A stretch of 64,000 nt of DNA from Tieghemostelium lacteum (lineage: Eukaryota; Evosea; Eumycetozoa; Dictyosteliales; Raperosteliaceae): contig LODT01000028.1 in the NCBI GenBank assembly GCA_001606155.1, positions 1,526,735 to 1,590,734 on the forward strand. The letters run 5' to 3'. Below the pieces are notes generated by a model. It was not told where the DNA came from. It did no database searches and saw only the letters and a list, made by a program, of their open reading frames with translations. Positions within the stretch are counted from its first letter, which is position 1; each line of letters begins with the position of its first letter. A program made the position numbers and the translations under genes. This document shows, one piece after another, positions 1-64,000 of this stretch.

Positions 1-761
1 TAAGATTGTTATTGTATTTTATTGTGTCTCTCTTTTCAATGCTTATATCTGGTAGATATTTATGAAATCTATAGATTTCTTTGGTCTATTTTTATATACT
101 TTAAAATAAAATATAATATAATATAATAAAATCTTAGTGATTATTTTTTAGTTTTTTTTAGGGAGCTGTATTTGTATAAAATACTCCTTGACACTCTGTA
201 TCATTAAGAAATTATAAAATTCCTTTTAAAAATAAATTATTATCATACTGGTATTGGTGTTTTAGTGACTATATGATAATTATTTTGATTCAAATAAAAT
301 ATTAAAATACTCTTTTTTTCATCAATTTTTGAACTTTTACAAATCTATAATTCATGATCGTTTATCATTAATCGATATTGATCCTAGTTTCTCCTTTTAT
401 AATTGATTAATGAGTAAATGAGTTTTTGAGGAAAACTAAAAATTTGGCCTTAACCTATGTGATCTATTCCCACCTTTTATGATACAAGCAATCGACATTT
501 AATTGATTCTTTGTAGATTTCCAAAACTTTTAAAGATTTTACACTAAATCTATTCTTTGCATTTTCTCATAAATTTATTATCTTTTATACAAAAAAAGAA
601 AAATTTCATTATTTTAAACATACAACAGCAATAATACTAGAAATAATATTATTTGAACATTGATAATTTAAACTTATACTTTCAATGGTTTATAAAAAGT
701 TAATATTTAGATATAAATTTAGTAATAATAGTTATTAATAGAAATTTGATAATTTAAAATA
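1..761. other. AT-rich intergenic DNA, no gene seen
   Basis: No open frame with coding character and no tRNA-like sequence was seen on either strand. The last 100 bases before the first gene are almost pure A/T, as expected for a dictyostelid promoter. Confidence 0.5.
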
Positions 762-2018
762 ATGGAAAAGAATTTACCTCTGACTGTATTGAATCAAATA
801 TTTTATTATTCTGATTATAGTTTAAAGTCAATATCATCCATTGCATGTGTGAACAAGTACTACAGTGAAGTGTGTCAGAATAATATAATATTCAAGAGAG
901 TTTATATCAGAAGATATGGAGAAAGAGCTTTTGAAATGGAAAAGAAATCCAGACTTAATATCAAAATGGTTCAGAAAAAGAGAAAAGATTTCTGTAGATA
1001 TCCACCAGTAGATGAAGATTTCAAACAGTGGTATACCACTGTTAAATCCATTGAAGCATTTCATGAAATTGGGTTTTTTTATGTCGATATAGGAAGTGAA
1101 GTTGTAAAATATTTTGTCACTAAAAGACAAGGTTTAGTACATCCTAAACTCGTGCCCACTGCAACTTCAGTAGAGTCTCTAACACTCTATCACCGATTCC
1201 AAGTGGATAAACTCATTGAAGCTCTTTACTCTTTTTTTGTGTATCCTAAAATATCAATTGATTCTCCAATGGCAATAGCAGTTTCTCCAACCTATTTTGA
1301 AGGTAAACTTCGAGATAAGTTAGAAACTCTAAAGAAAAAGCTTCCAGGTAAATTTGTTCATTTTAAGAACTCTGGATTGATTGCTTTACAACTCCATAGT
1401 TTGACATCAGGTATTGTAGTTATGGTTGGTATGAGTAGTACTCTCATTGTACCCTTTATCAATGGAGTTCAACTTAAATACCTCGAATACGACATGTGTG
1501 GTGCAATTATTAGAAGAGTTGCACACTTGGGCAGAGAACCAACTGACCACGTCCTTCCAGAATCTCACCCACAAAACCCTATTAACTGGTACCGCAGTCA
1601 AAAAGTCATTGAAAACTATGAACTAAGAAAGATTCATGACCCATCTTTGAACGATAACCACGAGTATCTTGCTGAATCTTATTTTGATCCACACAGTATG
1701 AGAAAAGAATTGTCAGTAGTCTACAGTGGTTACAATAAAGAAACCAAAGGAAAAGTTAATTTGGGTTTAGTTGAAAAGGTTGTTGAATGTCTTGACTTAA
1801 ATAGAAATAACCCTAAAGCTTCACTACTACAAAATATAGTTCTCACTGGTGGTATTACTGCAATTGAAGGTTTTCAAAATAGATTTCAAAATGCCATAAC
1901 ACAACTAAGACCCTCAGTTAAAGTCCATTACACTGATACACCAATCTTTGATGTAATTAATGGACTTTATCTTGACAGTTGTCAAACTGAATCGCTACAT
2001 GATATTTACCAAATTTAA
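762..2018 (+). CDS. F-box protein with actin-like fold (plant ARP8-like)
   Basis: A single-exon gene of 418 residues. Residues 1-50 read as an F-box (LPLTVLNQIFYYSDYSLKSISSIACVNKYY), which in other proteins recruits substrates to SCF ubiquitin ligases. The rest has actin-family features: a GVQL segment near residue 235 and a VLTGGITAIEGFQNR segment near residue 366, matching the actin 'TGG..ipGf..R' signature. An F-box joined to an actin-related domain is the layout of plant ARP8. The N-terminal actin phosphate-binding loop is poorly conserved (VDIGSEVVKYF near residue 108), so ATP binding is uncertain. The ATG at 762 follows an A-rich stretch, which suits this genome. The role as a ubiquitin-ligase adaptor with an actin-like module is inferred. 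Confidence 0.75.
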   Translation: MEKNLPLTVLNQIFYYSDYSLKSISSIACVNKYYSEVCQNNIIFKRVYIRRYGERAFEMEKKSRLNIKMVQKKRKDFCRYPPVDEDFKQWYTTVKSIEAFHEIGFFYVDIGSEVVKYFVTKRQGLVHPKLVPTATSVESLTLYHRFQVDKLIEALYSFFVYPKISIDSPMAIAVSPTYFEGKLRDKLETLKKKLPGKFVHFKNSGLIALQLHSLTSGIVVMVGMSSTLIVPFINGVQLKYLEYDMCGAIIRRVAHLGREPTDHVLPESHPQNPINWYRSQKVIENYELRKIHDPSLNDNHEYLAESYFDPHSMRKELSVVYSGYNKETKGKVNLGLVEKVVECLDLNRNNPKASLLQNIVLTGGITAIEGFQNRFQNAITQLRPSVKVHYTDTPIFDVINGLYLDSCQTESLHDIYQI

Positions 2019-2271
2019 TCCACATTCCAAAACTCTATTAATAACTAAATAAATATATCCAATAAATTTCAAAAACATGAATTCTAAAATTTAAAAAGTT
2101 GGTATGGGTTGAGAGAAACTATTTATCCTCTTTTTGTTCTATTCAAATAAATAATGTATTCTTGTCTGATTGTTTTCAAAGAAAAAATGGATTTTTTTTT
2201 TTTTTTTTTATGATTTTCAATCAATTTCCACAAACATACACACACATACATAAATAATAAATAAACATAGA

Positions 2272-2915
2272 ATGTCATTTTTAACAAGAGGTAGCCAAAT
2301 TAAAATTCAACCATGGTCAGAATTTGTAGAATTGGATAGATTTGGATTTCCAGATTCTAAAGATATGTTAAATAGAGTTAATACCAATTTAGAATTCTAC
2401 ACTGGCAACTATTTGGTTATTGTTGCTGTAGTTTTATTATTGACTTTGTATGTTATATTGAATTAAGTTTAACAGGTGTAATCAAATATATTCTAACATT
2501 TTAGTTAAAAATATATGTAGATTCAGTAACACAGCTCTATTATTGACTGTTTTGATCTTTGGTGGTATTGCTTATTTCTTATTCTTTATTAGATCAAATA
2601 CTATTGATTTAGGTGGTTTCGTTTTGAATTTAGTAAGTCAAGCTGCAATTTTGAGTGTTAGTAAGTACAAACACACCTCACTTTAAAGTTCATCATCAAT
2701 GAGTCATAATGAAATATTAACTTGATTTTTTTTCTTTTCTCTCAATTATAGTTTCTGTTTACTTTATTTACAGATACAGTGGATTGACATTATTTTATAC
2801 AACTTTATTATCATTAGTCGTTGTGTTGGTTCATGCATTCCTCAGAAAGAGATCCATCAAATCCAAAGTCAACAATTTAGTAAATGAAGCTGATGACATT
2901 TTAAAAAATAACTAA
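2272..2915 (+). CDS. PRA1 family (prenylated Rab acceptor) membrane protein
   Basis: Three exons, 2272-2447, 2527-2660 and 2752-2915, join in frame to 157 residues. The introns begin GTATGT and GTAAGT and end TTCAG and TATAG. The N-terminus (TRGSQIKIQPWSEFVELDRFGFP) and two pairs of hydrophobic segments separated by a short polar loop match the PRA1/Yip3 family. These are four-pass proteins of the Golgi and ER that bind prenylated Rabs and help deliver them to membranes. The length is typical of the family. Reading exon 1 into the intron gives only a 64-residue product ending in the first membrane segment, so splicing is needed for a sensible protein. Confidence 0.85.
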
Positions 2916-3219
2916 ATGAAATAGAAATGTATTATATATAATATATATATTTTATAATTGGAAAAATAACAACAAAGATAAGGTTCACAAATGAATTCAG
3001 AATGAATTAAGTACCCTTATTCTCCATTGCTTTTTTTCCAAAATATTTTGTATAAATTCTCCCTCCCCATATCACTTAATATAATATGTTACACAAATAA
3101 ATATTAGACTCTCATTTTAATCTTAATAATCTTTGCTACTCTAAGCACCCACCCTTTTTATCAATTAATTGCATTTTATAATTTTTTTTATTTTTTTAAT
3201 TTATCAATCAAGTCATAAT
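2916..3219. other. Intergenic, AT-rich
   Basis: The 3' flank of the PRA1 gene and promoter of the Sec10 gene, with T-runs and a CTCCCTCCCC patch near 3060. No gene is seen. Confidence 0.5.
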
Positions 3220-6000
3220 ATGTCGTGGACTAGAGAAATTGGAAAACAAAAACAGAATCAAATTCAGTTTCAGTCTTTTAAACCACAACCTAAAGAGATA
3301 CCAGGTGCAAGTAGTAAACCTGTACCTTTAGGAGGTTCCAATTCCAATGTTTCACCACCATCACCTCAGAGTACTACTACAGGTAGTTCAACTCCAACTT
3401 CATCTTCGCCAACCACTCCTATAAAATCACAACAATCTACAGTAGTATCTTCAATAACGAGTGTTACAAGTGGTATAGGTGTTGGTGGTAGTGGAAATTC
3501 ACCGTCATCAACATCACCAAAAATTCCATTAAATAATATAAATAATAATCTAACTTCTACTACTACTACTACACCTTTAAAGACATCTAGTAATATAACA
3601 CCACCACAACCAACATCAACATCACCTACACTACAATCTGCGTCTGTACCTACCATTACAACTACACCACCTGTATCCAATAAAGTATCACCAACATTAC
3701 AATCACAACTTAATAGTAATACTAGCAATTCCTCTACAACTGCATATAAACCACCTTCATCTCAAGGTGGAGGTTTATTATCAACTGCATCGGCATCTAC
3801 ATTGGCAAGTGCCAATAAACCACAACAATTTACAAGACCTGCTTATCAATCAACCAAAATTGTACAGAGGGTGTTAACAGATGACATTTTCAGAGGAACT
3901 GAATTCTCACCTGTAAATTTTGTAGAGGATCTAACTAGAAAGCTTGTAAATGACCAAAATGCATCTGATGGTTTACATTTTGATCCTGAACCTTTCAACA
4001 AACTATTTATTAACACTCGTCTTGAATTGACTAATCTCGAGAGTCAAATAGACAATCGTTTAGATAACCTAGTGAGAGAGTGTAATGAATACGATAGAGA
4101 TTATAAATTCAAATTATCAAATCTCATTGACAGCTACCAAGAGTGTTTTCAGCATTTTAAATTACTGGAAAAGGGTGTAAATACAATAGGTACCAAAGCA
4201 GTTCATTTTGGTGACGAGTTGGATTCTGTAAATCAACAGAAATCCAAAGCACAATCTGCATTAAGTCTTATTAATTATCTATTGGAACTTAATGATAGTT
4301 CAGTAGTTAAGAGATCAGATATCTTTACAAACCCTGAGAGACTACATGAGTTGGCAGGGTTGGTGAAGAAACTTAGTTCAGTCTCTGAAGATATCAAAGA
4401 TATTGGAAAATTCAAACAAGGTAAATTGGAAACCGAAGCTATTAGTAACACTCTAGAGAACAATCTTCTCAATCAATTTGATCGTGCTGCTGAGAGAAAA
4501 GACTTTGAAAAAATGAGAGAATGTGCAGTGACCCTATACAACTTTAATGGAGGTGACAGTTGTCGTGCTAGATACGTCAGTAAACTTAAAATGTTCTTTG
4601 ATGAGAATTCACTGAATCGTGATGAATCGTTAGCTACCAACACGGGAAGACGTGTTATTAGATCAAACCAGATTGTAGAAGATCCAAGATTTGAATTATT
4701 CTTTACAGAGATTCTAAAAGATGTCGCTCAGGAGCATGACACTATACAACGTGTATTCATTAACCAAACATCAGCAATGGAGATGCTTTTTGTTCGTATA
4801 TTTGAACAACGTGTTCACATGTTTCTAGAAAACGCCTTATCCGTTGAAAAACCAAATTCTCTTCAATATCTACAAACTGTACATTTTGCCATAACAAGCA
4901 CAAAAAAACAACTGGTAGAACCTCTGACTTCTTATGGTATTGTAGGTGTTGATTTTAATCTTCTCATGGCCTCTTTGTTCTTTAGTTACCAAGAGACTTA
5001 TATTGCAAAGGAATTGGGTGCACTTCACGATATATTCTCTCTCCAACTACGAGAGGAAATCGATAGACTTCAAGACATGGAGAATCACGGTGAATTTGAT
5101 GACAGTGGTTTGAATCCAGAGATTACACAGAGTATTGTTCAAAATATTGAAAATGCACTCACAAGATGCTATGCATTATCTCTACAGAATCTACAGGCTG
5201 AAAATATAAAATCTATATTTTTCCTATTACTAAAGTATCTATTTAGTGAGTATATAACATATACACTAGAGAGAGCTATGGATATCCTACCCTCCACAGA
5301 TCCAAAATGTTTCCAATCACTCATTCAATTATTTTCACTGATTTTGAGTATCAATCAAATTGTTGGTCAGATTCAAACTCTCTATCAGTTATTTGTGTTA
5401 CCATATATCCAGACCAACATTAATATTCAGTCTCAGTGTTCAGATCAATTGTCATTCTCAATCTCTAATTTGGAGATTAAGATTTGCGAGGCTCTTGAAA
5501 AGAGTTTAGTTGTAATAACACAGTTGGTAGACAAGTCACTTCTAGAACAAAAAAAGAACGATTATCAAACAGAGGACTATGATAACTCTGTGACAAAGAC
5601 TTGTCAACAGGTTGTAAAACTAATTCAGTCATTTTACGATCTCTCTAAAAATTCATTACAAGGAAAGAACTTTTATATATTCATTGAGGAGTTGGGTCTT
5701 AAACTACAGGTTTTATTTATAAATCACTACAAGAAATTCAAAGTTGGTCAAGGTATAGGTGCACTAAAACTTCTCAGAGATCTCACAGAATACAAAGAAA
5801 CAATGAAAAAATTTAAAAGTCATAAAGTTGACGATGGTTTTGAATTACTATTTGAAATTTCAAAACTACATTTTATAGTACCTGAAAACTTTAAAGCCAT
5901 CATTGAAAGTGGATGTTTATCTAGAATGCCCAAAAATGATTTAATAATATTTATAAAACAAAGATCAGATTTCCAATCACTTTGGTTAGACTATTTATAA
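3220..6000 (+). CDS. exoc5: Exocyst complex subunit Sec10 (EXOC5)
   Basis: A single-exon protein of 926 residues from the ATG at 3220 (MSWTREIG). An in-frame ATG at 3169 would add a short hydrophobic leader typical of translated 5' untranslated sequence, so it was not used. Residues 1-210 are a Ser/Thr/Pro/Asn-rich low-complexity extension. The helical Sec10 region then starts with a coiled-coil segment; the stretch YQECFQHFKLLEKGVNTIG followed by GDELDSVN matches the family. Sec10 is one of eight exocyst subunits and tethers secretory vesicles to the plasma membrane before fusion. The body is about the usual 700 residues, so the low-complexity head accounts for the extra length. Confidence 0.9.
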   Translation: MSWTREIGKQKQNQIQFQSFKPQPKEIPGASSKPVPLGGSNSNVSPPSPQSTTTGSSTPTSSSPTTPIKSQQSTVVSSITSVTSGIGVGGSGNSPSSTSPKIPLNNINNNLTSTTTTTPLKTSSNITPPQPTSTSPTLQSASVPTITTTPPVSNKVSPTLQSQLNSNTSNSSTTAYKPPSSQGGGLLSTASASTLASANKPQQFTRPAYQSTKIVQRVLTDDIFRGTEFSPVNFVEDLTRKLVNDQNASDGLHFDPEPFNKLFINTRLELTNLESQIDNRLDNLVRECNEYDRDYKFKLSNLIDSYQECFQHFKLLEKGVNTIGTKAVHFGDELDSVNQQKSKAQSALSLINYLLELNDSSVVKRSDIFTNPERLHELAGLVKKLSSVSEDIKDIGKFKQGKLETEAISNTLENNLLNQFDRAAERKDFEKMRECAVTLYNFNGGDSCRARYVSKLKMFFDENSLNRDESLATNTGRRVIRSNQIVEDPRFELFFTEILKDVAQEHDTIQRVFINQTSAMEMLFVRIFEQRVHMFLENALSVEKPNSLQYLQTVHFAITSTKKQLVEPLTSYGIVGVDFNLLMASLFFSYQETYIAKELGALHDIFSLQLREEIDRLQDMENHGEFDDSGLNPEITQSIVQNIENALTRCYALSLQNLQAENIKSIFFLLLKYLFSEYITYTLERAMDILPSTDPKCFQSLIQLFSLILSINQIVGQIQTLYQLFVLPYIQTNINIQSQCSDQLSFSISNLEIKICEALEKSLVVITQLVDKSLLEQKKNDYQTEDYDNSVTKTCQQVVKLIQSFYDLSKNSLQGKNFYIFIEELGLKLQVLFINHYKKFKVGQGIGALKLLRDLTEYKETMKKFKSHKVDDGFELLFEISKLHFIVPENFKAIIESGCLSRMPKNDLIIFIKQRSDFQSLWLDYL

Positions 6001-6363
6001 ATAAATCTTAAACAAAAAATTCTAGAATCTAAAGAAAATTAATTGAAATTTTGATTTTAACTTGTTAAATCTAAAATCAAAACTGTTTTATTAAAATTTT
6101 TGTTAGGAAAAATGTACCAGTTTTAATAAAGAGTATTAACATTTTTTAAAAGTAATTGATATATTTAAGTTTAAAATTTTATAAAAGTGACACAGAAATT
6201 TTTTGATTGTATAAAAAGCATATTAAATAATTCATGTAAATTTTCTATTTTAAATTTTTTAAGATATTTTTCAAAGAAACAAATCAGAATGTGTTGTTTG
6301 TATTTATTAATACAAATAAATTTTTAGTTTAGACATTATATTTTCATATTGATCATATTATTA
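6001..6363. other. Intergenic with a small hairpin
   Basis: AT-rich DNA without a gene. An 8-bp stem with a 4-base loop (TTTGTATT/AATACAAA, 6297-6316) lies about 50 bases before the RNA ligase ATG. In such AT-rich DNA it may be chance. Confidence 0.4.
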
Positions 6364-7747
6364 ATGTCAAAAGAACAAGATTATAGTTTAAGAAATACAA
6401 CACCCTTCCCTCATGGGATTACTATAGAAGATTGTAGAAATGCAATTAAAGGGTTATCGTGTTTTAGAGAAAAACTTAATAAAGAAGATGGTACTATCGC
6501 ATTTAACTATGATTTCTTGCAAAATGATAGTTTTCCAAACCCATACATTGAAAAAGATTCACAAAAATCATTTTACTATAAAGTTAGAAGGTATGCACAA
6601 CCTATTAACATCAAACAACATAAATTGTTTATTCACACTAATATTTATATGAAACAGAGAATGTAGGGGAATTATTTTTGATGCCAATACAAAGGCATTG
6701 ATTTGCAGAAAATTTCACAAGTTTTTCAATATAAATGAGAACTTGGAATGCCATGAATCAGCAATTGATATGAATCAAGACTTTATATTGATGGAGAAAA
6801 TTGATGGGTCTTTAATTGCACCATTTATATTACAAGATATAATTAGATGGGGTTCAAAGATGGGTATAACTGAATTGGGTTTAAGATTAGAAGAATTTAT
6901 TGCAAGATCAAAAGAGTATAGATATAATGAATTTAGTATGGTGTGGTTAAAGAAAGGGTTTAGTGTACTGTTTGAATACACTTCAATGGACCAACAAATT
7001 ATATTGACTTATAAAGAGGATTCTTTAAGAGTAATTGGTATTAGAGATATGTTTACTGGTGATTATGTGCCTTGGGATGATGTAAAATCAACTTGTAAAG
7101 AATATGGTATTCCAATTGTAGATATTATAGATCACAAGAATCACCCAAGTTTTAAGGATATTAAGAATACAAAGGATTTAGTGAATGCAGTTAGAAATGT
7201 CAAAGGAATTGAAGGGTATGTCATTAGATTTTCTTCTGGAAAAACCTATAAAATTAAAACACAATTTTATATGGACTTGGCAAAAATATGTGTGAGTTCA
7301 GAACAATTGATGAAATGTGAGAAGGATGTGTGGGCAATTATACTCGGTGGTCAATTAGATGATGTTCTAGCAACAATGAACTCTAATACCAGATCAGCAT
7401 TGAACGTTGACAAGATTAAAGAATTTTCAAATACACTATTTCAGAGAATAGAAGATGTCTCCAAAACCATAATTGAACATATTATATCAGCCAAAGAAAA
7501 GAATTGTCAGAGAAAGTCTTTTCAAAATCTCAAGTTTCCAACTGGATATTTCTCAGGTCGTACATTACAATTTGCCTACCATTTCTTTGATTTAATTCAG
7601 AAAGAGGATACAGTAGATAGACATATTTCAACCGTCTCCAAAGCGCTCGTACAAAGATGTTTACAAGGTACCACTTCAGGCTCAAAACTATTAGATACTA
7701 AAGATTTGTTAGGTTCAAATATTAATTTTGGTGAAGAATTAGCATAG
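6364..7747 (+). CDS. T4 RNA ligase 1 (Rnl1)-like RNA ligase
   Basis: Two exons, 6364-6590 and 6658-7747 (intron GTATGC...ACAG), give 438 residues. The spliced protein carries the nucleotidyltransferase ligase motifs in order: ECRGIIF (77-83; the T4 Rnl1 counterpart is ECRGIMF), RKFHKFFNINEN (93-104), motif I EKIDGSL with the predicted adenylated lysine at about 123, motif III-like VLFEYTS followed by QQIILTYKED, motif IV EGYVIRF and motif V TYKIKTQFY. A helical C-terminal region follows, as in T4 Rnl1. The family joins 5'-phosphate to 3'-hydroxyl RNA ends through enzyme-AMP and is best known for repair of cleaved tRNA. All catalytic motifs look intact. Cellular role and substrate are unknown. 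A second ATG 15 bases upstream (6349) is possible. Without the intron the frame stops at 6666. Confidence 0.85.
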
Positions 7748-7958
7748 AATAAACTAATGATATTTATTTAGGAAAAATATTTTAAAATAATGTGTGTAAT
7801 ATAAATAATTATTTTCTGAAAAGATATCTACAAATCTATTAATGAGACTTTAAAAACAAACTATGAAGAATTATCAATAACCAGTATCTTTTTTTATCTT
7901 TTTAAAAAATTGTAATTGGTAGATTTAATTTTAATATATCATTGGAGAGGTTTTGTTT

Positions 7959-8954
7959 TTATTGAATTAATTGATTTTTAATATCAGCATATTCTTGACC
8001 TTTCCATTGATATTTACTGAGGAACTGTTTCCAAGTTGGTTGATTGGGATTCTTTGAATATGATAGATAAATATCTTTGTTATCTTTACTGTAATAACTG
8101 TTCTTTGTTGAATGTTCATACATGGCAATTACTTTTAGAGCTGTGAGTTTTTTATCTCCAAAAATCTGTAAGAAGAAATCTTTTGGTATACTTTGGTAGA
8201 CAGCTGGAATACCAGTGACCTCTGTGAACTGTTGTGCAATTTGATTACCAGATAGATACTCAGTAGTCAATGGAATGATTTTATGTTGATTTTGGTCTGG
8301 ATGGTCGAATATCTCAACTACCATTGGACCAGGTGCTGACAAACAATCAACATAGGGTAATGGGAAATCACTTGGAGTCTCTGGAAGTCCAAATACAAAA
8401 GTACCATCCTCCAAAACCTGTGGTCTATAGTATTCAATAAAATTGGTATAGAAATAGCCAAGTGCAACAGTGGATACATATTGAATTGGTAGAGATTCAT
8501 AGTATTCCCTTACTTTGTCTCTAATTACAAAGAATAAATGTGGAAATTCTTTTCTTAGTTCTTCGCGTGACTTATCAAATTTATCCATTCCGCTGAATAT
8601 CAAATGTTTAATACCAGCTTCAGCTGCCAAATCACCTTGAATTTTAGAGTATTTCCATTCCTCTTCTTCAAAATGTACTTCTTCCAAATCAATATTTGGA
8701 CTGATAATGAAAGCACCATAAGCACCTTTAAATACTTTCTTTAAATCATCGGTATTCTTTGCATCACCTTTTACAAACTCTAAATCCTTACTATTATTAA
8801 ACTCTTTTAGTAGGATTTTAGCTTCAATGCTTTCACTGCCTCTTAAACTCAGGGCTCTGACTGAATATTTTCCACTCTTTAATAGAGATCTTATTACACC
8901 AATAGATTGTTTACTGGTAGCTTGTAATACTGTAATTAATTTCTTATCTGACAT
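7959..8954 (-). CDS. NmrA-like NAD(P)-binding family protein
   Basis: 331 residues from the ATG at 8954 (MSDKKLITV); an upstream in-frame ATG at 8975 is less likely. The protein follows the NmrA/HSCARG layout: an N-terminal Rossmann beta strand, KGDAKNTDDLKKVFKGAYGAFI near 65-85, and AAEAGIKHLIFSGMD near 118-132. Such proteins are atypical short-chain dehydrogenase relatives that bind NAD(P) and often act as redox sensors or regulators. The usual glycine-rich loop (GATGxxG) is replaced by QATSKQSIG, so cofactor binding may be weak or altered. It converges with the RNA ligase gene, with about 210 bases between their stops. Confidence 0.8.
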   Translation of the reverse strand: MSDKKLITVLQATSKQSIGVIRSLLKSGKYSVRALSLRGSESIEAKILLKEFNNSKDLEFVKGDAKNTDDLKKVFKGAYGAFIISPNIDLEEVHFEEEEWKYSKIQGDLAAEAGIKHLIFSGMDKFDKSREELRKEFPHLFFVIRDKVREYYESLPIQYVSTVALGYFYTNFIEYYRPQVLEDGTFVFGLPETPSDFPLPYVDCLSAPGPMVVEIFDHPDQNQHKIIPLTTEYLSGNQIAQQFTEVTGIPAVYQSIPKDFFLQIFGDKKLTALKVIAMYEHSTKNSYYSKDNKDIYLSYSKNPNQPTWKQFLSKYQWKGQEYADIKNQLIQ

Positions 8955-9401
8955 TCTTGTTGTTTTAGTGTACAATTATAAATTTTTAGTTTTAGTTATT
9001 AAGGTGTTTGTTTTGGAGAATGAAAAATAATTTTAAAACTATTTATATTGAATATGAAATGGAAACATAATAGTTATGTCGGAGCTTCTTCCTGTCTCTT
9101 TGATTTCAAAGTTCGGGTACACTCAAACAATATATGACATCATGTGAGAATTGTTGTGTTTATCCCGTGGGTGTAAAATTTAAAATAATTTGTTTTGAGA
9201 ATTCATTTGGTGTTGTCATTTGACACTATGCGAGAAACTATTTTTTTTTTAATTTATTTTATTTTAACTAAAACACAACTAAAAAGGAAAATATCATTAA
9301 TGATTAAGATGAACAATACAGAAATTAACCAAAATAACCGGAGCAAGGAATATGTACGGTGATGATAATGATATGATGATAATGAACAACAAGAAATTTA
9401 A

Positions 9402-9552
9402 CTAGTGTTGAAATTCCTGTTGCTGGTCACTTCCTGTAAAATGTTGATCCCAATAACTATCAACTAAAAACTTGAGATTTTTAATAAAATGAGGAGATGT
9501 TGTACTAAAACTAATATGGAGATGGTACTTGAAAAGTTTGACAATTCTCTTC
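9402..9552 (-). pseudogene. Coding-like fragment, no start
   Basis: About 49 codons are open on the minus strand and end with a TAG. The translation has coding character (FKYHLHISFSTT, LKFLVDSYWDQHFTGSD) and no low complexity, but there is no ATG, and the next gene upstream on this strand lies too far away to supply exons. It is best read as a leftover 3' exon of a lost gene. The family is not recognised. Confidence 0.3.
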
Positions 9553-9566
9553 TAGAAGAGAATTGT
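9541..9566. repeat. Perfect 26-bp palindrome
   Basis: The half-site ACAATTCTCTTCT is followed at once by its exact reverse complement, with no spacer. The centre CTTCTAGAAG fits the heat-shock-element core nTTCnnGAAn. It lies about 140 bases before the start of the secreted-protein gene at 9708. It could be a dimeric factor site or form a cruciform or RNA hairpin. Confidence 0.8.
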
Positions 9567-9707
9567 TGAATAAAATAATATAATTTTATTTCTCATTTTT
9601 TGATTTTTCAAATGAAATGGCAAATCTAGATATTTTTCTATTTAAATAATGAAATGTATTTTAGAAATCCATCTTTATCATTTCAAACAAAAACAATATA
9701 ATTAAAT

Positions 9708-10790
9708 ATGCTTAATAGATTATGTATTTTACTGTTGATTGGAGTATTTAGTTTACCTTCTATTTTAAATGGAATGGAAATTGATTTCCCTATTAAACAG
9801 CAAACTGAAAACTTACCTATTATTACAAGTTTCTTTGAAATTATTCAGTTGTATGTTTACACAATTGATTTAAATACTGCAACTATCACTGGAAAGAAAG
9901 CTGATACCAACCATATTCCAAATGATATCATTTATAATACATTTTATCAATCTGATGATTATGTAAGTTTACTGAGTTATGGGTGATTTAGTGGTTTAGG
10001 ATTACTAATATATAAGATTATTTAAATTTAGGTCGGATTGTTATATTATAATTATAAAGGAACCTATCAAATTGGAAAATACTATTTTGAGAATAATACC
10101 CTTGAACATGAAGTAACATTTAAGTTACCATCACAAACTGAATCGATATCAGGAGCTACGGTTTATGACCAAGTAACCAATACAATTTCTACATCTGCAC
10201 TAGGGCTATCTAATAGTGTTATATATATAAATGTATGGGATGTCACTACTGGTGATGTAAAAGAATACCAAACTAAATATAAATCTGGAAATATTCCAAC
10301 TTCATGTGTAGGCTCTGAGAATCAAGTTTATGTAATATATCTATTCAAAGGAAATTATAATCTACTATTAATGAATGTAGAAACACTAGATGAGATTAAT
10401 TATGAAATTACCAATTTAAAAATTGATCAAAACAGTGAACCTGATATTATAATCCTTCAAGCACTTGACACATTATATCTAGTGACAACTTCCAATACCA
10501 ACCAGGATATCAATCTGTATTCATTTGATCTCGATAACAGTACCAATACAGCAACTGTAAATCTAATATATTCGTCAGTTGGACATTTCTATGGTGCATT
10601 TCCAGTAGCATTAAGTAATGATCAACAATATATAACCCTAATGGGTGCTGTTGATAACTCTACATTATTAATTACAGCTTACAATACAAATTCACAATCA
10701 ATCACTAATGTTCAAATACCCAATGCTGATACCTATATTTTTAACCAAGCATTCGCAGGCTTCCAATATTTCTCTCTAACTCCGAAATAA
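9708..10790 (+). CDS. Secreted protein, unknown function
   Basis: Two exons, 9708-9962 and 10032-10790 (intron GTAAGT...TTTAG), give 337 residues. Residues 1-22 (MLNRLCILLLIGVFSLPSILNG) are a clear signal peptide, and there are several N-glycosylation sequons (NNT, NST). No membrane segment or C-terminal hydrophobic tail is seen, so the product is probably secreted. The body is a run of beta-strand-like segments that suggests a propeller, resembling in style the N-terminal portions of the IPT/EGF proteins near 44 and 47 kb, and the early intron has a similar position to that of the 47-kb gene. No IPT or EGF module is present. The family is not recognised. Confidence 0.65.
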
Positions 10791-11151
10791 ATTGAAAAAT
10801 AACAAATCATGAAAATGTTAAGATAGTGATGATTTACAAAAATTTTGGAATTCAAATCAAAGATTTATGAAAATAGATCGAGATTTACATCACAGATAAA
10901 AATTTTAAAATAAAAAAAGTCAAGTGTGTTGTACAAAATTATACATATAGGGTTACAATTATTATTAGATTCTATATCTATGCTAAAATGATATTACATG
11001 TAAAGAACAATTATGGTACAGCATTTAGAACACAAATAATAAGAATGTGGGGGTGAGTGATCAATTCATGATTTTTTAGAAAATCAATCAAAGTTTTTTT
11101 TTTTATTTTTTTTTTTTATACTCTCAAAATTTTATATAAACAACTCACACT
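10791..11151. other. Intergenic, G-box-like motif
   Basis: No gene. TGTGGGGGT at 11046-11054 lies about 100 bases before the Rab start and recurs upstream of the discoidin gene. Long T-runs follow just before the ATG. Confidence 0.5.
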
Positions 11152-12281
11152 ATGTCCGAGCCGTATGTAATATTGGAATTGAAATTATCGGATATCATTA
11201 CTAATGCAATATAAATTATAGTGATGTTTTTAAATTATTGTTAATTGGTGACTCATCAGTTGGTAAAACCTCACTATTATTAAAATTTGCAGTAAATATT
11301 ATAGACTTCTATTGAAGGAGAGATATCATAATAGCGTGGATTACAGCATTTGGAATTGATTGTTAACATTTGATATCATTTTTATTTGTATAGGATGGAA
11401 CATTTACAGAGACATCTGTCAATATGACTACAGTAGATTATGTAAGTATCAAACTTATCTATTTTTATCCTTTTTTTTATGTGTAATTTTTTTTTTTAAA
11501 AAAAATCATCAACATATCTAACAATTTCACGTTGTAAATAGAAATGCAAAGATGTTACTGTTGAAGGTAAACGATATACATTACAGATTGTAAGTAATTA
11601 ATAGACAATTTCAAATACACTACAGAGAGGAAATACAGATAGAGTTTATATAAAGGGGAAAAATTATTTTTTCAAATTTTTTCAAAAATTATCCACCCCT
11701 TCCCCCCTTTTATGTAGAATAGAGAGTATTTGGAAAGTTAGGATACCATTTCAGAATTAGATGTATTAACATGGATAATAATACCAATAACTATAGTGGG
11801 ATACTGCAGGACAAGAAAGATTTAGAACTATTACTAGTTCATTTTACAGAGGTGCACATGGTATCATCATTGTTTATGATGTCACAGATCAATCTTCATT
11901 TAATAATGTTAAATTGTGGATGAATGAAATACAAAGATACGCCGTTGTCGGTGTTAGTAAAGTTTTAGTTGGTAATAAAACTGATCAAAGTGATAGATCG
12001 GTTGTTGCTTCAGCTGCTGCAAGTGTAATTATCTAGATTTTGATAATATATTTATATTACAGATGCGTAGACTTCAGGATACTTACTTAATAACTTTATA
12101 ATAGCAATATGCAATGTCAATAGGAGTACCATTTGTAGAGGCAAGTGCCAAATCAGGACAAAATGTAGAACAAGTTTTTCAAACTATTGCCAACGAAATT
12201 TATAAATCAAATCTTGCAGTACCCAGAGGTGACACTAAAATATCTATCAATCCACCACAAAAAAAGAAATGTTGTATTTAA
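11152..12281 (+). CDS. Rab family small GTPase
   Basis: Six exons (11152-11162, 11222-11291, 11394-11441, 11542-11589, 11797-12024, 12105-12281) join in frame to 193 residues. None is long enough to stand out alone. The G motifs are present: GDSSVGKTS (P-loop), a threonine in the switch I region (NMTTVDY), [13 protein letters not shown] and EASAKSG. Switch segments of the type [16 protein letters not shown] place it with Rab1/Rab8-like proteins. It ends KKKCCI, a CCX geranylgeranylation signal. Rabs cycle between GTP and GDP forms to direct vesicle traffic. The first coding exon holds only three codons and two bases. NKTDQSD replaces the usual NKxDL, a small deviation in the guanine-specificity region. 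Confidence 0.88.
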
Positions 12282-12679
12282 GTAATAGTAGTCATACATT
12301 CAACCTAATAATATATTAAATCAAAACACCCTCCCAATCCACCTCCTCTCATTATCACACCCTCTCAATTCCTTTTTCCCTCACTTCACCATCACCAAAT
12401 AAGTAATATTAGTAACCATTTCATTGTACTATCAAGGTATAAAATTCTTTATAGTAACAACAACAGCAAACAAACTCTCAACCACAAACTACTCATTTTC
12501 CCCTCACAAAATAAAAATAAAAATGTTTATAATAAAATCAACCAAAACATTAACCTTCTCTCCTCTCTTTCCCAATCTATTCCCCTCTTAAAAAAAAAAA
12601 GTAATGTCATATTAGTAATGTTTAATCACAATCAAAAAATTCTTATTCATTTTTTTTAAACTTTTCACAAACATCACAA
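12282..12679. other. Intergenic, pyrimidine-rich
   Basis: Contains long C/T-rich stretches (for example 12325-12395) and an A-run near 12590. No gene is seen. Confidence 0.45.
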
Positions 12680-12927
12680 ATGGCATTGAACTTTGCCAAA
12701 CTCGGACTATTTGTCACAGTTACTTCTACAATTGGTTTTATATATTATATTCATTTGGATCAAAATGATGCTAAAAAGGTATATTCAAACAATTAATGCA
12801 TGTATGTTAAGAACGTTTGTGTATTAATAAATTATTCTAGAAAATGAGAAAAGGAGTTTTAGATGATATTCAAAGACAGAAATATAAAGAAGAAATAAGA
12901 AGAGCAAATGAGAACTCTGATAATTAA
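12680..12927 (+). CDS. pet117: PET117-like cytochrome oxidase assembly protein
   Basis: Two exons, 12680-12778 and 12841-12927 (intron GTATAT...TTCTAG), give 61 residues. An N-terminal membrane segment (LFVTVTSTIGFIYYIHL) is followed by a charged tail with GVLDDIQRQKYKEE. PET117 proteins have the same size and plan: one N-terminal hydrophobic segment, then a 'GVxRDIERQ' motif. They sit in the mitochondrial inner membrane and help assemble complex IV. The call rests on length, topology and this one motif. Confidence 0.65.
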
Positions 12928-13098
12928 TTAATAATAACCTTATAAAAGTAAATTGAATTGTAAATAGAAAAAAAGATATAGATAGTAGCAGGAGGTAGAA
13001 GATTGGTTGTTTTTATAAATACATAAATATATATTAGGGATTTATAAATATCGAAACTTTATATATATAACATTTGGGTTTTGTTTTTTTGATGATTT

Positions 13099-14704
13099 TT
13101 AGTCAATTCTATTACTATTTTGATTATCACTATTGATTTCTGAACCTACTTGAAGAAGTTCTTTTGATGATTTTAATGAAGAACATCTACCGTCACCATC
13201 ATCATTTTGAAGTTTAACCAATCTACCATAGACTTCAAAACAACATACACACAATTCATTACCATTTCTTTGGTTTGGGACCAGTTTGTAGAATCCTCAG
13301 ATAACGATAACTGTGTATGGATTTAAGTTCCCAACCAGCAATGGAATAACCTTCTTTTAGAGACATATCATTTTGATGGTCTTTCAGAACTTTCCATTCA
13401 ACCCCATCTAAACTTCCCTGAAATTGCCAATTCTTGGGAGCTGCATATATAGATCCTTGTGAATCACCACCATATCTCATAGAGTAATAGGTAGGACATA
13501 GTACATAATTTGTACCCAAATCCACGCAATAGTAACTGTTATCTTGTTTGTCAGTGTACATATTAGTTGATATTCTTCCTGCAAATGGATGTGGATAACC
13601 AATAGACATGGAGGAAGAAGTTACTTTTATAATCTTTCTCGTTACTGGACTGTCATAGGTGTCATCTTGACCTTCCAAAGTACCAAAATAATATAGTACA
13701 CCATTCTGATCGTTCAGTGATTCAAATTGGAATTCCTTTACACCTTGTCTCAATTGAGAACTAGTCAAATGTCTTGGATGTATTACACCAGCTGCACTGT
13801 ATCTGTATGCTTCATAGAGAATATCTTTGTCTACAAGTTCGGTCTGTTCAATATGGTCACTGAGTTGGTATGGATACATACTTGCAAATCTAATTGATTT
13901 TAAAGGTTTCGATAGTTTTCTCTTTAGAAACTCCTCTTGAGTTGGTAGAGGTGGTTCACTACTATTAATACAATTCTTTCCACTTCCTCCGCCATGTAAA
14001 TCCTTTAAAATTGCATACTGTTTTTGAGCCCATCTTACAAGGCTATCGAAAATCTCCACTTCTGGAACCCTAAGATTATCCTGATCTAGAATACTAATCA
14101 ATGACTCCTCAGTCAACAAATGCCAATTTGGAGACGATAATAGAATATCCATTGAATGCTGAGTTATATAATCAAAACATAATACCTTTATCTTTTCTAA
14201 CCCATACTGTTCAGCTGAATGTAAAACCTTACAAATATCCATATCCTTGTCTCCCTCCATACAAGATCTCAATGAAAACCAACCACAAAACTCTTTAAGA
14301 TCCTCTAAATTATAGAAATCAGCAGTTGCCAGTACATCCAATACCGACTGACTATCTAATTCTATGGAGCCTGAATACATGTATTTCAGTATCATATAGA
14401 ATATTGATTTTGGAAAATGTATTTCCAACTGTGTTTGTTTGGATTCAATCATTGAACTCGACAACATTTTCATAAATACAGGTGATCTAGCTGACAATAC
14501 AAATTTATGTGCAAAGAATTCATATTTATCTTTACTCTTGCTCATCATATCCTCTGGATCCCATCCATTCTCTGTAACTTGAATTATAATATCTGAAAGC
14601 TCTGAATTATTAAAATAGTGTGTAAAGTCTGAACAATACTTTTTTCTCAATCTATTCTTTCCCATTGAAGTAACCATTATTTTACTAATTAATTGTATTT
14701 TCAT
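13099..14704 (-). CDS. BTB/BACK protein with C-terminal discoidin-like domain, frame break near the end
   Basis: The main frame runs from an ATG at 14704 (alternatives at 14677 and 14665) to a stop at 13259, 481 residues. It has a BTB domain (about 34-140; LSDIIIQV, FFAHKFVLSARSPVF), a BACK region (150-260) and a C-terminal galactose-binding-like fold ending in YRYLRILQTGPK. BTB-BACK proteins are typically cullin-3 adaptors. The family continues after this motif with '..GN..LC...FE.YG'. That sequence is present in the neighbouring frame (GNELCVCCFEVYG) and runs on to a stop at 13099. One extra A in the CCCAAACC stretch near 13275 would explain the break. It is either an indel in the assembly or a real truncation of about 60 residues. 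Confidence 0.8.
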
Positions 14705-15793
14705 AGTTTTTTTGTGTTTATCAGGTATTTATAAATATAATTATTATTAGAATAAATTAGAATATTTGAATTTGAATAGCATTATAATTGACATAATATT
14801 ACTATAATAATTTTTTTATGTCCTCTTGTTTATCCACTCTATTTGACATTATAGCTATTGACAATATTAAAATTAATTATTACTAAACTTACACTTTTAA
14901 ATTTTGGTGGTAGTGCTTTTAATTTAAGGAAAAGATATTTTTTTAATTATAGAGATGAAATTTAAATTTGTGTTTGGATATATAATGTGTTTTAAATATA
15001 TATATATATATAAATATATACACAAGTATCTATTGATTTTTTTTTTTTGTTGGAATGTCTATATTTACTGTGAAGTTATATTTTGAAATCTAGTGAAGTT
15101 TATGTATTCATTATTATTTTGTAAAAAATAAATAGTATTTAGATTAATTAAAAATTCTCGATTTGAATAGGTTTAAACAACTAAATCTATTTTGTTTTCG
15201 TCGTATGAATAAATGATGAACAAAGAAACAGAAAGAAGAATAAAAAAAAATTATAATTATAAATGAGAAAATTACTTGTTACTAAATACTATAAATGGAA
15301 ATAAAATGAAAATTAATTAATTGTTTGTGTATTGTGCTACATTTAATATACATGTCATATTTGAAATAATATTCACCCCCCACATAGTGATATTGAGTTG
15401 GTGTTGTGTGTTATTTTTAAAATTTTGAATTTTCAAGATAGTATTCCATTACAACCCCACACACACCCACACCCACCACACTCACCTATATCCTCCGATA
15501 ACCATCAATTCACCCGATGGATAGTGTGAAACAATTTCAAATGAATGAATTGTCTATTGGGATCTACAAAAAACGAGTGTTAATCCATTCTCCTTTATTT
15601 GTAATAAGATAATTTTAAATTTTATATCAAAAGTCACTTAGGTGTGAAGTACTAATTTAAATAAAAAATAAAAATTTCGCCGTTATATTGTAATACCGCC
15701 ATTTTTTAAATTTTAAATTAAGTAATAAAAAATTTAATTTATTAAAATTTATTATTTCCACATTCCATAGTAAAGAAACTAAATATTAAAACA
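14705..15793. other. Long intergenic region with G-box-like C/A tracts
   Basis: About 1.1 kb between divergent genes without a supported gene. It holds a TA dinucleotide run near 14996-15020, a CACCCCCC patch (15374-15384, reverse complement TGTGGGGGGT) and a C/A-rich tract at 15451-15487 made of repeated CCCAC units. The reverse complement of the last is GTG/GGGTG-rich, like dictyostelid G-boxes. It is probably a promoter for the gene at 15794. Confidence 0.5.
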
Positions 15794-17570
15794 ATGATGG
15801 AAATGGATGATAGAGATATGAGTTTTGCAATTGCTGGTAGATCTCAAAAAGACTTCTTAAATAACTATCCAGATTATCAATGGGATGAAGTTTTAAAGAT
15901 CCTCTTAATTGCTGGTATACAATGTATAGAAAATCACTTTGAAATTCAACCTACTTTAGAACAAATGAGAAGAATATTTGTAAATCCAAAAACAAATGGA
16001 TCACCAATCATAGCTTCACAACACAAAAGAGTAACAATGGAAGAACCACAACAATATAATCATCACCAACATCAACCAATGAGATCCATTATATCAACTC
16101 CAAAACCAAATACATTTACAGATATAACAAATAACTCAGTTAACAGTATATTACCACCACCTTTATCAACTATAAAAAAGAGTTTAAAAGCATCAGATAA
16201 AATTAAAATTCTTCCAAATTCAAATACAGCTACTATAGTGACAGAGAATAATAAATTAACACTTCCTGATAGACCTAGTATCGAAGAGGACTCTGAAGAC
16301 GAACAAAATCATTTGGAAAATCAGTATATTACCAATACCAAACTTGGATCCAGTAAATATCAATTCAATCAAAGTCAACACTATAACAATGAGCAACACC
16401 CAAACCACCATCACAATAATACAACTATAGTGGAAAAATATGATTCTGTAAATTATAATCAACAAGAAAATATTGAACCTAATATACAATATGATAACAC
16501 CAATTATGATCACTCTATTGATGACCAAAATCAATTGGTAAAATCCAATTATTTACAACAAACACAAAAATTATTTGATAAATCACATCAATTGATAAAA
16601 TCTGTTAATAACTATAAAGGTGACAAATCAACTATTGATAAACAACAACAACAATCATTCATAAATAGTACTACTGTACAACCTTTAAAACAAAGTGTTG
16701 GAACATTTTTAAATTATGAACAAGAACAACCAACAATGAAAAATACATTGAATTATGGTCAACAATCATACATGATGAATCAACAGGGTAAAGTTCAATT
16801 TGATAAATCTACAAAATTCAATAATTTATCAGCAACATCACTTCCACCTTCTGAACAAACATTGTCACCATTACAACAATCTAATATGTTATCATCATCC
16901 AACTTTAATCAAATTAATCCTTCATTTTTCAATTCTGACTCATTGATTTCTCATAATGGAAATATCACATTAAATAACAATAATAGTAGTAAGAGCACTG
17001 CATCCAAAAGATTCAGTCAATCACAATTTAAAGTAAATGAGTCATCTCATAATATTACCAATAACGACAGTTTAGCACAAGACAAATATGAGTTTTCTAT
17101 TGGTAATATGAGCGACTATCAACTACAACAATCAAACATATCACAACAACCACAACAATCTCAATTCCAACAATCAAAATATCAGCAACAACAACCACAA
17201 GAACAACAACCAGAGGATGATAGTTTTAATGTTAGTGAAAGTTTAAATAACCTTTCATTAAGTATGTTTAGTAATAATAATCAATCACAACTAAGTAAAA
17301 AATCTACAAGCTCAAATAATGTACAATATTATACACCAACCTCTAGAAGTAGTATGGCTCCTTTCCATAATCATACACACCATCACTACCATGGACACGG
17401 AGCAAGTGAAGAAGAATTAGAAATTGTAGAATTAGAGTATGTTATTATTCAAAACTATCTATTAACTTTATATATTTAAAATACTAACAAAATTATTACA
17501 TAGCCCACAACACATTGAAGAGAAATCATTTTTTAATTCTGGATACAAGTTTTCATTGTCTCAATATTAA
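15794..17570 (+). CDS. Gln/Asn-rich protein, unknown function
   Basis: Two exons, 15794-17436 and 17504-17570 (intron GTATGT...CATAG), give 569 residues. Only the N-terminal 80 residues (QKDFLNNYPDYQWDEVLKIL, IAGIQCIENHFEIQPTLEQM) and the C-terminal 40 (EEELEIVELDPQHIEEKSF, GYKFSLSQY) look folded or conserved. The middle is dominated by Q, N, S and H. Without splicing the frame ends in an unlikely hydrophobic tail, which supports the intron. No family is recognised. The short helical head with the acidic tail may be interaction motifs on a disordered linker (inference). Confidence 0.7.
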
Positions 17571-17831
17571 AAGAAACTTTTATTATAATAATAATCCACC
17601 ACCCCATTTATATTAAATACATCAAATAAATAGATATTATTTATTTAATCTCTATTCTTTCTATTTAAATTATACAAATTTATTTTTTATCTATAGTTTA
17701 CTTGACCTAATAAATATTGTGATAATATGATAAATAAATGATTTTATGATTAGTTAATTAATTAATATATTTGAATATATTTGTTTTTTTATTTTATTAT
17801 TATTATTAATAATTTCTATTACAAATGAAAC

Positions 17832-19328
17832 TTACAAAGTAAGTTTTTTCTCAAGGAATTCAGCAACCTTATTGATGTAATCTTGAGTATTTAAATAATC
17901 TGTACGTTTTACACTATAGTTTTTTTAAAATTGAAATTAAAAAGTTAGTTAAAAATAAGAATAGATAGGTAACGATAGTATGGAGGTAAGTATACATACT
18001 CTTCAATTGAACCTTTAACACATAAGGCTAAATCTTTAGTCATGAAACCAGCTTCAACACTATCAACACAAGCTTGTTCTAAAGCAGTACAGAAACGTTC
18101 AAGTTCTGGGTTGGAGTCAAGTTTAGCACGATGAGCCAAACCTCTAGTCCAAGCAAAGATGGAGGCAATTGGATTGGTGGAAGTCTCTCTACCTTTTTGA
18201 TGTTCACGATAGTGTCTAGTAACAGTACCGTGGGCAGCTTCAGATTCAACAGTCTTGCCATCTGGACACAAGAGAACAGATGTCATAAGACCCAATGAAC
18301 CAAAACCTTGAGCTACAGAATCAGATTGTACATCACCATCGTAGTTCTTACAAGCCCATACGTAACCACCATCAGATTTCATTGCATAAGCAACCATATC
18401 ATCAATGAGGCGGTGTTCATACCAGATACCTTCTTTATCATAGATTGTCTTGTACTCCTTATTGTAGATATCTTGGAAGATGTCTTTAAATCTACCATCA
18501 TACTTCTTAAGAATGGTGTTCTTGGTAGACAAGTACAATGGCCATTTCTTTGCAAGAGCGTATTCAAAACATGATTTGGCAAATCCAATAATGGACTCGT
18601 CGGTATTGTACATACCCATTGCAATACCACCGTCTTTGAAATCGAATACAGTGTATTTCTGAGGAGCAGAACCGTCAGCTGGTGTAAATGTCATCTCTAA
18701 TTTACCAGCACCTTTAACGACAATATCAGTGGCTTTGTATTGGTCACCGTGAGCATGACGACCAATGACAATTGGTTTCTTCCAACCAGTTACCAAACGT
18801 GGTACGTTTTTACAGAGAATTGGTTCTCTGAATACTGTACCTCCCAAGATATTTCTAATGGTACCATTTGGAGATTTCCACATTTCCTTGAGTTTGAATT
18901 CCTCAACTCTAGCCTCATCTGGTGTGATGGTGGCACATTTGATTCCGACATTGTGTTTCAAGATTGCTTTGGCACAATCAATTGTAACTTGATCATTGGT
19001 AGCATCTCTATGTTCAATACCTAAATCAAAGTATTCAATCTTTAAATCCAAGTATGGAAGAATCAATTTGTCTTTGATTAATTTCCAGATTACTCTAAAA
19101 TCAATTTTCAAATAAAAAATTTTTATAATAACAAAAATTAATAACATTGTTAACATTCTACTACTCATTGTTGTGTATTTTCTCTAGAGGTTTTCCTCTT
19201 ATATTAAAAATTAAAAAGTTTCATCATCAATGAGTACCTATCTAAATAAATAGTTACCTAGTCATTTCATCACCATCCATTTCAACAACTGGGTTGCTTA
19301 CAAAGATCTTTTTGTTGGACATCATCAT
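17832..19328 (-). CDS. idhC: NADP-dependent isocitrate dehydrogenase, cytosolic type
   Basis: Three exons (19328-19258, 19094-18000, 17913-17832) give 415 residues, the length of animal IDH1. The enzyme oxidises isocitrate to 2-oxoglutarate and CO2 while making NADPH. Visible signatures are [13 protein letters not shown] at the N-terminus, [33 protein letters not shown] (family signature), [16 protein letters not shown] (NADP site) and KRTDYLNT near the end. There is no mitochondrial presequence and no C-terminal peroxisomal tripeptide (it ends LTL), so a cytosolic site is likely. Three consecutive ATGs open the frame; the true start is one of them. Confidence 0.93.
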
Positions 19329-19998
19329 TGATTATAAGTAATATTATTATATCTGATAAGGAAGGGAAAAATCAAATTGAAAAAAAAAATAAAAATTAAT
19401 TTATAATATGAATAAATATCTTCTAAAAAATTTAAAACATTTTTTCATTTATTTTTTTTTTTTTTTTTTGGCATTTGAAACATTAATTTCCAAAACAGAC
19501 CAATTGAATGAAAACTGGATGAAAACGTTGTTTAAATTTCCAGAAGATTGAAGTTTTCGCAATAAATACGTTTATAGGATAGATTGTCTTAAGCTAAAAA
19601 ATATAAAATAAAAAATTTTCAATCTATAGCTACAATGTGGTGTGTGAAATTTATCATTAATATTTATAACATTAATAATTTGATCTAATTCGTACACACT
19701 TATGAAACGACAGAATTAATGAATAATTAAGAGAGCTTGTATAGTATGATATAGATTCTAGATATTTATTACAATATGATAAATGAATATGGAACAAAAC
19801 CTAAAAAAAGTAGTGTTGCACAAGTTTGGAGCAGTTTGTGTTTGTAATTTATAGTACATTTATCATTTATTATTTCAAGTAATAATAATTATTTGAAATT
19901 TTTTGAATTTAAATAAATAGTTGTTGTTTGTGCTGTATTTGAATGTGTTATATATCCTAACTGTAATTAAAATGCGTGTGTATAATATCTATATAATC
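19329..19998. other. Intergenic, AT-rich
   Basis: 670 bases with T-runs and no supported gene on either strand. No tRNA or other structured RNA was recognised. Confidence 0.45.
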
Positions 19999-20488
19999 TT
20001 ATTGTAATTTGGACATGATTAACTTTGTTGCTTCATTTGGAGATATGTAACCATCATTATCAGTGTCGATATCACGCATTAAACTTTCAGCTTCTTGAGA
20101 TGTCATTGTATCACCAATAGAAGTGAGAATGGATTTCAGATATTGAACTGAAACATGCTCACCCTCTTGAATGAAACAATTGAATGCTCTTCTCAACTCA
20201 TCTATTAATTGCATTAATTAATGTGGTTAATTACTCCAAACTTTGTAATTATAATATACATTGTAAAGACATACCTTCTGGATCAGTAATTTGTAACTTT
20301 CTAACTACAACACCTAAAAAACCATTAAAATCAGTTCCTGATCCTACTTCAGATTCTGGTAAATTTACACCTAATGATTTCAATGCCATCACAGATTCCT
20401 TTGGATTCAATCTACCATCATTATCTTTATCAAACTGTTGAAAACATGTTTGAAATTCAGCTCTTTGTTCTTCTGTTAATTGATCCAT
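19999..20488 (-). CDS. Calmodulin/myosin-light-chain-like EF-hand protein
   Basis: Two exons, 20488-20275 and 20201-19999 (intron GTATGT...AATAG), give 138 residues. The four-EF-hand layout is clear, but only the first (DKDNDGRLNPKE, 20-31) and last (DTDNDGYISPNE, 117-128) loops keep the calcium-binding residues. Hands two and three are shortened or degenerate (GTDFNGFL; FIQEGEHVSVQYL). That pattern suits a light chain or other calmodulin relative that binds a target helix constitutively and senses calcium through two sites. The specific partner cannot be told from sequence. Confidence 0.82.
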
Positions 20489-20789
20489 AATTTATCTAAG
20501 TGATTGAAAATGAAAAATTAAATTTTTTTTGGATTTTTTTTATGATTTTTATTTGAATTTTAAATAAATGGGTTTTTAAGTCTTTATTTACACTCTTTAA
20601 ATAGAATTTTAAAGATTATGAAAATTATCATCTCAATTAGAGAGTGACATACATATTATATAAAAAAATCAATATCTTTGATATTTTGCAAAAGCCCGCC
20701 TTTTTTAAATTAATTTGTTTTTTTTATTTTTTTTTTGAAATTTGTTTTTGTAACAACTAAATTGAATGATTTGGTAATATTTCAAATCA
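20489..20789. other. Divergent promoter region
   Basis: About 300 AT-rich bases between the EF-hand gene and the GCP2 gene, with T-runs just before the GCP2 ATG. No gene. Confidence 0.45.
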
Positions 20790-23700
20790 ATGAGTAATAA
20801 AACTAGCACTACTGTATCGGGACAGGATCCAAATGGTAGAAAGTTGTACACTATGAATGGAGTATACCAACAACAACAAAGAGAGCTAAACTCAGGTAGA
20901 GTTAATGCACCTCAACAGGCACCACCTTACCCCAATGGTGCTATGAATGGTGGTGCTAATACTCTTCTAAATGGCAGAAGTGCTCCTCAATCTAAACCTC
21001 AACCTCAAATGGTAAAACAAAGCTCACTAAATACATTTCCACCATCAAGACAACCACAAACCAATATACAACCTCCACAACCTACAAGGCCACAAACTCA
21101 AATAATTAACCAAATTCCACCCCAACCAATTCAACAACAACCACAACAGCCACAACCACAACAACCAAATAGACCACAGACACAGACACAACAAAATACA
21201 GTTAAACAGAATACTACAACTAGTTCTACAAGTAATCAGCAACAACAAAAGACGGCTACAACTACAACCACAACTACAACTACAACGAATAGTAAACAGA
21301 GTACAAAAGTAAAGAGTAAGAGAGATGATGATGATAGCGATTCAGATTCAGAGAAAGAAGATGACAATTTTAATTTGTCACCTAGAACTCTGAGAAAACT
21401 CAGAGATATACAGAATAAGCATAAACCTTATTTACAAGGTAGAACATTTCCAGTTAATGTAAAAGCATCACTTCCTAAATTTCCAGAGTGGTCTAAAGAG
21501 AGAGCATTTCTAAATAATGGATTTCTAGCGAATATATCTAATCTCTATCACCAAGATAATCTACCTGCTAAACATGAAACTACATTACCACAATCATTGA
21601 CAAAACTCCAACATCAACAACCACAGAATATTGAGTATATCCTAATGGAAGATATTCTCTCTGTCATGATTGGTATCGAAGGTGAATTTATACATTGTAT
21701 AGACACTGGTCTATTAAATGACCAAGAAGATGATGATGATGATGATGATAATAACAATAATAACAAACCAACTATTAAAACACAACAACCAAAAGATCCA
21801 AAATCTAATATGATCAAATTTGAAATTGATCCATCTATTGAAATGTCATTGAGGGATCTGATACAGAGAATATTACCTATAGGTTCATATTACAGTTTTA
21901 TCAATAATTTTATAGATTTTAGAATGAACTATGAATGGGGTTTGATATGTCATGCACTATGTTCATCTTGTACCAACATTATGAAAGACTATCTAGTACT
22001 GATATCTCAACTTGAAAATCAATTAAAATCTGGAAAATTAACATTACAAAGAATGTGGTTCTATCTTCAACCAACTCTCAAAACATTTGAATTACTCTAT
22101 CTGTTATCTAATGAAATTATTGAACAAGGCTTATTTGGTTCTAGGATACTTAATTTACTCTTCAAATATCTTTTTAATTTTGGAAGGTATGTAAAAGTCA
22201 TAATAACTGTTAATTCTGTAATATTAATATTTGAAATATCTATAGTGATGCAAATAGTAAAGAATTATTTTTATATTTAATTAAAAACTGTTCGATACCT
22301 TTATTGGATATGATTAATCAGTGGGTATTTAAAGGTATAATTCAAGATCCATACTATGAATTTATGATTAGAGAAGACAAGGAACAACAAATTGATAATA
22401 TGAATAGAGATTTTAATGATGTCTATTGGGAGCAAAGATATCTGTTGAGGAGTGATCAAATACCCAAATTCTTTGACCAAGTAGCAAAGAAGGTATTGAC
22501 AACTGGAAAGTATTTGAATGTAATGAGAGAGGTTTTAGGTCCAAATGTAAAATTTCAAGAATTTCCACCAATTGAATTCTCTTTACATGAAAAGGACTAT
22601 CTAGAGAGAATAGAGGAGGCATATGAATATGCAAGTAGTATATTATTGTCATTGTTGATGAATGAAAAGCAATTGTTATCTAGACTGAAATCTATTAAAC
22701 ACTATTTCCTGTTGTGTAAAGGTGATTTTGTCACACATTTTATGGATATAACTGATGATGAATTAAAGAAGAATCTGTCGGATATCAATAGGGTAAAAAT
22801 GAACTCTCTACTACAATTGGCACTTCGAACTACTTCATTGTCTGAAGACACCTACAAGGATGATTTAGAATGTGAATTTATTCCATACAAGTTAGGTGAC
22901 CAATTAATGAAAATTATCAATATCTCTCAAGCTACCTCTACAATGAATAGTACAACAACAACTACTACTAGTAACAATTCGAATAATAATACATTTAAAT
23001 TGAACTCAAATGAAACTATTCAAGTTATACAAAATGATACAATTCAAAGTACACTTACATCGAGTCCTGTGACTGACTCAATGGACACTAATGTCATTGG
23101 ATTTGAATCATTGGCCTTTAACTATAAAGTTGGATGGCCCCTGTCATTGATAATCAATAGAAAGTCATTGGTAAAGTATCAAATTATATTTAGACACTTG
23201 TTCTTGTGTAAACATGTAGAGAGACTACTGAGTGATACTTGGCGTCAACATCAAGAGAATCGTAGACTATATGCCAATAGACCTGGTTTAGTTACACTGT
23301 TGTCTTATAGTCATTTACTAAGACATCGTATGATCCATTTCCTTCAAAATCTTCAATACTATATGATGTTGGAGGTTCTTGAACCAAACTGGGCAAAAAT
23401 GAAAACTCGTATTGAACAGAGTAAGACTGTAGATGACGTAGTAAAACTTCACAATGAATTTCTGGAGACCTGTCTGACAGAGTGTATGTTAACTGATAAT
23501 CGTTTAGTCAGTATTCTAATGAAATTCATGTCATTGTGTATCATATTCTCTAATTTCACCAACCAAATGGTTCGTACCGATAGTGAACTGCCACTAGACA
23601 AGAGTAAAAGTATCATTGAAAAGTTTGAATTGAAATTCCACACCATTCTCAAACTTTTATTGGACACTTTGAAGTCATTCTCTACTGTGGAATCCAATAG

Positions 23701-24151
23701 ACACATGATTCATTTAATTTATCGTCTCGATTATAATAATTACTACAGTAACTATTTTGAACAGAATCCCAATATGGCATCTATAACATCTAGTAAAAAT
23801 CCACAAAACCAACAAAGACAACAAAGACAACAGAGACAATCAATCTATATCAATAGTAATGATAGTATTTCAAGCAGTGGTTCTTCATCTATACCAGTTT
23901 CCATTTCAAGTTCATCAAGTTCTTCTTCTACTTCATCTTCTTCCACCTCTAGCTCAACACTGGAAATGCTCAGACAAAAAATGAATCAAACACAACCTAC
24001 CATTCCTCCATCTATCAATAAGAACAATAATAATATAAATATTGATAATAATGTTACATTAAATGGCAATGGTCCAATAATGCAAGGTACCAAATCAATT
24101 TTAGAATTTTCCAAAAGATTACAAAATATCAAAGATAAAAATAAAGAATAG
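20790..24151 (+). CDS. tubgcp2: Gamma-tubulin complex component 2 (GCP2/Spc97)
   Basis: Two exons, 20790-22186 and 22246-24151 (intron GTATGT...CTATAG), give 1100 residues. Residues 1-200 are a Q/P/T-rich leader. The Spc97/Spc98 domain starts near 280 with [15 protein letters not shown]. Segments such as [44 protein letters not shown] and, in exon 2, DPYYEFMI with [16 protein letters not shown] and [10 protein letters not shown] match GCP2 rather than GCP3. The C-terminal GCP domain that contacts gamma-tubulin follows (about 720-920), then a Q/S/N-rich tail. GCP2 and GCP3 form the small gamma-tubulin complex that nucleates microtubules at the centrosome. Confidence 0.93.
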
Positions 24152-24254
24152 TAAATGATATTTTAGTATTTGTATAAAAAACCATGGTTTTTTTTGTTAT
24201 ATTTTTGTTTCCTTTTATATATAATTTATATATTTTTATTCAAAAATTTATTTA

Positions 24255-25325
24255 TTATTGTATACAATAAAAATATTTTGATTGATACTGTGTACATTGA
24301 GTTTGTGGTATTGTATTTTCACTCTTTTGATATAAATAACCAGGACATAGCCCATTGTCTTGCGATGATGAAAATGAATCACTACCAGTAGATAATCCCA
24401 TTGTGGAAGGTGCTGGTAATATACCACTTCCTGAGAATCCTCCTGATGTTCCTGATGGTGTTTGTTGTTGCTGTTGTTTCTGTATTTGTTGATATAATAT
24501 ATCATCTCTACCTGTTGTATCTAATTGTGTTGATGTTGTTAATGTAGTTGTGGTTGAAGATGCTGATGGATAAAATGAAAGTGATCCACTTGTATATTGT
24601 GAACTTGTTGCACTTGCAGATGTACCTGTTGTAGAAGCAATCCCAGCAGATGCAGTACCCGAATCAGAAGTTCCAGTGCTTCCCATAGTTCCAGACCGAC
24701 TTGGTTGTTTATTAGGATCGTAGTATAATGTAGTTGTAGTTGTATTCTGACATGTCATTACTGATGTATTATTATCTGCTAATACTCTACACTGGTTCAG
24801 TGATAGTAATGTAACTTGTATAAGGTTCTTGTACCAGTGAGGTGAAGGTGGAGGTTGATGATGACTTACATCCTCATCACTATCTACACAAGGTATATCA
24901 TACAAAGCTTCTACATAACTATTATCAGGAATCTGAAAATAGTCAATAATACTATACCTGGTACCATAGTAACATTGGTGAAGAACCATAGAATCACTTC
25001 CATTTATATCACCTGTACAGTTATCAGTGTCATAGTAGTTGTATGTCACCATTGATGTCACTTCATCAACTGTAACAACACAACTTTGTATACAACCTCC
25101 AATCAAAGTCACCACCGATCCATAATAGTTCTCATAATTACATGTTGGTAAATTCATATCAAACATCTCAAATAACAAATATTTTTGTTCATTTGATGAT
25201 GACGATGATTCCGAATTTGAATAACTACTAGTACCACTTATTTTATGTCCTTTAACCACATTGAAAATTACCACCATCATCACTAACCATTTATATAGTG
25301 ATGATGTGTCTGTGGATATTTTCAT
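24255..25325 (-). CDS. Secreted Cys-containing protein, unknown
   Basis: 356 residues from the ATG at 25325 (MKISTDTSS); an upstream in-frame ATG at 25406 would bury the signal peptide. A hydrophobic stretch (LYKWLVMMVVIFNVVKG) acts as signal sequence. The N-terminal half has about a dozen cysteines in a disulphide-type spacing and several NxT/S sequons. The C-terminal half is a Ser/Thr/Gly mucin-like stretch. No transmembrane or GPI-type tail is seen, so secretion into the matrix is likely. Several dictyostelid secreted families look like this, but I cannot name one. It converges with GCP2, about 100 bases away. Confidence 0.65.
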   Translation of the reverse strand: MKISTDTSSLYKWLVMMVVIFNVVKGHKISGTSSYSNSESSSSSNEQKYLLFEMFDMNLPTCNYENYYGSVVTLIGGCIQSCVVTVDEVTSMVTYNYYDTDNCTGDINGSDSMVLHQCYYGTRYSIIDYFQIPDNSYVEALYDIPCVDSDEDVSHHQPPPSPHWYKNLIQVTLLSLNQCRVLADNNTSVMTCQNTTTTTLYYDPNKQPSRSGTMGSTGTSDSGTASAGIASTTGTSASATSSQYTSGSLSFYPSASSTTTTLTTSTQLDTTGRDDILYQQIQKQQQQQTPSGTSGGFSGSGILPAPSTMGLSTGSDSFSSSQDNGLCPGYLYQKSENTIPQTQCTQYQSKYFYCIQ

Positions 25326-25717
25326 TTTATAATGATGTGTACTACAATAATAATAAAAGTATACTTTAAAAAATGGAATCACTTTTTCCCTCTTTTTACC
25401 AAACAAAATATCTTTTTTTTAGATTTCTTTATTTTTCTAAAAATGTCTTTCAACTGTTAAATATTATTCTTTAATGTAAACATATATTATCTAAAGATAT
25501 ATAATATTAAGATTGTTTATAATCTTTAATTTAAGAACTCAATGTGTGAAATCAAAATGATAAAGTAAATTGTTTTCGAATTAAAAAAAATAAATTAAAA
25601 GTGTAACGAGTTGTTTTTGAATTTGAATTTTTTTGATTTTTTTTCGATTTTTTGATTGTGACCAAAAAATTTTTTTTTTTTAGAGAGAGCTTTGTATTTA
25701 ATCCAATCCAGTCAAAG
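25326..25717. other. Divergent promoter, long T-runs
   Basis: Separates the secreted-protein gene from the eL39 gene. It ends with several T-runs just upstream of the ribosomal gene, typical of dictyostelid transcription starts. Confidence 0.5.
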
Positions 25718-26010
25718 ATGGTATGCTATCAAATTTTACATTTACAGGGAAAACTATGACCCTTATATTTAGCTAGATCCTAATTATCGATTCTATTATA
25801 GCCATCCAACAAGACTTTAAAGATTAAAAAGACTTTAGGTAAAAAGCAAAAACAAAACAGACCAGTTCCACAATGGATCAGATTAAGAACCGGTAACACC
25901 ATTAGGTAGGTTGGATATTTAGATGGATGAAAAAGAGATATTAACATTTTATCAATTACAGATACAATAACAAACGTAGACATTGGAGACGTACAAAGCT
26001 TGGTATCTAA
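25718..26010 (+). CDS. rpl39: 60S ribosomal protein eL39
   Basis: Three exons: 25718-25720 (just ATG), 25802-25905 and 25962-26010, joined by introns GTATGC...TATAG and GTAGGT...TACAG. The product is 51 residues, exactly the family length. Exon 2 reads [20 protein letters not shown] then [15 protein letters not shown]; exon 3 completes [14 protein letters not shown]. This matches eL39, a small basic protein lining the polypeptide exit tunnel. The exons are too short to be found as open frames. The first coding exon holds only the initiator codon. Confidence 0.93.
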
Positions 26011-26178
26011 ACACTTTACAATCAATATATACCTCTTCTATAATAAATATATTATTGTTTGTGTATCTTTGCCCTTATCAACGAAATCTTCTTTTTTAAC
26101 AAGGGTATAGGCAAAGAAAAACAGGTTTATAAATAAGTTTTTAAAAAGATAACAAATTCACCAAACTCTTAATTTTAT

Positions 26179-27117
26179 TTATTTAGATTTATAAATATCA
26201 ATCATACAATTATTAGGCGTTAGATCATTTGATTTATAAAAATTCACCATTTCTTTAGTAACATGAGTTATCCAATGATATCTCATACCACCAAGTAAAA
26301 TACCACCAAACCATCTTGAAACTACTACTAAAATCTCCTCACATTGATTTTTTTCCAAAGTAAATAGCATTTTATCCCCGGCACCTGCTTCGCCATCGTC
26401 ATTGTAATATTCATTGAGTTGACCATCAGATGACAAGAACCTATATGCATACATATTATGTGTTGCATCATTGATCTTTTTACTCCTCAGTAGATGTTCT
26501 AGCACAGAGTCTACCTCTTCTTTACTATGTACCACTGCCAAATGTGCTTGAAATTTTGATTTCTTGTCTGTAACTACTTTACTTGAGTATATTGTGGGTG
26601 GGGGTTTATCATCTTTAGGTATGGCTGAAACTGATAGACTACCACCACCACCCTCCTCTTTACTTGTATTTAATTGTCGTTTTAGTTCACGTAGTTTATG
26701 ATAACTATTAGTTTGTGATTTTTCTTTGTAATGTTGATTTAAAACATTAACAGAGTTTTCTTGAATCCAACCAATCATTTGAAATATAACAGTTTCATTA
26801 GGTTGATAAAACGATTCTAAATGTGAGTAAATAATTGGTTTATCGTTATCTGTTAACCATGATGACCTTAAATTGATAATTGGTAGTTCAGATTCAGGGT
26901 AATTAGAAGGATAGGAGAAATCAAAGTATATATCATAACCACCTTCTATATCCATTTGTTTGAGAAACCAGTTAGAGTCGTTCCTGTCCTCTATTAAACT
27001 AGGAGTGATTTGAACTTGGTAGCTTGTTTCAGAACCTTTAGCAACCTCTTTAAAATTACTTTGATATATTGCACTAATCGCTAAAATTTCATTTTCTTGT
27101 TGTTCTCTATTACTCAT
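26179..27117 (-). CDS. IMPACT/Yih1 family protein (RWD + UPF0029)
   Basis: 312 residues from the ATG at 27117 (MSNREQQENEIL); a longer frame from 27198 is probably 5' untranslated. The N-terminal RWD domain (about 1-115; EILAISAIY, YPSNYPESELPII) resembles the Gcn1-binding domain of Gcn2. The C-terminal UPF0029 domain shows ATHNMYAYR, DDGEAGAG and VVVSRWFGGILLGG. IMPACT/Yih1 binds Gcn1 and damps Gcn2 activation during amino-acid starvation. A Gly/Ser linker joins the domains. It converges with eL39. Confidence 0.88.
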   Translation of the reverse strand: MSNREQQENEILAISAIYQSNFKEVAKGSETSYQVQITPSLIEDRNDSNWFLKQMDIEGGYDIYFDFSYPSNYPESELPIINLRSSWLTDNDKPIIYSHLESFYQPNETVIFQMIGWIQENSVNVLNQHYKEKSQTNSYHKLRELKRQLNTSKEEGGGGSLSVSAIPKDDKPPPTIYSSKVVTDKKSKFQAHLAVVHSKEEVDSVLEHLLRSKKINDATHNMYAYRFLSSDGQLNEYYNDDGEAGAGDKMLFTLEKNQCEEILVVVSRWFGGILLGGMRYHWITHVTKEMVNFYKSNDLTPNNCMIDIYKSK

Positions 27118-27697
27118 CCTCAATTTATACCAATAAAATAAAAAAAACAAATTTAAAAATTGTATGAAAATATCAATTCTATAATCTTTATAGTTCAAAT
27201 CAACACTATTGACGGTTCTATTGAATTTAGATCTAGCAACAACTCTTTACTCTGTTTATTTTTGAAGAAATTTCTAGAACAAATGAACTTTTTATGTTGT
27301 TATAGAAAAGGATATTAAAAATTTTAACCAAATAACAATATCTAGAATAGAATTCATTTAGTAAAGATTTTCATAAGATTTAAATCTCTGAACAGCACAA
27401 CAAAATTCAAATCTTTTTTGGGAGTGATTTTTACATAATAAAAAAATTGAAAATTTCTAAGTCGTGAAAAATCAAATATAAAAAACACTCTCGAAAAAGA
27501 AAATTTTTTTGTTGTGTGTCTAATCTATAAAGGACAAATTAAAACATTTCACTTAAAAATGGATGGTTCAAAACAAGAAATACCAAAACGACCAAATTAG
27601 TATTCTCAAGAAATGCAAAATACTTTAACTAAATTGGCCAATTGTTTTGTACATTTATAGAAAATTGAACTAATTTATAGGAAAGACTTTGAATAAG
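27118..27697. other. Intergenic region holding a UAG-interrupted short frame
   Basis: AT-rich DNA between the IMPACT gene start and the 3' end of the Crinkler gene. Its only notable content is the short plus-strand frame at 27559-27696, listed separately. Confidence 0.45.
27559..27696 (+). pseudogene. Short coding-like frame with two in-frame UAGs
   Basis: An ATG in good context (ACTTAAAAATGG) opens MDGSKQEIPKRPN and stops at TAG 27598. The same frame then reads YSQEMQNTLTKLANCFVHL, a second TAG at 27658, and KIELIYRKDFE before a TAA at 27694. Both UAGs sit where a glutamine codon one base away (CAG) would fit a continuous helical peptide of 45 residues. UAG ends other genes here, so recoding of the whole genome is excluded. 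It may be a decayed gene, a remnant 5' end, or a readthrough message. No family is recognised. Confidence 0.35.
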
Positions 27698-29625
27698 TTA
27701 TTTATTATCATGTAATTGAATAGTTAAAGGAACACAATTATGTCTATGAATTGTAAAAGTCTTAAAGTCTTGGGAATATTGGACAATCCACAAATTATCA
27801 ACTTTAACTGTTTGGTTTTCAAATTTTGCTCTAAAATCAATGACACACCATTTTGAAACAATTTCAAGTAAATTTCCATATTTTCCATTAACTGTAAATC
27901 TATCAAGATGCTCTTGAAGTCTATCTCCTTCTGATACCATTTCTATTGCCCATCTGAAATCATCATTGATGTAAAAGTCTACAAAACCCTGGATTTCAAG
28001 GGCACCTCTAACATTTGGCGATACGAACTTGGGTCCTCTGGCACCACTTGCAGCATAATAAAACTCTTGTTGCCATAAGGCTTCATATGGTCTGATTGCC
28101 TCATTTAGACTTGATTTACTTGAGAATTCCGAAGCTAAATTACTTGGTCTAAAGTTTCTTAATGAGCCAACAATTAAATCTTCAAAACCCTTTTCTGTAG
28201 GAGTTACCAGAAAGTCTTCAAGTACCGATCCACGATGATATCTTTGGATGTAATAACATCTTAAATAAAGTGGAGAGGGAAATGAGAATTGATAGGTCAT
28301 ATCATTTCCTTTTGTGGTGTTGGTAGCTATTAAAAATCCACGTTTTACTAGGGTATAATGAACGGTGGTATCTTCTCCATAATCCACATCAAGTTTTTGG
28401 TATTTGGTGATATGATCTAAAATTCTTTTTTCTGAATCATCAAATTTGTCTATTTCTGGAGCAGCTCTAGAGTCTATAATTGATTTATGAAATGAACTAG
28501 ACAAAAGGAATTGGTATATTTTATTATTCAAATCCAATGATACTCCGCCTATAGTCTTTCCTATACCTTGATACTTTGTCTTAATTTCATCTAATGTACG
28601 ACTAATCAACCCTGGGTGGTTCATACAATTGTTAACTATCCAATTTTTAACTTCCTGGGACAAAAGAAATGACGATTGTTCAAATTTGGAAATTATCTCT
28701 GAGGTCTCTGATGGAGTGAAAAATATTGTTTCATAAGACAAAACATTTGATTGGTGAGGCTCTTGAGGTGTTGCCGACCCTGAGCCAGGTTTTTCACCAT
28801 AGGCTGAAAGCATAAGCAAATGAATTTTTCCTGAAAGCTGTTTAATGAGTGGCCAAAACAAAGGATTCCACTGATGATTGATAGGATAAATACTTTGACA
28901 CTCATCAACTATCAAGTAGACAGGTTCATTTGCTGCAATTTTTAACCAATTTTGAAAAATTGTTCCAGTATGATATTGCCATAGATCATCAAATCCACTA
29001 TTTTCCCAAATAAATGAAACTCTTCTGACATAAGATGTTGGTTTAGTTTTCTTCAAATGTTCTTCCATTAATTGGCCCATAGAGGTTTTTCCAGTATATG
29101 GTGGTGATTTAATAAGAATATATTTACTCTTATCTAAAATTTCTGTTAATTCTATTAGCCTTTGGGTTCTATATACAATTGTAGGATCCTGTAAATCTAG
29201 ACCCTCACCTTTGTTTAAAATATTTCTAGGTTGAATATGGAATGGGAGTTTACCTATATTGTATAGTTAATTAGTACCAACTCCAAACCAAACACTCCAC
29301 AATAAATCTACATACCTTGTTTTCCTTGTGTACCACCAACTATAGTTGAATGTCAACAGGTGTTTAAATTATGTTGGTGTTTATGTTACAAAATATATTA
29401 GTATAAATGAACAAAAGGTGTTTGGATTAGTGATAGGTGTTTAGTTTACATACCTATGGGATCCGAACGGGAAAGAATAGTACTCTTGATATAAGTAATT
29501 GGTGATATCATATAACGAATTTTTATAATATCACCATTATTAAGGAGTCCTATAACTCTGTCCTTTTCGTTATCTGATAATTGCTCTTTAGAGAATTCTT
29601 GGATTATTTTTATTGCTTCTTCCAT
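27698..29625 (-). CDS. Crinkler-type protein: P-loop NTPase plus nuclease-like C-terminus
   Basis: Three exons (29625-29454, 29339-29316, 29253-27698) join in frame to 583 residues; the middle exon is only 24 bases. Residues 110-123 hold a Walker A loop, SPPYTGKTS, with Ser in place of the first Gly. Walker B YLIVDECQ lies near residue 180. The C-terminal third shows the restriction-nuclease-like pattern of Crinkler proteins: a Glu in QQEFYYAASG, then GFVDFYI, IEMVSEGDRLQEHLDRF and KWCVIDFRA. In Crinkler (CR) proteins an STAND-like NTPase is joined to such a nuclease; they are known as oomycete and fungal effectors and as genes in free-living protists. The short head (residues 1-60) is not the ubiquitin-like header of oomycete forms. 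The gene looks whole. Function in this host is unknown. Confidence 0.75.
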
Positions 29626-29755
29626 TTAATTAAAAAAAGCTTTATCTCAAAAAAAAAATTTATTGATATTATTTAAACTTGAGTAATTTACTTCCTCTTT
29701 TAGTCCATCTTGTCAATTAAATATATATTATCAATTAGATTATAAAACATGAAAT

Positions 29756-30110
29756 ATGTGTATAATTATAGGAAAATGTTACTATCAAAAAGCATTTGAG
29801 TCTGGTGTTACACCAATGTATTTGTCCAGAACACAAAGGAAATCACCGCATCTGTCACAGAAATCAATAAAACAAAAGGCAATAATGTTAACAAAGATAA
29901 TACCTCAAATAGTAATAATAATAATAATAATAATAACAATAGTAGCAAGAATTAAGGTGTTTCTATGTCTTTCCTCTGTATTTCGTGTCCCTAAAGATAT
30001 ACATCTTTATAATGATGTGCTTGAGCTGCATCATAAATATTTGAAAGCAGTCACAAATTTATATTTTGATATATATCAAACAAAATTGAAAAAAAAATCT
30101 TCAATATAAT
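29756..30110 (+). pseudogene. Decayed coding sequence, plus strand
   Basis: Coding-like pieces occur in different frames, including a Cys/His-rich stretch (HQCICPEHKGNH), an Asn run and a helical piece (HLYNDVLELHHKYLKAV). No intact gene can be drawn. It looks like an old, several-times-broken copy of an unidentified gene. The Cys/His piece hints at a zinc-binding domain but is too short to name. Confidence 0.35.
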
Positions 30111-30111
30111 T

Positions 30112-30565
30112 TTAAACATACCACACCTTACTATTTATATAAATTTTATTTACAATCCCTTTGTTGAACATCCACTCATTAAGAAATTGCATCAAATAGT
30201 AGGATTTCCGACTTTGTTGCAAAAAATTCAAAAAGGAAAAAAATTTAAAAGGCTGACTGTTATATATATATTTCAAATGATTGGTTGGATTCAAGAAAAC
30301 TCTGGTTATTTTTGAAGAAATTGCTGCGATGTTTTAAAAGTCTTTGAATATCGAATTTTCAAAGGATTAAACATCAATGAATTTTTTCAATTGTTCGATA
30401 TGTAGTTTCTGCCACAGAAGAAAACCAATGGGCCAAAGTGGAGAATATTCATAATTTTCTTCATTTAAGATTGAAAATATTTTGGTGAATTCACTAGATT
30501 CCAATGTTGTGGAAATTGTTCATCCATCCAAAAACATCTAAATCATTGAGAATAAAAATTTTTTT
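30112..30565 (-). pseudogene. Decayed coding sequence, minus strand
   Basis: Peptide pieces with strong coding character (NEENYEYSPLWPIGFLLWQK, LQQSRKSYYLMQFLNEWMF) lie on the minus strand across this interval, in more than one frame with several breaks. The family is not recognised. It sits directly beside the plus-strand relic and between the Crinkler gene and Mad1, so the whole 29.7-30.6 kb interval is gene debris. Confidence 0.35.
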
Positions 30566-30589
30566 TTTTTATCCCACAAACCGCCAAAA

Positions 30590-32797
30590 ATGAACTCATC
30601 CCAATTCAACAATTCATTTATGATGAATTCTGTATATAATAATTCATTATCAGTATCTACAATTCAAAAAGATATTGAAAAATATTTGGATGCAGATGAG
30701 ACAGGGGACCATACAACAACTCTATTATTTGAGGCACATGATACACTACAGAAACAACAAGAACTTATAGACCAACTAAAAGGTCAGCTAAAGAATGAAG
30801 GAAAGATAGAAAACGACTTTAGGACACAGTCATTGATACTCACAGATAAAGATAGTGAGTTGAAGGAATTCAAAAACAAGTGTTATGATTTGGAAAGACA
30901 GATTAAGTTCTATCAGACCAAAGCCGCTGAGGCAATGTTAAAAGTAGAAGACGAGAAAAAGAGTTCAGAAAGAAAGATTGAATCTAAAAATAAGGAGTTG
31001 GATGATCTGCAATCAAAGATTAGATATCTATCCACTTCAGATACTAGTAATAAGAAGAGGGCCGAAGAGCTCGAGTTAAAGATATCAGAAGTGGAAAGAA
31101 ACTATCAGTTAAAAGTAAAGTCATTGGAGAAAGAAAAGTTGCAATTTAGATCTGAAAATGTAGATTTAAAGCATAAATCAAATCAGTCACAGGATCAATG
31201 GTTTCAAGAGAGTAATAAAGACTCTCAGATACAGTTATTGTATTCACAGAAATTGGAATATGAACAACAGTTAAATGAACAGAAGCAACGATTGGATTCT
31301 GTGGTGACTGCTTTGGCTGATAGTGAGAAGCATTATGAGCTTTTAAAGCTATCAGTGTCCACTGGAACTTTAGAGAACGATTTAAAGAAACTTCGTCAAC
31401 AATTGGTAGATTCTGAAAATATTCGTAAATCTCTAACGAAAGAGGTAACCTATTGTCAGGAACAAAATGAAAAACTTCAAAAAGAGATTGGTAACTATCG
31501 ACAACAGGCACAGTCGATTGGTAATTCAGAGTTTATCAAACAGCAAAATGAAATGTTGAAAGATAAACTTTCGAGATTTGAAGAAACTCTCACTAAATAT
31601 AATACACTTCAGGTGGAGTTTAATCAACTGAAACAACAACAGAAACAGTATCAAATCAATGAAAATAATAATTATAGTAATAATCTGGGTATTACAGTTG
31701 ATGAACTAAAGATTAAATTGTCACAGGTTGAGATTGACAATCAAGTACTTTTAGGTAAATTAGGTGAGATGACTAGTAATTTGAGAGTTTTGGAAAACAG
31801 AAATAAGGAACTTCAGGAGTCTTTAGACCAAGATAAAGATTCAACCAATGTAAAGAACAGTAAAATCTCTGAACTGACAGATAAAATTAAGAGATTGGAA
31901 AAGAATAATTATCTATTGAAAGCTGAAAGAGATGGTATGAAGAGAATTCTAGATGCATTTGATGTCGAAGAGAACATCTCTTTGAAGAATAGTAATGGCG
32001 AAGATGGTGAAATTCAAGGTCAGAGTTCCAACAGTAAAATGAGACTAGAAAGAATAAATGAATTAGAAAGAGCACTAAATGAAAAGAATTTACTATTGGA
32101 ACAATATGAAAGTAAACTCTCAAAAGGCACCTCTACTCAAAATCTAAATCCAATGGATGTAGATGAAATTGATTATCGTGAAGAGTACCCTAAATTAAAT
32201 AAGGAAATTGAAAGATTAATGGAAGAAATTGCCATTTTAGAATCTAGATTGGGAAGAGGTGAATATGATCAATCTAAATTCAAAGTACTACACATGACTA
32301 GTAATCCTTCTAATATAGGTATGGAGGAGTCTAGTAATAATAATAATGCAAGTTCCCCATCAGGAGCTGACAAAAACCTTCTAGAAGAAAACCACAGACT
32401 ACAAATCCAAATTAATGATTTTGAAAAGAAAATGGAGCGTCTGAAAAGTGTTTTTAGACAAAAGATTAATGAATTTAGAGAAGCTGTCTACAGTCTACTT
32501 GGTTATAAAATTGATGTAGATACTCAAAATCGATATAAACTCATTTCAATGTACTCTGAGAAGGAGAGTGATTATCTAATGTTTCAATATTCACTGGTTA
32601 ATGGTACCTCTAGTGTCAATGGCAATCAACAACCTAAACAAAATGGTAAAGTTGGTAATATGGAGTTACTAGAAACTGATTTTACAAAATCTCTTGACAA
32701 GGAAATGAGGGCCTATCTATTCACTTGTAAATCTATACCATCATTTCTCAGTCAAATCACACTTGAATTATTTTCAAGACAAACATTTCATCCATAA
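30590..32797 (+). CDS. mad1l1: Spindle assembly checkpoint protein Mad1
   Basis: A single exon of 735 residues. Residues 55-560 are almost continuous coiled coil (QQELIDQLKGQLKNEGK and onward). The C-terminal globular part is diagnostic: LKSVFRQKINEFREAVYSLL, GYKIDVDTQNRYKL, a LLETDFTKSLD segment and IPSFLSQITLELFSRQTF at the end, all as in Mad1. Mad1 holds Mad2 at unattached kinetochores and catalyses its conversion to the closed form that blocks anaphase. The Mad2-interaction segment should precede this region near residue 470-550 but I cannot pinpoint it. Length matches human MAD1L1. Confidence 0.93.
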   Translation: MNSSQFNNSFMMNSVYNNSLSVSTIQKDIEKYLDADETGDHTTTLLFEAHDTLQKQQELIDQLKGQLKNEGKIENDFRTQSLILTDKDSELKEFKNKCYDLERQIKFYQTKAAEAMLKVEDEKKSSERKIESKNKELDDLQSKIRYLSTSDTSNKKRAEELELKISEVERNYQLKVKSLEKEKLQFRSENVDLKHKSNQSQDQWFQESNKDSQIQLLYSQKLEYEQQLNEQKQRLDSVVTALADSEKHYELLKLSVSTGTLENDLKKLRQQLVDSENIRKSLTKEVTYCQEQNEKLQKEIGNYRQQAQSIGNSEFIKQQNEMLKDKLSRFEETLTKYNTLQVEFNQLKQQQKQYQINENNNYSNNLGITVDELKIKLSQVEIDNQVLLGKLGEMTSNLRVLENRNKELQESLDQDKDSTNVKNSKISELTDKIKRLEKNNYLLKAERDGMKRILDAFDVEENISLKNSNGEDGEIQGQSSNSKMRLERINELERALNEKNLLLEQYESKLSKGTSTQNLNPMDVDEIDYREEYPKLNKEIERLMEEIAILESRLGRGEYDQSKFKVLHMTSNPSNIGMEESSNNNNASSPSGADKNLLEENHRLQIQINDFEKKMERLKSVFRQKINEFREAVYSLLGYKIDVDTQNRYKLISMYSEKESDYLMFQYSLVNGTSSVNGNQQPKQNGKVGNMELLETDFTKSLDKEMRAYLFTCKSIPSFLSQITLELFSRQTFHP

Positions 32798-32852
32798 GTA
32801 AACTTTAGATCTATAGCTTTACAGTTTCATTAATTATATTTTATTTAACCAT

Positions 32853-33437
32853 TTAGGCTTGTAAAGCCTGTGATTTCTTTTTACCTTCATTAATAGAATC
32901 CTTGTCGATTTGAGAGAATTTTGTGTATACTGTTACATCTTGTTTTAGAGTGAAACCAATATTATATTCAGTCAGTAGAATTGGGGTGACTACTATTCTT
33001 TGAATATCTCTTTCTACAGCTTCTATTCTCTTTTGACATTTTTTATTGAAAATTAACCAAGATTTCTCATACATGTATTTTTTTAATAGTTTATTGGAGA
33101 GTGCTTCCAATGAGGATTTTAATACTTTGGATAAACTAGATTCTTTATCTGAAATTAAATCAAATAAGTTATTAGCATTTTTTACATCAGTTGCAATTTC
33201 ATAATGATAGGTGAAGGTACTAGTTGGTTTACCACTATCACCAATCTTATATCCAATTTCTAAAACTATATCAATTAGATTTTCATTGTTTACAGTGTAT
33301 TTATAAACAAAGTAATGTCCATATACCTGTGTTATAACTCTGGTATTGTGTGTAAAAGTATGAATATCTTTACCAACATCATAAATTGACTTTACAAATG
33401 ATAATGAGTTATTGAGTGTACCTAATGGATCTGTCAT
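32853..33437 (-). CDS. Unknown protein, tandem paralogue A
   Basis: 194 residues, single exon. Shares with the next gene the N-terminal block LSFVKSIYDVGKDIH...RVITQVYGHYF, then VLEIGYKIGDSGK and ALSNKLLKKYMYEKS. It lacks a signal peptide and membrane segment, so it is probably cytosolic. It lacks the C-terminal tail of paralogue B. No known family is recognised; alternating beta segments followed by helices suggest a small alpha+beta domain. Confidence 0.7.
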   Translation of the reverse strand: MTDPLGTLNNSLSFVKSIYDVGKDIHTFTHNTRVITQVYGHYFVYKYTVNNENLIDIVLEIGYKIGDSGKPTSTFTYHYEIATDVKNANNLFDLISDKESSLSKVLKSSLEALSNKLLKKYMYEKSWLIFNKKCQKRIEAVERDIQRIVVTPILLTEYNIGFTLKQDVTVYTKFSQIDKDSINEGKKKSQALQA

Positions 33438-33571
33438 CCTTTTTGATTACTTTTATTTTTTTTAAATCAATTTAATTCAAATAAAAGATATTTTTAAATT
33501 CCACCCATCCATCCAATAATTAATTTAGGTTTTTCTAAATTTTTTTGAATAAAGAATTTATTTTATTTTCA

Positions 33572-34372
33572 TTAACCATTAACTACATTTAACCTATTTT
33601 CAGGTATATAAGGTATTATAGGCTCAATTTCTTTGGTTATTGGAGTATTTGGTACAACAGTAGTAACAATTTCTTTCATTAAAGTATTGTTGATGTATGG
33701 TGATGATCCTATTTGATTTTTTGATTTTATATTTACAATTGCATTAGATTCAGTAGGAGATGACATTGCACCATCTCTTTTATCAATAATAGGTGTTAAA
33801 CCTTCATTGATTGATATAATATCTTCTTCTTTGAACTTATTATATTCTTTTACCTTATCTTTAAAAATGACATTAATTGGTAAATCAGATTCTGGTATAT
33901 TTACTCTATAGTCTTTAATATGCAATATAGGTAACACAACTATTCTTTCCAGATGTCTTTTTACATATATAACCTTGTCCTGACAAATCCTATTAAATAA
34001 CATCATGGATTTTCTGTACATGTACTTTTTCAGAATCTTATTGGAAAGACATTCCATAGCATGATTTAAGACTTTAGATACTATTGAATCTTTATCTAGG
34101 AACCCATAGAGATGATTTGCATTTATAACTCTACCAATACCATAATGGTAGGTTCTAGACTTCTCAGTTTTACCACTGTCACCAATCTTATATCCAATTT
34201 CCAAAACTATATCTAATTTATCTTCTTCTGGTTGATAGATATAGAAATGTCCATATACTTGAGTTATAACTCTCCTATTGTGATTTAAATTATGAATATC
34301 TTTACTAACATCATAAATTGATCTGACAAATGATAATGCACTACCTATTGTAGCAAAAGGGTCTAATGCCAT
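33572..34372 (-). CDS. Unknown protein, tandem paralogue B
   Basis: 266 residues, single exon, same strand as paralogue A and 134 bases upstream of it. The first 170 residues align with A throughout (LSFVRSIYDVSKDIH, RVITQVYGHFYIY, VLEIGYKIGDSGK, LSNKILKKYMYRKS). About 75 extra C-terminal residues are polar and Pro/Thr/Asn-rich, probably disordered. The pair is a local tandem duplication. Function is unknown. Confidence 0.7.
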   Translation of the reverse strand: MALDPFATIGSALSFVRSIYDVSKDIHNLNHNRRVITQVYGHFYIYQPEEDKLDIVLEIGYKIGDSGKTEKSRTYHYGIGRVINANHLYGFLDKDSIVSKVLNHAMECLSNKILKKYMYRKSMMLFNRICQDKVIYVKRHLERIVVLPILHIKDYRVNIPESDLPINVIFKDKVKEYNKFKEEDIISINEGLTPIIDKRDGAMSSPTESNAIVNIKSKNQIGSSPYINNTLMKEIVTTVVPNTPITKEIEPIIPYIPENRLNVVNG

Positions 34373-34554
34373 TTTTTTATTATAAATAATTATGATTAGT
34401 TAATTTGATTATTTAAAAATTTTTAAGTATTGTGCGAATAGTTAATTATTGTGTAATTTTTAAATTCCCACACCCACAATTTAAAATATTTGTAAATTAT
34501 GATTTTTATTAAATTTAAGATATCAGTGAAAATTGTTACATTTAATCAATATAA

Positions 34555-36163
34555 TTAATTACCAAAAAAGAATTTTATTTTGATGTTTTCTAGTTTTTTG
34601 TTCTTTTGCTCAGGTTGAGTTGTAATTGGAGTTTCTAATTTGTTCTTTTTGGTGGGTTTTGTATTTGGATTTTGTTGAATGTTGAGAATTTTACTATTTA
34701 ACTGAGATTTGCTCTTGTTTAACTCCTCCATCTTCTTTTGTAAATTTAAGTTTTCTTTTGCTAATTCATCAATTTGATTTTCATAATCTTTATTTAATTT
34801 CTGTGTTATGATTTTAAAAAAATTAGAATTTGTTATATCAATATAATAAAATAGGGAAATTTATACATACAGTTAAATCTTTAATTTGTTGATTTGAGTT
34901 AGAGGATTGACTTGAAGCAGTAGTTGTTTTAATTGATTTTGATTGTAGTGCATTAAATGATCTATTTGAATTTTGAGTAAAAGTGTCGTTTTCTAAATCT
35001 TGATGTTTTAATTTAACTGGTAGAGTAGTTCTGGATTGTGTACCTGTGGTTGTAGTAGTTCCTGAATTACCAGAGTATTTTTCAAATGGTTGAATGGGTT
35101 CAAATGATTTTTTGTTTTCTAAACCTGCAACATTGAAATTTAGTGGATCAATAGGATTAAATAGTACAGAAATAGAGGTTATAGACCCTTTGATATGGTT
35201 GGCAAATGATCTTATTACTTGTCTACTAAATGTATCCCAAATATTTACAACACCATCTAAAGATCCTGATATTAGAAGACTGCCATCCATGGAGATGTTG
35301 AGTGATGAAATAGATTTGGTATGTCCAATAAACGTTTTCTTTTTTTGATTGACTTCCAATTCGGAACTGGATGTAAAAGATTGAGTATTTGAATGTTGTT
35401 GTTGGTTGGTTAACAATTGTGGATTGGAATTCAATGTGATGAGGTCAGTTTGATAGATTACACCGTCACCTCCACCTACGTATAATGTAGTTTCTGTGGC
35501 ATCTAATATTATAGATGTCAAAAATGTTGGGAATAGAATTGAGGTTATAGCTCTTCCACTGACAAGATCCCAAATCTTACAAGTTCTGTCAAGACTTACT
35601 GAAAACAATCTTGAATTACTTCCACCAAACCCACAGTGAATAGAGGTAATTCCCAAAGAGTGATCAGTAAAAGATTGTTTGTTTCTCAATAGACCTACAT
35701 CTTTATTCAGAATTTGTTCGAGAGACCATGTATTTATAACACCATCATCACCAGCAGTAACTAAATAAAAGTCATCTTTGGTGAACGAAATACATGTAAT
35801 CTTATTATAATGAGCTTCCCAGATTCTCAATAGAGATCCAGTTGCAACTTCCCATAGATATACACTACCACTACCACAACCCATTGCACAATAACTGCCA
35901 TCGTTGGACGATGCAATCACGCCTCCTTTCTCTTGTAATGGAGTTTTATATAGTGGTTGATCCTTTTTCCATGAATATACGTGAACTAGTGCTTTGTTAT
36001 GTTGTGATGTTATAAAATAGTCTTGTCCAATCATTGAAAATCCTCCTACATCACTTTGACTTGCCTGAAATGTTGCCAAACTGTTACCAGTTCTAATATC
36101 AAATACCATAATACTATTGTCATCCTTAGATGTCAATATCATAGTTTCATTTACATATGACAT
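34555..36163 (-). CDS. wdr18: WD-repeat protein WDR18/Ipi3
   Basis: Two exons, 36163-34871 and 34800-34555 (intron GTATGT...ACACAG), give 512 residues. At least five WD blades are readable (SKDDNSIMVFDIRTGNSLATF; GSGSVYLWEVATGSLLRIW; AGDDGVINTWSL; SVSLDRTCKIWDLVSG; SGSLDGVVNIWDTFSRQVI). The EAHYNKITCISFTKDD segment is typical of Ipi3/WDR18. Ipi3 works with Rix1 and Rea1 in maturation of the 60S pre-ribosome, and with Rix1 in chromatin licensing in yeast. The second exon adds a Lys/Glu/Asn-rich coiled-coil tail. Without splicing the frame ends in a few odd hydrophobic residues. Confidence 0.88.
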
Positions 36164-36276
36164 CTTCCACTTTAATTTATCTTTTTTTTTTTTGTAATAA
36201 AAACGAAACAGACGAATGATTTAAAAAATTTTTTTTTATTTTTTTTTTTGATCAAAAGTAAATCAGGTATTTGAAT

Positions 36277-36645
36277 ATGCAGAGATTTATAAAATCCTCT
36301 GTCTCTAATATAGGGAAATATGCCAATAAATCTACCATTCAAAATTCCAAATGTACAGTTTCAACATTAAATAATATATTTAAAAACAATAGTTCAGCAC
36401 CAGTAACTGTTGCCAGTACCACTTCTAGCACAGTTTCATCACTTTCATCTACTACCCCATTATCAAACTCTATATTTAAAAATAAAATGTATGCACTCCC
36501 TACCCACTAAATTCAAAAAATATAGATTCTAATTTAGAATGAAATTTGATATGACTACAATGACAGCAACAACTCTAGGATAAACACAGGAATTTCTTCT
36601 ACCTCTTTAATATTTTCTATATTAGGAAATGATGATGGTGGGTGA
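36277..36645 (+). CDS. Small Ser/Thr-rich protein with mitochondrial-type N-terminus
   Basis: ATG at 36277 (MQRFIKSSVSNIGKYANKST). The unspliced frame ends at 36510 (77 residues). A plausible intron 36489-36578 (GTATGC...CTCTAG) would swap the last five residues for a tail ending SLIFSILGNDDGG (stop 36645; 92 residues). The basic, hydroxylated, acid-free N-terminus fits a mitochondrial targeting signal. No domain is recognised. The spliced form is preferred because its signals match those of neighbours, but either could be right. Confidence 0.45.
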
Positions 36646-37073
36646 TTTTAAATTTATTTATATAGGTAGATATCTAGAATCTCTAAGAATCTAACTCTTT
36701 TTTTTTTATCATATTAACATGTAAATATTTTGAATGTTTCACTTCTTAAAATAGGCGGCTAATATTTTCATTTTGAATGAAAATTACGAAATAATATAGA
36801 TAGTCGAACATTTTAAAATATATTTATAAATATGATTATTATGAACTTATATAATAATTTAGAAAAGAAGAAGATTGTTCATAGACAATGTGTAAATTTT
36901 AAAAAACAATAAAAACAAACTCAGATTCTAAAAAAATATAATAATCAAAAAAGAGATAAAAACCATACATAACTAAAATGTTGTTATTGTTGTTGTATTT
37001 TTCTAGTTACTTTTTTTTTTTTACTAGACTTGGGTCTTCTACTTTTATATACTTTTTAAATATTATAATTTAT
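36646..37073. other. Intergenic, AT-rich
   Basis: Between convergent genes. Only T- and A-runs are seen; no gene. Confidence 0.45.
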
Positions 37074-37691
37074 TTAGAAAGATTTCAAGAAACCTTTGGA
37101 TTGGGCGAGTCTGTTTAAAGCTTCATCGGATTGACCATTGTGTCTGAGGAAACCACAGAAAGCAAAGGTGGTTTGTTCACCAGTGTATAGACCATCAGCA
37201 TTAACGTGACCGATGTTAATTTGAACTGAAGCGTGATCTTTAGCAGTAATTAAACGGTTGGTGCTTGAACTATATTTTCACAATGAAAAAAAGTTATGAT
37301 TAGATTCAAATTACTTTATGTTTTAGAAAATGTTTATATCTATTATCATCATTATTATAGGGGAGGGTCATAAAAAAAGGTAAATTGTCTATTATATCTC
37401 AAAACTATTATATTGATTATATTTTCACTTTTATATTCTTTAATGGTAATTCCAAAATTCATTCTAGTTATTCTATAGAATTCATAAAAAAATCCACATC
37501 CAACTAGATATTGTGAAAATAATAGGTATGCACTTTATAATAGCTATAAATAATAGATTTGTCTTTTTTTTTTGTCCAATTTAAAAAACCCTGTATAATT
37601 GATTATTTTGTGATATTGGTGATTATGAAATTGGAATACCTAAAACATACCACTTACGTGGGGTGTATAATTCAACGTTTTTGTCTGACAT
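37074..37691 (-). CDS. rps21: 40S ribosomal protein eS21
   Basis: Two exons, 37691-37651 and 37269-37074, join across an unusually long intron (381 bases, GTATGT...ATAG) to 78 residues. The junction restores [20 protein letters not shown], which matches the eS21 signature. The C-terminal [19 protein letters not shown] is also in family register. A more obvious donor five bases earlier (GTAAGT) would break the frame, so the second donor is used. eS21 sits on the small subunit near uS2. Codon use is strongly biased, as expected for a highly expressed gene. Confidence 0.93.
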
Positions 37692-37872
37692 CCTGTATTT
37701 CTTGTGCTGATAAAAGGGAGGAGGAAAAAAAAAAAAAACTTTTTTGCGATCACGATTTTTCATAAAGGTCTCTCATTAAAAAAACGTGTGTTTGTGTAAA
37801 TCATTTTTACAAAAGTTTTACACTATTTTTTTTAAAAATTTGATGTAAAACCTTTTTAGTGAATTACATTTA

Positions 37873-38925
37873 TTATTTCATTTGGGAACTGTGTTTCTTT
37901 ATAAGACTCATAGATTTGGCAACAAAAGCTTCTAGATGAAAGATTGGTTTTGAACCTAGTTGCATACGATGTTCATAGAAAGAGGCCCAATATATAATTT
38001 CAAATTTAACTGATTGGTCAACAACTTTGATGAGTTCTAATGCGAGATTTTTTATAATGAGTTCAGGTGGTATACAGTGGCCTATAAGTTCATAGAGTTT
38101 AGCACGAATGGAGGATAGCTTTTCAGGAGTTTGATCAGTGGTTATTTCACCGCTTATCATACTGATATATTTCTCCCAATCCAATTGATAGAGATCACAG
38201 GTTTGGAATGGGTATCCTTTAGCCTTGTGAGCTTCTAGTAATAATAAAGCATAACGAAGGTTGCCATTAGCATGTGTAATGAGATTGGTCATTAGTTTAG
38301 GTGGAATATCAAATTTCTCTGCTTTTGCAACCTTGGTGAGAACTTTCTCCATTTCTGAGGTGGTAGGTGCAGGAATTCTAATTCCTAGACAACGACTCTT
38401 TATAGGATCGATAACTTTTGCAGTAGATTCACAACACATAATCAATCTACAAACTGAACTGGATTTCTCCATGGTTCTTCTCAAAGCGTGTTGAGCGTCT
38501 TTTGAGAGTTTATCAACTTCATTTAAAACCACAATTTTAAAAGATCCAAAATAGGCGGTATCTATAGGTGGTGATTGTGCAATTTCTTTAATTATAGTCT
38601 GAATAACCAGTCTGTCATTGGTTCCAGCTTCTCCTGGATTGATTTCAATATGGAATTGTGAACTAATCATTGTAACATCTATATTCTTACTACTAGTTGG
38701 ATGTTTAAATGATTTATGTTCAATCTTAATCTTTAAAGCATTGGGACCATATATCTCTTTTAATATAGCTAGAATTCTAGTTTTTTTACCTGCACCTGTT
38801 GGTCCATATACTAATAAATGTGGAAAATCACCACCTACTATCATATTCTTTAGATTCTCTGATAAATCCAAATGATAATCCATCAAATCCAGTGAATTTG
38901 GCTTATGTTTATCTATCCATAACAT
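37873..38925 (-). CDS. rfc3: Replication factor C subunit 3
   Basis: 350 residues, single exon. Walker A GPTGAGKKT (41-49), then VVLNEVDKLSKDAQHALRRT, CCESTAKVIDPIKSRC (RFC box with the SRC arginine motif) and HANGNLRYALLLLEA. The Walker B position has NEVD instead of DEAD, as in human RFC3 (TEVD). RFC is the five-subunit clamp loader that places PCNA on primer-template junctions and takes part in checkpoint loaders. The length is normal. Its promoter is shared with mre11, with 154 bases between the two ATGs. Confidence 0.95.
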   Translation of the reverse strand: MLWIDKHKPNSLDLMDYHLDLSENLKNMIVGGDFPHLLVYGPTGAGKKTRILAILKEIYGPNALKIKIEHKSFKHPTSSKNIDVTMISSQFHIEINPGEAGTNDRLVIQTIIKEIAQSPPIDTAYFGSFKIVVLNEVDKLSKDAQHALRRTMEKSSSVCRLIMCCESTAKVIDPIKSRCLGIRIPAPTTSEMEKVLTKVAKAEKFDIPPKLMTNLITHANGNLRYALLLLEAHKAKGYPFQTCDLYQLDWEKYISMISGEITTDQTPEKLSSIRAKLYELIGHCIPPELIIKNLALELIKVVDQSVKFEIIYWASFYEHRMQLGSKPIFHLEAFVAKSMSLIKKHSSQMK

Positions 38926-39079
38926 TTTTAATATATAAATAATTTATCTCTACACTGTACAAAGAAATGTAATTCTAATAAAATAATTGACAAAAAAAGC
39001 GAGGGAAATTTTTTTTTTTTGAATTATCCAGTTTATTTAATTTCAGCGTGTTTAATCCACATCTGAGATTTGAAGTAAA

Positions 39080-41151
39080 ATGGACGATACAACGACTACT
39101 ACAACTACAACTACAGGTAATGGGCAAAAGAAAAATACATTAGGTGATAATGGAAATGATTTAGATGATACAATGTATGGATGTTTCAGTTGAAAATAAA
39201 GAATATATAGATTTTAATATAGGTTTTTGTTGGTGGTTATAGGAAGTCATCTGTTTTAAGGATATTAGTTGCAACAGATAATCATTTAGGATATTTAGAA
39301 AAGGATCCAATTAGAGGAGAAGATTCATTTAATTCATTTGAAGAGATATTACAGTATGCACATCAATTAAAAGTAGATATGGTTTTGTTGGGTGGTGACT
39401 TGTTTCATGATAATAAGCCTAGTAGATCATGTTTATATAAGACAATGGAACTATTTAGAAAATATTGTCTTGGTGACTCACCAGTGCGTATTCAGTTCCT
39501 TTCAGATCAAAATGTAAATTTTTCCAACCAATTTCACACTGTAAATTATGAGGATCCAAATTTCAATATCTCTCTACCTATATTTTCAATTCATGGTAAT
39601 CACGATGATCCAACTGGTGAAGGTGGTCTAGCAGCACTTGATTTACTATCTGTTAGTAATTTGGTTAATTATTTTGGAAAATCAGATGATATAGATGACA
39701 TTTCAATATACCCTCTACTTTTGGGGAAAGGTGATACAAAGATTGCTATCTACGGTCTAGGTAACATTAGAGACGAGAGATTGTACAGAACATTCTCAAA
39801 ACAAAAAGTCAAGATGATGAGACCTGTAGAGAACACTGACGATTGGTTTAATATATTAGTTCTTCACCAAAACAGAGTTGCTCATAACCCCAAGAATTAT
39901 GTGCACGAGAAGATGATTGACTCTTTTGTTGATTTTGTCATTTGGGGACACGAACATGAGTGTCTTATTAACCCACAAGCAAGTGGTGTTGGTGAGTTTC
40001 ATATAACTCAACCAGGATCTTCAGTAGCCACTGCACTTTCCGAAGGTGAAAGTAAAGATAAATTTGTTGGACTTTTAGAGGTTTTTAAAAACCAGTTTCG
40101 TTTCAAACCCTATCCTTTGAATACCATCAGACCTTTTATATTGGACAATATAGTACTGTCTGATAGTAACATTCATCCAACTGAACAGGGTGAGATATTC
40201 ACCTATCTCGAATCCAAAGTAGAATCCATGATTGAAGAGGCCAAAGAAAAAGTCAGAGGTAAACCCAATGAGAAAATGTTACCCCTGATAAGACTTAAAG
40301 TAGATTACACTGGTTACTCTAGTGTCAACCCACAGAAATTTGGCCAGACTTTTGCAGGTAGAGTTGCAAATCAAAATGATATCCTATTATTTTACAGGAA
40401 AAAAACTCAAGCAAATAGTGGGACTAAAAAGGATATTTTTGAAGGTGAGAAAACTAAAAATCAAGATAAAATCAAAGTTGGTGATTTCATTTCTGAGTTT
40501 TTAGGTAATACACCATCGGATAGATTGCAAATTCTCTCCGAGAGTGATCTTCACGAGGCTCTTCATAATTTTGTCGAAAAGGAGGAATCTGAATCACTTA
40601 TTGATCTTGTAAATTTAACATTAACCAACACTCACAAATATCTCAGTAAAAATATAACAACTCAAGAATCTCATGAGGAATTTATTCAAAAGTATATCAT
40701 GGATAATTTCCCACTCCAAAAAGATAAAATACCAAGTACCTCTACTACAACTACTCCAACTAAATCAACTACAAAAAGTAAGAATAAAAATAATAACAAT
40801 AATGATGATGAGGATGTAGATATGGAAAGAGAAGAAGATTCTCATGGTCATGAACATAGTCATGGTGGTCAATCACCATTGGTTTCCAGTGATGATGAAG
40901 GTGACGATTTCAATGATGACATGTTATTTAGTAATACTACATCTACAACAAGTGGTAAAGTATCACAACCTCCTACACCTACTGTAAAAACAAGAGGTTC
41001 AGCACCTGTTATAAATGTAATTGATTCGGATAGTGATGAAGATCGTTCTGTAAATATAGGTAAACCTGCTGCTAAAACCGCCAAAAAGAGGGGTAAGACA
41101 AAGAATCCACCTGACCAACCACCAATTAAAAAAGCAAAGGGTAAAAAATAA
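39080..41151 (+). CDS. mre11: Double-strand break repair nuclease Mre11
   Basis: Two exons, 39080-39174 and 39243-41151 (intron GTATGG...TTATAG), give 667 residues. The phosphoesterase motifs are complete: ATDNHLGY (about 42-49), LGGDLFHDNKPSR, IHGNHDDPTGEGG, VLHQNR and WGHEHEC. The Mre11 DNA-binding cap follows (about 300-480), then an acidic/His-rich low-complexity stretch and a basic C-terminus (PPIKKAKGKK). Mre11 acts with Rad50 and Nbs1 to resect and tether broken ends. Exon 1 encodes a poly-Thr leader. The frame without exon 1 starts inside the first catalytic motif, so splicing is required. Confidence 0.95.
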
Positions 41152-41200
41152 AAATTGATTTGAGAAAGAGTGAATGAATATTCAATAATTGGTTTATTAG

Positions 41201-42826
41201 TTAATTCGATTCCCAATCATGTACAAAAGAGTCGGTTCTCTTTTTTTGTAATTTACATTTTAATTTGAAATTGGATTTGAAGATGGGGTTGACAAAGTCA
41301 AGGTAGGGTATATATTGAGGTTCTGAAACTACTTTACCATTATTGTACTCTTGGTGTTGTACAATGACTGGTATTAGTTGTCTACTGTGTTTTGGTAGTT
41401 GTAGATCTTTGAGTTTTTTAGTTTGATAGGGCAGTAATTTAATTAGATCATATTCTCTAAGACTTCTAATTTCAAATCTGACTTTTGGGTCATTTGAATC
41501 TGGTATTTGATTGGGTTTCAAAAGAATATCAAATCCTAAAAAATCAATATTCTCATTCAATGGGATATCCATTGATTTCACTTTTGGATTCAGTTGTATA
41601 ACTAATTTCTTTGCACTAGATTCAGAGGCTTTGTTAAAGTAAATCAAGAGATTTCCAATAGATTGTGGATGATTGGTATCTATAATACTTTGATATATAT
41701 CCTGATACGATTTCTGTCTGAAATGACTGAATTTACCAGACAATATACAATCAAATCTGTGAATGATTCTCAGTGTGGTCATTACAGGAATTCTAGTGAA
41801 GTATTCTAATGGTATCTCTAGTGCCGATACATAAGGATTAACACACTCCTCCAAAACAATTTCCTTCATAAATCTCTCAATGAACTGTTCTGATTGAAAT
41901 TTTACAATATTCAGTGCCTCTATACCTTGGTAGATTGAATCTTCAACCTTATTATATTCCACAGGTCCCAATTGGTTTCGTAGTGTGTGTCTAATGAGAT
42001 TTCTGTGGTAGTCTGTTTTGGCATTCGAAGGATCACTGTGATATGCCAACTGATGAAATTTACAAAACTGAAATATCTTGTCTTTACCCACATTCAATAG
42101 AGGTCTAAGTAATTGAACTCCACTTTTACTTATATTCCTGGCCGTAGACATACAACTTAGACCATAATACCCACTACTTGTATTGAACCTCTGAACAAAC
42201 GTTTCAATTTGATCCGATTTATTACTGCCTATAAAGACATATTTACTCTTTTTCAAATCAGCAATTTCAATCATTTTCAATAACCGAAAATCTCTTAGTT
42301 TTGACATTAGTGCTGTTGAGGGTTGTTGTTGATTTTCATGTTGCATCGTAACTATTATATGTTCATCTAAAAACTCTTTGCCAATAGGACCTTGTTTCAC
42401 ATACTCTTTAATCTTCTCAATATCTTCTGATGGTTCATCAAGTTTGTGATCTATAGTCACCCCTATGAATTTTACTGAATCCGTAAGTGACGCATTCACT
42501 GTTTTCCATTGTTTTAATAGATAACATAATGAAATACTGTCACTACCTCCTGATATTCCAATTATTATATTATTTGTATACTTCTTTTGTTGTTTATTAT
42601 CATTATTATTCAACAAATCAATATTATTCTTTAGAATATCATTAAATGATTCTATAATTTCTAAATTTGATTCTTGAGTGAATATTGTGTGATCACTATT
42701 ATTAATATCTGATTTCAGTCTCTGTGGAACTGAAGGAATTGATGAATTCAAAGTACTAAAATATCTTCTAGAATAGTAGCTTTTCAAAATCGATATTGCA
42801 GTTGAACATAATTTGTTTTTTAACAT
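41201..42826 (-). CDS. tilS: tRNA(Ile)-lysidine synthase, probably mitochondrial
   Basis: 541 residues. The N-terminal 40 residues are basic and hydroxylated (LCSTAISILKSYYSRRYFST), a mitochondrial presequence. The PP-loop GISGGSDS (90-97) binds ATP, and GSNKSDQIETFVQRF plus LRPLLNVGKDKIFQFC match the TilS N-terminal domain. TilS converts C34 of tRNA-Ile(CAU) to lysidine so that it reads AUA; this is a bacterial and organellar reaction. A C-terminal substrate-binding domain seems present (about 430-530). Its stop lies 49 bases from the mre11 stop, a tight convergent pair. Confidence 0.88.
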   Translation of the reverse strand: MLKNKLCSTAISILKSYYSRRYFSTLNSSIPSVPQRLKSDINNSDHTIFTQESNLEIIESFNDILKNNIDLLNNNDNKQQKKYTNNIIIGISGGSDSISLCYLLKQWKTVNASLTDSVKFIGVTIDHKLDEPSEDIEKIKEYVKQGPIGKEFLDEHIIVTMQHENQQQPSTALMSKLRDFRLLKMIEIADLKKSKYVFIGSNKSDQIETFVQRFNTSSGYYGLSCMSTARNISKSGVQLLRPLLNVGKDKIFQFCKFHQLAYHSDPSNAKTDYHRNLIRHTLRNQLGPVEYNKVEDSIYQGIEALNIVKFQSEQFIERFMKEIVLEECVNPYVSALEIPLEYFTRIPVMTTLRIIHRFDCILSGKFSHFRQKSYQDIYQSIIDTNHPQSIGNLLIYFNKASESSAKKLVIQLNPKVKSMDIPLNENIDFLGFDILLKPNQIPDSNDPKVRFEIRSLREYDLIKLLPYQTKKLKDLQLPKHSRQLIPVIVQHQEYNNGKVVSEPQYIPYLDFVNPIFKSNFKLKCKLQKKRTDSFVHDWESN

Positions 42827-43201
42827 GTCAATGTTAGAAATAATAAAATCAAAAAAATATTTAATACTTAATTTTGGTTTATTGGTTTTTATGTAGACAA
42901 ATGGAATTACATCTATTTGTAGCCTGAAGTATCAATTTGAACTATTAACAATAAATTAACTACAATATCTAGTAGATCACTTGTTTTTTACGGTCAATAC
43001 GATCTCTTTAAAGATATTTCAAAGTTTCTAAGATTGCTGGCTACAGGTGAGCAATGTCAGAATCTTATAATATTCAATCAATTGTTATATGTAGATTAGG
43101 GGTGTGTATGATATACTTTAGTTTTATTAATGTCAAAGAAATTCCAAGTATGAAAATATAAAAATAATTATTTATTCAATTTTTGAATTTAAATTGCGGA
43201 T
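42827..43201. other. Intergenic with a coding-like fragment
   Basis: Separates tilS from the small gene at 43202. It contains the start-less fragment at 42941-43099, otherwise AT-rich DNA. Confidence 0.45.
42941..43099 (+). pseudogene. Coding-like fragment without start
   Basis: About 52 open codons with coding character (SRSLVFYGQYDLFKDISKF, LRLLATGEQCQNLIIF) end at TAG 43097. There is no ATG and no convincing splice acceptor that would join it to an upstream exon. It is probably debris of a lost gene; the family is not recognised. Confidence 0.3.
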
Positions 43202-43564
43202 ATGAGTGAAAACAAGAAGAATATATGTAAGACATAAATTTATAAACATCTACCACAACAACTAGTTTGTTTTTATTTTATGATTGATATTAACAAATTA
43301 TTATTTTTTACCCAGCTTCTAGATCAGGGGGTTCTCATAAGAGAAAAGGTTCGTATAATGAGAATGATGATGAGGATGATGGTATGTACAACATTATAAC
43401 AGGATTGAGACATAATAGGTAATTAATATTTAATTTATTTAGATCTGAAATTTTTGTTTGAAGAATTGAAAAGAGAATTTAAAAAATATAAAGAAGATTT
43501 AGATAAAAAGATCTTAGACTTAGAAATAATATATATTACAAATACCCTCGACACCAATTTATAA
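43202..43564 (+). CDS. Small charged coiled-coil protein, unknown
   Basis: Three short exons (about 43202-43226, 43316-43381, 43443-43564) join in frame to 70 residues. Introns are GTAAGA...CCCAG and GTATGT...TTTAG. The product has a basic/Ser N-terminus, an acidic run (NENDDEDDD) and an amphipathic helix (LFEELKREFKKYKEDLDKKI). No family is recognised. Support comes from three consistent splice sites and an even charge pattern; exon 2 start may be off by one base. Confidence 0.55.
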
Positions 43565-44077
43565 TTAAAAATTCATAAGAATATTAAATTATATTTTAGG
43601 GCCTTTTTAGGTTCATTTTAGTTCATAAATAATAAATTATATAAAAATTTTAATTCTTTTTTATTTTTAAAATTCCCTTAAGAAACACAGGTATTTGGAT
43701 TAAATTTGATTATTTGAATAATTTTTTTTCATTATTTTTTATTTAATCTTATGTTAAACCATAATATTAGTGAAAAAAAGAGGGATTCAAATTGGAGAAT
43801 AAACATCTTTCATTTATCTACAACAACTACATACCAACAATAAAATCAAAATAACATTAATAGATTTTTATAAAGTGTGATTGGAACTTATGTTTTTGAT
43901 TTTTACATTTGACCAAATAGATATTTTTATACTTCAGAGAATTGTAAAAATCAAAGAAATCAAAAAGAAAATGGATATTTTGATTTTGCCTCATTATATA
44001 ACATTACTGGTGTATTTTGACAATTTTTCATTTGTCTTTTTGATTTTTTTATTGTAAAGACATAAACATAAAAGAAA
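43565..44077. other. Intergenic, AT-rich promoter
   Basis: 513 bases with T-runs upstream of the first IPT/EGF gene. No gene or known element seen. Confidence 0.45.
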
Positions 44078-47000
44078 ATGAAATTTTATGTATTTTTACT
44101 ATTTGTGGTAATATTTGTGGTAATAGGAAAAAGTGAAGGATTTCAATTTGGTAATATTACTTCTAGACCATTACAATCAGGTTTAAATTCTATTGGTAAT
44201 ATATTGAGATCAGATGCCTCTCAAGATTATCAGAGTTATTTGGATTCTACCAATCAATTTAATATATTGGTTCAGACACAAACTAATGTATATTCAATAG
44301 TTTTGGCATCTGTTGTAGGAGGTACTGATGGTACTCCTATATCTCTAACAGGTACACTATTTGCTGGAATTCCTGATCTAACCAATTACAATATCCTATC
44401 AGTATCTTGTGGATACAGAGCTCAAACCAATATCTTTATGACTGAATCTGAATTTGCACTGGTACAAGATATTGGTTTATCCTCTCAAGTTAGACTCTAT
44501 GAATTCTATTCTTCACCTGGAAACCATGTAAAATGGGTTACAAATCCAAATAGACTAATAGTACTCACCAAACAATCAGCAATATCAGAAGTTGAAATTT
44601 ATACATTAGCTTCATCAGCTCCAAACACAGGTTTCACAGTTTCTAATAATCCCACAAAAACTCTTTCTCTTAATGAATTGGACTCTGTAGTCAATTTTAT
44701 GTATTATGACGGTGCTTCATTTATCTATGCATTCAAAGATTCCATATTTTATCAATATAATGTAGGACCAAGTGCTACCAATGGGTTCGAACTATCAGGT
44801 AGTTCAAGTGCAATTGTTGGTGGATCGACACTATCAAGAGGTGCTGCAGTTGCTACCGCATCTCTACTCTATGTATGTTCACAAGTTAGTGGTATGGTAA
44901 ATATAGAACAATTCGATCCAAATACATTGTCAGCAGCTCAAATGGATCCAATTAGTGGTGGACTATATACTATTTCTTCATGTCTAAGTGCTCAATATGA
45001 CCAGTTTAAGGGTATTGTATTCTTCTTGATTCAAGCTACAGATGGTACTCTTGGTTTTATATCATTCCCTACTTCAACCACTACCTTTTCTGGTCTTACC
45101 GTCAATTGGATTCCATTATTAAATGCTCCTATGTCTGCCAATAAGCAATCTTATTCACTAGGTTTACTCAACCCAGATCCATCTATACAAGCACGTTTGT
45201 CTATTGTCTTACCCAATGCAACACTCATTCATTTCCCATACACTTCATATTGTCCAAATGATTGTAGTGGACATGGAATATGTTTTGAAACTACTTGCAC
45301 TTGTGATGCTGATTATGTCTTAGATGATTGCAGTATATTGGAACCTACTATAACTGGCATAACCCGTGTATCCTATTCCTCACCATCCAACGTAACCATT
45401 CTAGGTACAGGCTTTATAAATGCTACAACTATTGAAATATCCATTTCGGGTATTGTAGAATGCACCAATGCTGTATATATAAGTTCAACTGAAATTCATT
45501 GTACAACTAATGATTTCACAGATTCTTCTCTCTCACCTTTTCAGAATCAAACTTTGACATTAAAGCTTGACAGTTATGAATCTGATCCTGTTGATATTGG
45601 ATTAATATTCACATCACCTAAAGTCACTTCTATTGACCAGAATGAAGGTATTGTAACAGTTAGAGGATCAGATTTCTACACATTAACTTTTATGGAGATT
45701 AAGTTAGGAAGCCAGTCTTGGGAAAATATTCACACTTTAAGTGATGGCTCAGGATATGCATGTGTATTACCTAACAATGCAGATAAGCAGAATCTAACTG
45801 TATTAGCAGTTGGACAACCACAAATAGACCCATATTACAACCAAGATTTCATTCCAGAACCATATTTGACATCACTCTCGCAAAATGTAATACCAACAGC
45901 TTCTACTGTGATTACAATCAATGGAAAGTTCTTTAATGTCTATACAGGTGAACAATGGTATGTCGTACAAGGTAACATTAAAACACTTGTTACACCAATT
46001 GCTACTAATACAACTGCTTTAATATACACAACTGTTAATGGTCTAATACCAAACACCCATATATCAGTAACCTTAAAACCATCTGGAATGACATCCAACT
46101 TACTTTCATTCACTTATGAATCTGCAACCGTTACCTCAATATCTCAAATGTCACCTGAAACCAATTTGATAAACATCCGAGGTACTAACTTAGGTAACTC
46201 TGATTTCTCTGTCAATGTAAAAGATCCAAAAGGTTCAGAACTGAAATTAATAGAGGTTTCCAACACTCAAATTGACTGTGAACTAAAGAACGATACCATT
46301 AAAGGTACATTTACAATTGATGTCATAGGATCAGATACCATTGAAATACCATTGAACTTGAAACCAAATATTGATTCCATAAGCTACCCATCCATCCATG
46401 GTGGATCTAATATCACAATTCAAGGTGAATTCTTATGGAATACAACAGTAGCTATGAACACTGGTTCTTTTGATGACTATATTACATGCAACTCTGAGGG
46501 GTTAACAAATTACCCTGTATCTACACTTATATGTCCTAATATAGTTTCTGGAACAGGTACTATTAATTATAGAGTTGTATCACAGTTATCAGGACAAATG
46601 AATTTAGAATCATCTTATGACACCACTTATCATCCACCTATTCTCTCATCCATTAATCCTACAAGTTACAGACAAGGTCAGACTGTAAAATTCACAATCA
46701 CAGGTAGTGAATTCAATGATGCAGTGAACAGTGTCAGCATTAATAATGAAGATTGTGAAATTATTCATAATATTGAAGGAGAGGTTATCTGTACTCTAGT
46801 ACCAGTAACTGATCCATCAACTGTAACCAATCCAGTCTCTGTATCATTAGATCTAAGCGGTGTAAAAGGGTACAATAACAATACTCTAATCTACCAAAAA
46901 TCATGTCCAGATCAATGTTCAAACAAAGGTACTTGTGACAATATAACTGGTAAATGTACTTGTATGGCTGAATACACTGGTGATAATTGCTCCCAACTAA

Positions 47001-47104
47001 AACAAGATTCCTCAGAAGATGAAATTTCATACAGTACTTTAACAACAGTTAATTTTACTCTAGTTATTCTAATTTTAATTGTCATTTTATTATGTCAGCC
47101 CTAA
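44078..47104 (+). CDS. IPT/TIG and EGF-like surface protein 1
   Basis: 1008 residues in one exon. A signal peptide (MKFYVFLLFVVIFVVIGKSEG) leads into a beta-rich N-terminal region (about 22-385), an EGF-like module (CPNDCSGHGICFETTCTC, about 391-417), a series of IPT/TIG immunoglobulin-like repeats (about 420-930; PTITGITRVS, PKVTSIDQNEG, PPILSSINPTSYRQGQ), a second EGF-like module (CPDQCSNKGTCDNITGKCTC, about 942-970) and a hydrophobic C-terminus. The last suggests a GPI anchor. Many NxT/S sequons are present. Dictyostelids use such proteins (Tgr and relatives) in cell adhesion and recognition, but this architecture alone does not show which. It is a tandem paralogue of the next gene. Confidence 0.82.
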   Translation: MKFYVFLLFVVIFVVIGKSEGFQFGNITSRPLQSGLNSIGNILRSDASQDYQSYLDSTNQFNILVQTQTNVYSIVLASVVGGTDGTPISLTGTLFAGIPDLTNYNILSVSCGYRAQTNIFMTESEFALVQDIGLSSQVRLYEFYSSPGNHVKWVTNPNRLIVLTKQSAISEVEIYTLASSAPNTGFTVSNNPTKTLSLNELDSVVNFMYYDGASFIYAFKDSIFYQYNVGPSATNGFELSGSSSAIVGGSTLSRGAAVATASLLYVCSQVSGMVNIEQFDPNTLSAAQMDPISGGLYTISSCLSAQYDQFKGIVFFLIQATDGTLGFISFPTSTTTFSGLTVNWIPLLNAPMSANKQSYSLGLLNPDPSIQARLSIVLPNATLIHFPYTSYCPNDCSGHGICFETTCTCDADYVLDDCSILEPTITGITRVSYSSPSNVTILGTGFINATTIEISISGIVECTNAVYISSTEIHCTTNDFTDSSLSPFQNQTLTLKLDSYESDPVDIGLIFTSPKVTSIDQNEGIVTVRGSDFYTLTFMEIKLGSQSWENIHTLSDGSGYACVLPNNADKQNLTVLAVGQPQIDPYYNQDFIPEPYLTSLSQNVIPTASTVITINGKFFNVYTGEQWYVVQGNIKTLVTPIATNTTALIYTTVNGLIPNTHISVTLKPSGMTSNLLSFTYESATVTSISQMSPETNLINIRGTNLGNSDFSVNVKDPKGSELKLIEVSNTQIDCELKNDTIKGTFTIDVIGSDTIEIPLNLKPNIDSISYPSIHGGSNITIQGEFLWNTTVAMNTGSFDDYITCNSEGLTNYPVSTLICPNIVSGTGTINYRVVSQLSGQMNLESSYDTTYHPPILSSINPTSYRQGQTVKFTITGSEFNDAVNSVSINNEDCEIIHNIEGEVICTLVPVTDPSTVTNPVSVSLDLSGVKGYNNNTLIYQKSCPDQCSNKGTCDNITGKCTCMAEYTGDNCSQLKQDSSEDEISYSTLTTVNFTLVILILIVILLCQP

Positions 47105-47405
47105 AATATTAGTTTAATACAACCTGTATGTGGTTTTGGAATAAAAAAACCAATGAAAATTACTGAATGTAGAAATAAATAATGGTTTTACAAAGTCATT
47201 TTTGAACTGAAATCTCTTCAAAATAGTTCTATGCTATTGGTATATAAAGGTTTAATGTGTTTAATTGACTTTTATAATAAATGTGAATTTATTTTTGATT
47301 AAAACACATTTTTACAAATTCAAAGAATTAAGATATTTTTATTTTTTTTAATCCCTATTGTAAAACTAGCCAGTTTTTTTAATTCCTTTTCATTTAAGAT
47401 TAAAT
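47105..47405. other. Intergenic between tandem paralogues
   Basis: About 300 AT-rich bases without a gene. Confidence 0.45.
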
Positions 47406-50371
47406 ATGAAATTATATTATTTATTAGTAATAATACTTTTAATTCATTATTGTAATGGTGAAGCCCCGTGGTTATCAACCAATCTCAAAACTTTAGCAGA
47501 TCGTCAAGGAAATCCAATTACTGGTATTGTAAGTTGTTAAATCAATATTCTAAATAATTGGGTTACATTTTAATTAATATTTATATATAATAGACTAAAA
47601 TAGTTGCAACAGACGATTATAATTTAGAGGACCCTATATATAGTATAGCAATTTCAACTAGTACCTATTTTTATTCATTACCATTGGTAATTGTGCTATT
47701 TAACAATGAGGCAACTAAATTGTATGGGTCAAATGTTCCAGATACATTTACTGTTACCAATGGTGGAGCAGTGAATTCTGTAATCTACATGACATCTAGT
47801 AAAGTTGGAATTGCATTGTTAGGAAATTTTCCAACATTGTTTGATACACCTTTAGTATCTACCTCCTCACCCACACAGAATCTCTATTTCTTACCAAAAA
47901 CTTTAACTGGTGAATCCTCCGATTATGTATTATTATCCTATAGTCTTGTTAATGGAGTTCAACAATACAATCTCTTTCCTGTAATTGGTATCTTTTTCAA
48001 CCAAATTCAACCACTTAACAAAACCTTTACAGCTGCATCACCTGATATCTACTCATTCTATGATGGAGGTATTTACATTTACTCTTTTACTTCAGCAAAC
48101 ACCATTTCAAAGACACATGTATTTGGTACCATTCCCACCATTTTTTCATCAGACTTAGGGTTTACACCATCAGTAGGTTTTGCAGTTAGTAATAATAGTA
48201 AAGTATTTGTAGCCTATGTTGATTCAACAAATGGAGGAGGCTATTTAAATGTATATACCTCTGCTTTTGTTTTAATTAATAGTTCACCAATTCTACTCGG
48301 TGCTGATATTGTAACTTTCCATGATGTTACATATGATCGTGCAAAAGATATGATATTCTTCAGTGTACTTTTTTCAAATGGAAACTTTGGGGTTGTTACA
48401 ACTCCATCCACTGGATCTGTAGTTAAGACTAAAAACATGGGAATAGATTCAACTAATGGTCAGTTCAGAGCCATCTCTGTATATCCACCTGATTCAGCAA
48501 TATATTTAGTATCAACCAATGGTTCATTACAAGCTATTCAGTATTCATCATTGTGTGAGAATAACTGTAATAACCAAGGAACTTGTTCAGGTACAGTTTG
48601 TACATGTTATGCCCAATACGCTGGAAATGCATGTCAAGCTATAAAACCAATTATAAACACTATCACAGGTGCTGAATTTTATATAGATTCAATAATAACC
48701 TTGATAGGATCTTCTCTAAATCATGGTACATTCACTGTATCAATCAATGGTAGTACTTGTGCACCTGGAAATTCATCTCAAGATGGAACATCACTAACAT
48801 GTACATTCTCAGCATCAGAAGCATCATCATTCAATCCATTGGAAGCTCAGGCTATCAATGTAAACTTTCCAGATTTAAGTTTCCAATACCCAGAATTCAC
48901 ATATAAGATATTCCCTCAACCCATTATAACATTAGTTTCCCAGCCATTCCAAAATTTGCGTATTGATGGCTCTGGTTTATACTATAATTTTTTGACTGCA
49001 TTTCTAAATAATGTTGCTTTAAGTATTTCTGTCGTTTCTGATTCAACAATGTGGTCGATCGTATCGTTTAATGGGCCTTCCAATAACCTCACAATATCTT
49101 CACATTCCGGAACAGTTTATTATAACGAATACTTGGTTTTGAGACCACAGGTATATTTTACCAATCAAGTTCCTACCACATCCACAAATTTGACAGTTAC
49201 AGGTAAATTCTTTACTGCCACTCCCAATTTGAATTACACTCTTCGTCTAGGTACTACTCCTAATTTTGTACTTGTACCAGTAGTACCTGTAAATGATACT
49301 ATTATAATCAGTGAAATACCACAACTTACACAATGCACTAATAATGTCAATATTCTAACTAGTTATCCAAGTTCCTCATCTAATCAGTCTGATATTATTG
49401 GAATTCAGTATTTTTCAGCAACCATCACCAACTATACACAAATAACACCTTCCAATCAGGTGGTATTCAGTGGTACTAACTTTGGTTTCAATCTAACTTT
49501 TTGTACCTATATAGTTACTTCTGGAGATCCTATTTATTTACTATCAGGAACACAAACTGAAATTACTTTTAAGTTACCTCCAACAGTTTACTCTAGAGTA
49601 ATCACTATATCCACTCTATTTATAACTATAGATGTCCCACTCAATTTGAAACCTAAAATACTCTCAATTACTAAACCACCTATCATAGGTGGAAACCTTA
49701 CCATTACTGGTGAATATCTCAATGGTACACTCATTTCACACGATAGTACACTTTTAGATAGTTGTGAATTCGTTGGTGCCTCTAATTACCCTGCAACTAT
49801 AATTTGTCAAAATTTCCCTGCTGGAAGTGGTACATTTACTCTCTCCTCAGTTTCAAAATTAGCCGGAACTGATGACCAAGAAAGTGATATTTTTAATACA
49901 TCTTATCATCCACCAATAATCTCAGAAATATCACCAAAATCCTATTCCAAAGGAATCTCAACTCAATTTACACTTACTGGTACTAATTTTGATGTAAATT
50001 CCACTGTAATAATTAATGGTGAAAACTGTACCCTCTCTACAGATACAGTACCCACTGGTAATATCTATTGTACTCTATTGTCAAATATTGATCCAACACT
50101 AGTAACCAATCCAGTTAGTGTCAGTGTAACCTTTGATTCAGTTGTAGGTTTCCTCAACACTACTCTAATCTACCAAAAACCATGTCCAAATCAATGTACA
50201 AATATCAATCAAGGTGCTTGTCAATATTCAACTGGTAAATGTAAATGTTCAGAACTCTACCAGGGTGATGATTGCTCTGATCTAAAAACTGATAACATAT
50301 CCTCCTCTACTAAACTCACTTCCTCTTCAATTATCATCCTGTTATCATTCATTTTATTTTATATAATTTAA
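47406..50371 (+). CDS. IPT/TIG and EGF-like surface protein 2
   Basis: Two exons, 47406-47528 and 47594-50371 (intron GTAAGT...AATAG), give 966 residues. Exon 1 supplies the signal peptide (MKLYYLLVIILLIHYCNG). The layout repeats that of the neighbour: beta-rich head, EGF-like module (CENNCNNQGTCSGTVCTC, about 361-386), IPT/TIG repeats, second EGF-like module (CPNQCTNINQGACQYSTGKC, about 903-932) and a GPI-type hydrophobic tail (SSSIIILLSFILFYII). The last 100 residues align closely with the first copy (TNPVSVS, NTTLIYQK). Unlike copy 1 it has an intron near the N-terminus, so copy 1 may have lost it. Confidence 0.82.
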
Positions 50372-51446
50372 ATTATTAAAACAGTTTAATAGTTTAATTA
50401 TGAAAACACATAAATAAAAAAGAAATACATTGAAATAAAAAGTAGTATTTTCTATCAATACCACTACCTTGTTGGGAAATATTAAAAACAGAAGCTGTTT
50501 CTAAATCAGCAAAACCATGGTTTAGTAGAGATGATTTGGTCTATTTGATGGAAGAGAATTTGATATTAGTGGTGACAGAAATGACAAAATACTTTAAATA
50601 GATTTAACCATCCCATTGCTGGTATCAATTTACCAATTGGAAATCACAAATGTTATATTTAGAATTAAATATTGTTAATGAAAAGGTTGCCTTAGGCTCC
50701 TCCTGGTTTATTTTTTGAAGATAGAAGATAAGTTCCATTATTTTAAAAATAGTAGTACTGAAGTACATCAGAAGTTGTAAATGAGTTGGGGTCTTATCTT
50801 CAGAAATTCCTAAATAAAATATAAATATTCAATTCATAAACAAAAGTTTACCACATTGTGCATGTTTACTATTGAAACATTAAAATTATTGTAAATGATT
50901 AAAGGGGTTTTGAGTGAGTTGGGTAGATAAATTTATCAACCTCATACCTATTCTATAATCATCACTTGTGGGGGTTTTTGTACATTCAATTTGTCCAATT
51001 CTATTTATACATTGAGTTGTTTAAATATTGGGGAATATAAATGATTGAAAATGTCGTTGATCATTTTGATAAAATTAAATAAATTCAAATTTAAATTAAT
51101 TTTGTAAAATGTTTGAGGATTTTGTGGGGGTTATTCGGAGGTAGAGGGATCAAAAATAAAAAAAAATGTTTTGTGATTGTTCAAATAGACAATTTTTATG
51201 TTCAATTTTTAAATTTACCACATTTAAATAGTGTAACCCAACCCATTTACAATATTTGGATTGTAAAATAAATGTGGTAGTGTTTTTTGTGTAAAAACTC
51301 TTGGTTCATTAGTGGTGATTAACTTTGAGATTATATAATCAATGGTTTCAATCAAGTATAAAAAGTTTCATATTTTCATTTATTTTAAACATTAAATATT
51401 AATTATTTAAATAACAAAAACAAATACTAATTATCTAAAATCTAAA
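50372..51446. promoter_or_regulatory. Discoidin upstream region with two G-box-like motifs
   Basis: TGTGGGGGT occurs at 50967-50975 and 51124-51132, about 480 and 320 bases before the discoidin ATG. G-rich boxes bound by G-box binding factor control many developmentally regulated dictyostelid genes, so these are candidate sites (inference). Between about 50480 and 50760 there are weak coding-like pieces in several frames (for example NRFNHPIAGINLPIGNHK) that look like debris of a lost gene. Confidence 0.45.
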
Positions 51447-52285
51447 ATGGCAACATTAACATCTATCCCAACCAATGCTGTTCCTTGTATTGCAAATGCT
51501 CTACTAAACTTTAGAACTAGTACTGACTTCAATGCTGATCATGGTGCTAAAAACTGTGTATTAAACTTTGCAAATAATAAAGCATCTGGAACTGATGGTT
51601 CTGAAGCTTGGTGTTCATGTATGTCTAAATTCCATTACTTTTGATATTTTCAATAATATACTTATAATTAAAACATTTATTAGCCATTTTGGATAAAAAT
51701 CAATGGATAATGTTTTCTAGTCCTATTGCTAGAGAATATACCCACTTTTCAATTCAAGGAAGAGGTGAATTTCCACAATGGGTAACATCATTCTATATTA
51801 AATATTCATTAGATAATGTTACTTGGACTGATTACAATAACAAGCAAATGTTCAGTGGTAATACTGATCAACAAACTGTGATTACTTATGCATTCCAAAA
51901 ACCAATTTTAGCAAGATCAGTTGCTATTCATGTTGAGAGTTGGAATTCACATATTTCAATGAGATGTGAATTATATTCTAAACCATTACTACCACAATCC
52001 TTTGTACAAACAGGTACTGTTGCCATTGGTAATAGAGATATCAACACTGGTACTGGTTCAAGAAGTACAACTAGAAAAGTTACATTCCCACAACTATTCA
52101 GTATGGTTCCAAAAGTTGTCATTGGTACTAACCATACTGATACTAGTCATGACAATGGTCAAACTCGTTGGGATGTCCAAGCTAAGAATATTACTGAGAC
52201 TGGTTTTGATTGTGTATTTACAACCTGGGGTAATAGTAATGTCTATGATCTCAGAGCTGATTATGTTGCAGTTCAAAATATTTAA
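51447..52285 (+). CDS. Discoidin (galactose/GalNAc-binding lectin)
   Basis: Two exons, 51447-51618 and 51684-52285 (intron GTATGT...ATTAG), give 257 residues, the discoidin length. The N-terminal discoidin (F5/8 type C) domain spans about 1-155 (GSEAWCSS, NQWIMFSS, FSIQGRGEFPQWVTSFYIKY, ILARSVAIHVESWNSHISMR). The C-terminal H-type lectin domain spans about 160-257 (VQTGTVAIG, RKVTFPQLFSMVPKVVIG, FDCVFTTWG). Discoidins are abundant secreted or cytosolic lectins of early development, used in cell-substrate adhesion and spore-coat material. The RGD found in D. discoideum discoidin I is not present; the nearest string is RGE. There is no signal peptide, as usual for the family. Confidence 0.93.
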
Positions 52286-52396
52286 ATTTGATTGATTTTT
52301 ATCAAAACTTTTTTGAACATTTATATTTTTAAATAAATTGATTCTAAATATTGACTGGAAATGTATAAAATGTATTGGTATTGTTGATGATTATGT

Positions 52397-52491
52397 TGTT
52401 GCTGTACAGATAGTATAATTGGTGGTACAGCTGCTGTAAGTTACTGCACTTGTACCATTTGTTTCTGGACGACTTACTGATGAAGTGTATC
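52397..52491 (-). pseudogene. Short coding-like fragment, minus strand
   Basis: About 30 codons with a Thr/Ser/Cys composition typical of secreted proteins (YTSSVSRPETNGTSAVTY, CTTNYTICTATT) end in TAA at 52397. The sequence upstream on this strand is occupied by another gene, so no start or earlier exon is available. It is possibly debris. Confidence 0.2.
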
Positions 52492-52561
52492 TCAGAAATT
52501 AGATTTTGTTAAAAAAAAAAAAGTCTTTTTTAATATTTTTTTTTTTTGAATATAACAAGAG

Positions 52562-53020
52562 AGTAAGTTATGTTTAGAATTTACATATAATCTCTTTTTT
52601 TGATTGACATGACAAACTAATATTAATGAATAGTGGGTGGAACACCAAGATTTCCTTATCCAAAAACTATATACTATTTTAGTGGTGGTTACTGGAATAA
52701 CAAACCTTACAACTGCCAACGTAATGGATTTATTGTACAATGTTTATTAGCTGCAACTTTAACTACAGTATTTTATATATCAACTAGATTAGAGGTAAGA
52801 TAAATAACCATGATTACACACAACATATATAGAAATACAGCAATAATATTGATACAATATGAACACTAAACAGAGAAGAGTAACACCACCACATAAAGAC
52901 GCACATACAGTTCCAACTCAAGCTCTATCAAAACATAAATTAGAAGACGATCCATATTATTTAATTAGAAAGGAACAAAAGAAAATTGAAAAGAAACAAC
53001 ACCAATCAGCTCATCATTAA
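52562..53020 (+). CDS. Small single-pass membrane protein; start codon split by an intron
   Basis: The frame MGGTPRFPYPKTIYYFSGG opens in exon 2 (52634-52794) with bases TG. A GTAAGT donor at 52563 follows an A at 52562, and joining it to the AATAG acceptor at 52633 makes ATG. Exon 3 is 52874-53020. The protein has 102 residues, with one hydrophobic segment (VQCLLAATLTTVFYIS) and a charged C-terminus (RKEQKKIEKKQ). Size, topology and the FPYPK...GGYW start recall small mitochondrial inner-membrane proteins of fungi. That is from memory and weak. No ATG in frame is available without the intron. Confidence 0.6.
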
Positions 53021-53348
53021 ATTCAAATGAAACAAATACAGAATATTTATAATATAGGTGGTAGTAGTACTACTAAATTCAATTTATAGAGTGTGTAAAA
53101 ATAAATAAAACAAAACTACCACTTGTTTTGTTATACACTCCCTCTCTCTATTTCAAATAATACATTCAAACAAGTGTTATCTTCTTCTACTTCATAATCT
53201 TATCATCGATTCACCGAATTTAATTTTTATGAATGAACCCAACAAACTATTAAAAAAAAAATGGACAGGTTGGTGGGGCATACACTTGACCAATCCAAAC
53301 TTGAATTTTTATTTTTTTTTAGATTTTTTTTTGATCACTTTGTTATAA
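53021..53348. other. Intergenic, pyrimidine-rich then T-runs
   Basis: No gene; a C/T tract near 53125-53150 and A/T runs before the next ATG. Confidence 0.45.
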
Positions 53349-56300
53349 ATGCTAAAAACAACCACACCAACACTTGTATTTTTATGTATTTATTTTTTAT
53401 TGGGTGTGGGTTTGGTTAGTTCCCAAACAACATGGAATACAGGTACTGCTAATAATGGACACATTTACACGTATTTTAATACCCCAGTATCCTATCTATT
53501 TGCAGTAGAGAGTTGTCAATCTAGTTCTAGTTATCTAGTAACCATTTCCAATTTCTACGAAATGCAATTTGTTTTGACTCTTATTGGAAATAATGAAATT
53601 TGGATAAGTTCAGAACAGAATAACAATGGGACACATTTTTCAAATTTTGTGTATGGAACTGGACCTGAAATGGGAGGCTCTATATATGACCCTAATACAG
53701 ATACATCTTTTACCTATTCCCAATGGTCACCTCTTACTCCAACATTTACTACTGTAAATAGTAGATTGACAGTCGTGGTTCCATCAGGCCGACCACATTT
53801 ATTCAATAACAGAGATCCAACTCTCAACTATGGATATGTATGTGAATCAGATGGTGGAAACATTCCATTTATACAATCAGGTAGTATTCCTACTACCGGA
53901 GGTGTACTTATAATCTCAGGTCTGCCAGCAAGTCTCAATCACTCTGCATTGAGTTTAGTAGGAAACAATATAAATGGTGTAACACTTGATATAACAATTA
54001 GTAATTTTATAACTGTATCTTCAACCTCAGTTTCTGTTGTGATCCCTGCAGGTACTGGTGGATACTATTTCACTATATCCGATGGAGGTGCATACACTTC
54101 AGGTGCACTCTATTTCCAATATCAACCTCCTAAATTAAGATACATAATCCCTCCACCAGATTTGTCACAAGGTAGTTTAACTGTATCTATCGTTGGTAGT
54201 AATTTTGGAGGTTCCACAAATTTGTTAGATGTCCAGCTATCCAATGGTATAGCATGTCAATCACCTTCCATTCAAGATACATTTGAAGGATACCAAATGA
54301 TTATATGTCAAGTTACAGGTCCTTTGTTAGATGGGTTCTTACCAGTTTTTGTAAAAGTAGATGAGGTTGTTACAGTTAGTTATAGAGTACCATTGTACTT
54401 TGCCTACAATCAAATGTTCTATTCACTATTCAGACAGTCATCCACATTAGCCTATGCACCAACATTTTTACAAAATTCACAATTTAATCAAATGGTTCCT
54501 TATATGTCCATTCTAAATGATGCGGAACTTATAGGCCAAGTGAAGTCATATAGTGATCCTAACACCCAATTGGAATTCTATCAACCAATTCAAATTGAAA
54601 CTCTACCACATACATTTAAAATCACTCAAGGTCCTAATACAGGTGTTATTTTTGATTATGGTTCAGGAATTGATACTAGCTCTATAGTCGATTATACAGT
54701 TCCATTTTTTATAACGGTATCTGATACTCCTTCACTTACATCTTTCAATACAACTGCGTTTAGTTATCTATGCGAATTCAGGCAACTGAATCCGCCAGCA
54801 TTCATTGGTATTCAAAATATATTGATGAATACAAATGGTGGCTATGTGATTATTAATCTTAATAACTATGGTGTGGTATCAAGTGTATTGTCAGCTACTT
54901 GTGTAACATGCCCTGGTAATATGGGTAGTCTTCAACTCACACGGGTAAACAGTGGTGATCCAACTGCTTTTTTACTGACTCTTCCTGCTGGTATATCAGG
55001 GCCTTACTCATTCAAAGTAACTATAGACAGTCTGACATCACAGCAAAGTGAATTTGACTATTTCCCACCAGCTGTAACCAGTGTAACTCCTGCAAAGGTC
55101 ACTGGAGGTATGGCCACAATCTTTGGTGGTAACTTTGGTCAATTGTCATCGGATATCACTATAAACGTCCCTGGAAAGATTATAACTAACATAAACTTTG
55201 TTGGATCATTTATTGAATTTCAAATCACTGAAGGCACAGGCTTAATAACTTCAAAACTTCAAGTAGGAAACAAGGTAACATTCTTTAATTTCACCTATGA
55301 GGCACCATCCATTTCCAGTGTTTTACAAAATTCACAGGATACCTATGTAGAGATTACTGGTAGTAATTTTGGATTTAATCTCACTCAAATATCAGTTACA
55401 TACAGTGATAAGCCATGTACTGTATTCTCCATCCAGGATAACTTCCTAAGATGTTATCTACCAAAATATGCACAAAATGGTTTTTTCAAGATTTCTGTTA
55501 ATGGTATATCCATGACCTCAGACTACGGTTACAATTTAACTCCATTCTTTTCATCAGTTACAAAATCAGCAATTCCACAAGGACCAGTGACTATATCTGG
55601 TTTCTTTTGGTCTACTCAATCATATGATGGTACACCATTACCACCAGAAATCATCACAGCAATCACAGATACCAATAGTAGAATTCTGAATTTAACATGT
55701 ACTCTCAACCTATTTACCAGTGGTCCTTACCAGTACCAGATACAGTGCATGTTTTTACCATTCATTTCAACTACATTTTATCAAATTAGTGTGGTTTATA
55801 ACACCCAATCCTATGTTCAGAATTCAGGGTACCAATTAGCAGAGATCACACAAGCAACTCCAATACCCCAGAATCAACGTGGTAATGTGACTGTTGTAGG
55901 TTCTAATTTTGGTGAGATTATTGATAGTGTTGCTATAGGAGGTCGTGCATGTACTAGTTTCCAGAGGGTAACTTCTGGTAAGGTTTTATGTGATTTTGAT
56001 GGTTTGGCACCAGTTTCCAATCCATCTATAGGTTTGGAAGTTTCCATAGTCTTTGGAGACCAGAATCCAAAGAGAAACGCATTCTTTTATACCAAGAAAA
56101 TTCCGTGTCCTGGTGTGACGACACCTTGTTCTTCACATGGAACTTGTAATGAAAATAACGGACAATGTACATGTGAGTCTGGATACGACGCATTTGATTG
56201 CTCAGTACAAGTTCCAACACCATCAACTCCACCTCCTAAACCTGTTTCCACTGATAACTCTACTATTATCATTGGAAGTAATACAACATCATCATCATCA

Positions 56301-57167
56301 GATGATAACGAGAGTTCACAACCTTCTTATAATTTTAAAGTTGGTATTACACACATAAGAGAATTGACATTTTCAGGAGACATTGTCAGAGTATTGTCAT
56401 TGGTTACCGATATCAAATGGGTTGAGCTTAAGGAATTTAGTGAAAATAAGACACTTTATTATCGAGGTATATTCCCAGAGAAAAGTAGTTTGGTGTTGGA
56501 AGTCTACACTACCTATTATGAGGAACCTTCTAACTATGTGTTTGGAGGTGAAGATTTCCATATCAGTCGAAATTCAATGAAATTGTTAATACACATGTTC
56601 AACTACACCTTTGACAAGGAAACCAATTCACTTGAGGTTATATATCTCTCAAAAACCTCAAATTCCATTTCATACGATTGTGAAACTGTACAGAGTATAC
56701 CAAACTTTGGTGGTGGTGATACCTCAGATAATCAGACTATTGACTGGTTTGAAATCAATTCGGGAGGTGCCATTTTCAAAGCTAGTTTCTCAAGAAGAAT
56801 GATTGTGGATAACAGATATAGACTGAGTAAAGTCATTGTTTTGCCTTCCACTGATACACTCTACCAACTATCCACCGCATCAACCAATGAAGAGTTCAAT
56901 CTTTACACTGCCATTGTCACACCCTACTTTGAAAATGATTGTTATCTGGATCCAAATTTTGCAGTTTTGACAACAGTCGACTACCAAGATAAAAATGGAA
57001 AAACTTGTAATGAAAATGATGAATTTCCACGTTGGAAAATTGCAACCATCGTAGTTTGTGCCGGTGTTGGTTTTATATCTCTAATCATTATCTTAGTCTA
57101 TGTATTCTATCAAAAATCTTTAAATCTACGTATTAAATCACTTAAATTCACAAAATTATTTAAATAA
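53349..57167 (+). CDS. ComC-like adhesion protein: lectin-like, IPT/TIG, EGF, ComC domain, TM
   Basis: 1272 residues, one exon. Signal peptide 1-25 (TLVFLCIYFLLGVGLVSSQ); residues 26-170 resemble a C-type-lectin-like domain (YLVTISNFYEMQFVLTL, NNEIWISSEQ, LNYGYVCES). Several IPT/TIG repeats follow (about 175-910; PPKLRYIIPPPDLSQGSL, PAVTSVTPAKVTGG, VTVVGSNFGE). An EGF-like module (CSSHGTCNENNGQCTC) lies near 919-946. Residues 993-1210 match the ComC-type C-terminal domain (ITHIRELTFSGDIVRVL, DIKWVELKEFSENKTLYY). A transmembrane helix (about 1230-1254) and a short basic tail end the protein. Domain types point to cell-cell recognition or signalling during aggregation (inference). Confidence 0.82.
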   Translation: MLKTTTPTLVFLCIYFLLGVGLVSSQTTWNTGTANNGHIYTYFNTPVSYLFAVESCQSSSSYLVTISNFYEMQFVLTLIGNNEIWISSEQNNNGTHFSNFVYGTGPEMGGSIYDPNTDTSFTYSQWSPLTPTFTTVNSRLTVVVPSGRPHLFNNRDPTLNYGYVCESDGGNIPFIQSGSIPTTGGVLIISGLPASLNHSALSLVGNNINGVTLDITISNFITVSSTSVSVVIPAGTGGYYFTISDGGAYTSGALYFQYQPPKLRYIIPPPDLSQGSLTVSIVGSNFGGSTNLLDVQLSNGIACQSPSIQDTFEGYQMIICQVTGPLLDGFLPVFVKVDEVVTVSYRVPLYFAYNQMFYSLFRQSSTLAYAPTFLQNSQFNQMVPYMSILNDAELIGQVKSYSDPNTQLEFYQPIQIETLPHTFKITQGPNTGVIFDYGSGIDTSSIVDYTVPFFITVSDTPSLTSFNTTAFSYLCEFRQLNPPAFIGIQNILMNTNGGYVIINLNNYGVVSSVLSATCVTCPGNMGSLQLTRVNSGDPTAFLLTLPAGISGPYSFKVTIDSLTSQQSEFDYFPPAVTSVTPAKVTGGMATIFGGNFGQLSSDITINVPGKIITNINFVGSFIEFQITEGTGLITSKLQVGNKVTFFNFTYEAPSISSVLQNSQDTYVEITGSNFGFNLTQISVTYSDKPCTVFSIQDNFLRCYLPKYAQNGFFKISVNGISMTSDYGYNLTPFFSSVTKSAIPQGPVTISGFFWSTQSYDGTPLPPEIITAITDTNSRILNLTCTLNLFTSGPYQYQIQCMFLPFISTTFYQISVVYNTQSYVQNSGYQLAEITQATPIPQNQRGNVTVVGSNFGEIIDSVAIGGRACTSFQRVTSGKVLCDFDGLAPVSNPSIGLEVSIVFGDQNPKRNAFFYTKKIPCPGVTTPCSSHGTCNENNGQCTCESGYDAFDCSVQVPTPSTPPPKPVSTDNSTIIIGSNTTSSSSDDNESSQPSYNFKVGITHIRELTFSGDIVRVLSLVTDIKWVELKEFSENKTLYYRGIFPEKSSLVLEVYTTYYEEPSNYVFGGEDFHISRNSMKLLIHMFNYTFDKETNSLEVIYLSKTSNSISYDCETVQSIPNFGGGDTSDNQTIDWFEINSGGAIFKASFSRRMIVDNRYRLSKVIVLPSTDTLYQLSTASTNEEFNLYTAIVTPYFENDCYLDPNFAVLTTVDYQDKNGKTCNENDEFPRWKIATIVVCAGVGFISLIIILVYVFYQKSLNLRIKSLKFTKLFK

Positions 57168-57318
57168 ATAGTTTATAATCACAGTGAAATATATATTATT
57201 TAAATTCACATTATCATGTTAAAATCTTTCAATTTGATCATTTCATATGCAAAATGGAAAAAACTAGTAGTTTATTTTTTTTTTTTTATTTTTCGACAAA
57301 TTTTGATTCATCTGGAAA

Positions 57319-57828
57319 ATGTTTAAAGGATTAAGCAATATTAGTGCCAAAATTAATGTTGAGGCATTAATTAAACATACAAATCCAACAAAGAATCAAA
57401 ATGGTTGGGTACAACCAAAGATATCAGCAAGACAATTAGCAGGATTTAAAAAATTTGTAACTAGATCATTAAAACAGGAATGGCCTCTACCAGAAGTAGG
57501 CAATAAACTTTTACCAGAGAGACCACCAAAAACTACAATTTGGGAGAGAAATTATAGTTTTAGACAAAAGAAGATTCAAGAAGCCATTAATAATATTCCT
57601 AAACAACTTGCAGAAAAGATGAAAGCTGCAAGAGAAAAGAAAAAGAAAGAAACTGAAAATAATCTCACAATTTTGGTACCAAATTATGTTAAAGGTGGTC
57701 CATATACATTACGTATATCCAATAAAGTAAACGCACTAAAGAAACAAGCTGTCATAGACAAGGAAAAACAAAAAGCAGATTTCATAACACAAGCAATGAA
57801 AAAGAAAACTACAAAAGCATCGAAATAA
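57319..57828 (+). CDS. Probable mitochondrial ribosomal protein mL59-like
   Basis: 169 residues, very basic, single exon. The segment WVQPKISARQLAGFKKFVTR (about 32-51) resembles the 'W..P.iS.R..A.LRK' motif of the mL59/MRPL25 family of large mitoribosomal subunit proteins. The Lys/Glu-rich helix (about 90-115) and basic tail also fit a ribosomal protein. The N-terminus (MFKGLSNISAKIN) could act in targeting. Evidence is one motif plus composition; another rRNA-binding protein is possible. Confidence 0.55.
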   Translation: MFKGLSNISAKINVEALIKHTNPTKNQNGWVQPKISARQLAGFKKFVTRSLKQEWPLPEVGNKLLPERPPKTTIWERNYSFRQKKIQEAINNIPKQLAEKMKAAREKKKKETENNLTILVPNYVKGGPYTLRISNKVNALKKQAVIDKEKQKADFITQAMKKKTTKASK

Positions 57829-57899
57829 TAATAAATATGGTATTTAGTAATATATATAGATAGATTAGATATAGGGACGCTAGTTTAGGAGATTGTTTA

Positions 57900-58791
57900 T
57901 TAAGGGAACAAAGGAATTAGATGAGCATCATCAGGATCCAGTAAATCCATTGCTAATTGACCTTGATAATCACGAATAGTTGTATTTGCGGAATGTTCCC
58001 TTATTAGTAGAACTATAATATCACTATGACCACATAAGGATGCATAGTGAAGTGGTGTCATACCTTCGTTATCTTGATCATTTATATTTGCACCGTGTTT
58101 TAAAAGTAATCTTGTTATTGGTACTAAACCTCTATCACAACTCCACATTAGTGGAGTAATACCATTCTCATCAGCTTCATTTACATTTACATTTGCACTT
58201 TTAAGTATTTCTTGTACATTCTCAATTTTATTTTCACAAACCCAATATGACAAATCCCTTTAAACCACCACAAAAAAAAACAAATTAATTAATCGTTATG
58301 ATAAAATAAGGTGTGTTAAACATCTTCTGAGAACCTACTTTTTCTGTGAACTAGTATCTATATCATCATGTAAAACTCTACTCATAACAGGTCCAAAACC
58401 ACTTTTTAGGTTTTGATTTTGAATCATCATCTGAATCGAATATAGATTCTGTATTGTTATTATTATTATTATTTATATTCATTGACTGTAATGAGTTATC
58501 TAATTTTTGAATATCTTGATTAAACCAATTTGGTTGAAGTTTAGTTAAAGCGCTGATATAGTTTTTCATTGAATCTTCTTTAGATAAATCGTTTAAAGAA
58601 GACCATGCTGACCACTTTGATTTTCCAACAAAATCAAAGAAACCTGGTGACTTGGTATTACATTTTCCAATAGTTGCTTGTTTATAATGTGAATAGAAAT
58701 ATAATTGCATTTGAGTATCTACATTTAATTTTGTATTATTCAAATAATGAACTGCTTTGTTAAAATTTTCAACTAATTCATTGTCTGCCAT
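57900..58791 (-). CDS. acbd6: ACBD6-like acyl-CoA-binding ankyrin protein with internal frame break
   Basis: An acyl-CoA-binding domain opens at 58791 (MADNELVENFNKAVHYLN; YSHYKQATIGKC, WSAWSSLNDLSKEDSMKNYI), followed by an Asn run. The frame stops at 58378. In the neighbouring frame the sequence continues GFGPVMSRVLHDDIDTSSQ, is joined by an intron (58258-58338, GTAGGT...AAAG) to DLSYWVCENKIENVQEIL, and ends at 57900 with three ankyrin repeats (GITPLMWSCDRGLVPITRLL, GMTPLHYASLCGHSDIIVLL). Human ACBD6 has the same order, including GWGPVVS between the parts. One extra A in CCTAAAAAG near 58404 explains the break. The product binds long-chain acyl-CoA and has roles in lipid handling. Confidence 0.8.
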
Positions 58792-58927
58792 ATCTATGTG
58801 CGAAAATTAAAATGAAATCTCTTCCATTTTTTTTTATTTTTTTTTAATTTATTTTCATCACAAGATAACACAATTTATAATAATTATTTAAAAAACATGT
58901 TATTACAAGAATAGAATATTAATAATA

Positions 58928-59338
58928 ATGATTTATAGATATTCCTTATTTATAATAACTGTAATATTTATTATTGGGTCAACATGGTATGGTAATGTTG
59001 TTCAGTGTGGTAATTTTGAAGTTATAAGACAAAGTAAAAGTAATGGTACTGAACAAGAAAATGATGTCGAATATATAGTTATACCGCAAGTCATTACCAT
59101 TAAAGATGTAGAAAAAGAAATGAATAGGCTTTTAGAAATGATGTTTTCTGATAAATTAATGAACAATCTACATTGTAAAGAGAACCCATTAGGGGAACAT
59201 CTCTTTTGTGTGGTTACAAGCTACAGTGAAATGGATAAAAAAACCATAGAACTTTTCATTGATGAATCATACTACTTCTATATCAACAATAAAAACAATG
59301 CAACCTTTTTAGCATTGGAAAATGATATTGAAAACTAA
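58928..59338 (+). CDS. Small membrane or secreted protein, unknown
   Basis: 136 residues, single exon. The N-terminus has a hydrophobic segment (YSLFIITVIFIIGSTWYG) that is either a signal peptide or a membrane anchor. The rest is polar, with cysteines at CKENP and FCVV and two sequons (NGT, NAT). No family is recognised. It lies between divergent and convergent neighbours with its own A/T-rich promoter. Confidence 0.55.
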   Translation: MIYRYSLFIITVIFIIGSTWYGNVVQCGNFEVIRQSKSNGTEQENDVEYIVIPQVITIKDVEKEMNRLLEMMFSDKLMNNLHCKENPLGEHLFCVVTSYSEMDKKTIELFIDESYYFYINNKNNATFLALENDIEN

Positions 59339-59471
59339 TTGTATAATAGAACTATAAACATTTCAAATAGTGGGGGAAATAGAGGGGTATATGATTCACT
59401 TAAAAAAAATAGAATTCACAAAAGAACGAACCCTCTTTCTTACTTCTAAATGAAAGTCCTCATTTTTATTT

Positions 59472-60742
59472 TTAGTTTTGTTTTTGCTTTTCTTTTGGTA
59501 CAGTGAAAGCAGTGATATGAAGTGTGTCGCACATTTCTTGAATGATAGTATAGGTAAAGTGAGAAATGAAACCAAGTGAGACAATGAAGAGTGTAATCAA
59601 TGAGATATCTTCAGAGAATAGTAATAGACCATATTTATGAGTTGCAATTGAATTTGCAACACAAAGAATCAAAACTATCAATGGTTTATAGAAAAGACGG
59701 AAATCCTCGCTGCAAATTCTTTGTACTATACATCTACACACCAGATAGGAGAAGATAAAGGTAAGTGAAAGAATGTGAAGTACAGGGAATCGAGTGTAGA
59801 GATCTGGTGATACTGCTAACCATGTGAATTCCAAAACACAAAACAAAGTAAATGGAAGCAATTGTGAGAATCCTTTAGTCAATGACATCTTTTGTGCCAA
59901 TGCTCTTTTGGTACCTGCAAAAAAGGATCCAAATGTAGTTGCCAATGAGATCATTGTCATGGTGAAAAACATGACATCTCTCAACAGTACTTTTTCCAGT
60001 GGGATAAAGACTTTAATGGCTTCTGGTAGTGCAGGTAGTTCCTGGAACCAAAATGCCTGACCTACAAATCCAGTAAGAGTACAAAGGGTAATAATTACAC
60101 ATTCAGCTTCAGTGGGACCATTCAACATTCCCAACACTAGATGGTGTGTAAAGTACTCTTCCCAATGTGCCAGATAAAAAGGTATACTAGAGAACATAAA
60201 AACAATAACCAATTGCCATACATTGATACCAACACTGCAACCAACAATCAAAGGTGCAATACCAACTGTAAAACTGTCACAACCATGATCAAATAACTCT
60301 CCTAATGGAGAAGATGTCTTAGTTCTACGTGCTTGTTTTCCATCTATATTATCCAACATCATATAAATAAATATCATAAAACCTGCAAAAAAGTGAACCC
60401 ATCTGCATTCTGAATCGTCTATTGGAGTATCAGTGCTCTTATTAACACCAATATACTGAACAATAATATACAATCCTAAAAAATTACAAAACAGTCCAAT
60501 AGCTGTTATTAAATTGGGTCTAAAGAGTTTTGATCATTATCGTATAATAGTTAATTAATCTTTTCTTTATAGATATAGTAGTGTTGGGGAGGAATGACTT
60601 ACGCTAAAAATCTTGGAAAATAGTTTACCAATTTATCACATGCTGGTGATATTACAAATCTGTACATTATTGATTTATCAATTGTATTACCACCTTTATA
60701 ATTTGGTAGGTTTATAAAACCTTTATTTGTTATATACCCCAT
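59472..60742 (-). CDS. CDP-alcohol phosphotransferase (choline/ethanolaminephosphotransferase)
   Basis: Two exons, 60742-60603 and 60519-59472 (intron GTAAGT...TTTAG), give 395 residues, the usual CPT1/CEPT1 length. The signature DG..AR........G...D...D is complete ([20 protein letters not shown], then [11 protein letters not shown], near residues 95-125). Eight to ten membrane segments follow. The enzyme transfers phosphocholine or phosphoethanolamine from the CDP-alcohol to diacylglycerol, the last step of the Kennedy pathway in the ER or Golgi. Which alcohol is preferred cannot be told. Exon 1 gives the N-terminal [19 protein letters not shown] segment. Confidence 0.9.
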
Positions 60743-61017
60743 ATTAGTCTTGAAATTTCTAATTGAACAACAAAACGACTAAAAATAAAAAAAAAAAAAT
60801 AAGATATTTTTAATCTATTTAAAAATCTTAAAAGAGAATAAAGGTAAATATTTATTTATTGTAATGGACTTAATTGATTTTTTTAACTTAGATATTTAAT
60901 TTTTCCAATAAAATGGCAAGTTGCAATCATTATTCAATTTTTTTTTTTACATTTTTTCTTTATATTAGGATATCATAAACAAAATAAAATGGTGAATTTT
61001 ATAGATGTAATAAATAA
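60743..61017. promoter_or_regulatory. Divergent promoter with a short upstream ORF
   Basis: Upstream ATG at 60989 opens a 10-codon frame (MVNFIDVINK) whose TGA overlaps the main ATG of the next gene as ATGA (61018-61021). This layout could allow reinitiation. Alternatively ATG 60989 could be spliced (GTGAAT...ATCAG) in frame to the main protein. Confidence 0.4.
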
Positions 61018-64000
61018 ATGACTTTTGAATTTACTTCTAACCTTTTATATCAGATTGACCAAAAACTTAAAACAGCTATTGAAACGAGGGATACAAAAAA
61101 ACTAGAATCATTAAAATTTGACACTAAAACAGTTGGACTATTATTAAAAGAGGATTGGGAAAAGATCGATGACATTAATGAAAAGAAAAAGTTAATAGTA
61201 TTCTATTCATCTCTTATCCACCACTCTACATTGAAGGAAAACATAAAATATTTATTGAAAGCCAATATAAAGTGCAACATTCAATCTGGTTTTAGTTTAT
61301 TGGAAAAATACATGGGTAATCATGATCTATTATTTAGATCTGATAAGATCTCAAATACTTTGGATGATCTTAATGAAATATTGGATTTGACTTACCAGAG
61401 TTTTGATTTCAATGTGGAAAAATACCAAAACATTGATGTGGTATTAAAGTTTTTTGAAACTTATCTCAATCTACCATTCCTTCGAAAGGTAATACTGTCA
61501 ATGGACAATTTTAATTTTCAAAAGTATTACAGCCAACTGTTGAAAATGTTCATCAACTACATGGAAATGGATAATGAAAATAACAGTGCAGTTTTTCAAT
61601 CATATATTTATAATTTCTTTAGTACTATAGATTTTCTAAAACATAGTGAAACTAAAACTCTCTATTCTGATCTAATTCGAATTGTTCCAGCAATTCTAAT
61701 GACAAGGTGTATGGTCAAACCAATCATTGATTTTCTCATGTCTGTAGATTCCAATGCTATCGAAGAAATTAAATTAACACCTCTCTATACACTTGTTGGT
61801 GAGAAGGGATCTGTCTATCTAAAGATTCTTCAACAAGACTGTCCATTAGAGTGTCTGCTATCTTCCTTGTATTCCCAAGACTTCTATGAATATTTCATAT
61901 CCAATGTAGTAAAAGTGATCTTTAGAGGGTTACATCGTCATTTGGATGCTCTAAACCAAAATTATGACTGGCTTATTAAAATACTGGAAATTCCACGATT
62001 GGGTAGAAATGAAAAGTATCTAGCCAAACTAGTAAAAGTGTTGAATGTTAAAGAAATGGGTAAATCAATGTGGTCAAAAATCTTTGATTTGTGTTTCCAA
62101 GGAGATTATTCAATGGTACTTGGTGCCTTTGTAACAGAGGATACTAAACCACTCATTGTGGAGTCAATTGATAAATTATATTCTTCTGATAAACTTGGTG
62201 AATTCCTTTGTGTGCATTTTCCAGATAATCCAAAAACTCAAGAATTAGTAGCCAAAAATGATAACTATAAATTTCTAAGAAATGTACCAGATCTTAGTAA
62301 ATTTGATGTTTCCATTGCACAAAAACTCTTAAAATTTTGGAACCCTAAAATGGTAACATGTAGATTTATACATAACTATATTCGAGCATTTAAAAAATCC
62401 GCCATTGAAAACATCAAAACTATTTCATTTAAATGTATTGATATATCAATTCATCCAGTTAATATTTTTCAAGAAATTCTTCAGTTTGTATTAGATCATG
62501 ATCCAGAATATCTCGATATATTATTCCATTATCATAAAAATTGTGTTCGAACACAACTACTCTATATATTGAAAGCCAAACCATTTCCACCTAAATTGTT
62601 GATGGTTAGCATACTATTAGAGCTTGATTCAACCTATGATAAGCATGGGTTTGATGAAGCACTCTCAGTATTTGATTTTTTCACTGGTAAAGATCCAAAA
62701 CTAGCTGTATTTCTATTAAAGAGGTTAATCCAAGAATCTAGAGAAGATGAGGGAATTTGGAAAGAAGCAATGCTACCTAAAATTGCACTTTATCGTGCAC
62801 CTCATTATTTAGCAGTAATATGGGGTGAAATATCCGATACAACCCCTTTGGTCACTAAAGCCTGCGAGGACAAACTTGATATTCTTCAAATCATTGGTAG
62901 GGAAAATCAAGAACAACTGTCACCAAAAGGTTTCATGACAATTGTTAAAAACTATCCAGAGATTATTTTAAAAAGACCAGATTTGATTACTCATTTCAAA
63001 TCATTCAGCTATAGTGAGTCTTTGGAATTTGACAGAGTTCTGTTACATAACAACGATTATAATCCACCAATTCATAAAGAAAATAGTGGTAATGGTAACC
63101 TTGCTACAATGGATATCGATTCAGACCAAAAACCTCCGGTATTATCCGACTATTTGATTAGATACATCCTAAACTTTTTCTTTAGTAAAACTTCAGTTAG
63201 CACCTTTGAAATATACAGAGTATTCATAAACAACTCTTTGGCTTTGGTGTCTTGGAAATTCTTTAATATTGTACGAATACTCCTCAGCACCAACAAATAT
63301 AAAATCTATAGATTTTATGATTGTCAGAAACCAGAGTATTCACTGTTACAACCAAGTGGTATCAAATGTCTTGATATGGAAAGTTTATATAACTTAGTAC
63401 CATTCTGTAAATATGTATCAACCCTCGATACAGTTGAACATTTTAAAATTAATATGAAATATCCTCTAGAGACTAAACTGAACATGAGCTCTTTGGTAAC
63501 TCTAGAGTTAGATGTACATGTTCTAAAACCAAATTTCGAATATCTTAGTCTCTTGTCAACACCCAATCTCATAAACCTTCACATTAATATTCTAAATCCA
63601 AAAAAGACATTCAAATCTCCACAATTTAATTTAAAAGGTTTAACCGAATATTTAAGTTCATTGACATTGAATACACTTGTAATAACAAGAGAAAATATTT
63701 ATGATAATGCTGGGAGTATTATTCAACTACTATTTGATACTCCAATTCAAATTTCCACTCCAATTCAGTATAAACTAAAACTCAGTAATACCTCTTACAA
63801 TGACACCGATCTTCCATTACAACCAAATATCCAACTTTATCTATTACATTGTACTGATTTAGATATAGAAACTATATCCAATCAAAAAGAGGTACTTAAA
63901 CTCGCATTGAATGTTGAGTCACTAAATATTAGATATTTTGAAGTTGAGAATTTATCATCACGTTCTGGATTATCAAATTCTATACCACATGCTATAAATA
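61018..64000 (+). CDS. Large helical protein with F-box-like segment (runs off window)
   Basis: The frame is open from ATG 61018 (MTFEFTSNLLYQIDQKL) to the end of the window, 994 codons and no stop. The first 690 residues look like helical repeats without a recognisable family (LKFFETYLNLPFLRKVIL, FLLKRLIQESREDEG). Near residue 710-750 an F-box-like segment occurs (SDYLIRYILNFFFSK, INNSLALVSWKFFNIVRILL), followed by leucine-rich-repeat-like stretches (LVTLELDVHVL, TPNLINLHINIL). Dictyostelids have large families of such F-box/LRR-like proteins. A role as a ubiquitin-ligase adaptor is inference. The 3' end is missing because of the window boundary. Confidence 0.7.
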   Translation, partial: MTFEFTSNLLYQIDQKLKTAIETRDTKKLESLKFDTKTVGLLLKEDWEKIDDINEKKKLIVFYSSLIHHSTLKENIKYLLKANIKCNIQSGFSLLEKYMGNHDLLFRSDKISNTLDDLNEILDLTYQSFDFNVEKYQNIDVVLKFFETYLNLPFLRKVILSMDNFNFQKYYSQLLKMFINYMEMDNENNSAVFQSYIYNFFSTIDFLKHSETKTLYSDLIRIVPAILMTRCMVKPIIDFLMSVDSNAIEEIKLTPLYTLVGEKGSVYLKILQQDCPLECLLSSLYSQDFYEYFISNVVKVIFRGLHRHLDALNQNYDWLIKILEIPRLGRNEKYLAKLVKVLNVKEMGKSMWSKIFDLCFQGDYSMVLGAFVTEDTKPLIVESIDKLYSSDKLGEFLCVHFPDNPKTQELVAKNDNYKFLRNVPDLSKFDVSIAQKLLKFWNPKMVTCRFIHNYIRAFKKSAIENIKTISFKCIDISIHPVNIFQEILQFVLDHDPEYLDILFHYHKNCVRTQLLYILKAKPFPPKLLMVSILLELDSTYDKHGFDEALSVFDFFTGKDPKLAVFLLKRLIQESREDEGIWKEAMLPKIALYRAPHYLAVIWGEISDTTPLVTKACEDKLDILQIIGRENQEQLSPKGFMTIVKNYPEIILKRPDLITHFKSFSYSESLEFDRVLLHNNDYNPPIHKENSGNGNLATMDIDSDQKPPVLSDYLIRYILNFFFSKTSVSTFEIYRVFINNSLALVSWKFFNIVRILLSTNKYKIYRFYDCQKPEYSLLQPSGIKCLDMESLYNLVPFCKYVSTLDTVEHFKINMKYPLETKLNMSSLVTLELDVHVLKPNFEYLSLLSTPNLINLHINILNPKKTFKSPQFNLKGLTEYLSSLTLNTLVITRENIYDNAGSIIQLLFDTPIQISTPIQYKLKLSNTSYNDTDLPLQPNIQLYLLHCTDLDIETISNQKEVLKLALNVESLNIRYFEVENLSSRSGLSNSIPHAIN

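What the first reader, a model, noticed from the sequence alone, without database searches (positions are those of the whole stretch)
6364..7747. T4 Rnl1-type RNA ligase with a complete motif set in a social amoeba
After splicing one intron, the protein carries ECRGIIF, KFFNINEN, KIDGS, EGYVIRF and YKIK in T4 Rnl1 order and spacing, plus a helical C-terminal region. Rnl1 is best known from phage, where it reseals tRNA cut by host anticodon nucleases. A stand-alone eukaryotic copy with an intron suggests either an old acquisition or a little-studied tRNA or stress-RNA repair path.
Basis: partly seen in the sequence, partly recalled or inferred. Interest (0 to 1): 0.7.

Follow-up and report, generated by a model that had tools for sequence, protein, structure and literature searches.

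The report
Phage-type RNA ligase in social amoeba
This amoeba gene encodes a complete enzyme for rejoining broken RNA, of a kind best known from bacterial viruses; the same genome carries a second copy and enzymes that could prepare the broken ends, so it may let the amoeba mend damaged RNA.

Summary
Confirmed and extended. Window 6364-7747 encodes a 438-residue protein in two exons (intron 6591-6657). It matches Pfam RNA_lig_T4_1 (E 5e-35), phage PHROG 562 (E 4e-54) and, among PDB sequences below E 0.001, only T4 Rnl1. The known catalytic residues are conserved. The C-terminal part is homologous to phage Rnl1 C-terminal domains (44.6 bits; best of 1000 shuffles 12.8); T4 Rnl1 is the best fold match. 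The genome holds a second, 41%-identical Rnl1 gene with different introns, encoding the splice junction uninterrupted. The closest relatives found outside are phage proteins, in 50 of 69 loci near a kinase gene. Fungal Trl1 is more distant in sequence, but a tree test does not exclude it as sister. RtcB, Tpt1, two kinase-phosphatases and another RNA-ligase type are also encoded. Best reading: an old acquisition of a phage-type repair ligase, duplicated and kept, sealing kinase-healed RNA, probably tRNA. The enzyme class is near-certain; substrate and physiology are inferred. No other eukaryotic genome was searchable.

The parts
6364..6590 (+). Exon 1 (residues 1-75 and two bases of codon 76): N-terminal region, alignable with phage Rnl1
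   Evidence: ATG to GT donor, splice enumeration; aligned with phage rows
6591..6657 (+). Predicted spliceosomal intron, 67 nt, GTATGC...ACAG, phase 2
   Evidence: junction KVRRECRG is continuous in the paralogue; no RNA-seq seen
6658..7747 (+). Exon 2 (last base of codon 76, residues 77-438 and stop): nucleotidyltransferase domain and C-terminal domain
   Evidence: structure model of residues 77-438, mean pLDDT 88.8, pTM 0.71
6659..6670 (+). ECRG, holding R79 (= T4 R54)
6719..6742 (+). KFFNINEN, holding K97 and F99 (= T4 K75, F77)
6797..6811 (+). Motif I KIDGS; K123 is the predicted AMP-accepting lysine (= T4 K99)
   Evidence: K, D, G and S invariant in all 20 rows
6971..6976 (+). Motif III FE (E182 = T4 E159)
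7211..7222 (+). Motif IV EGYV (E261, G262 = T4 E227, G228)
7247..7258 (+). Motif V YKIK (K274, K276 = T4 K240, K242)
7259..7744 (+). C-terminal, mostly helical domain homologous to the phage Rnl1 C-terminal domain (residues 277-438, with D310-D311 = T4 D272-D273)
   Evidence: 44.6 bits, E 1.1e-12 against a phage C-terminal profile; best of 1000 shuffles 12.8 bits; helices

Best explanation
The gene encodes a stand-alone, full-length phage-type Rnl1: an ATP-dependent 5'-3' RNA ligase that puts AMP on K123, passes it to an RNA 5'-phosphate and seals that end to a 3'-OH. Its C-terminal domain most likely directs it to broken tRNA or tRNA-like RNA. Ends left by many nucleases (2',3'-cyclic phosphate and 5'-OH) must first be healed by a polynucleotide kinase-phosphatase; the genome encodes two bifunctional ones, and the one without a SAP-like match (C29) is a candidate partner. 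The gene is best explained as an old acquisition from a phage-like source that duplicated in the host lineage. Shown by computation: family, conserved active site, C-terminal domain homology, second copy, presence of healing enzymes. Inferred: activity, tRNA as substrate, PNKP partnership, route of acquisition, physiology.
For: Profiles. PDB by sequence: only the three T4 Rnl1 sequences below E 0.001. Of 25 T4/T2 positions printed, 19 are identical in both amoeba copies, among them R54, K75, F77, K99, D101, G102, S103, K119, E159, E227, G228, K240, K242, Y246, D272 and D273; the six that are not identical in both (79, 100, 177, 179, 309, 315) also vary among the phage rows. C-terminal domain homology. 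Fold of exon 2: T4 Rnl1 E 4e-16, best other 2e-7. Paralogue on C33, 41% identical; the protein search of the assembly scored four candidate pieces, all from these two loci. 1565 of 50,697 phage records matched. By phmmer all 77 phage, viral-contig and Aquificota rows are hit by both amoeba proteins, and neither of two Trl1 pieces is. A kinase hit in 50 of 69 phage or viral loci and a PNKP-type phosphatase hit in 9 of 69; Pfam AAA_33 and HAD_PNKP on the ones scanned. PNKPs, RtcB, Tpt1 in the amoeba genome. Codon usage correlates with four neighbour genes (r 0.91; 0.94 for the paralogue).
Against: No expression, activity or substrate data. The T4 RnlA equivalog cut-off is not reached (111 of 242 bits). 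No eukaryotic genome other than this one could be searched, so 'from phage' could be 'from another eukaryote'. The amoeba pair sits on a long branch: it groups with L013, L100 and L104 at SH-aLRT 92, under that tool's 95 mark, and its nearest rows are others and its place is unresolved. A clade of amoeba plus fungal Trl1 is not rejected (p-AU 0.13). The fold match to T4 Rnl1 has rmsd 17.6 A over 364 columns with TM 0.51, so the placing of the two domains is not confirmed; Trl1 superposes on the catalytic part at about 4 A over some 240 columns. RtcB, also present, can rejoin cleaved RNA without PNKP (established knowledge), so need for Rnl1 is unproven.
Confidence: 0.6

Rival explanations
1. 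A eukaryotic splicing ligase: a stand-alone relative of the fungal Trl1 ligase domain, working in tRNA splicing or in IRE1-type mRNA splicing, with Tpt1 removing a 2'-phosphate.
For: Tpt1 is present and the KEN (IRE1-type) RNase family hits three loci; amoeba plus Trl1 as one clade is not rejected; Trl1 is among the significant fold matches.
Against: RtcB is present and could do both jobs; no Trl1 kinase domain was found (but no control rang, so this is weak); two Trl1 pieces give no phmmer hit while the best phage rows reach 198-210 bits (HMMER filters were on and the pieces are partial); the amoeba C-terminal domain matches phage Rnl1, whereas the Rnl1 profile stops at position 234 of 383 in four of five Trl1 sequences and at 281 in the fifth.
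Confidence: 0.15
2. A ligase for another RNA, such as rRNA after ribotoxin damage, small RNAs, or circular RNAs during development, not tRNA.
For: Rnl1 enzymes seal many single-stranded ends in vitro (established knowledge); bdelloid rotifers strongly induce horizontally acquired RNA ligase genes on fungal attack (PMC11258130, passages).
Against: The C-terminal domain, tied to tRNA in T4 Rnl1 (recalled, no call), is retained.
Confidence: 0.2
3. A decaying or non-catalytic relic of a phage gene.
For: No expression data; none of the five window genes scanned with Pfam looks like an RNA-repair partner (the other window genes were not scanned).
Against: Full-length frame, catalytic residues in place, two copies at 41% identity with the second codon position least changed (0.47/0.33/0.56).
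Confidence: 0.05

Closest known systems
Phage T4 RNA ligase 1 (Rnl1, gene 63)
   Same: Motifs, T4 catalytic positions, C-terminal domain, stand-alone protein
   Different: 23% identity to the T2 protein; in a nuclear genome, with an intron and a paralogue; longer N-terminal region, as in the other phage branch
Rnl1 of alphaproteobacterial and related large phages (RHph_I1_18, vB_RpoS-V10, RcXuper, phiN3) and of IMG/VR contigs
   Same: Closest relatives found: 23-33% identity in the 40 rows listed (12 of 1565 records cover at least 80% of the query) and 26-37% in the best segment of the 80 loci
   Different: A kinase gene is found in 50 of 69 such loci; no linked kinase was seen next to the amoeba gene
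Fungal tRNA ligase Trl1, ligase domain
   Same: Same nucleotidyltransferase superfamily; fold hits from E 2.7e-7
   Different: Trl1 is fused to kinase and phosphodiesterase domains (established knowledge); no phmmer match to two Trl1 pieces
RLIG1 / C12orf29
   Same: 5'-3' RNA ligase that ligates tRNA in vitro, stand-alone in eukaryotes (PMC11494293, start of abstract and passages)
   Different: Another family; that paper says its Yasminevirus homologue lacks the RNA-binding domain of T4 Rnl1 (passages)
Bdelloid rotifer acquired RNA ligases
   Same: Horizontally acquired RNA ligase genes in a eukaryote; trees included PF09511; top matches to bacteria or phages (PMC11258130, passages)
   Different: The domain accession given in that paper's results text is PF013563 [sic]; no rotifer sequence was compared here

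Membership tests
T4 Rnl1 family (PF09511 / PHROG 562) | Significant match to curated profile | tested here: met
   PF09511 121.7 bits vs cut-off 28.3; PHROG 562 E 4.3e-54, residues 61-409
T4 Rnl1 family (PF09511 / PHROG 562) | Nucleotidyltransferase motifs I, III, IV, V and upstream R, K, F residues | tested here: met
   19 of 25 listed T4 positions identical in both copies, including the known catalytic ones (which positions are essential is recalled)
T4 Rnl1 family (PF09511 / PHROG 562) | Family-specific C-terminal helical domain | tested here: met
   orientation relative to the catalytic domain not confirmed
T4 Rnl1 family (PF09511 / PHROG 562) | ATP-dependent sealing of 5'-P/3'-OH RNA | not testable with these tools
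   needs an enzyme assay
T4 RnlA equivalog (TIGR02308) | NCBI curated equivalog cut-off | tested here: not met
   111.1 bits vs 242.25: a member of the wider Rnl1 family, not filed as a T4 RnlA equivalog
Fungal Trl1 | Closest sequence relatives are Trl1 ligase domains | tested here: not met
   77 other rows hit, neither of two Trl1 pieces
Fungal Trl1 | Common clade with Trl1 | tested here: inconclusive
   p-AU 0.13
Fungal Trl1 | Fusion to kinase and phosphodiesterase module | tested here: not met
   no further domain in the 438-aa protein
DNA ligase / capping enzyme | Best profile is DNA ligase or mRNA capping enzyme | tested here: not met

The most novel reading that the evidence does not exclude
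A bacteria-eating amoeba took up a phage counter-defence ligase and turned it into its own RNA-damage repair arm: two Rnl1 paralogues with a dedicated PNKP mend tRNA (or rRNA) cut by ribonuclease toxins of its prey or pathogens.
Probability: 0.18. Interest if true: 0.78.

Novelty: new member of a known kind. Interest (0 to 1): 0.45.

Why it matters
Phage Rnl1 is the textbook counter to anticodon nucleases. A full-length, intron-bearing, duplicated version in a genetically tractable group of amoebae, beside RtcB, Tpt1, PNKP and a second RNA ligase type, would make eukaryotic repair of cleaved tRNA by the 5'-3' route directly testable by knock-out and toxin challenge.

Tried and rejected
Rejected: DNA ligase or capping enzyme; chance motif match; unspliced short protein; bacterial or phage contamination (intron, eukaryotic Sec10 neighbour, host-like codon usage).

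Led nowhere: the first viral scan with the two amoeba proteins alone found no relative among 83 stretches and the genome-contig scan one Aquificota MAG among 194, probably because patterns from two sequences were too specific. Plasmids: 4 of 72,556 records, weak. Rfam on the window: none. PADLOC: none for exon 2. Literature searches: no title or abstract start in the listings describes a dictyostelid Rnl1; several listings were capped (20 of 93 papers, 15 of 19, 12 of 27). Burroughs and Aravind 2016, the review most likely to list one, is not held, so I do not claim that the family is undescribed in amoebae.

Caveats on counts. The tree has 79 rows: 20 of alignment A2 and 59 of the 61 viral proteins (two under 330 aa dropped); some of the 59 run off a contig end. 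One search used a chosen 34 rows; L013, L024, L028 and L030 of A2 and 44 of the 59 viral rows were left out, one Trl1 piece fills under half of the columns, and the tool warned of long branches meeting. The structure alignment A3 used 47 of the 61 viral proteins and L013. In one search the 69 loci are 61 viral and 8 phage; one of the 50 kinase hits (L061) is weak (E 5e-5), three loci supplied the kinase profile, some loci are near-identical, and 7 of the 19 misses end within 500 bases downstream of the ligase. One search's profile held no amoeba row, but its columns came from an alignment that included them.

Full report
Gene model. The window gene starts at ATG 6364 and its stop ends at 7747. 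Read without splicing, that ATG gives 100 residues. Among nine in-frame GT-AG solutions, the intron 6591-6657 keeps the ECRG region aligned with the phage rows and recreates KVRRECRG, which a second gene in the same genome encodes without an intron at that point. The protein has 438 residues.

Family. Pfam gives RNA_lig_T4_1 at 121.7 bits, residues 77-280. PHROG 562, the phage RNA ligase and tail fiber attachment family, covers residues 61-409 (E 4.3e-54). Among PDB sequences the three T4 Rnl1 entries are the only hits below E 0.001. The NCBI equivalog for T4 RnlA matches at 111 bits, under its 242-bit cut-off, so this is a family member and not a T4 RnlA equivalog. Of 25 T4/T2 positions printed, 19 are identical in both amoeba copies, including R54, K75, F77, K99, D101, G102, S103, K119, E159, E227, G228, K240, K242, Y246, D272 and D273; the other six also vary among phage rows (which positions are essential is recalled).

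C-terminal domain. A profile of phage residues after motif V scores 44.6 and 40.9 bits on the two amoeba C-termini, against at most 12.8 bits for 1000 shuffles. AlphaFold2 on exon 2 with 48 related rows gives mean pLDDT 88.8, pTM 0.71 and a helical C-terminal part. Foldseek ranks three T4 Rnl1 structures first (E 4e-16 to 2e-14), then an archaeal RNA ligase and Trl1 at about 2e-7 to 3e-7. The rmsd to T4 Rnl1 is 17.6 A over 364 columns, so the domain folds but not their mutual orientation are supported; Trl1 superposes on the catalytic part at about 4 A over some 240 columns.

Second copy. The assembly (23.33 Mb, 43 contigs) holds a second Rnl1 gene on contig C33. My model has exons at L004 4589-4593, 4663-5020 and 5097-6155, 473 aa; the five-base first exon is its weakest part, and the second acceptor was chosen among four open ones. 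The two proteins are 41% identical and share no intron position. A protein search of the assembly scored four pieces, all from these two loci (only the best candidates are scored there).

Relatives. tblastn matches 1565 of 50,697 phage records, all under 60% identity; the top rows are phages of Rhizobium, Synechococcus, Ruegeria, Caulobacter, Rhodobacter and Sinorhizobium. IMG/VR gives up to 37% in the best segment. The amoeba proteins score 198 and 210 bits against their best rows, 78 and 84 against T2, and have no hit to two fungal Trl1 pieces. Trees put the pair together with full support and outside the T4 group. Its sister is not settled: groups it with L013, L100 and L104 at SH-aLRT 92, one search leaves it unresolved, and a clade with Trl1 is not rejected (p-AU 0.13). 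Eukaryotes other than this one were not searchable here.

Context. A P-loop kinase hit lies in 50 of 69 phage or viral loci and a PNKP-type phosphatase hit in 9 of 69. Of the four viral rows nearest by path, L100 and L069 have both, L104 the kinase only and L099 the phosphatase only. Published work notes bacterial gene neighbourhoods that join Thg1, polynucleotide kinase and RNA ligase (PMC2904730, passages). The amoeba genome has two kinase-phosphatase PNKPs (C23 with a sub-threshold SAP match, C29 without), a phosphatase-only copy, RtcB, Tpt1, an OB-fold RNA ligase of PF09414 type, and IRE1-type RNase domains at three loci. Healing and sealing activities are thus encoded on different contigs or far apart.

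Mechanism and confidence. Auto-adenylation of K123 and 5'-3' sealing follow from established Rnl1 biochemistry (about 0.95 that it is this class). tRNA as main substrate rests on the retained C-terminal domain and the T4 precedent (about 0.5). Repair of damage, as opposed to splicing, is favoured because RtcB is present; a review notes RTCB in Dictyostelium (PMC13247085, passages). A counter-toxin role is attractive for a bacterivore and has a parallel in rotifers (PMC11258130, passages) but is untested.

Novelty. Rnl1-type proteins of eukaryotes are known from fungi, and PF09511 domains were among those examined in rotifers. A stand-alone Rnl1 with the phage C-terminal domain, duplicated in an amoeba, did not show in the listings of the searches made, some of them capped and one key review unavailable. 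I file it as a new member of a known kind.

Noticed in passing
L004 1475-3193 (G000:C33): The second Rnl1 gene lies about 1.4 kb from an mRNA capping enzyme gene (PF01331, PF03919, PF02940), with one ORF between; probably coincidence.
   Followed up: partly
L009 1426-2163 (G000:C11): A 245-aa PNK3P phosphatase protein without a kinase domain match, a third PNKP-like gene in the genome.
   Followed up: partly
L010 781-2055 (G000:C37): RNA ligase of PF09414 with an OB-fold domain PF21189, resembling the Deinococcus/Naegleria type (that name is recalled); a further RNA ligase class in the same genome.
   Followed up: partly
G000 C31 and C33 (L111-L115): One strong Thg1 match and weaker, split Thg1-like matches at two other loci.
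   Followed up: no
L014 758-4663: Rhizobium phage RHph_I1_18 carries a CCA-adding enzyme, a Thg1-like protein, Rnl1 and a kinase close together, with two tRNA genes downstream: it looks like a compact tRNA-repair cassette.
   Followed up: partly
window 762-2018: Protein with a C-terminal actin match and an N-terminal F-box-like match below its cut-off.
   Followed up: no
window 44078-57167: Three neighbouring long ORFs with cysteine-rich EGF-like stretches, two of them with signal-like starts; read by eye, not scanned.
   Followed up: no
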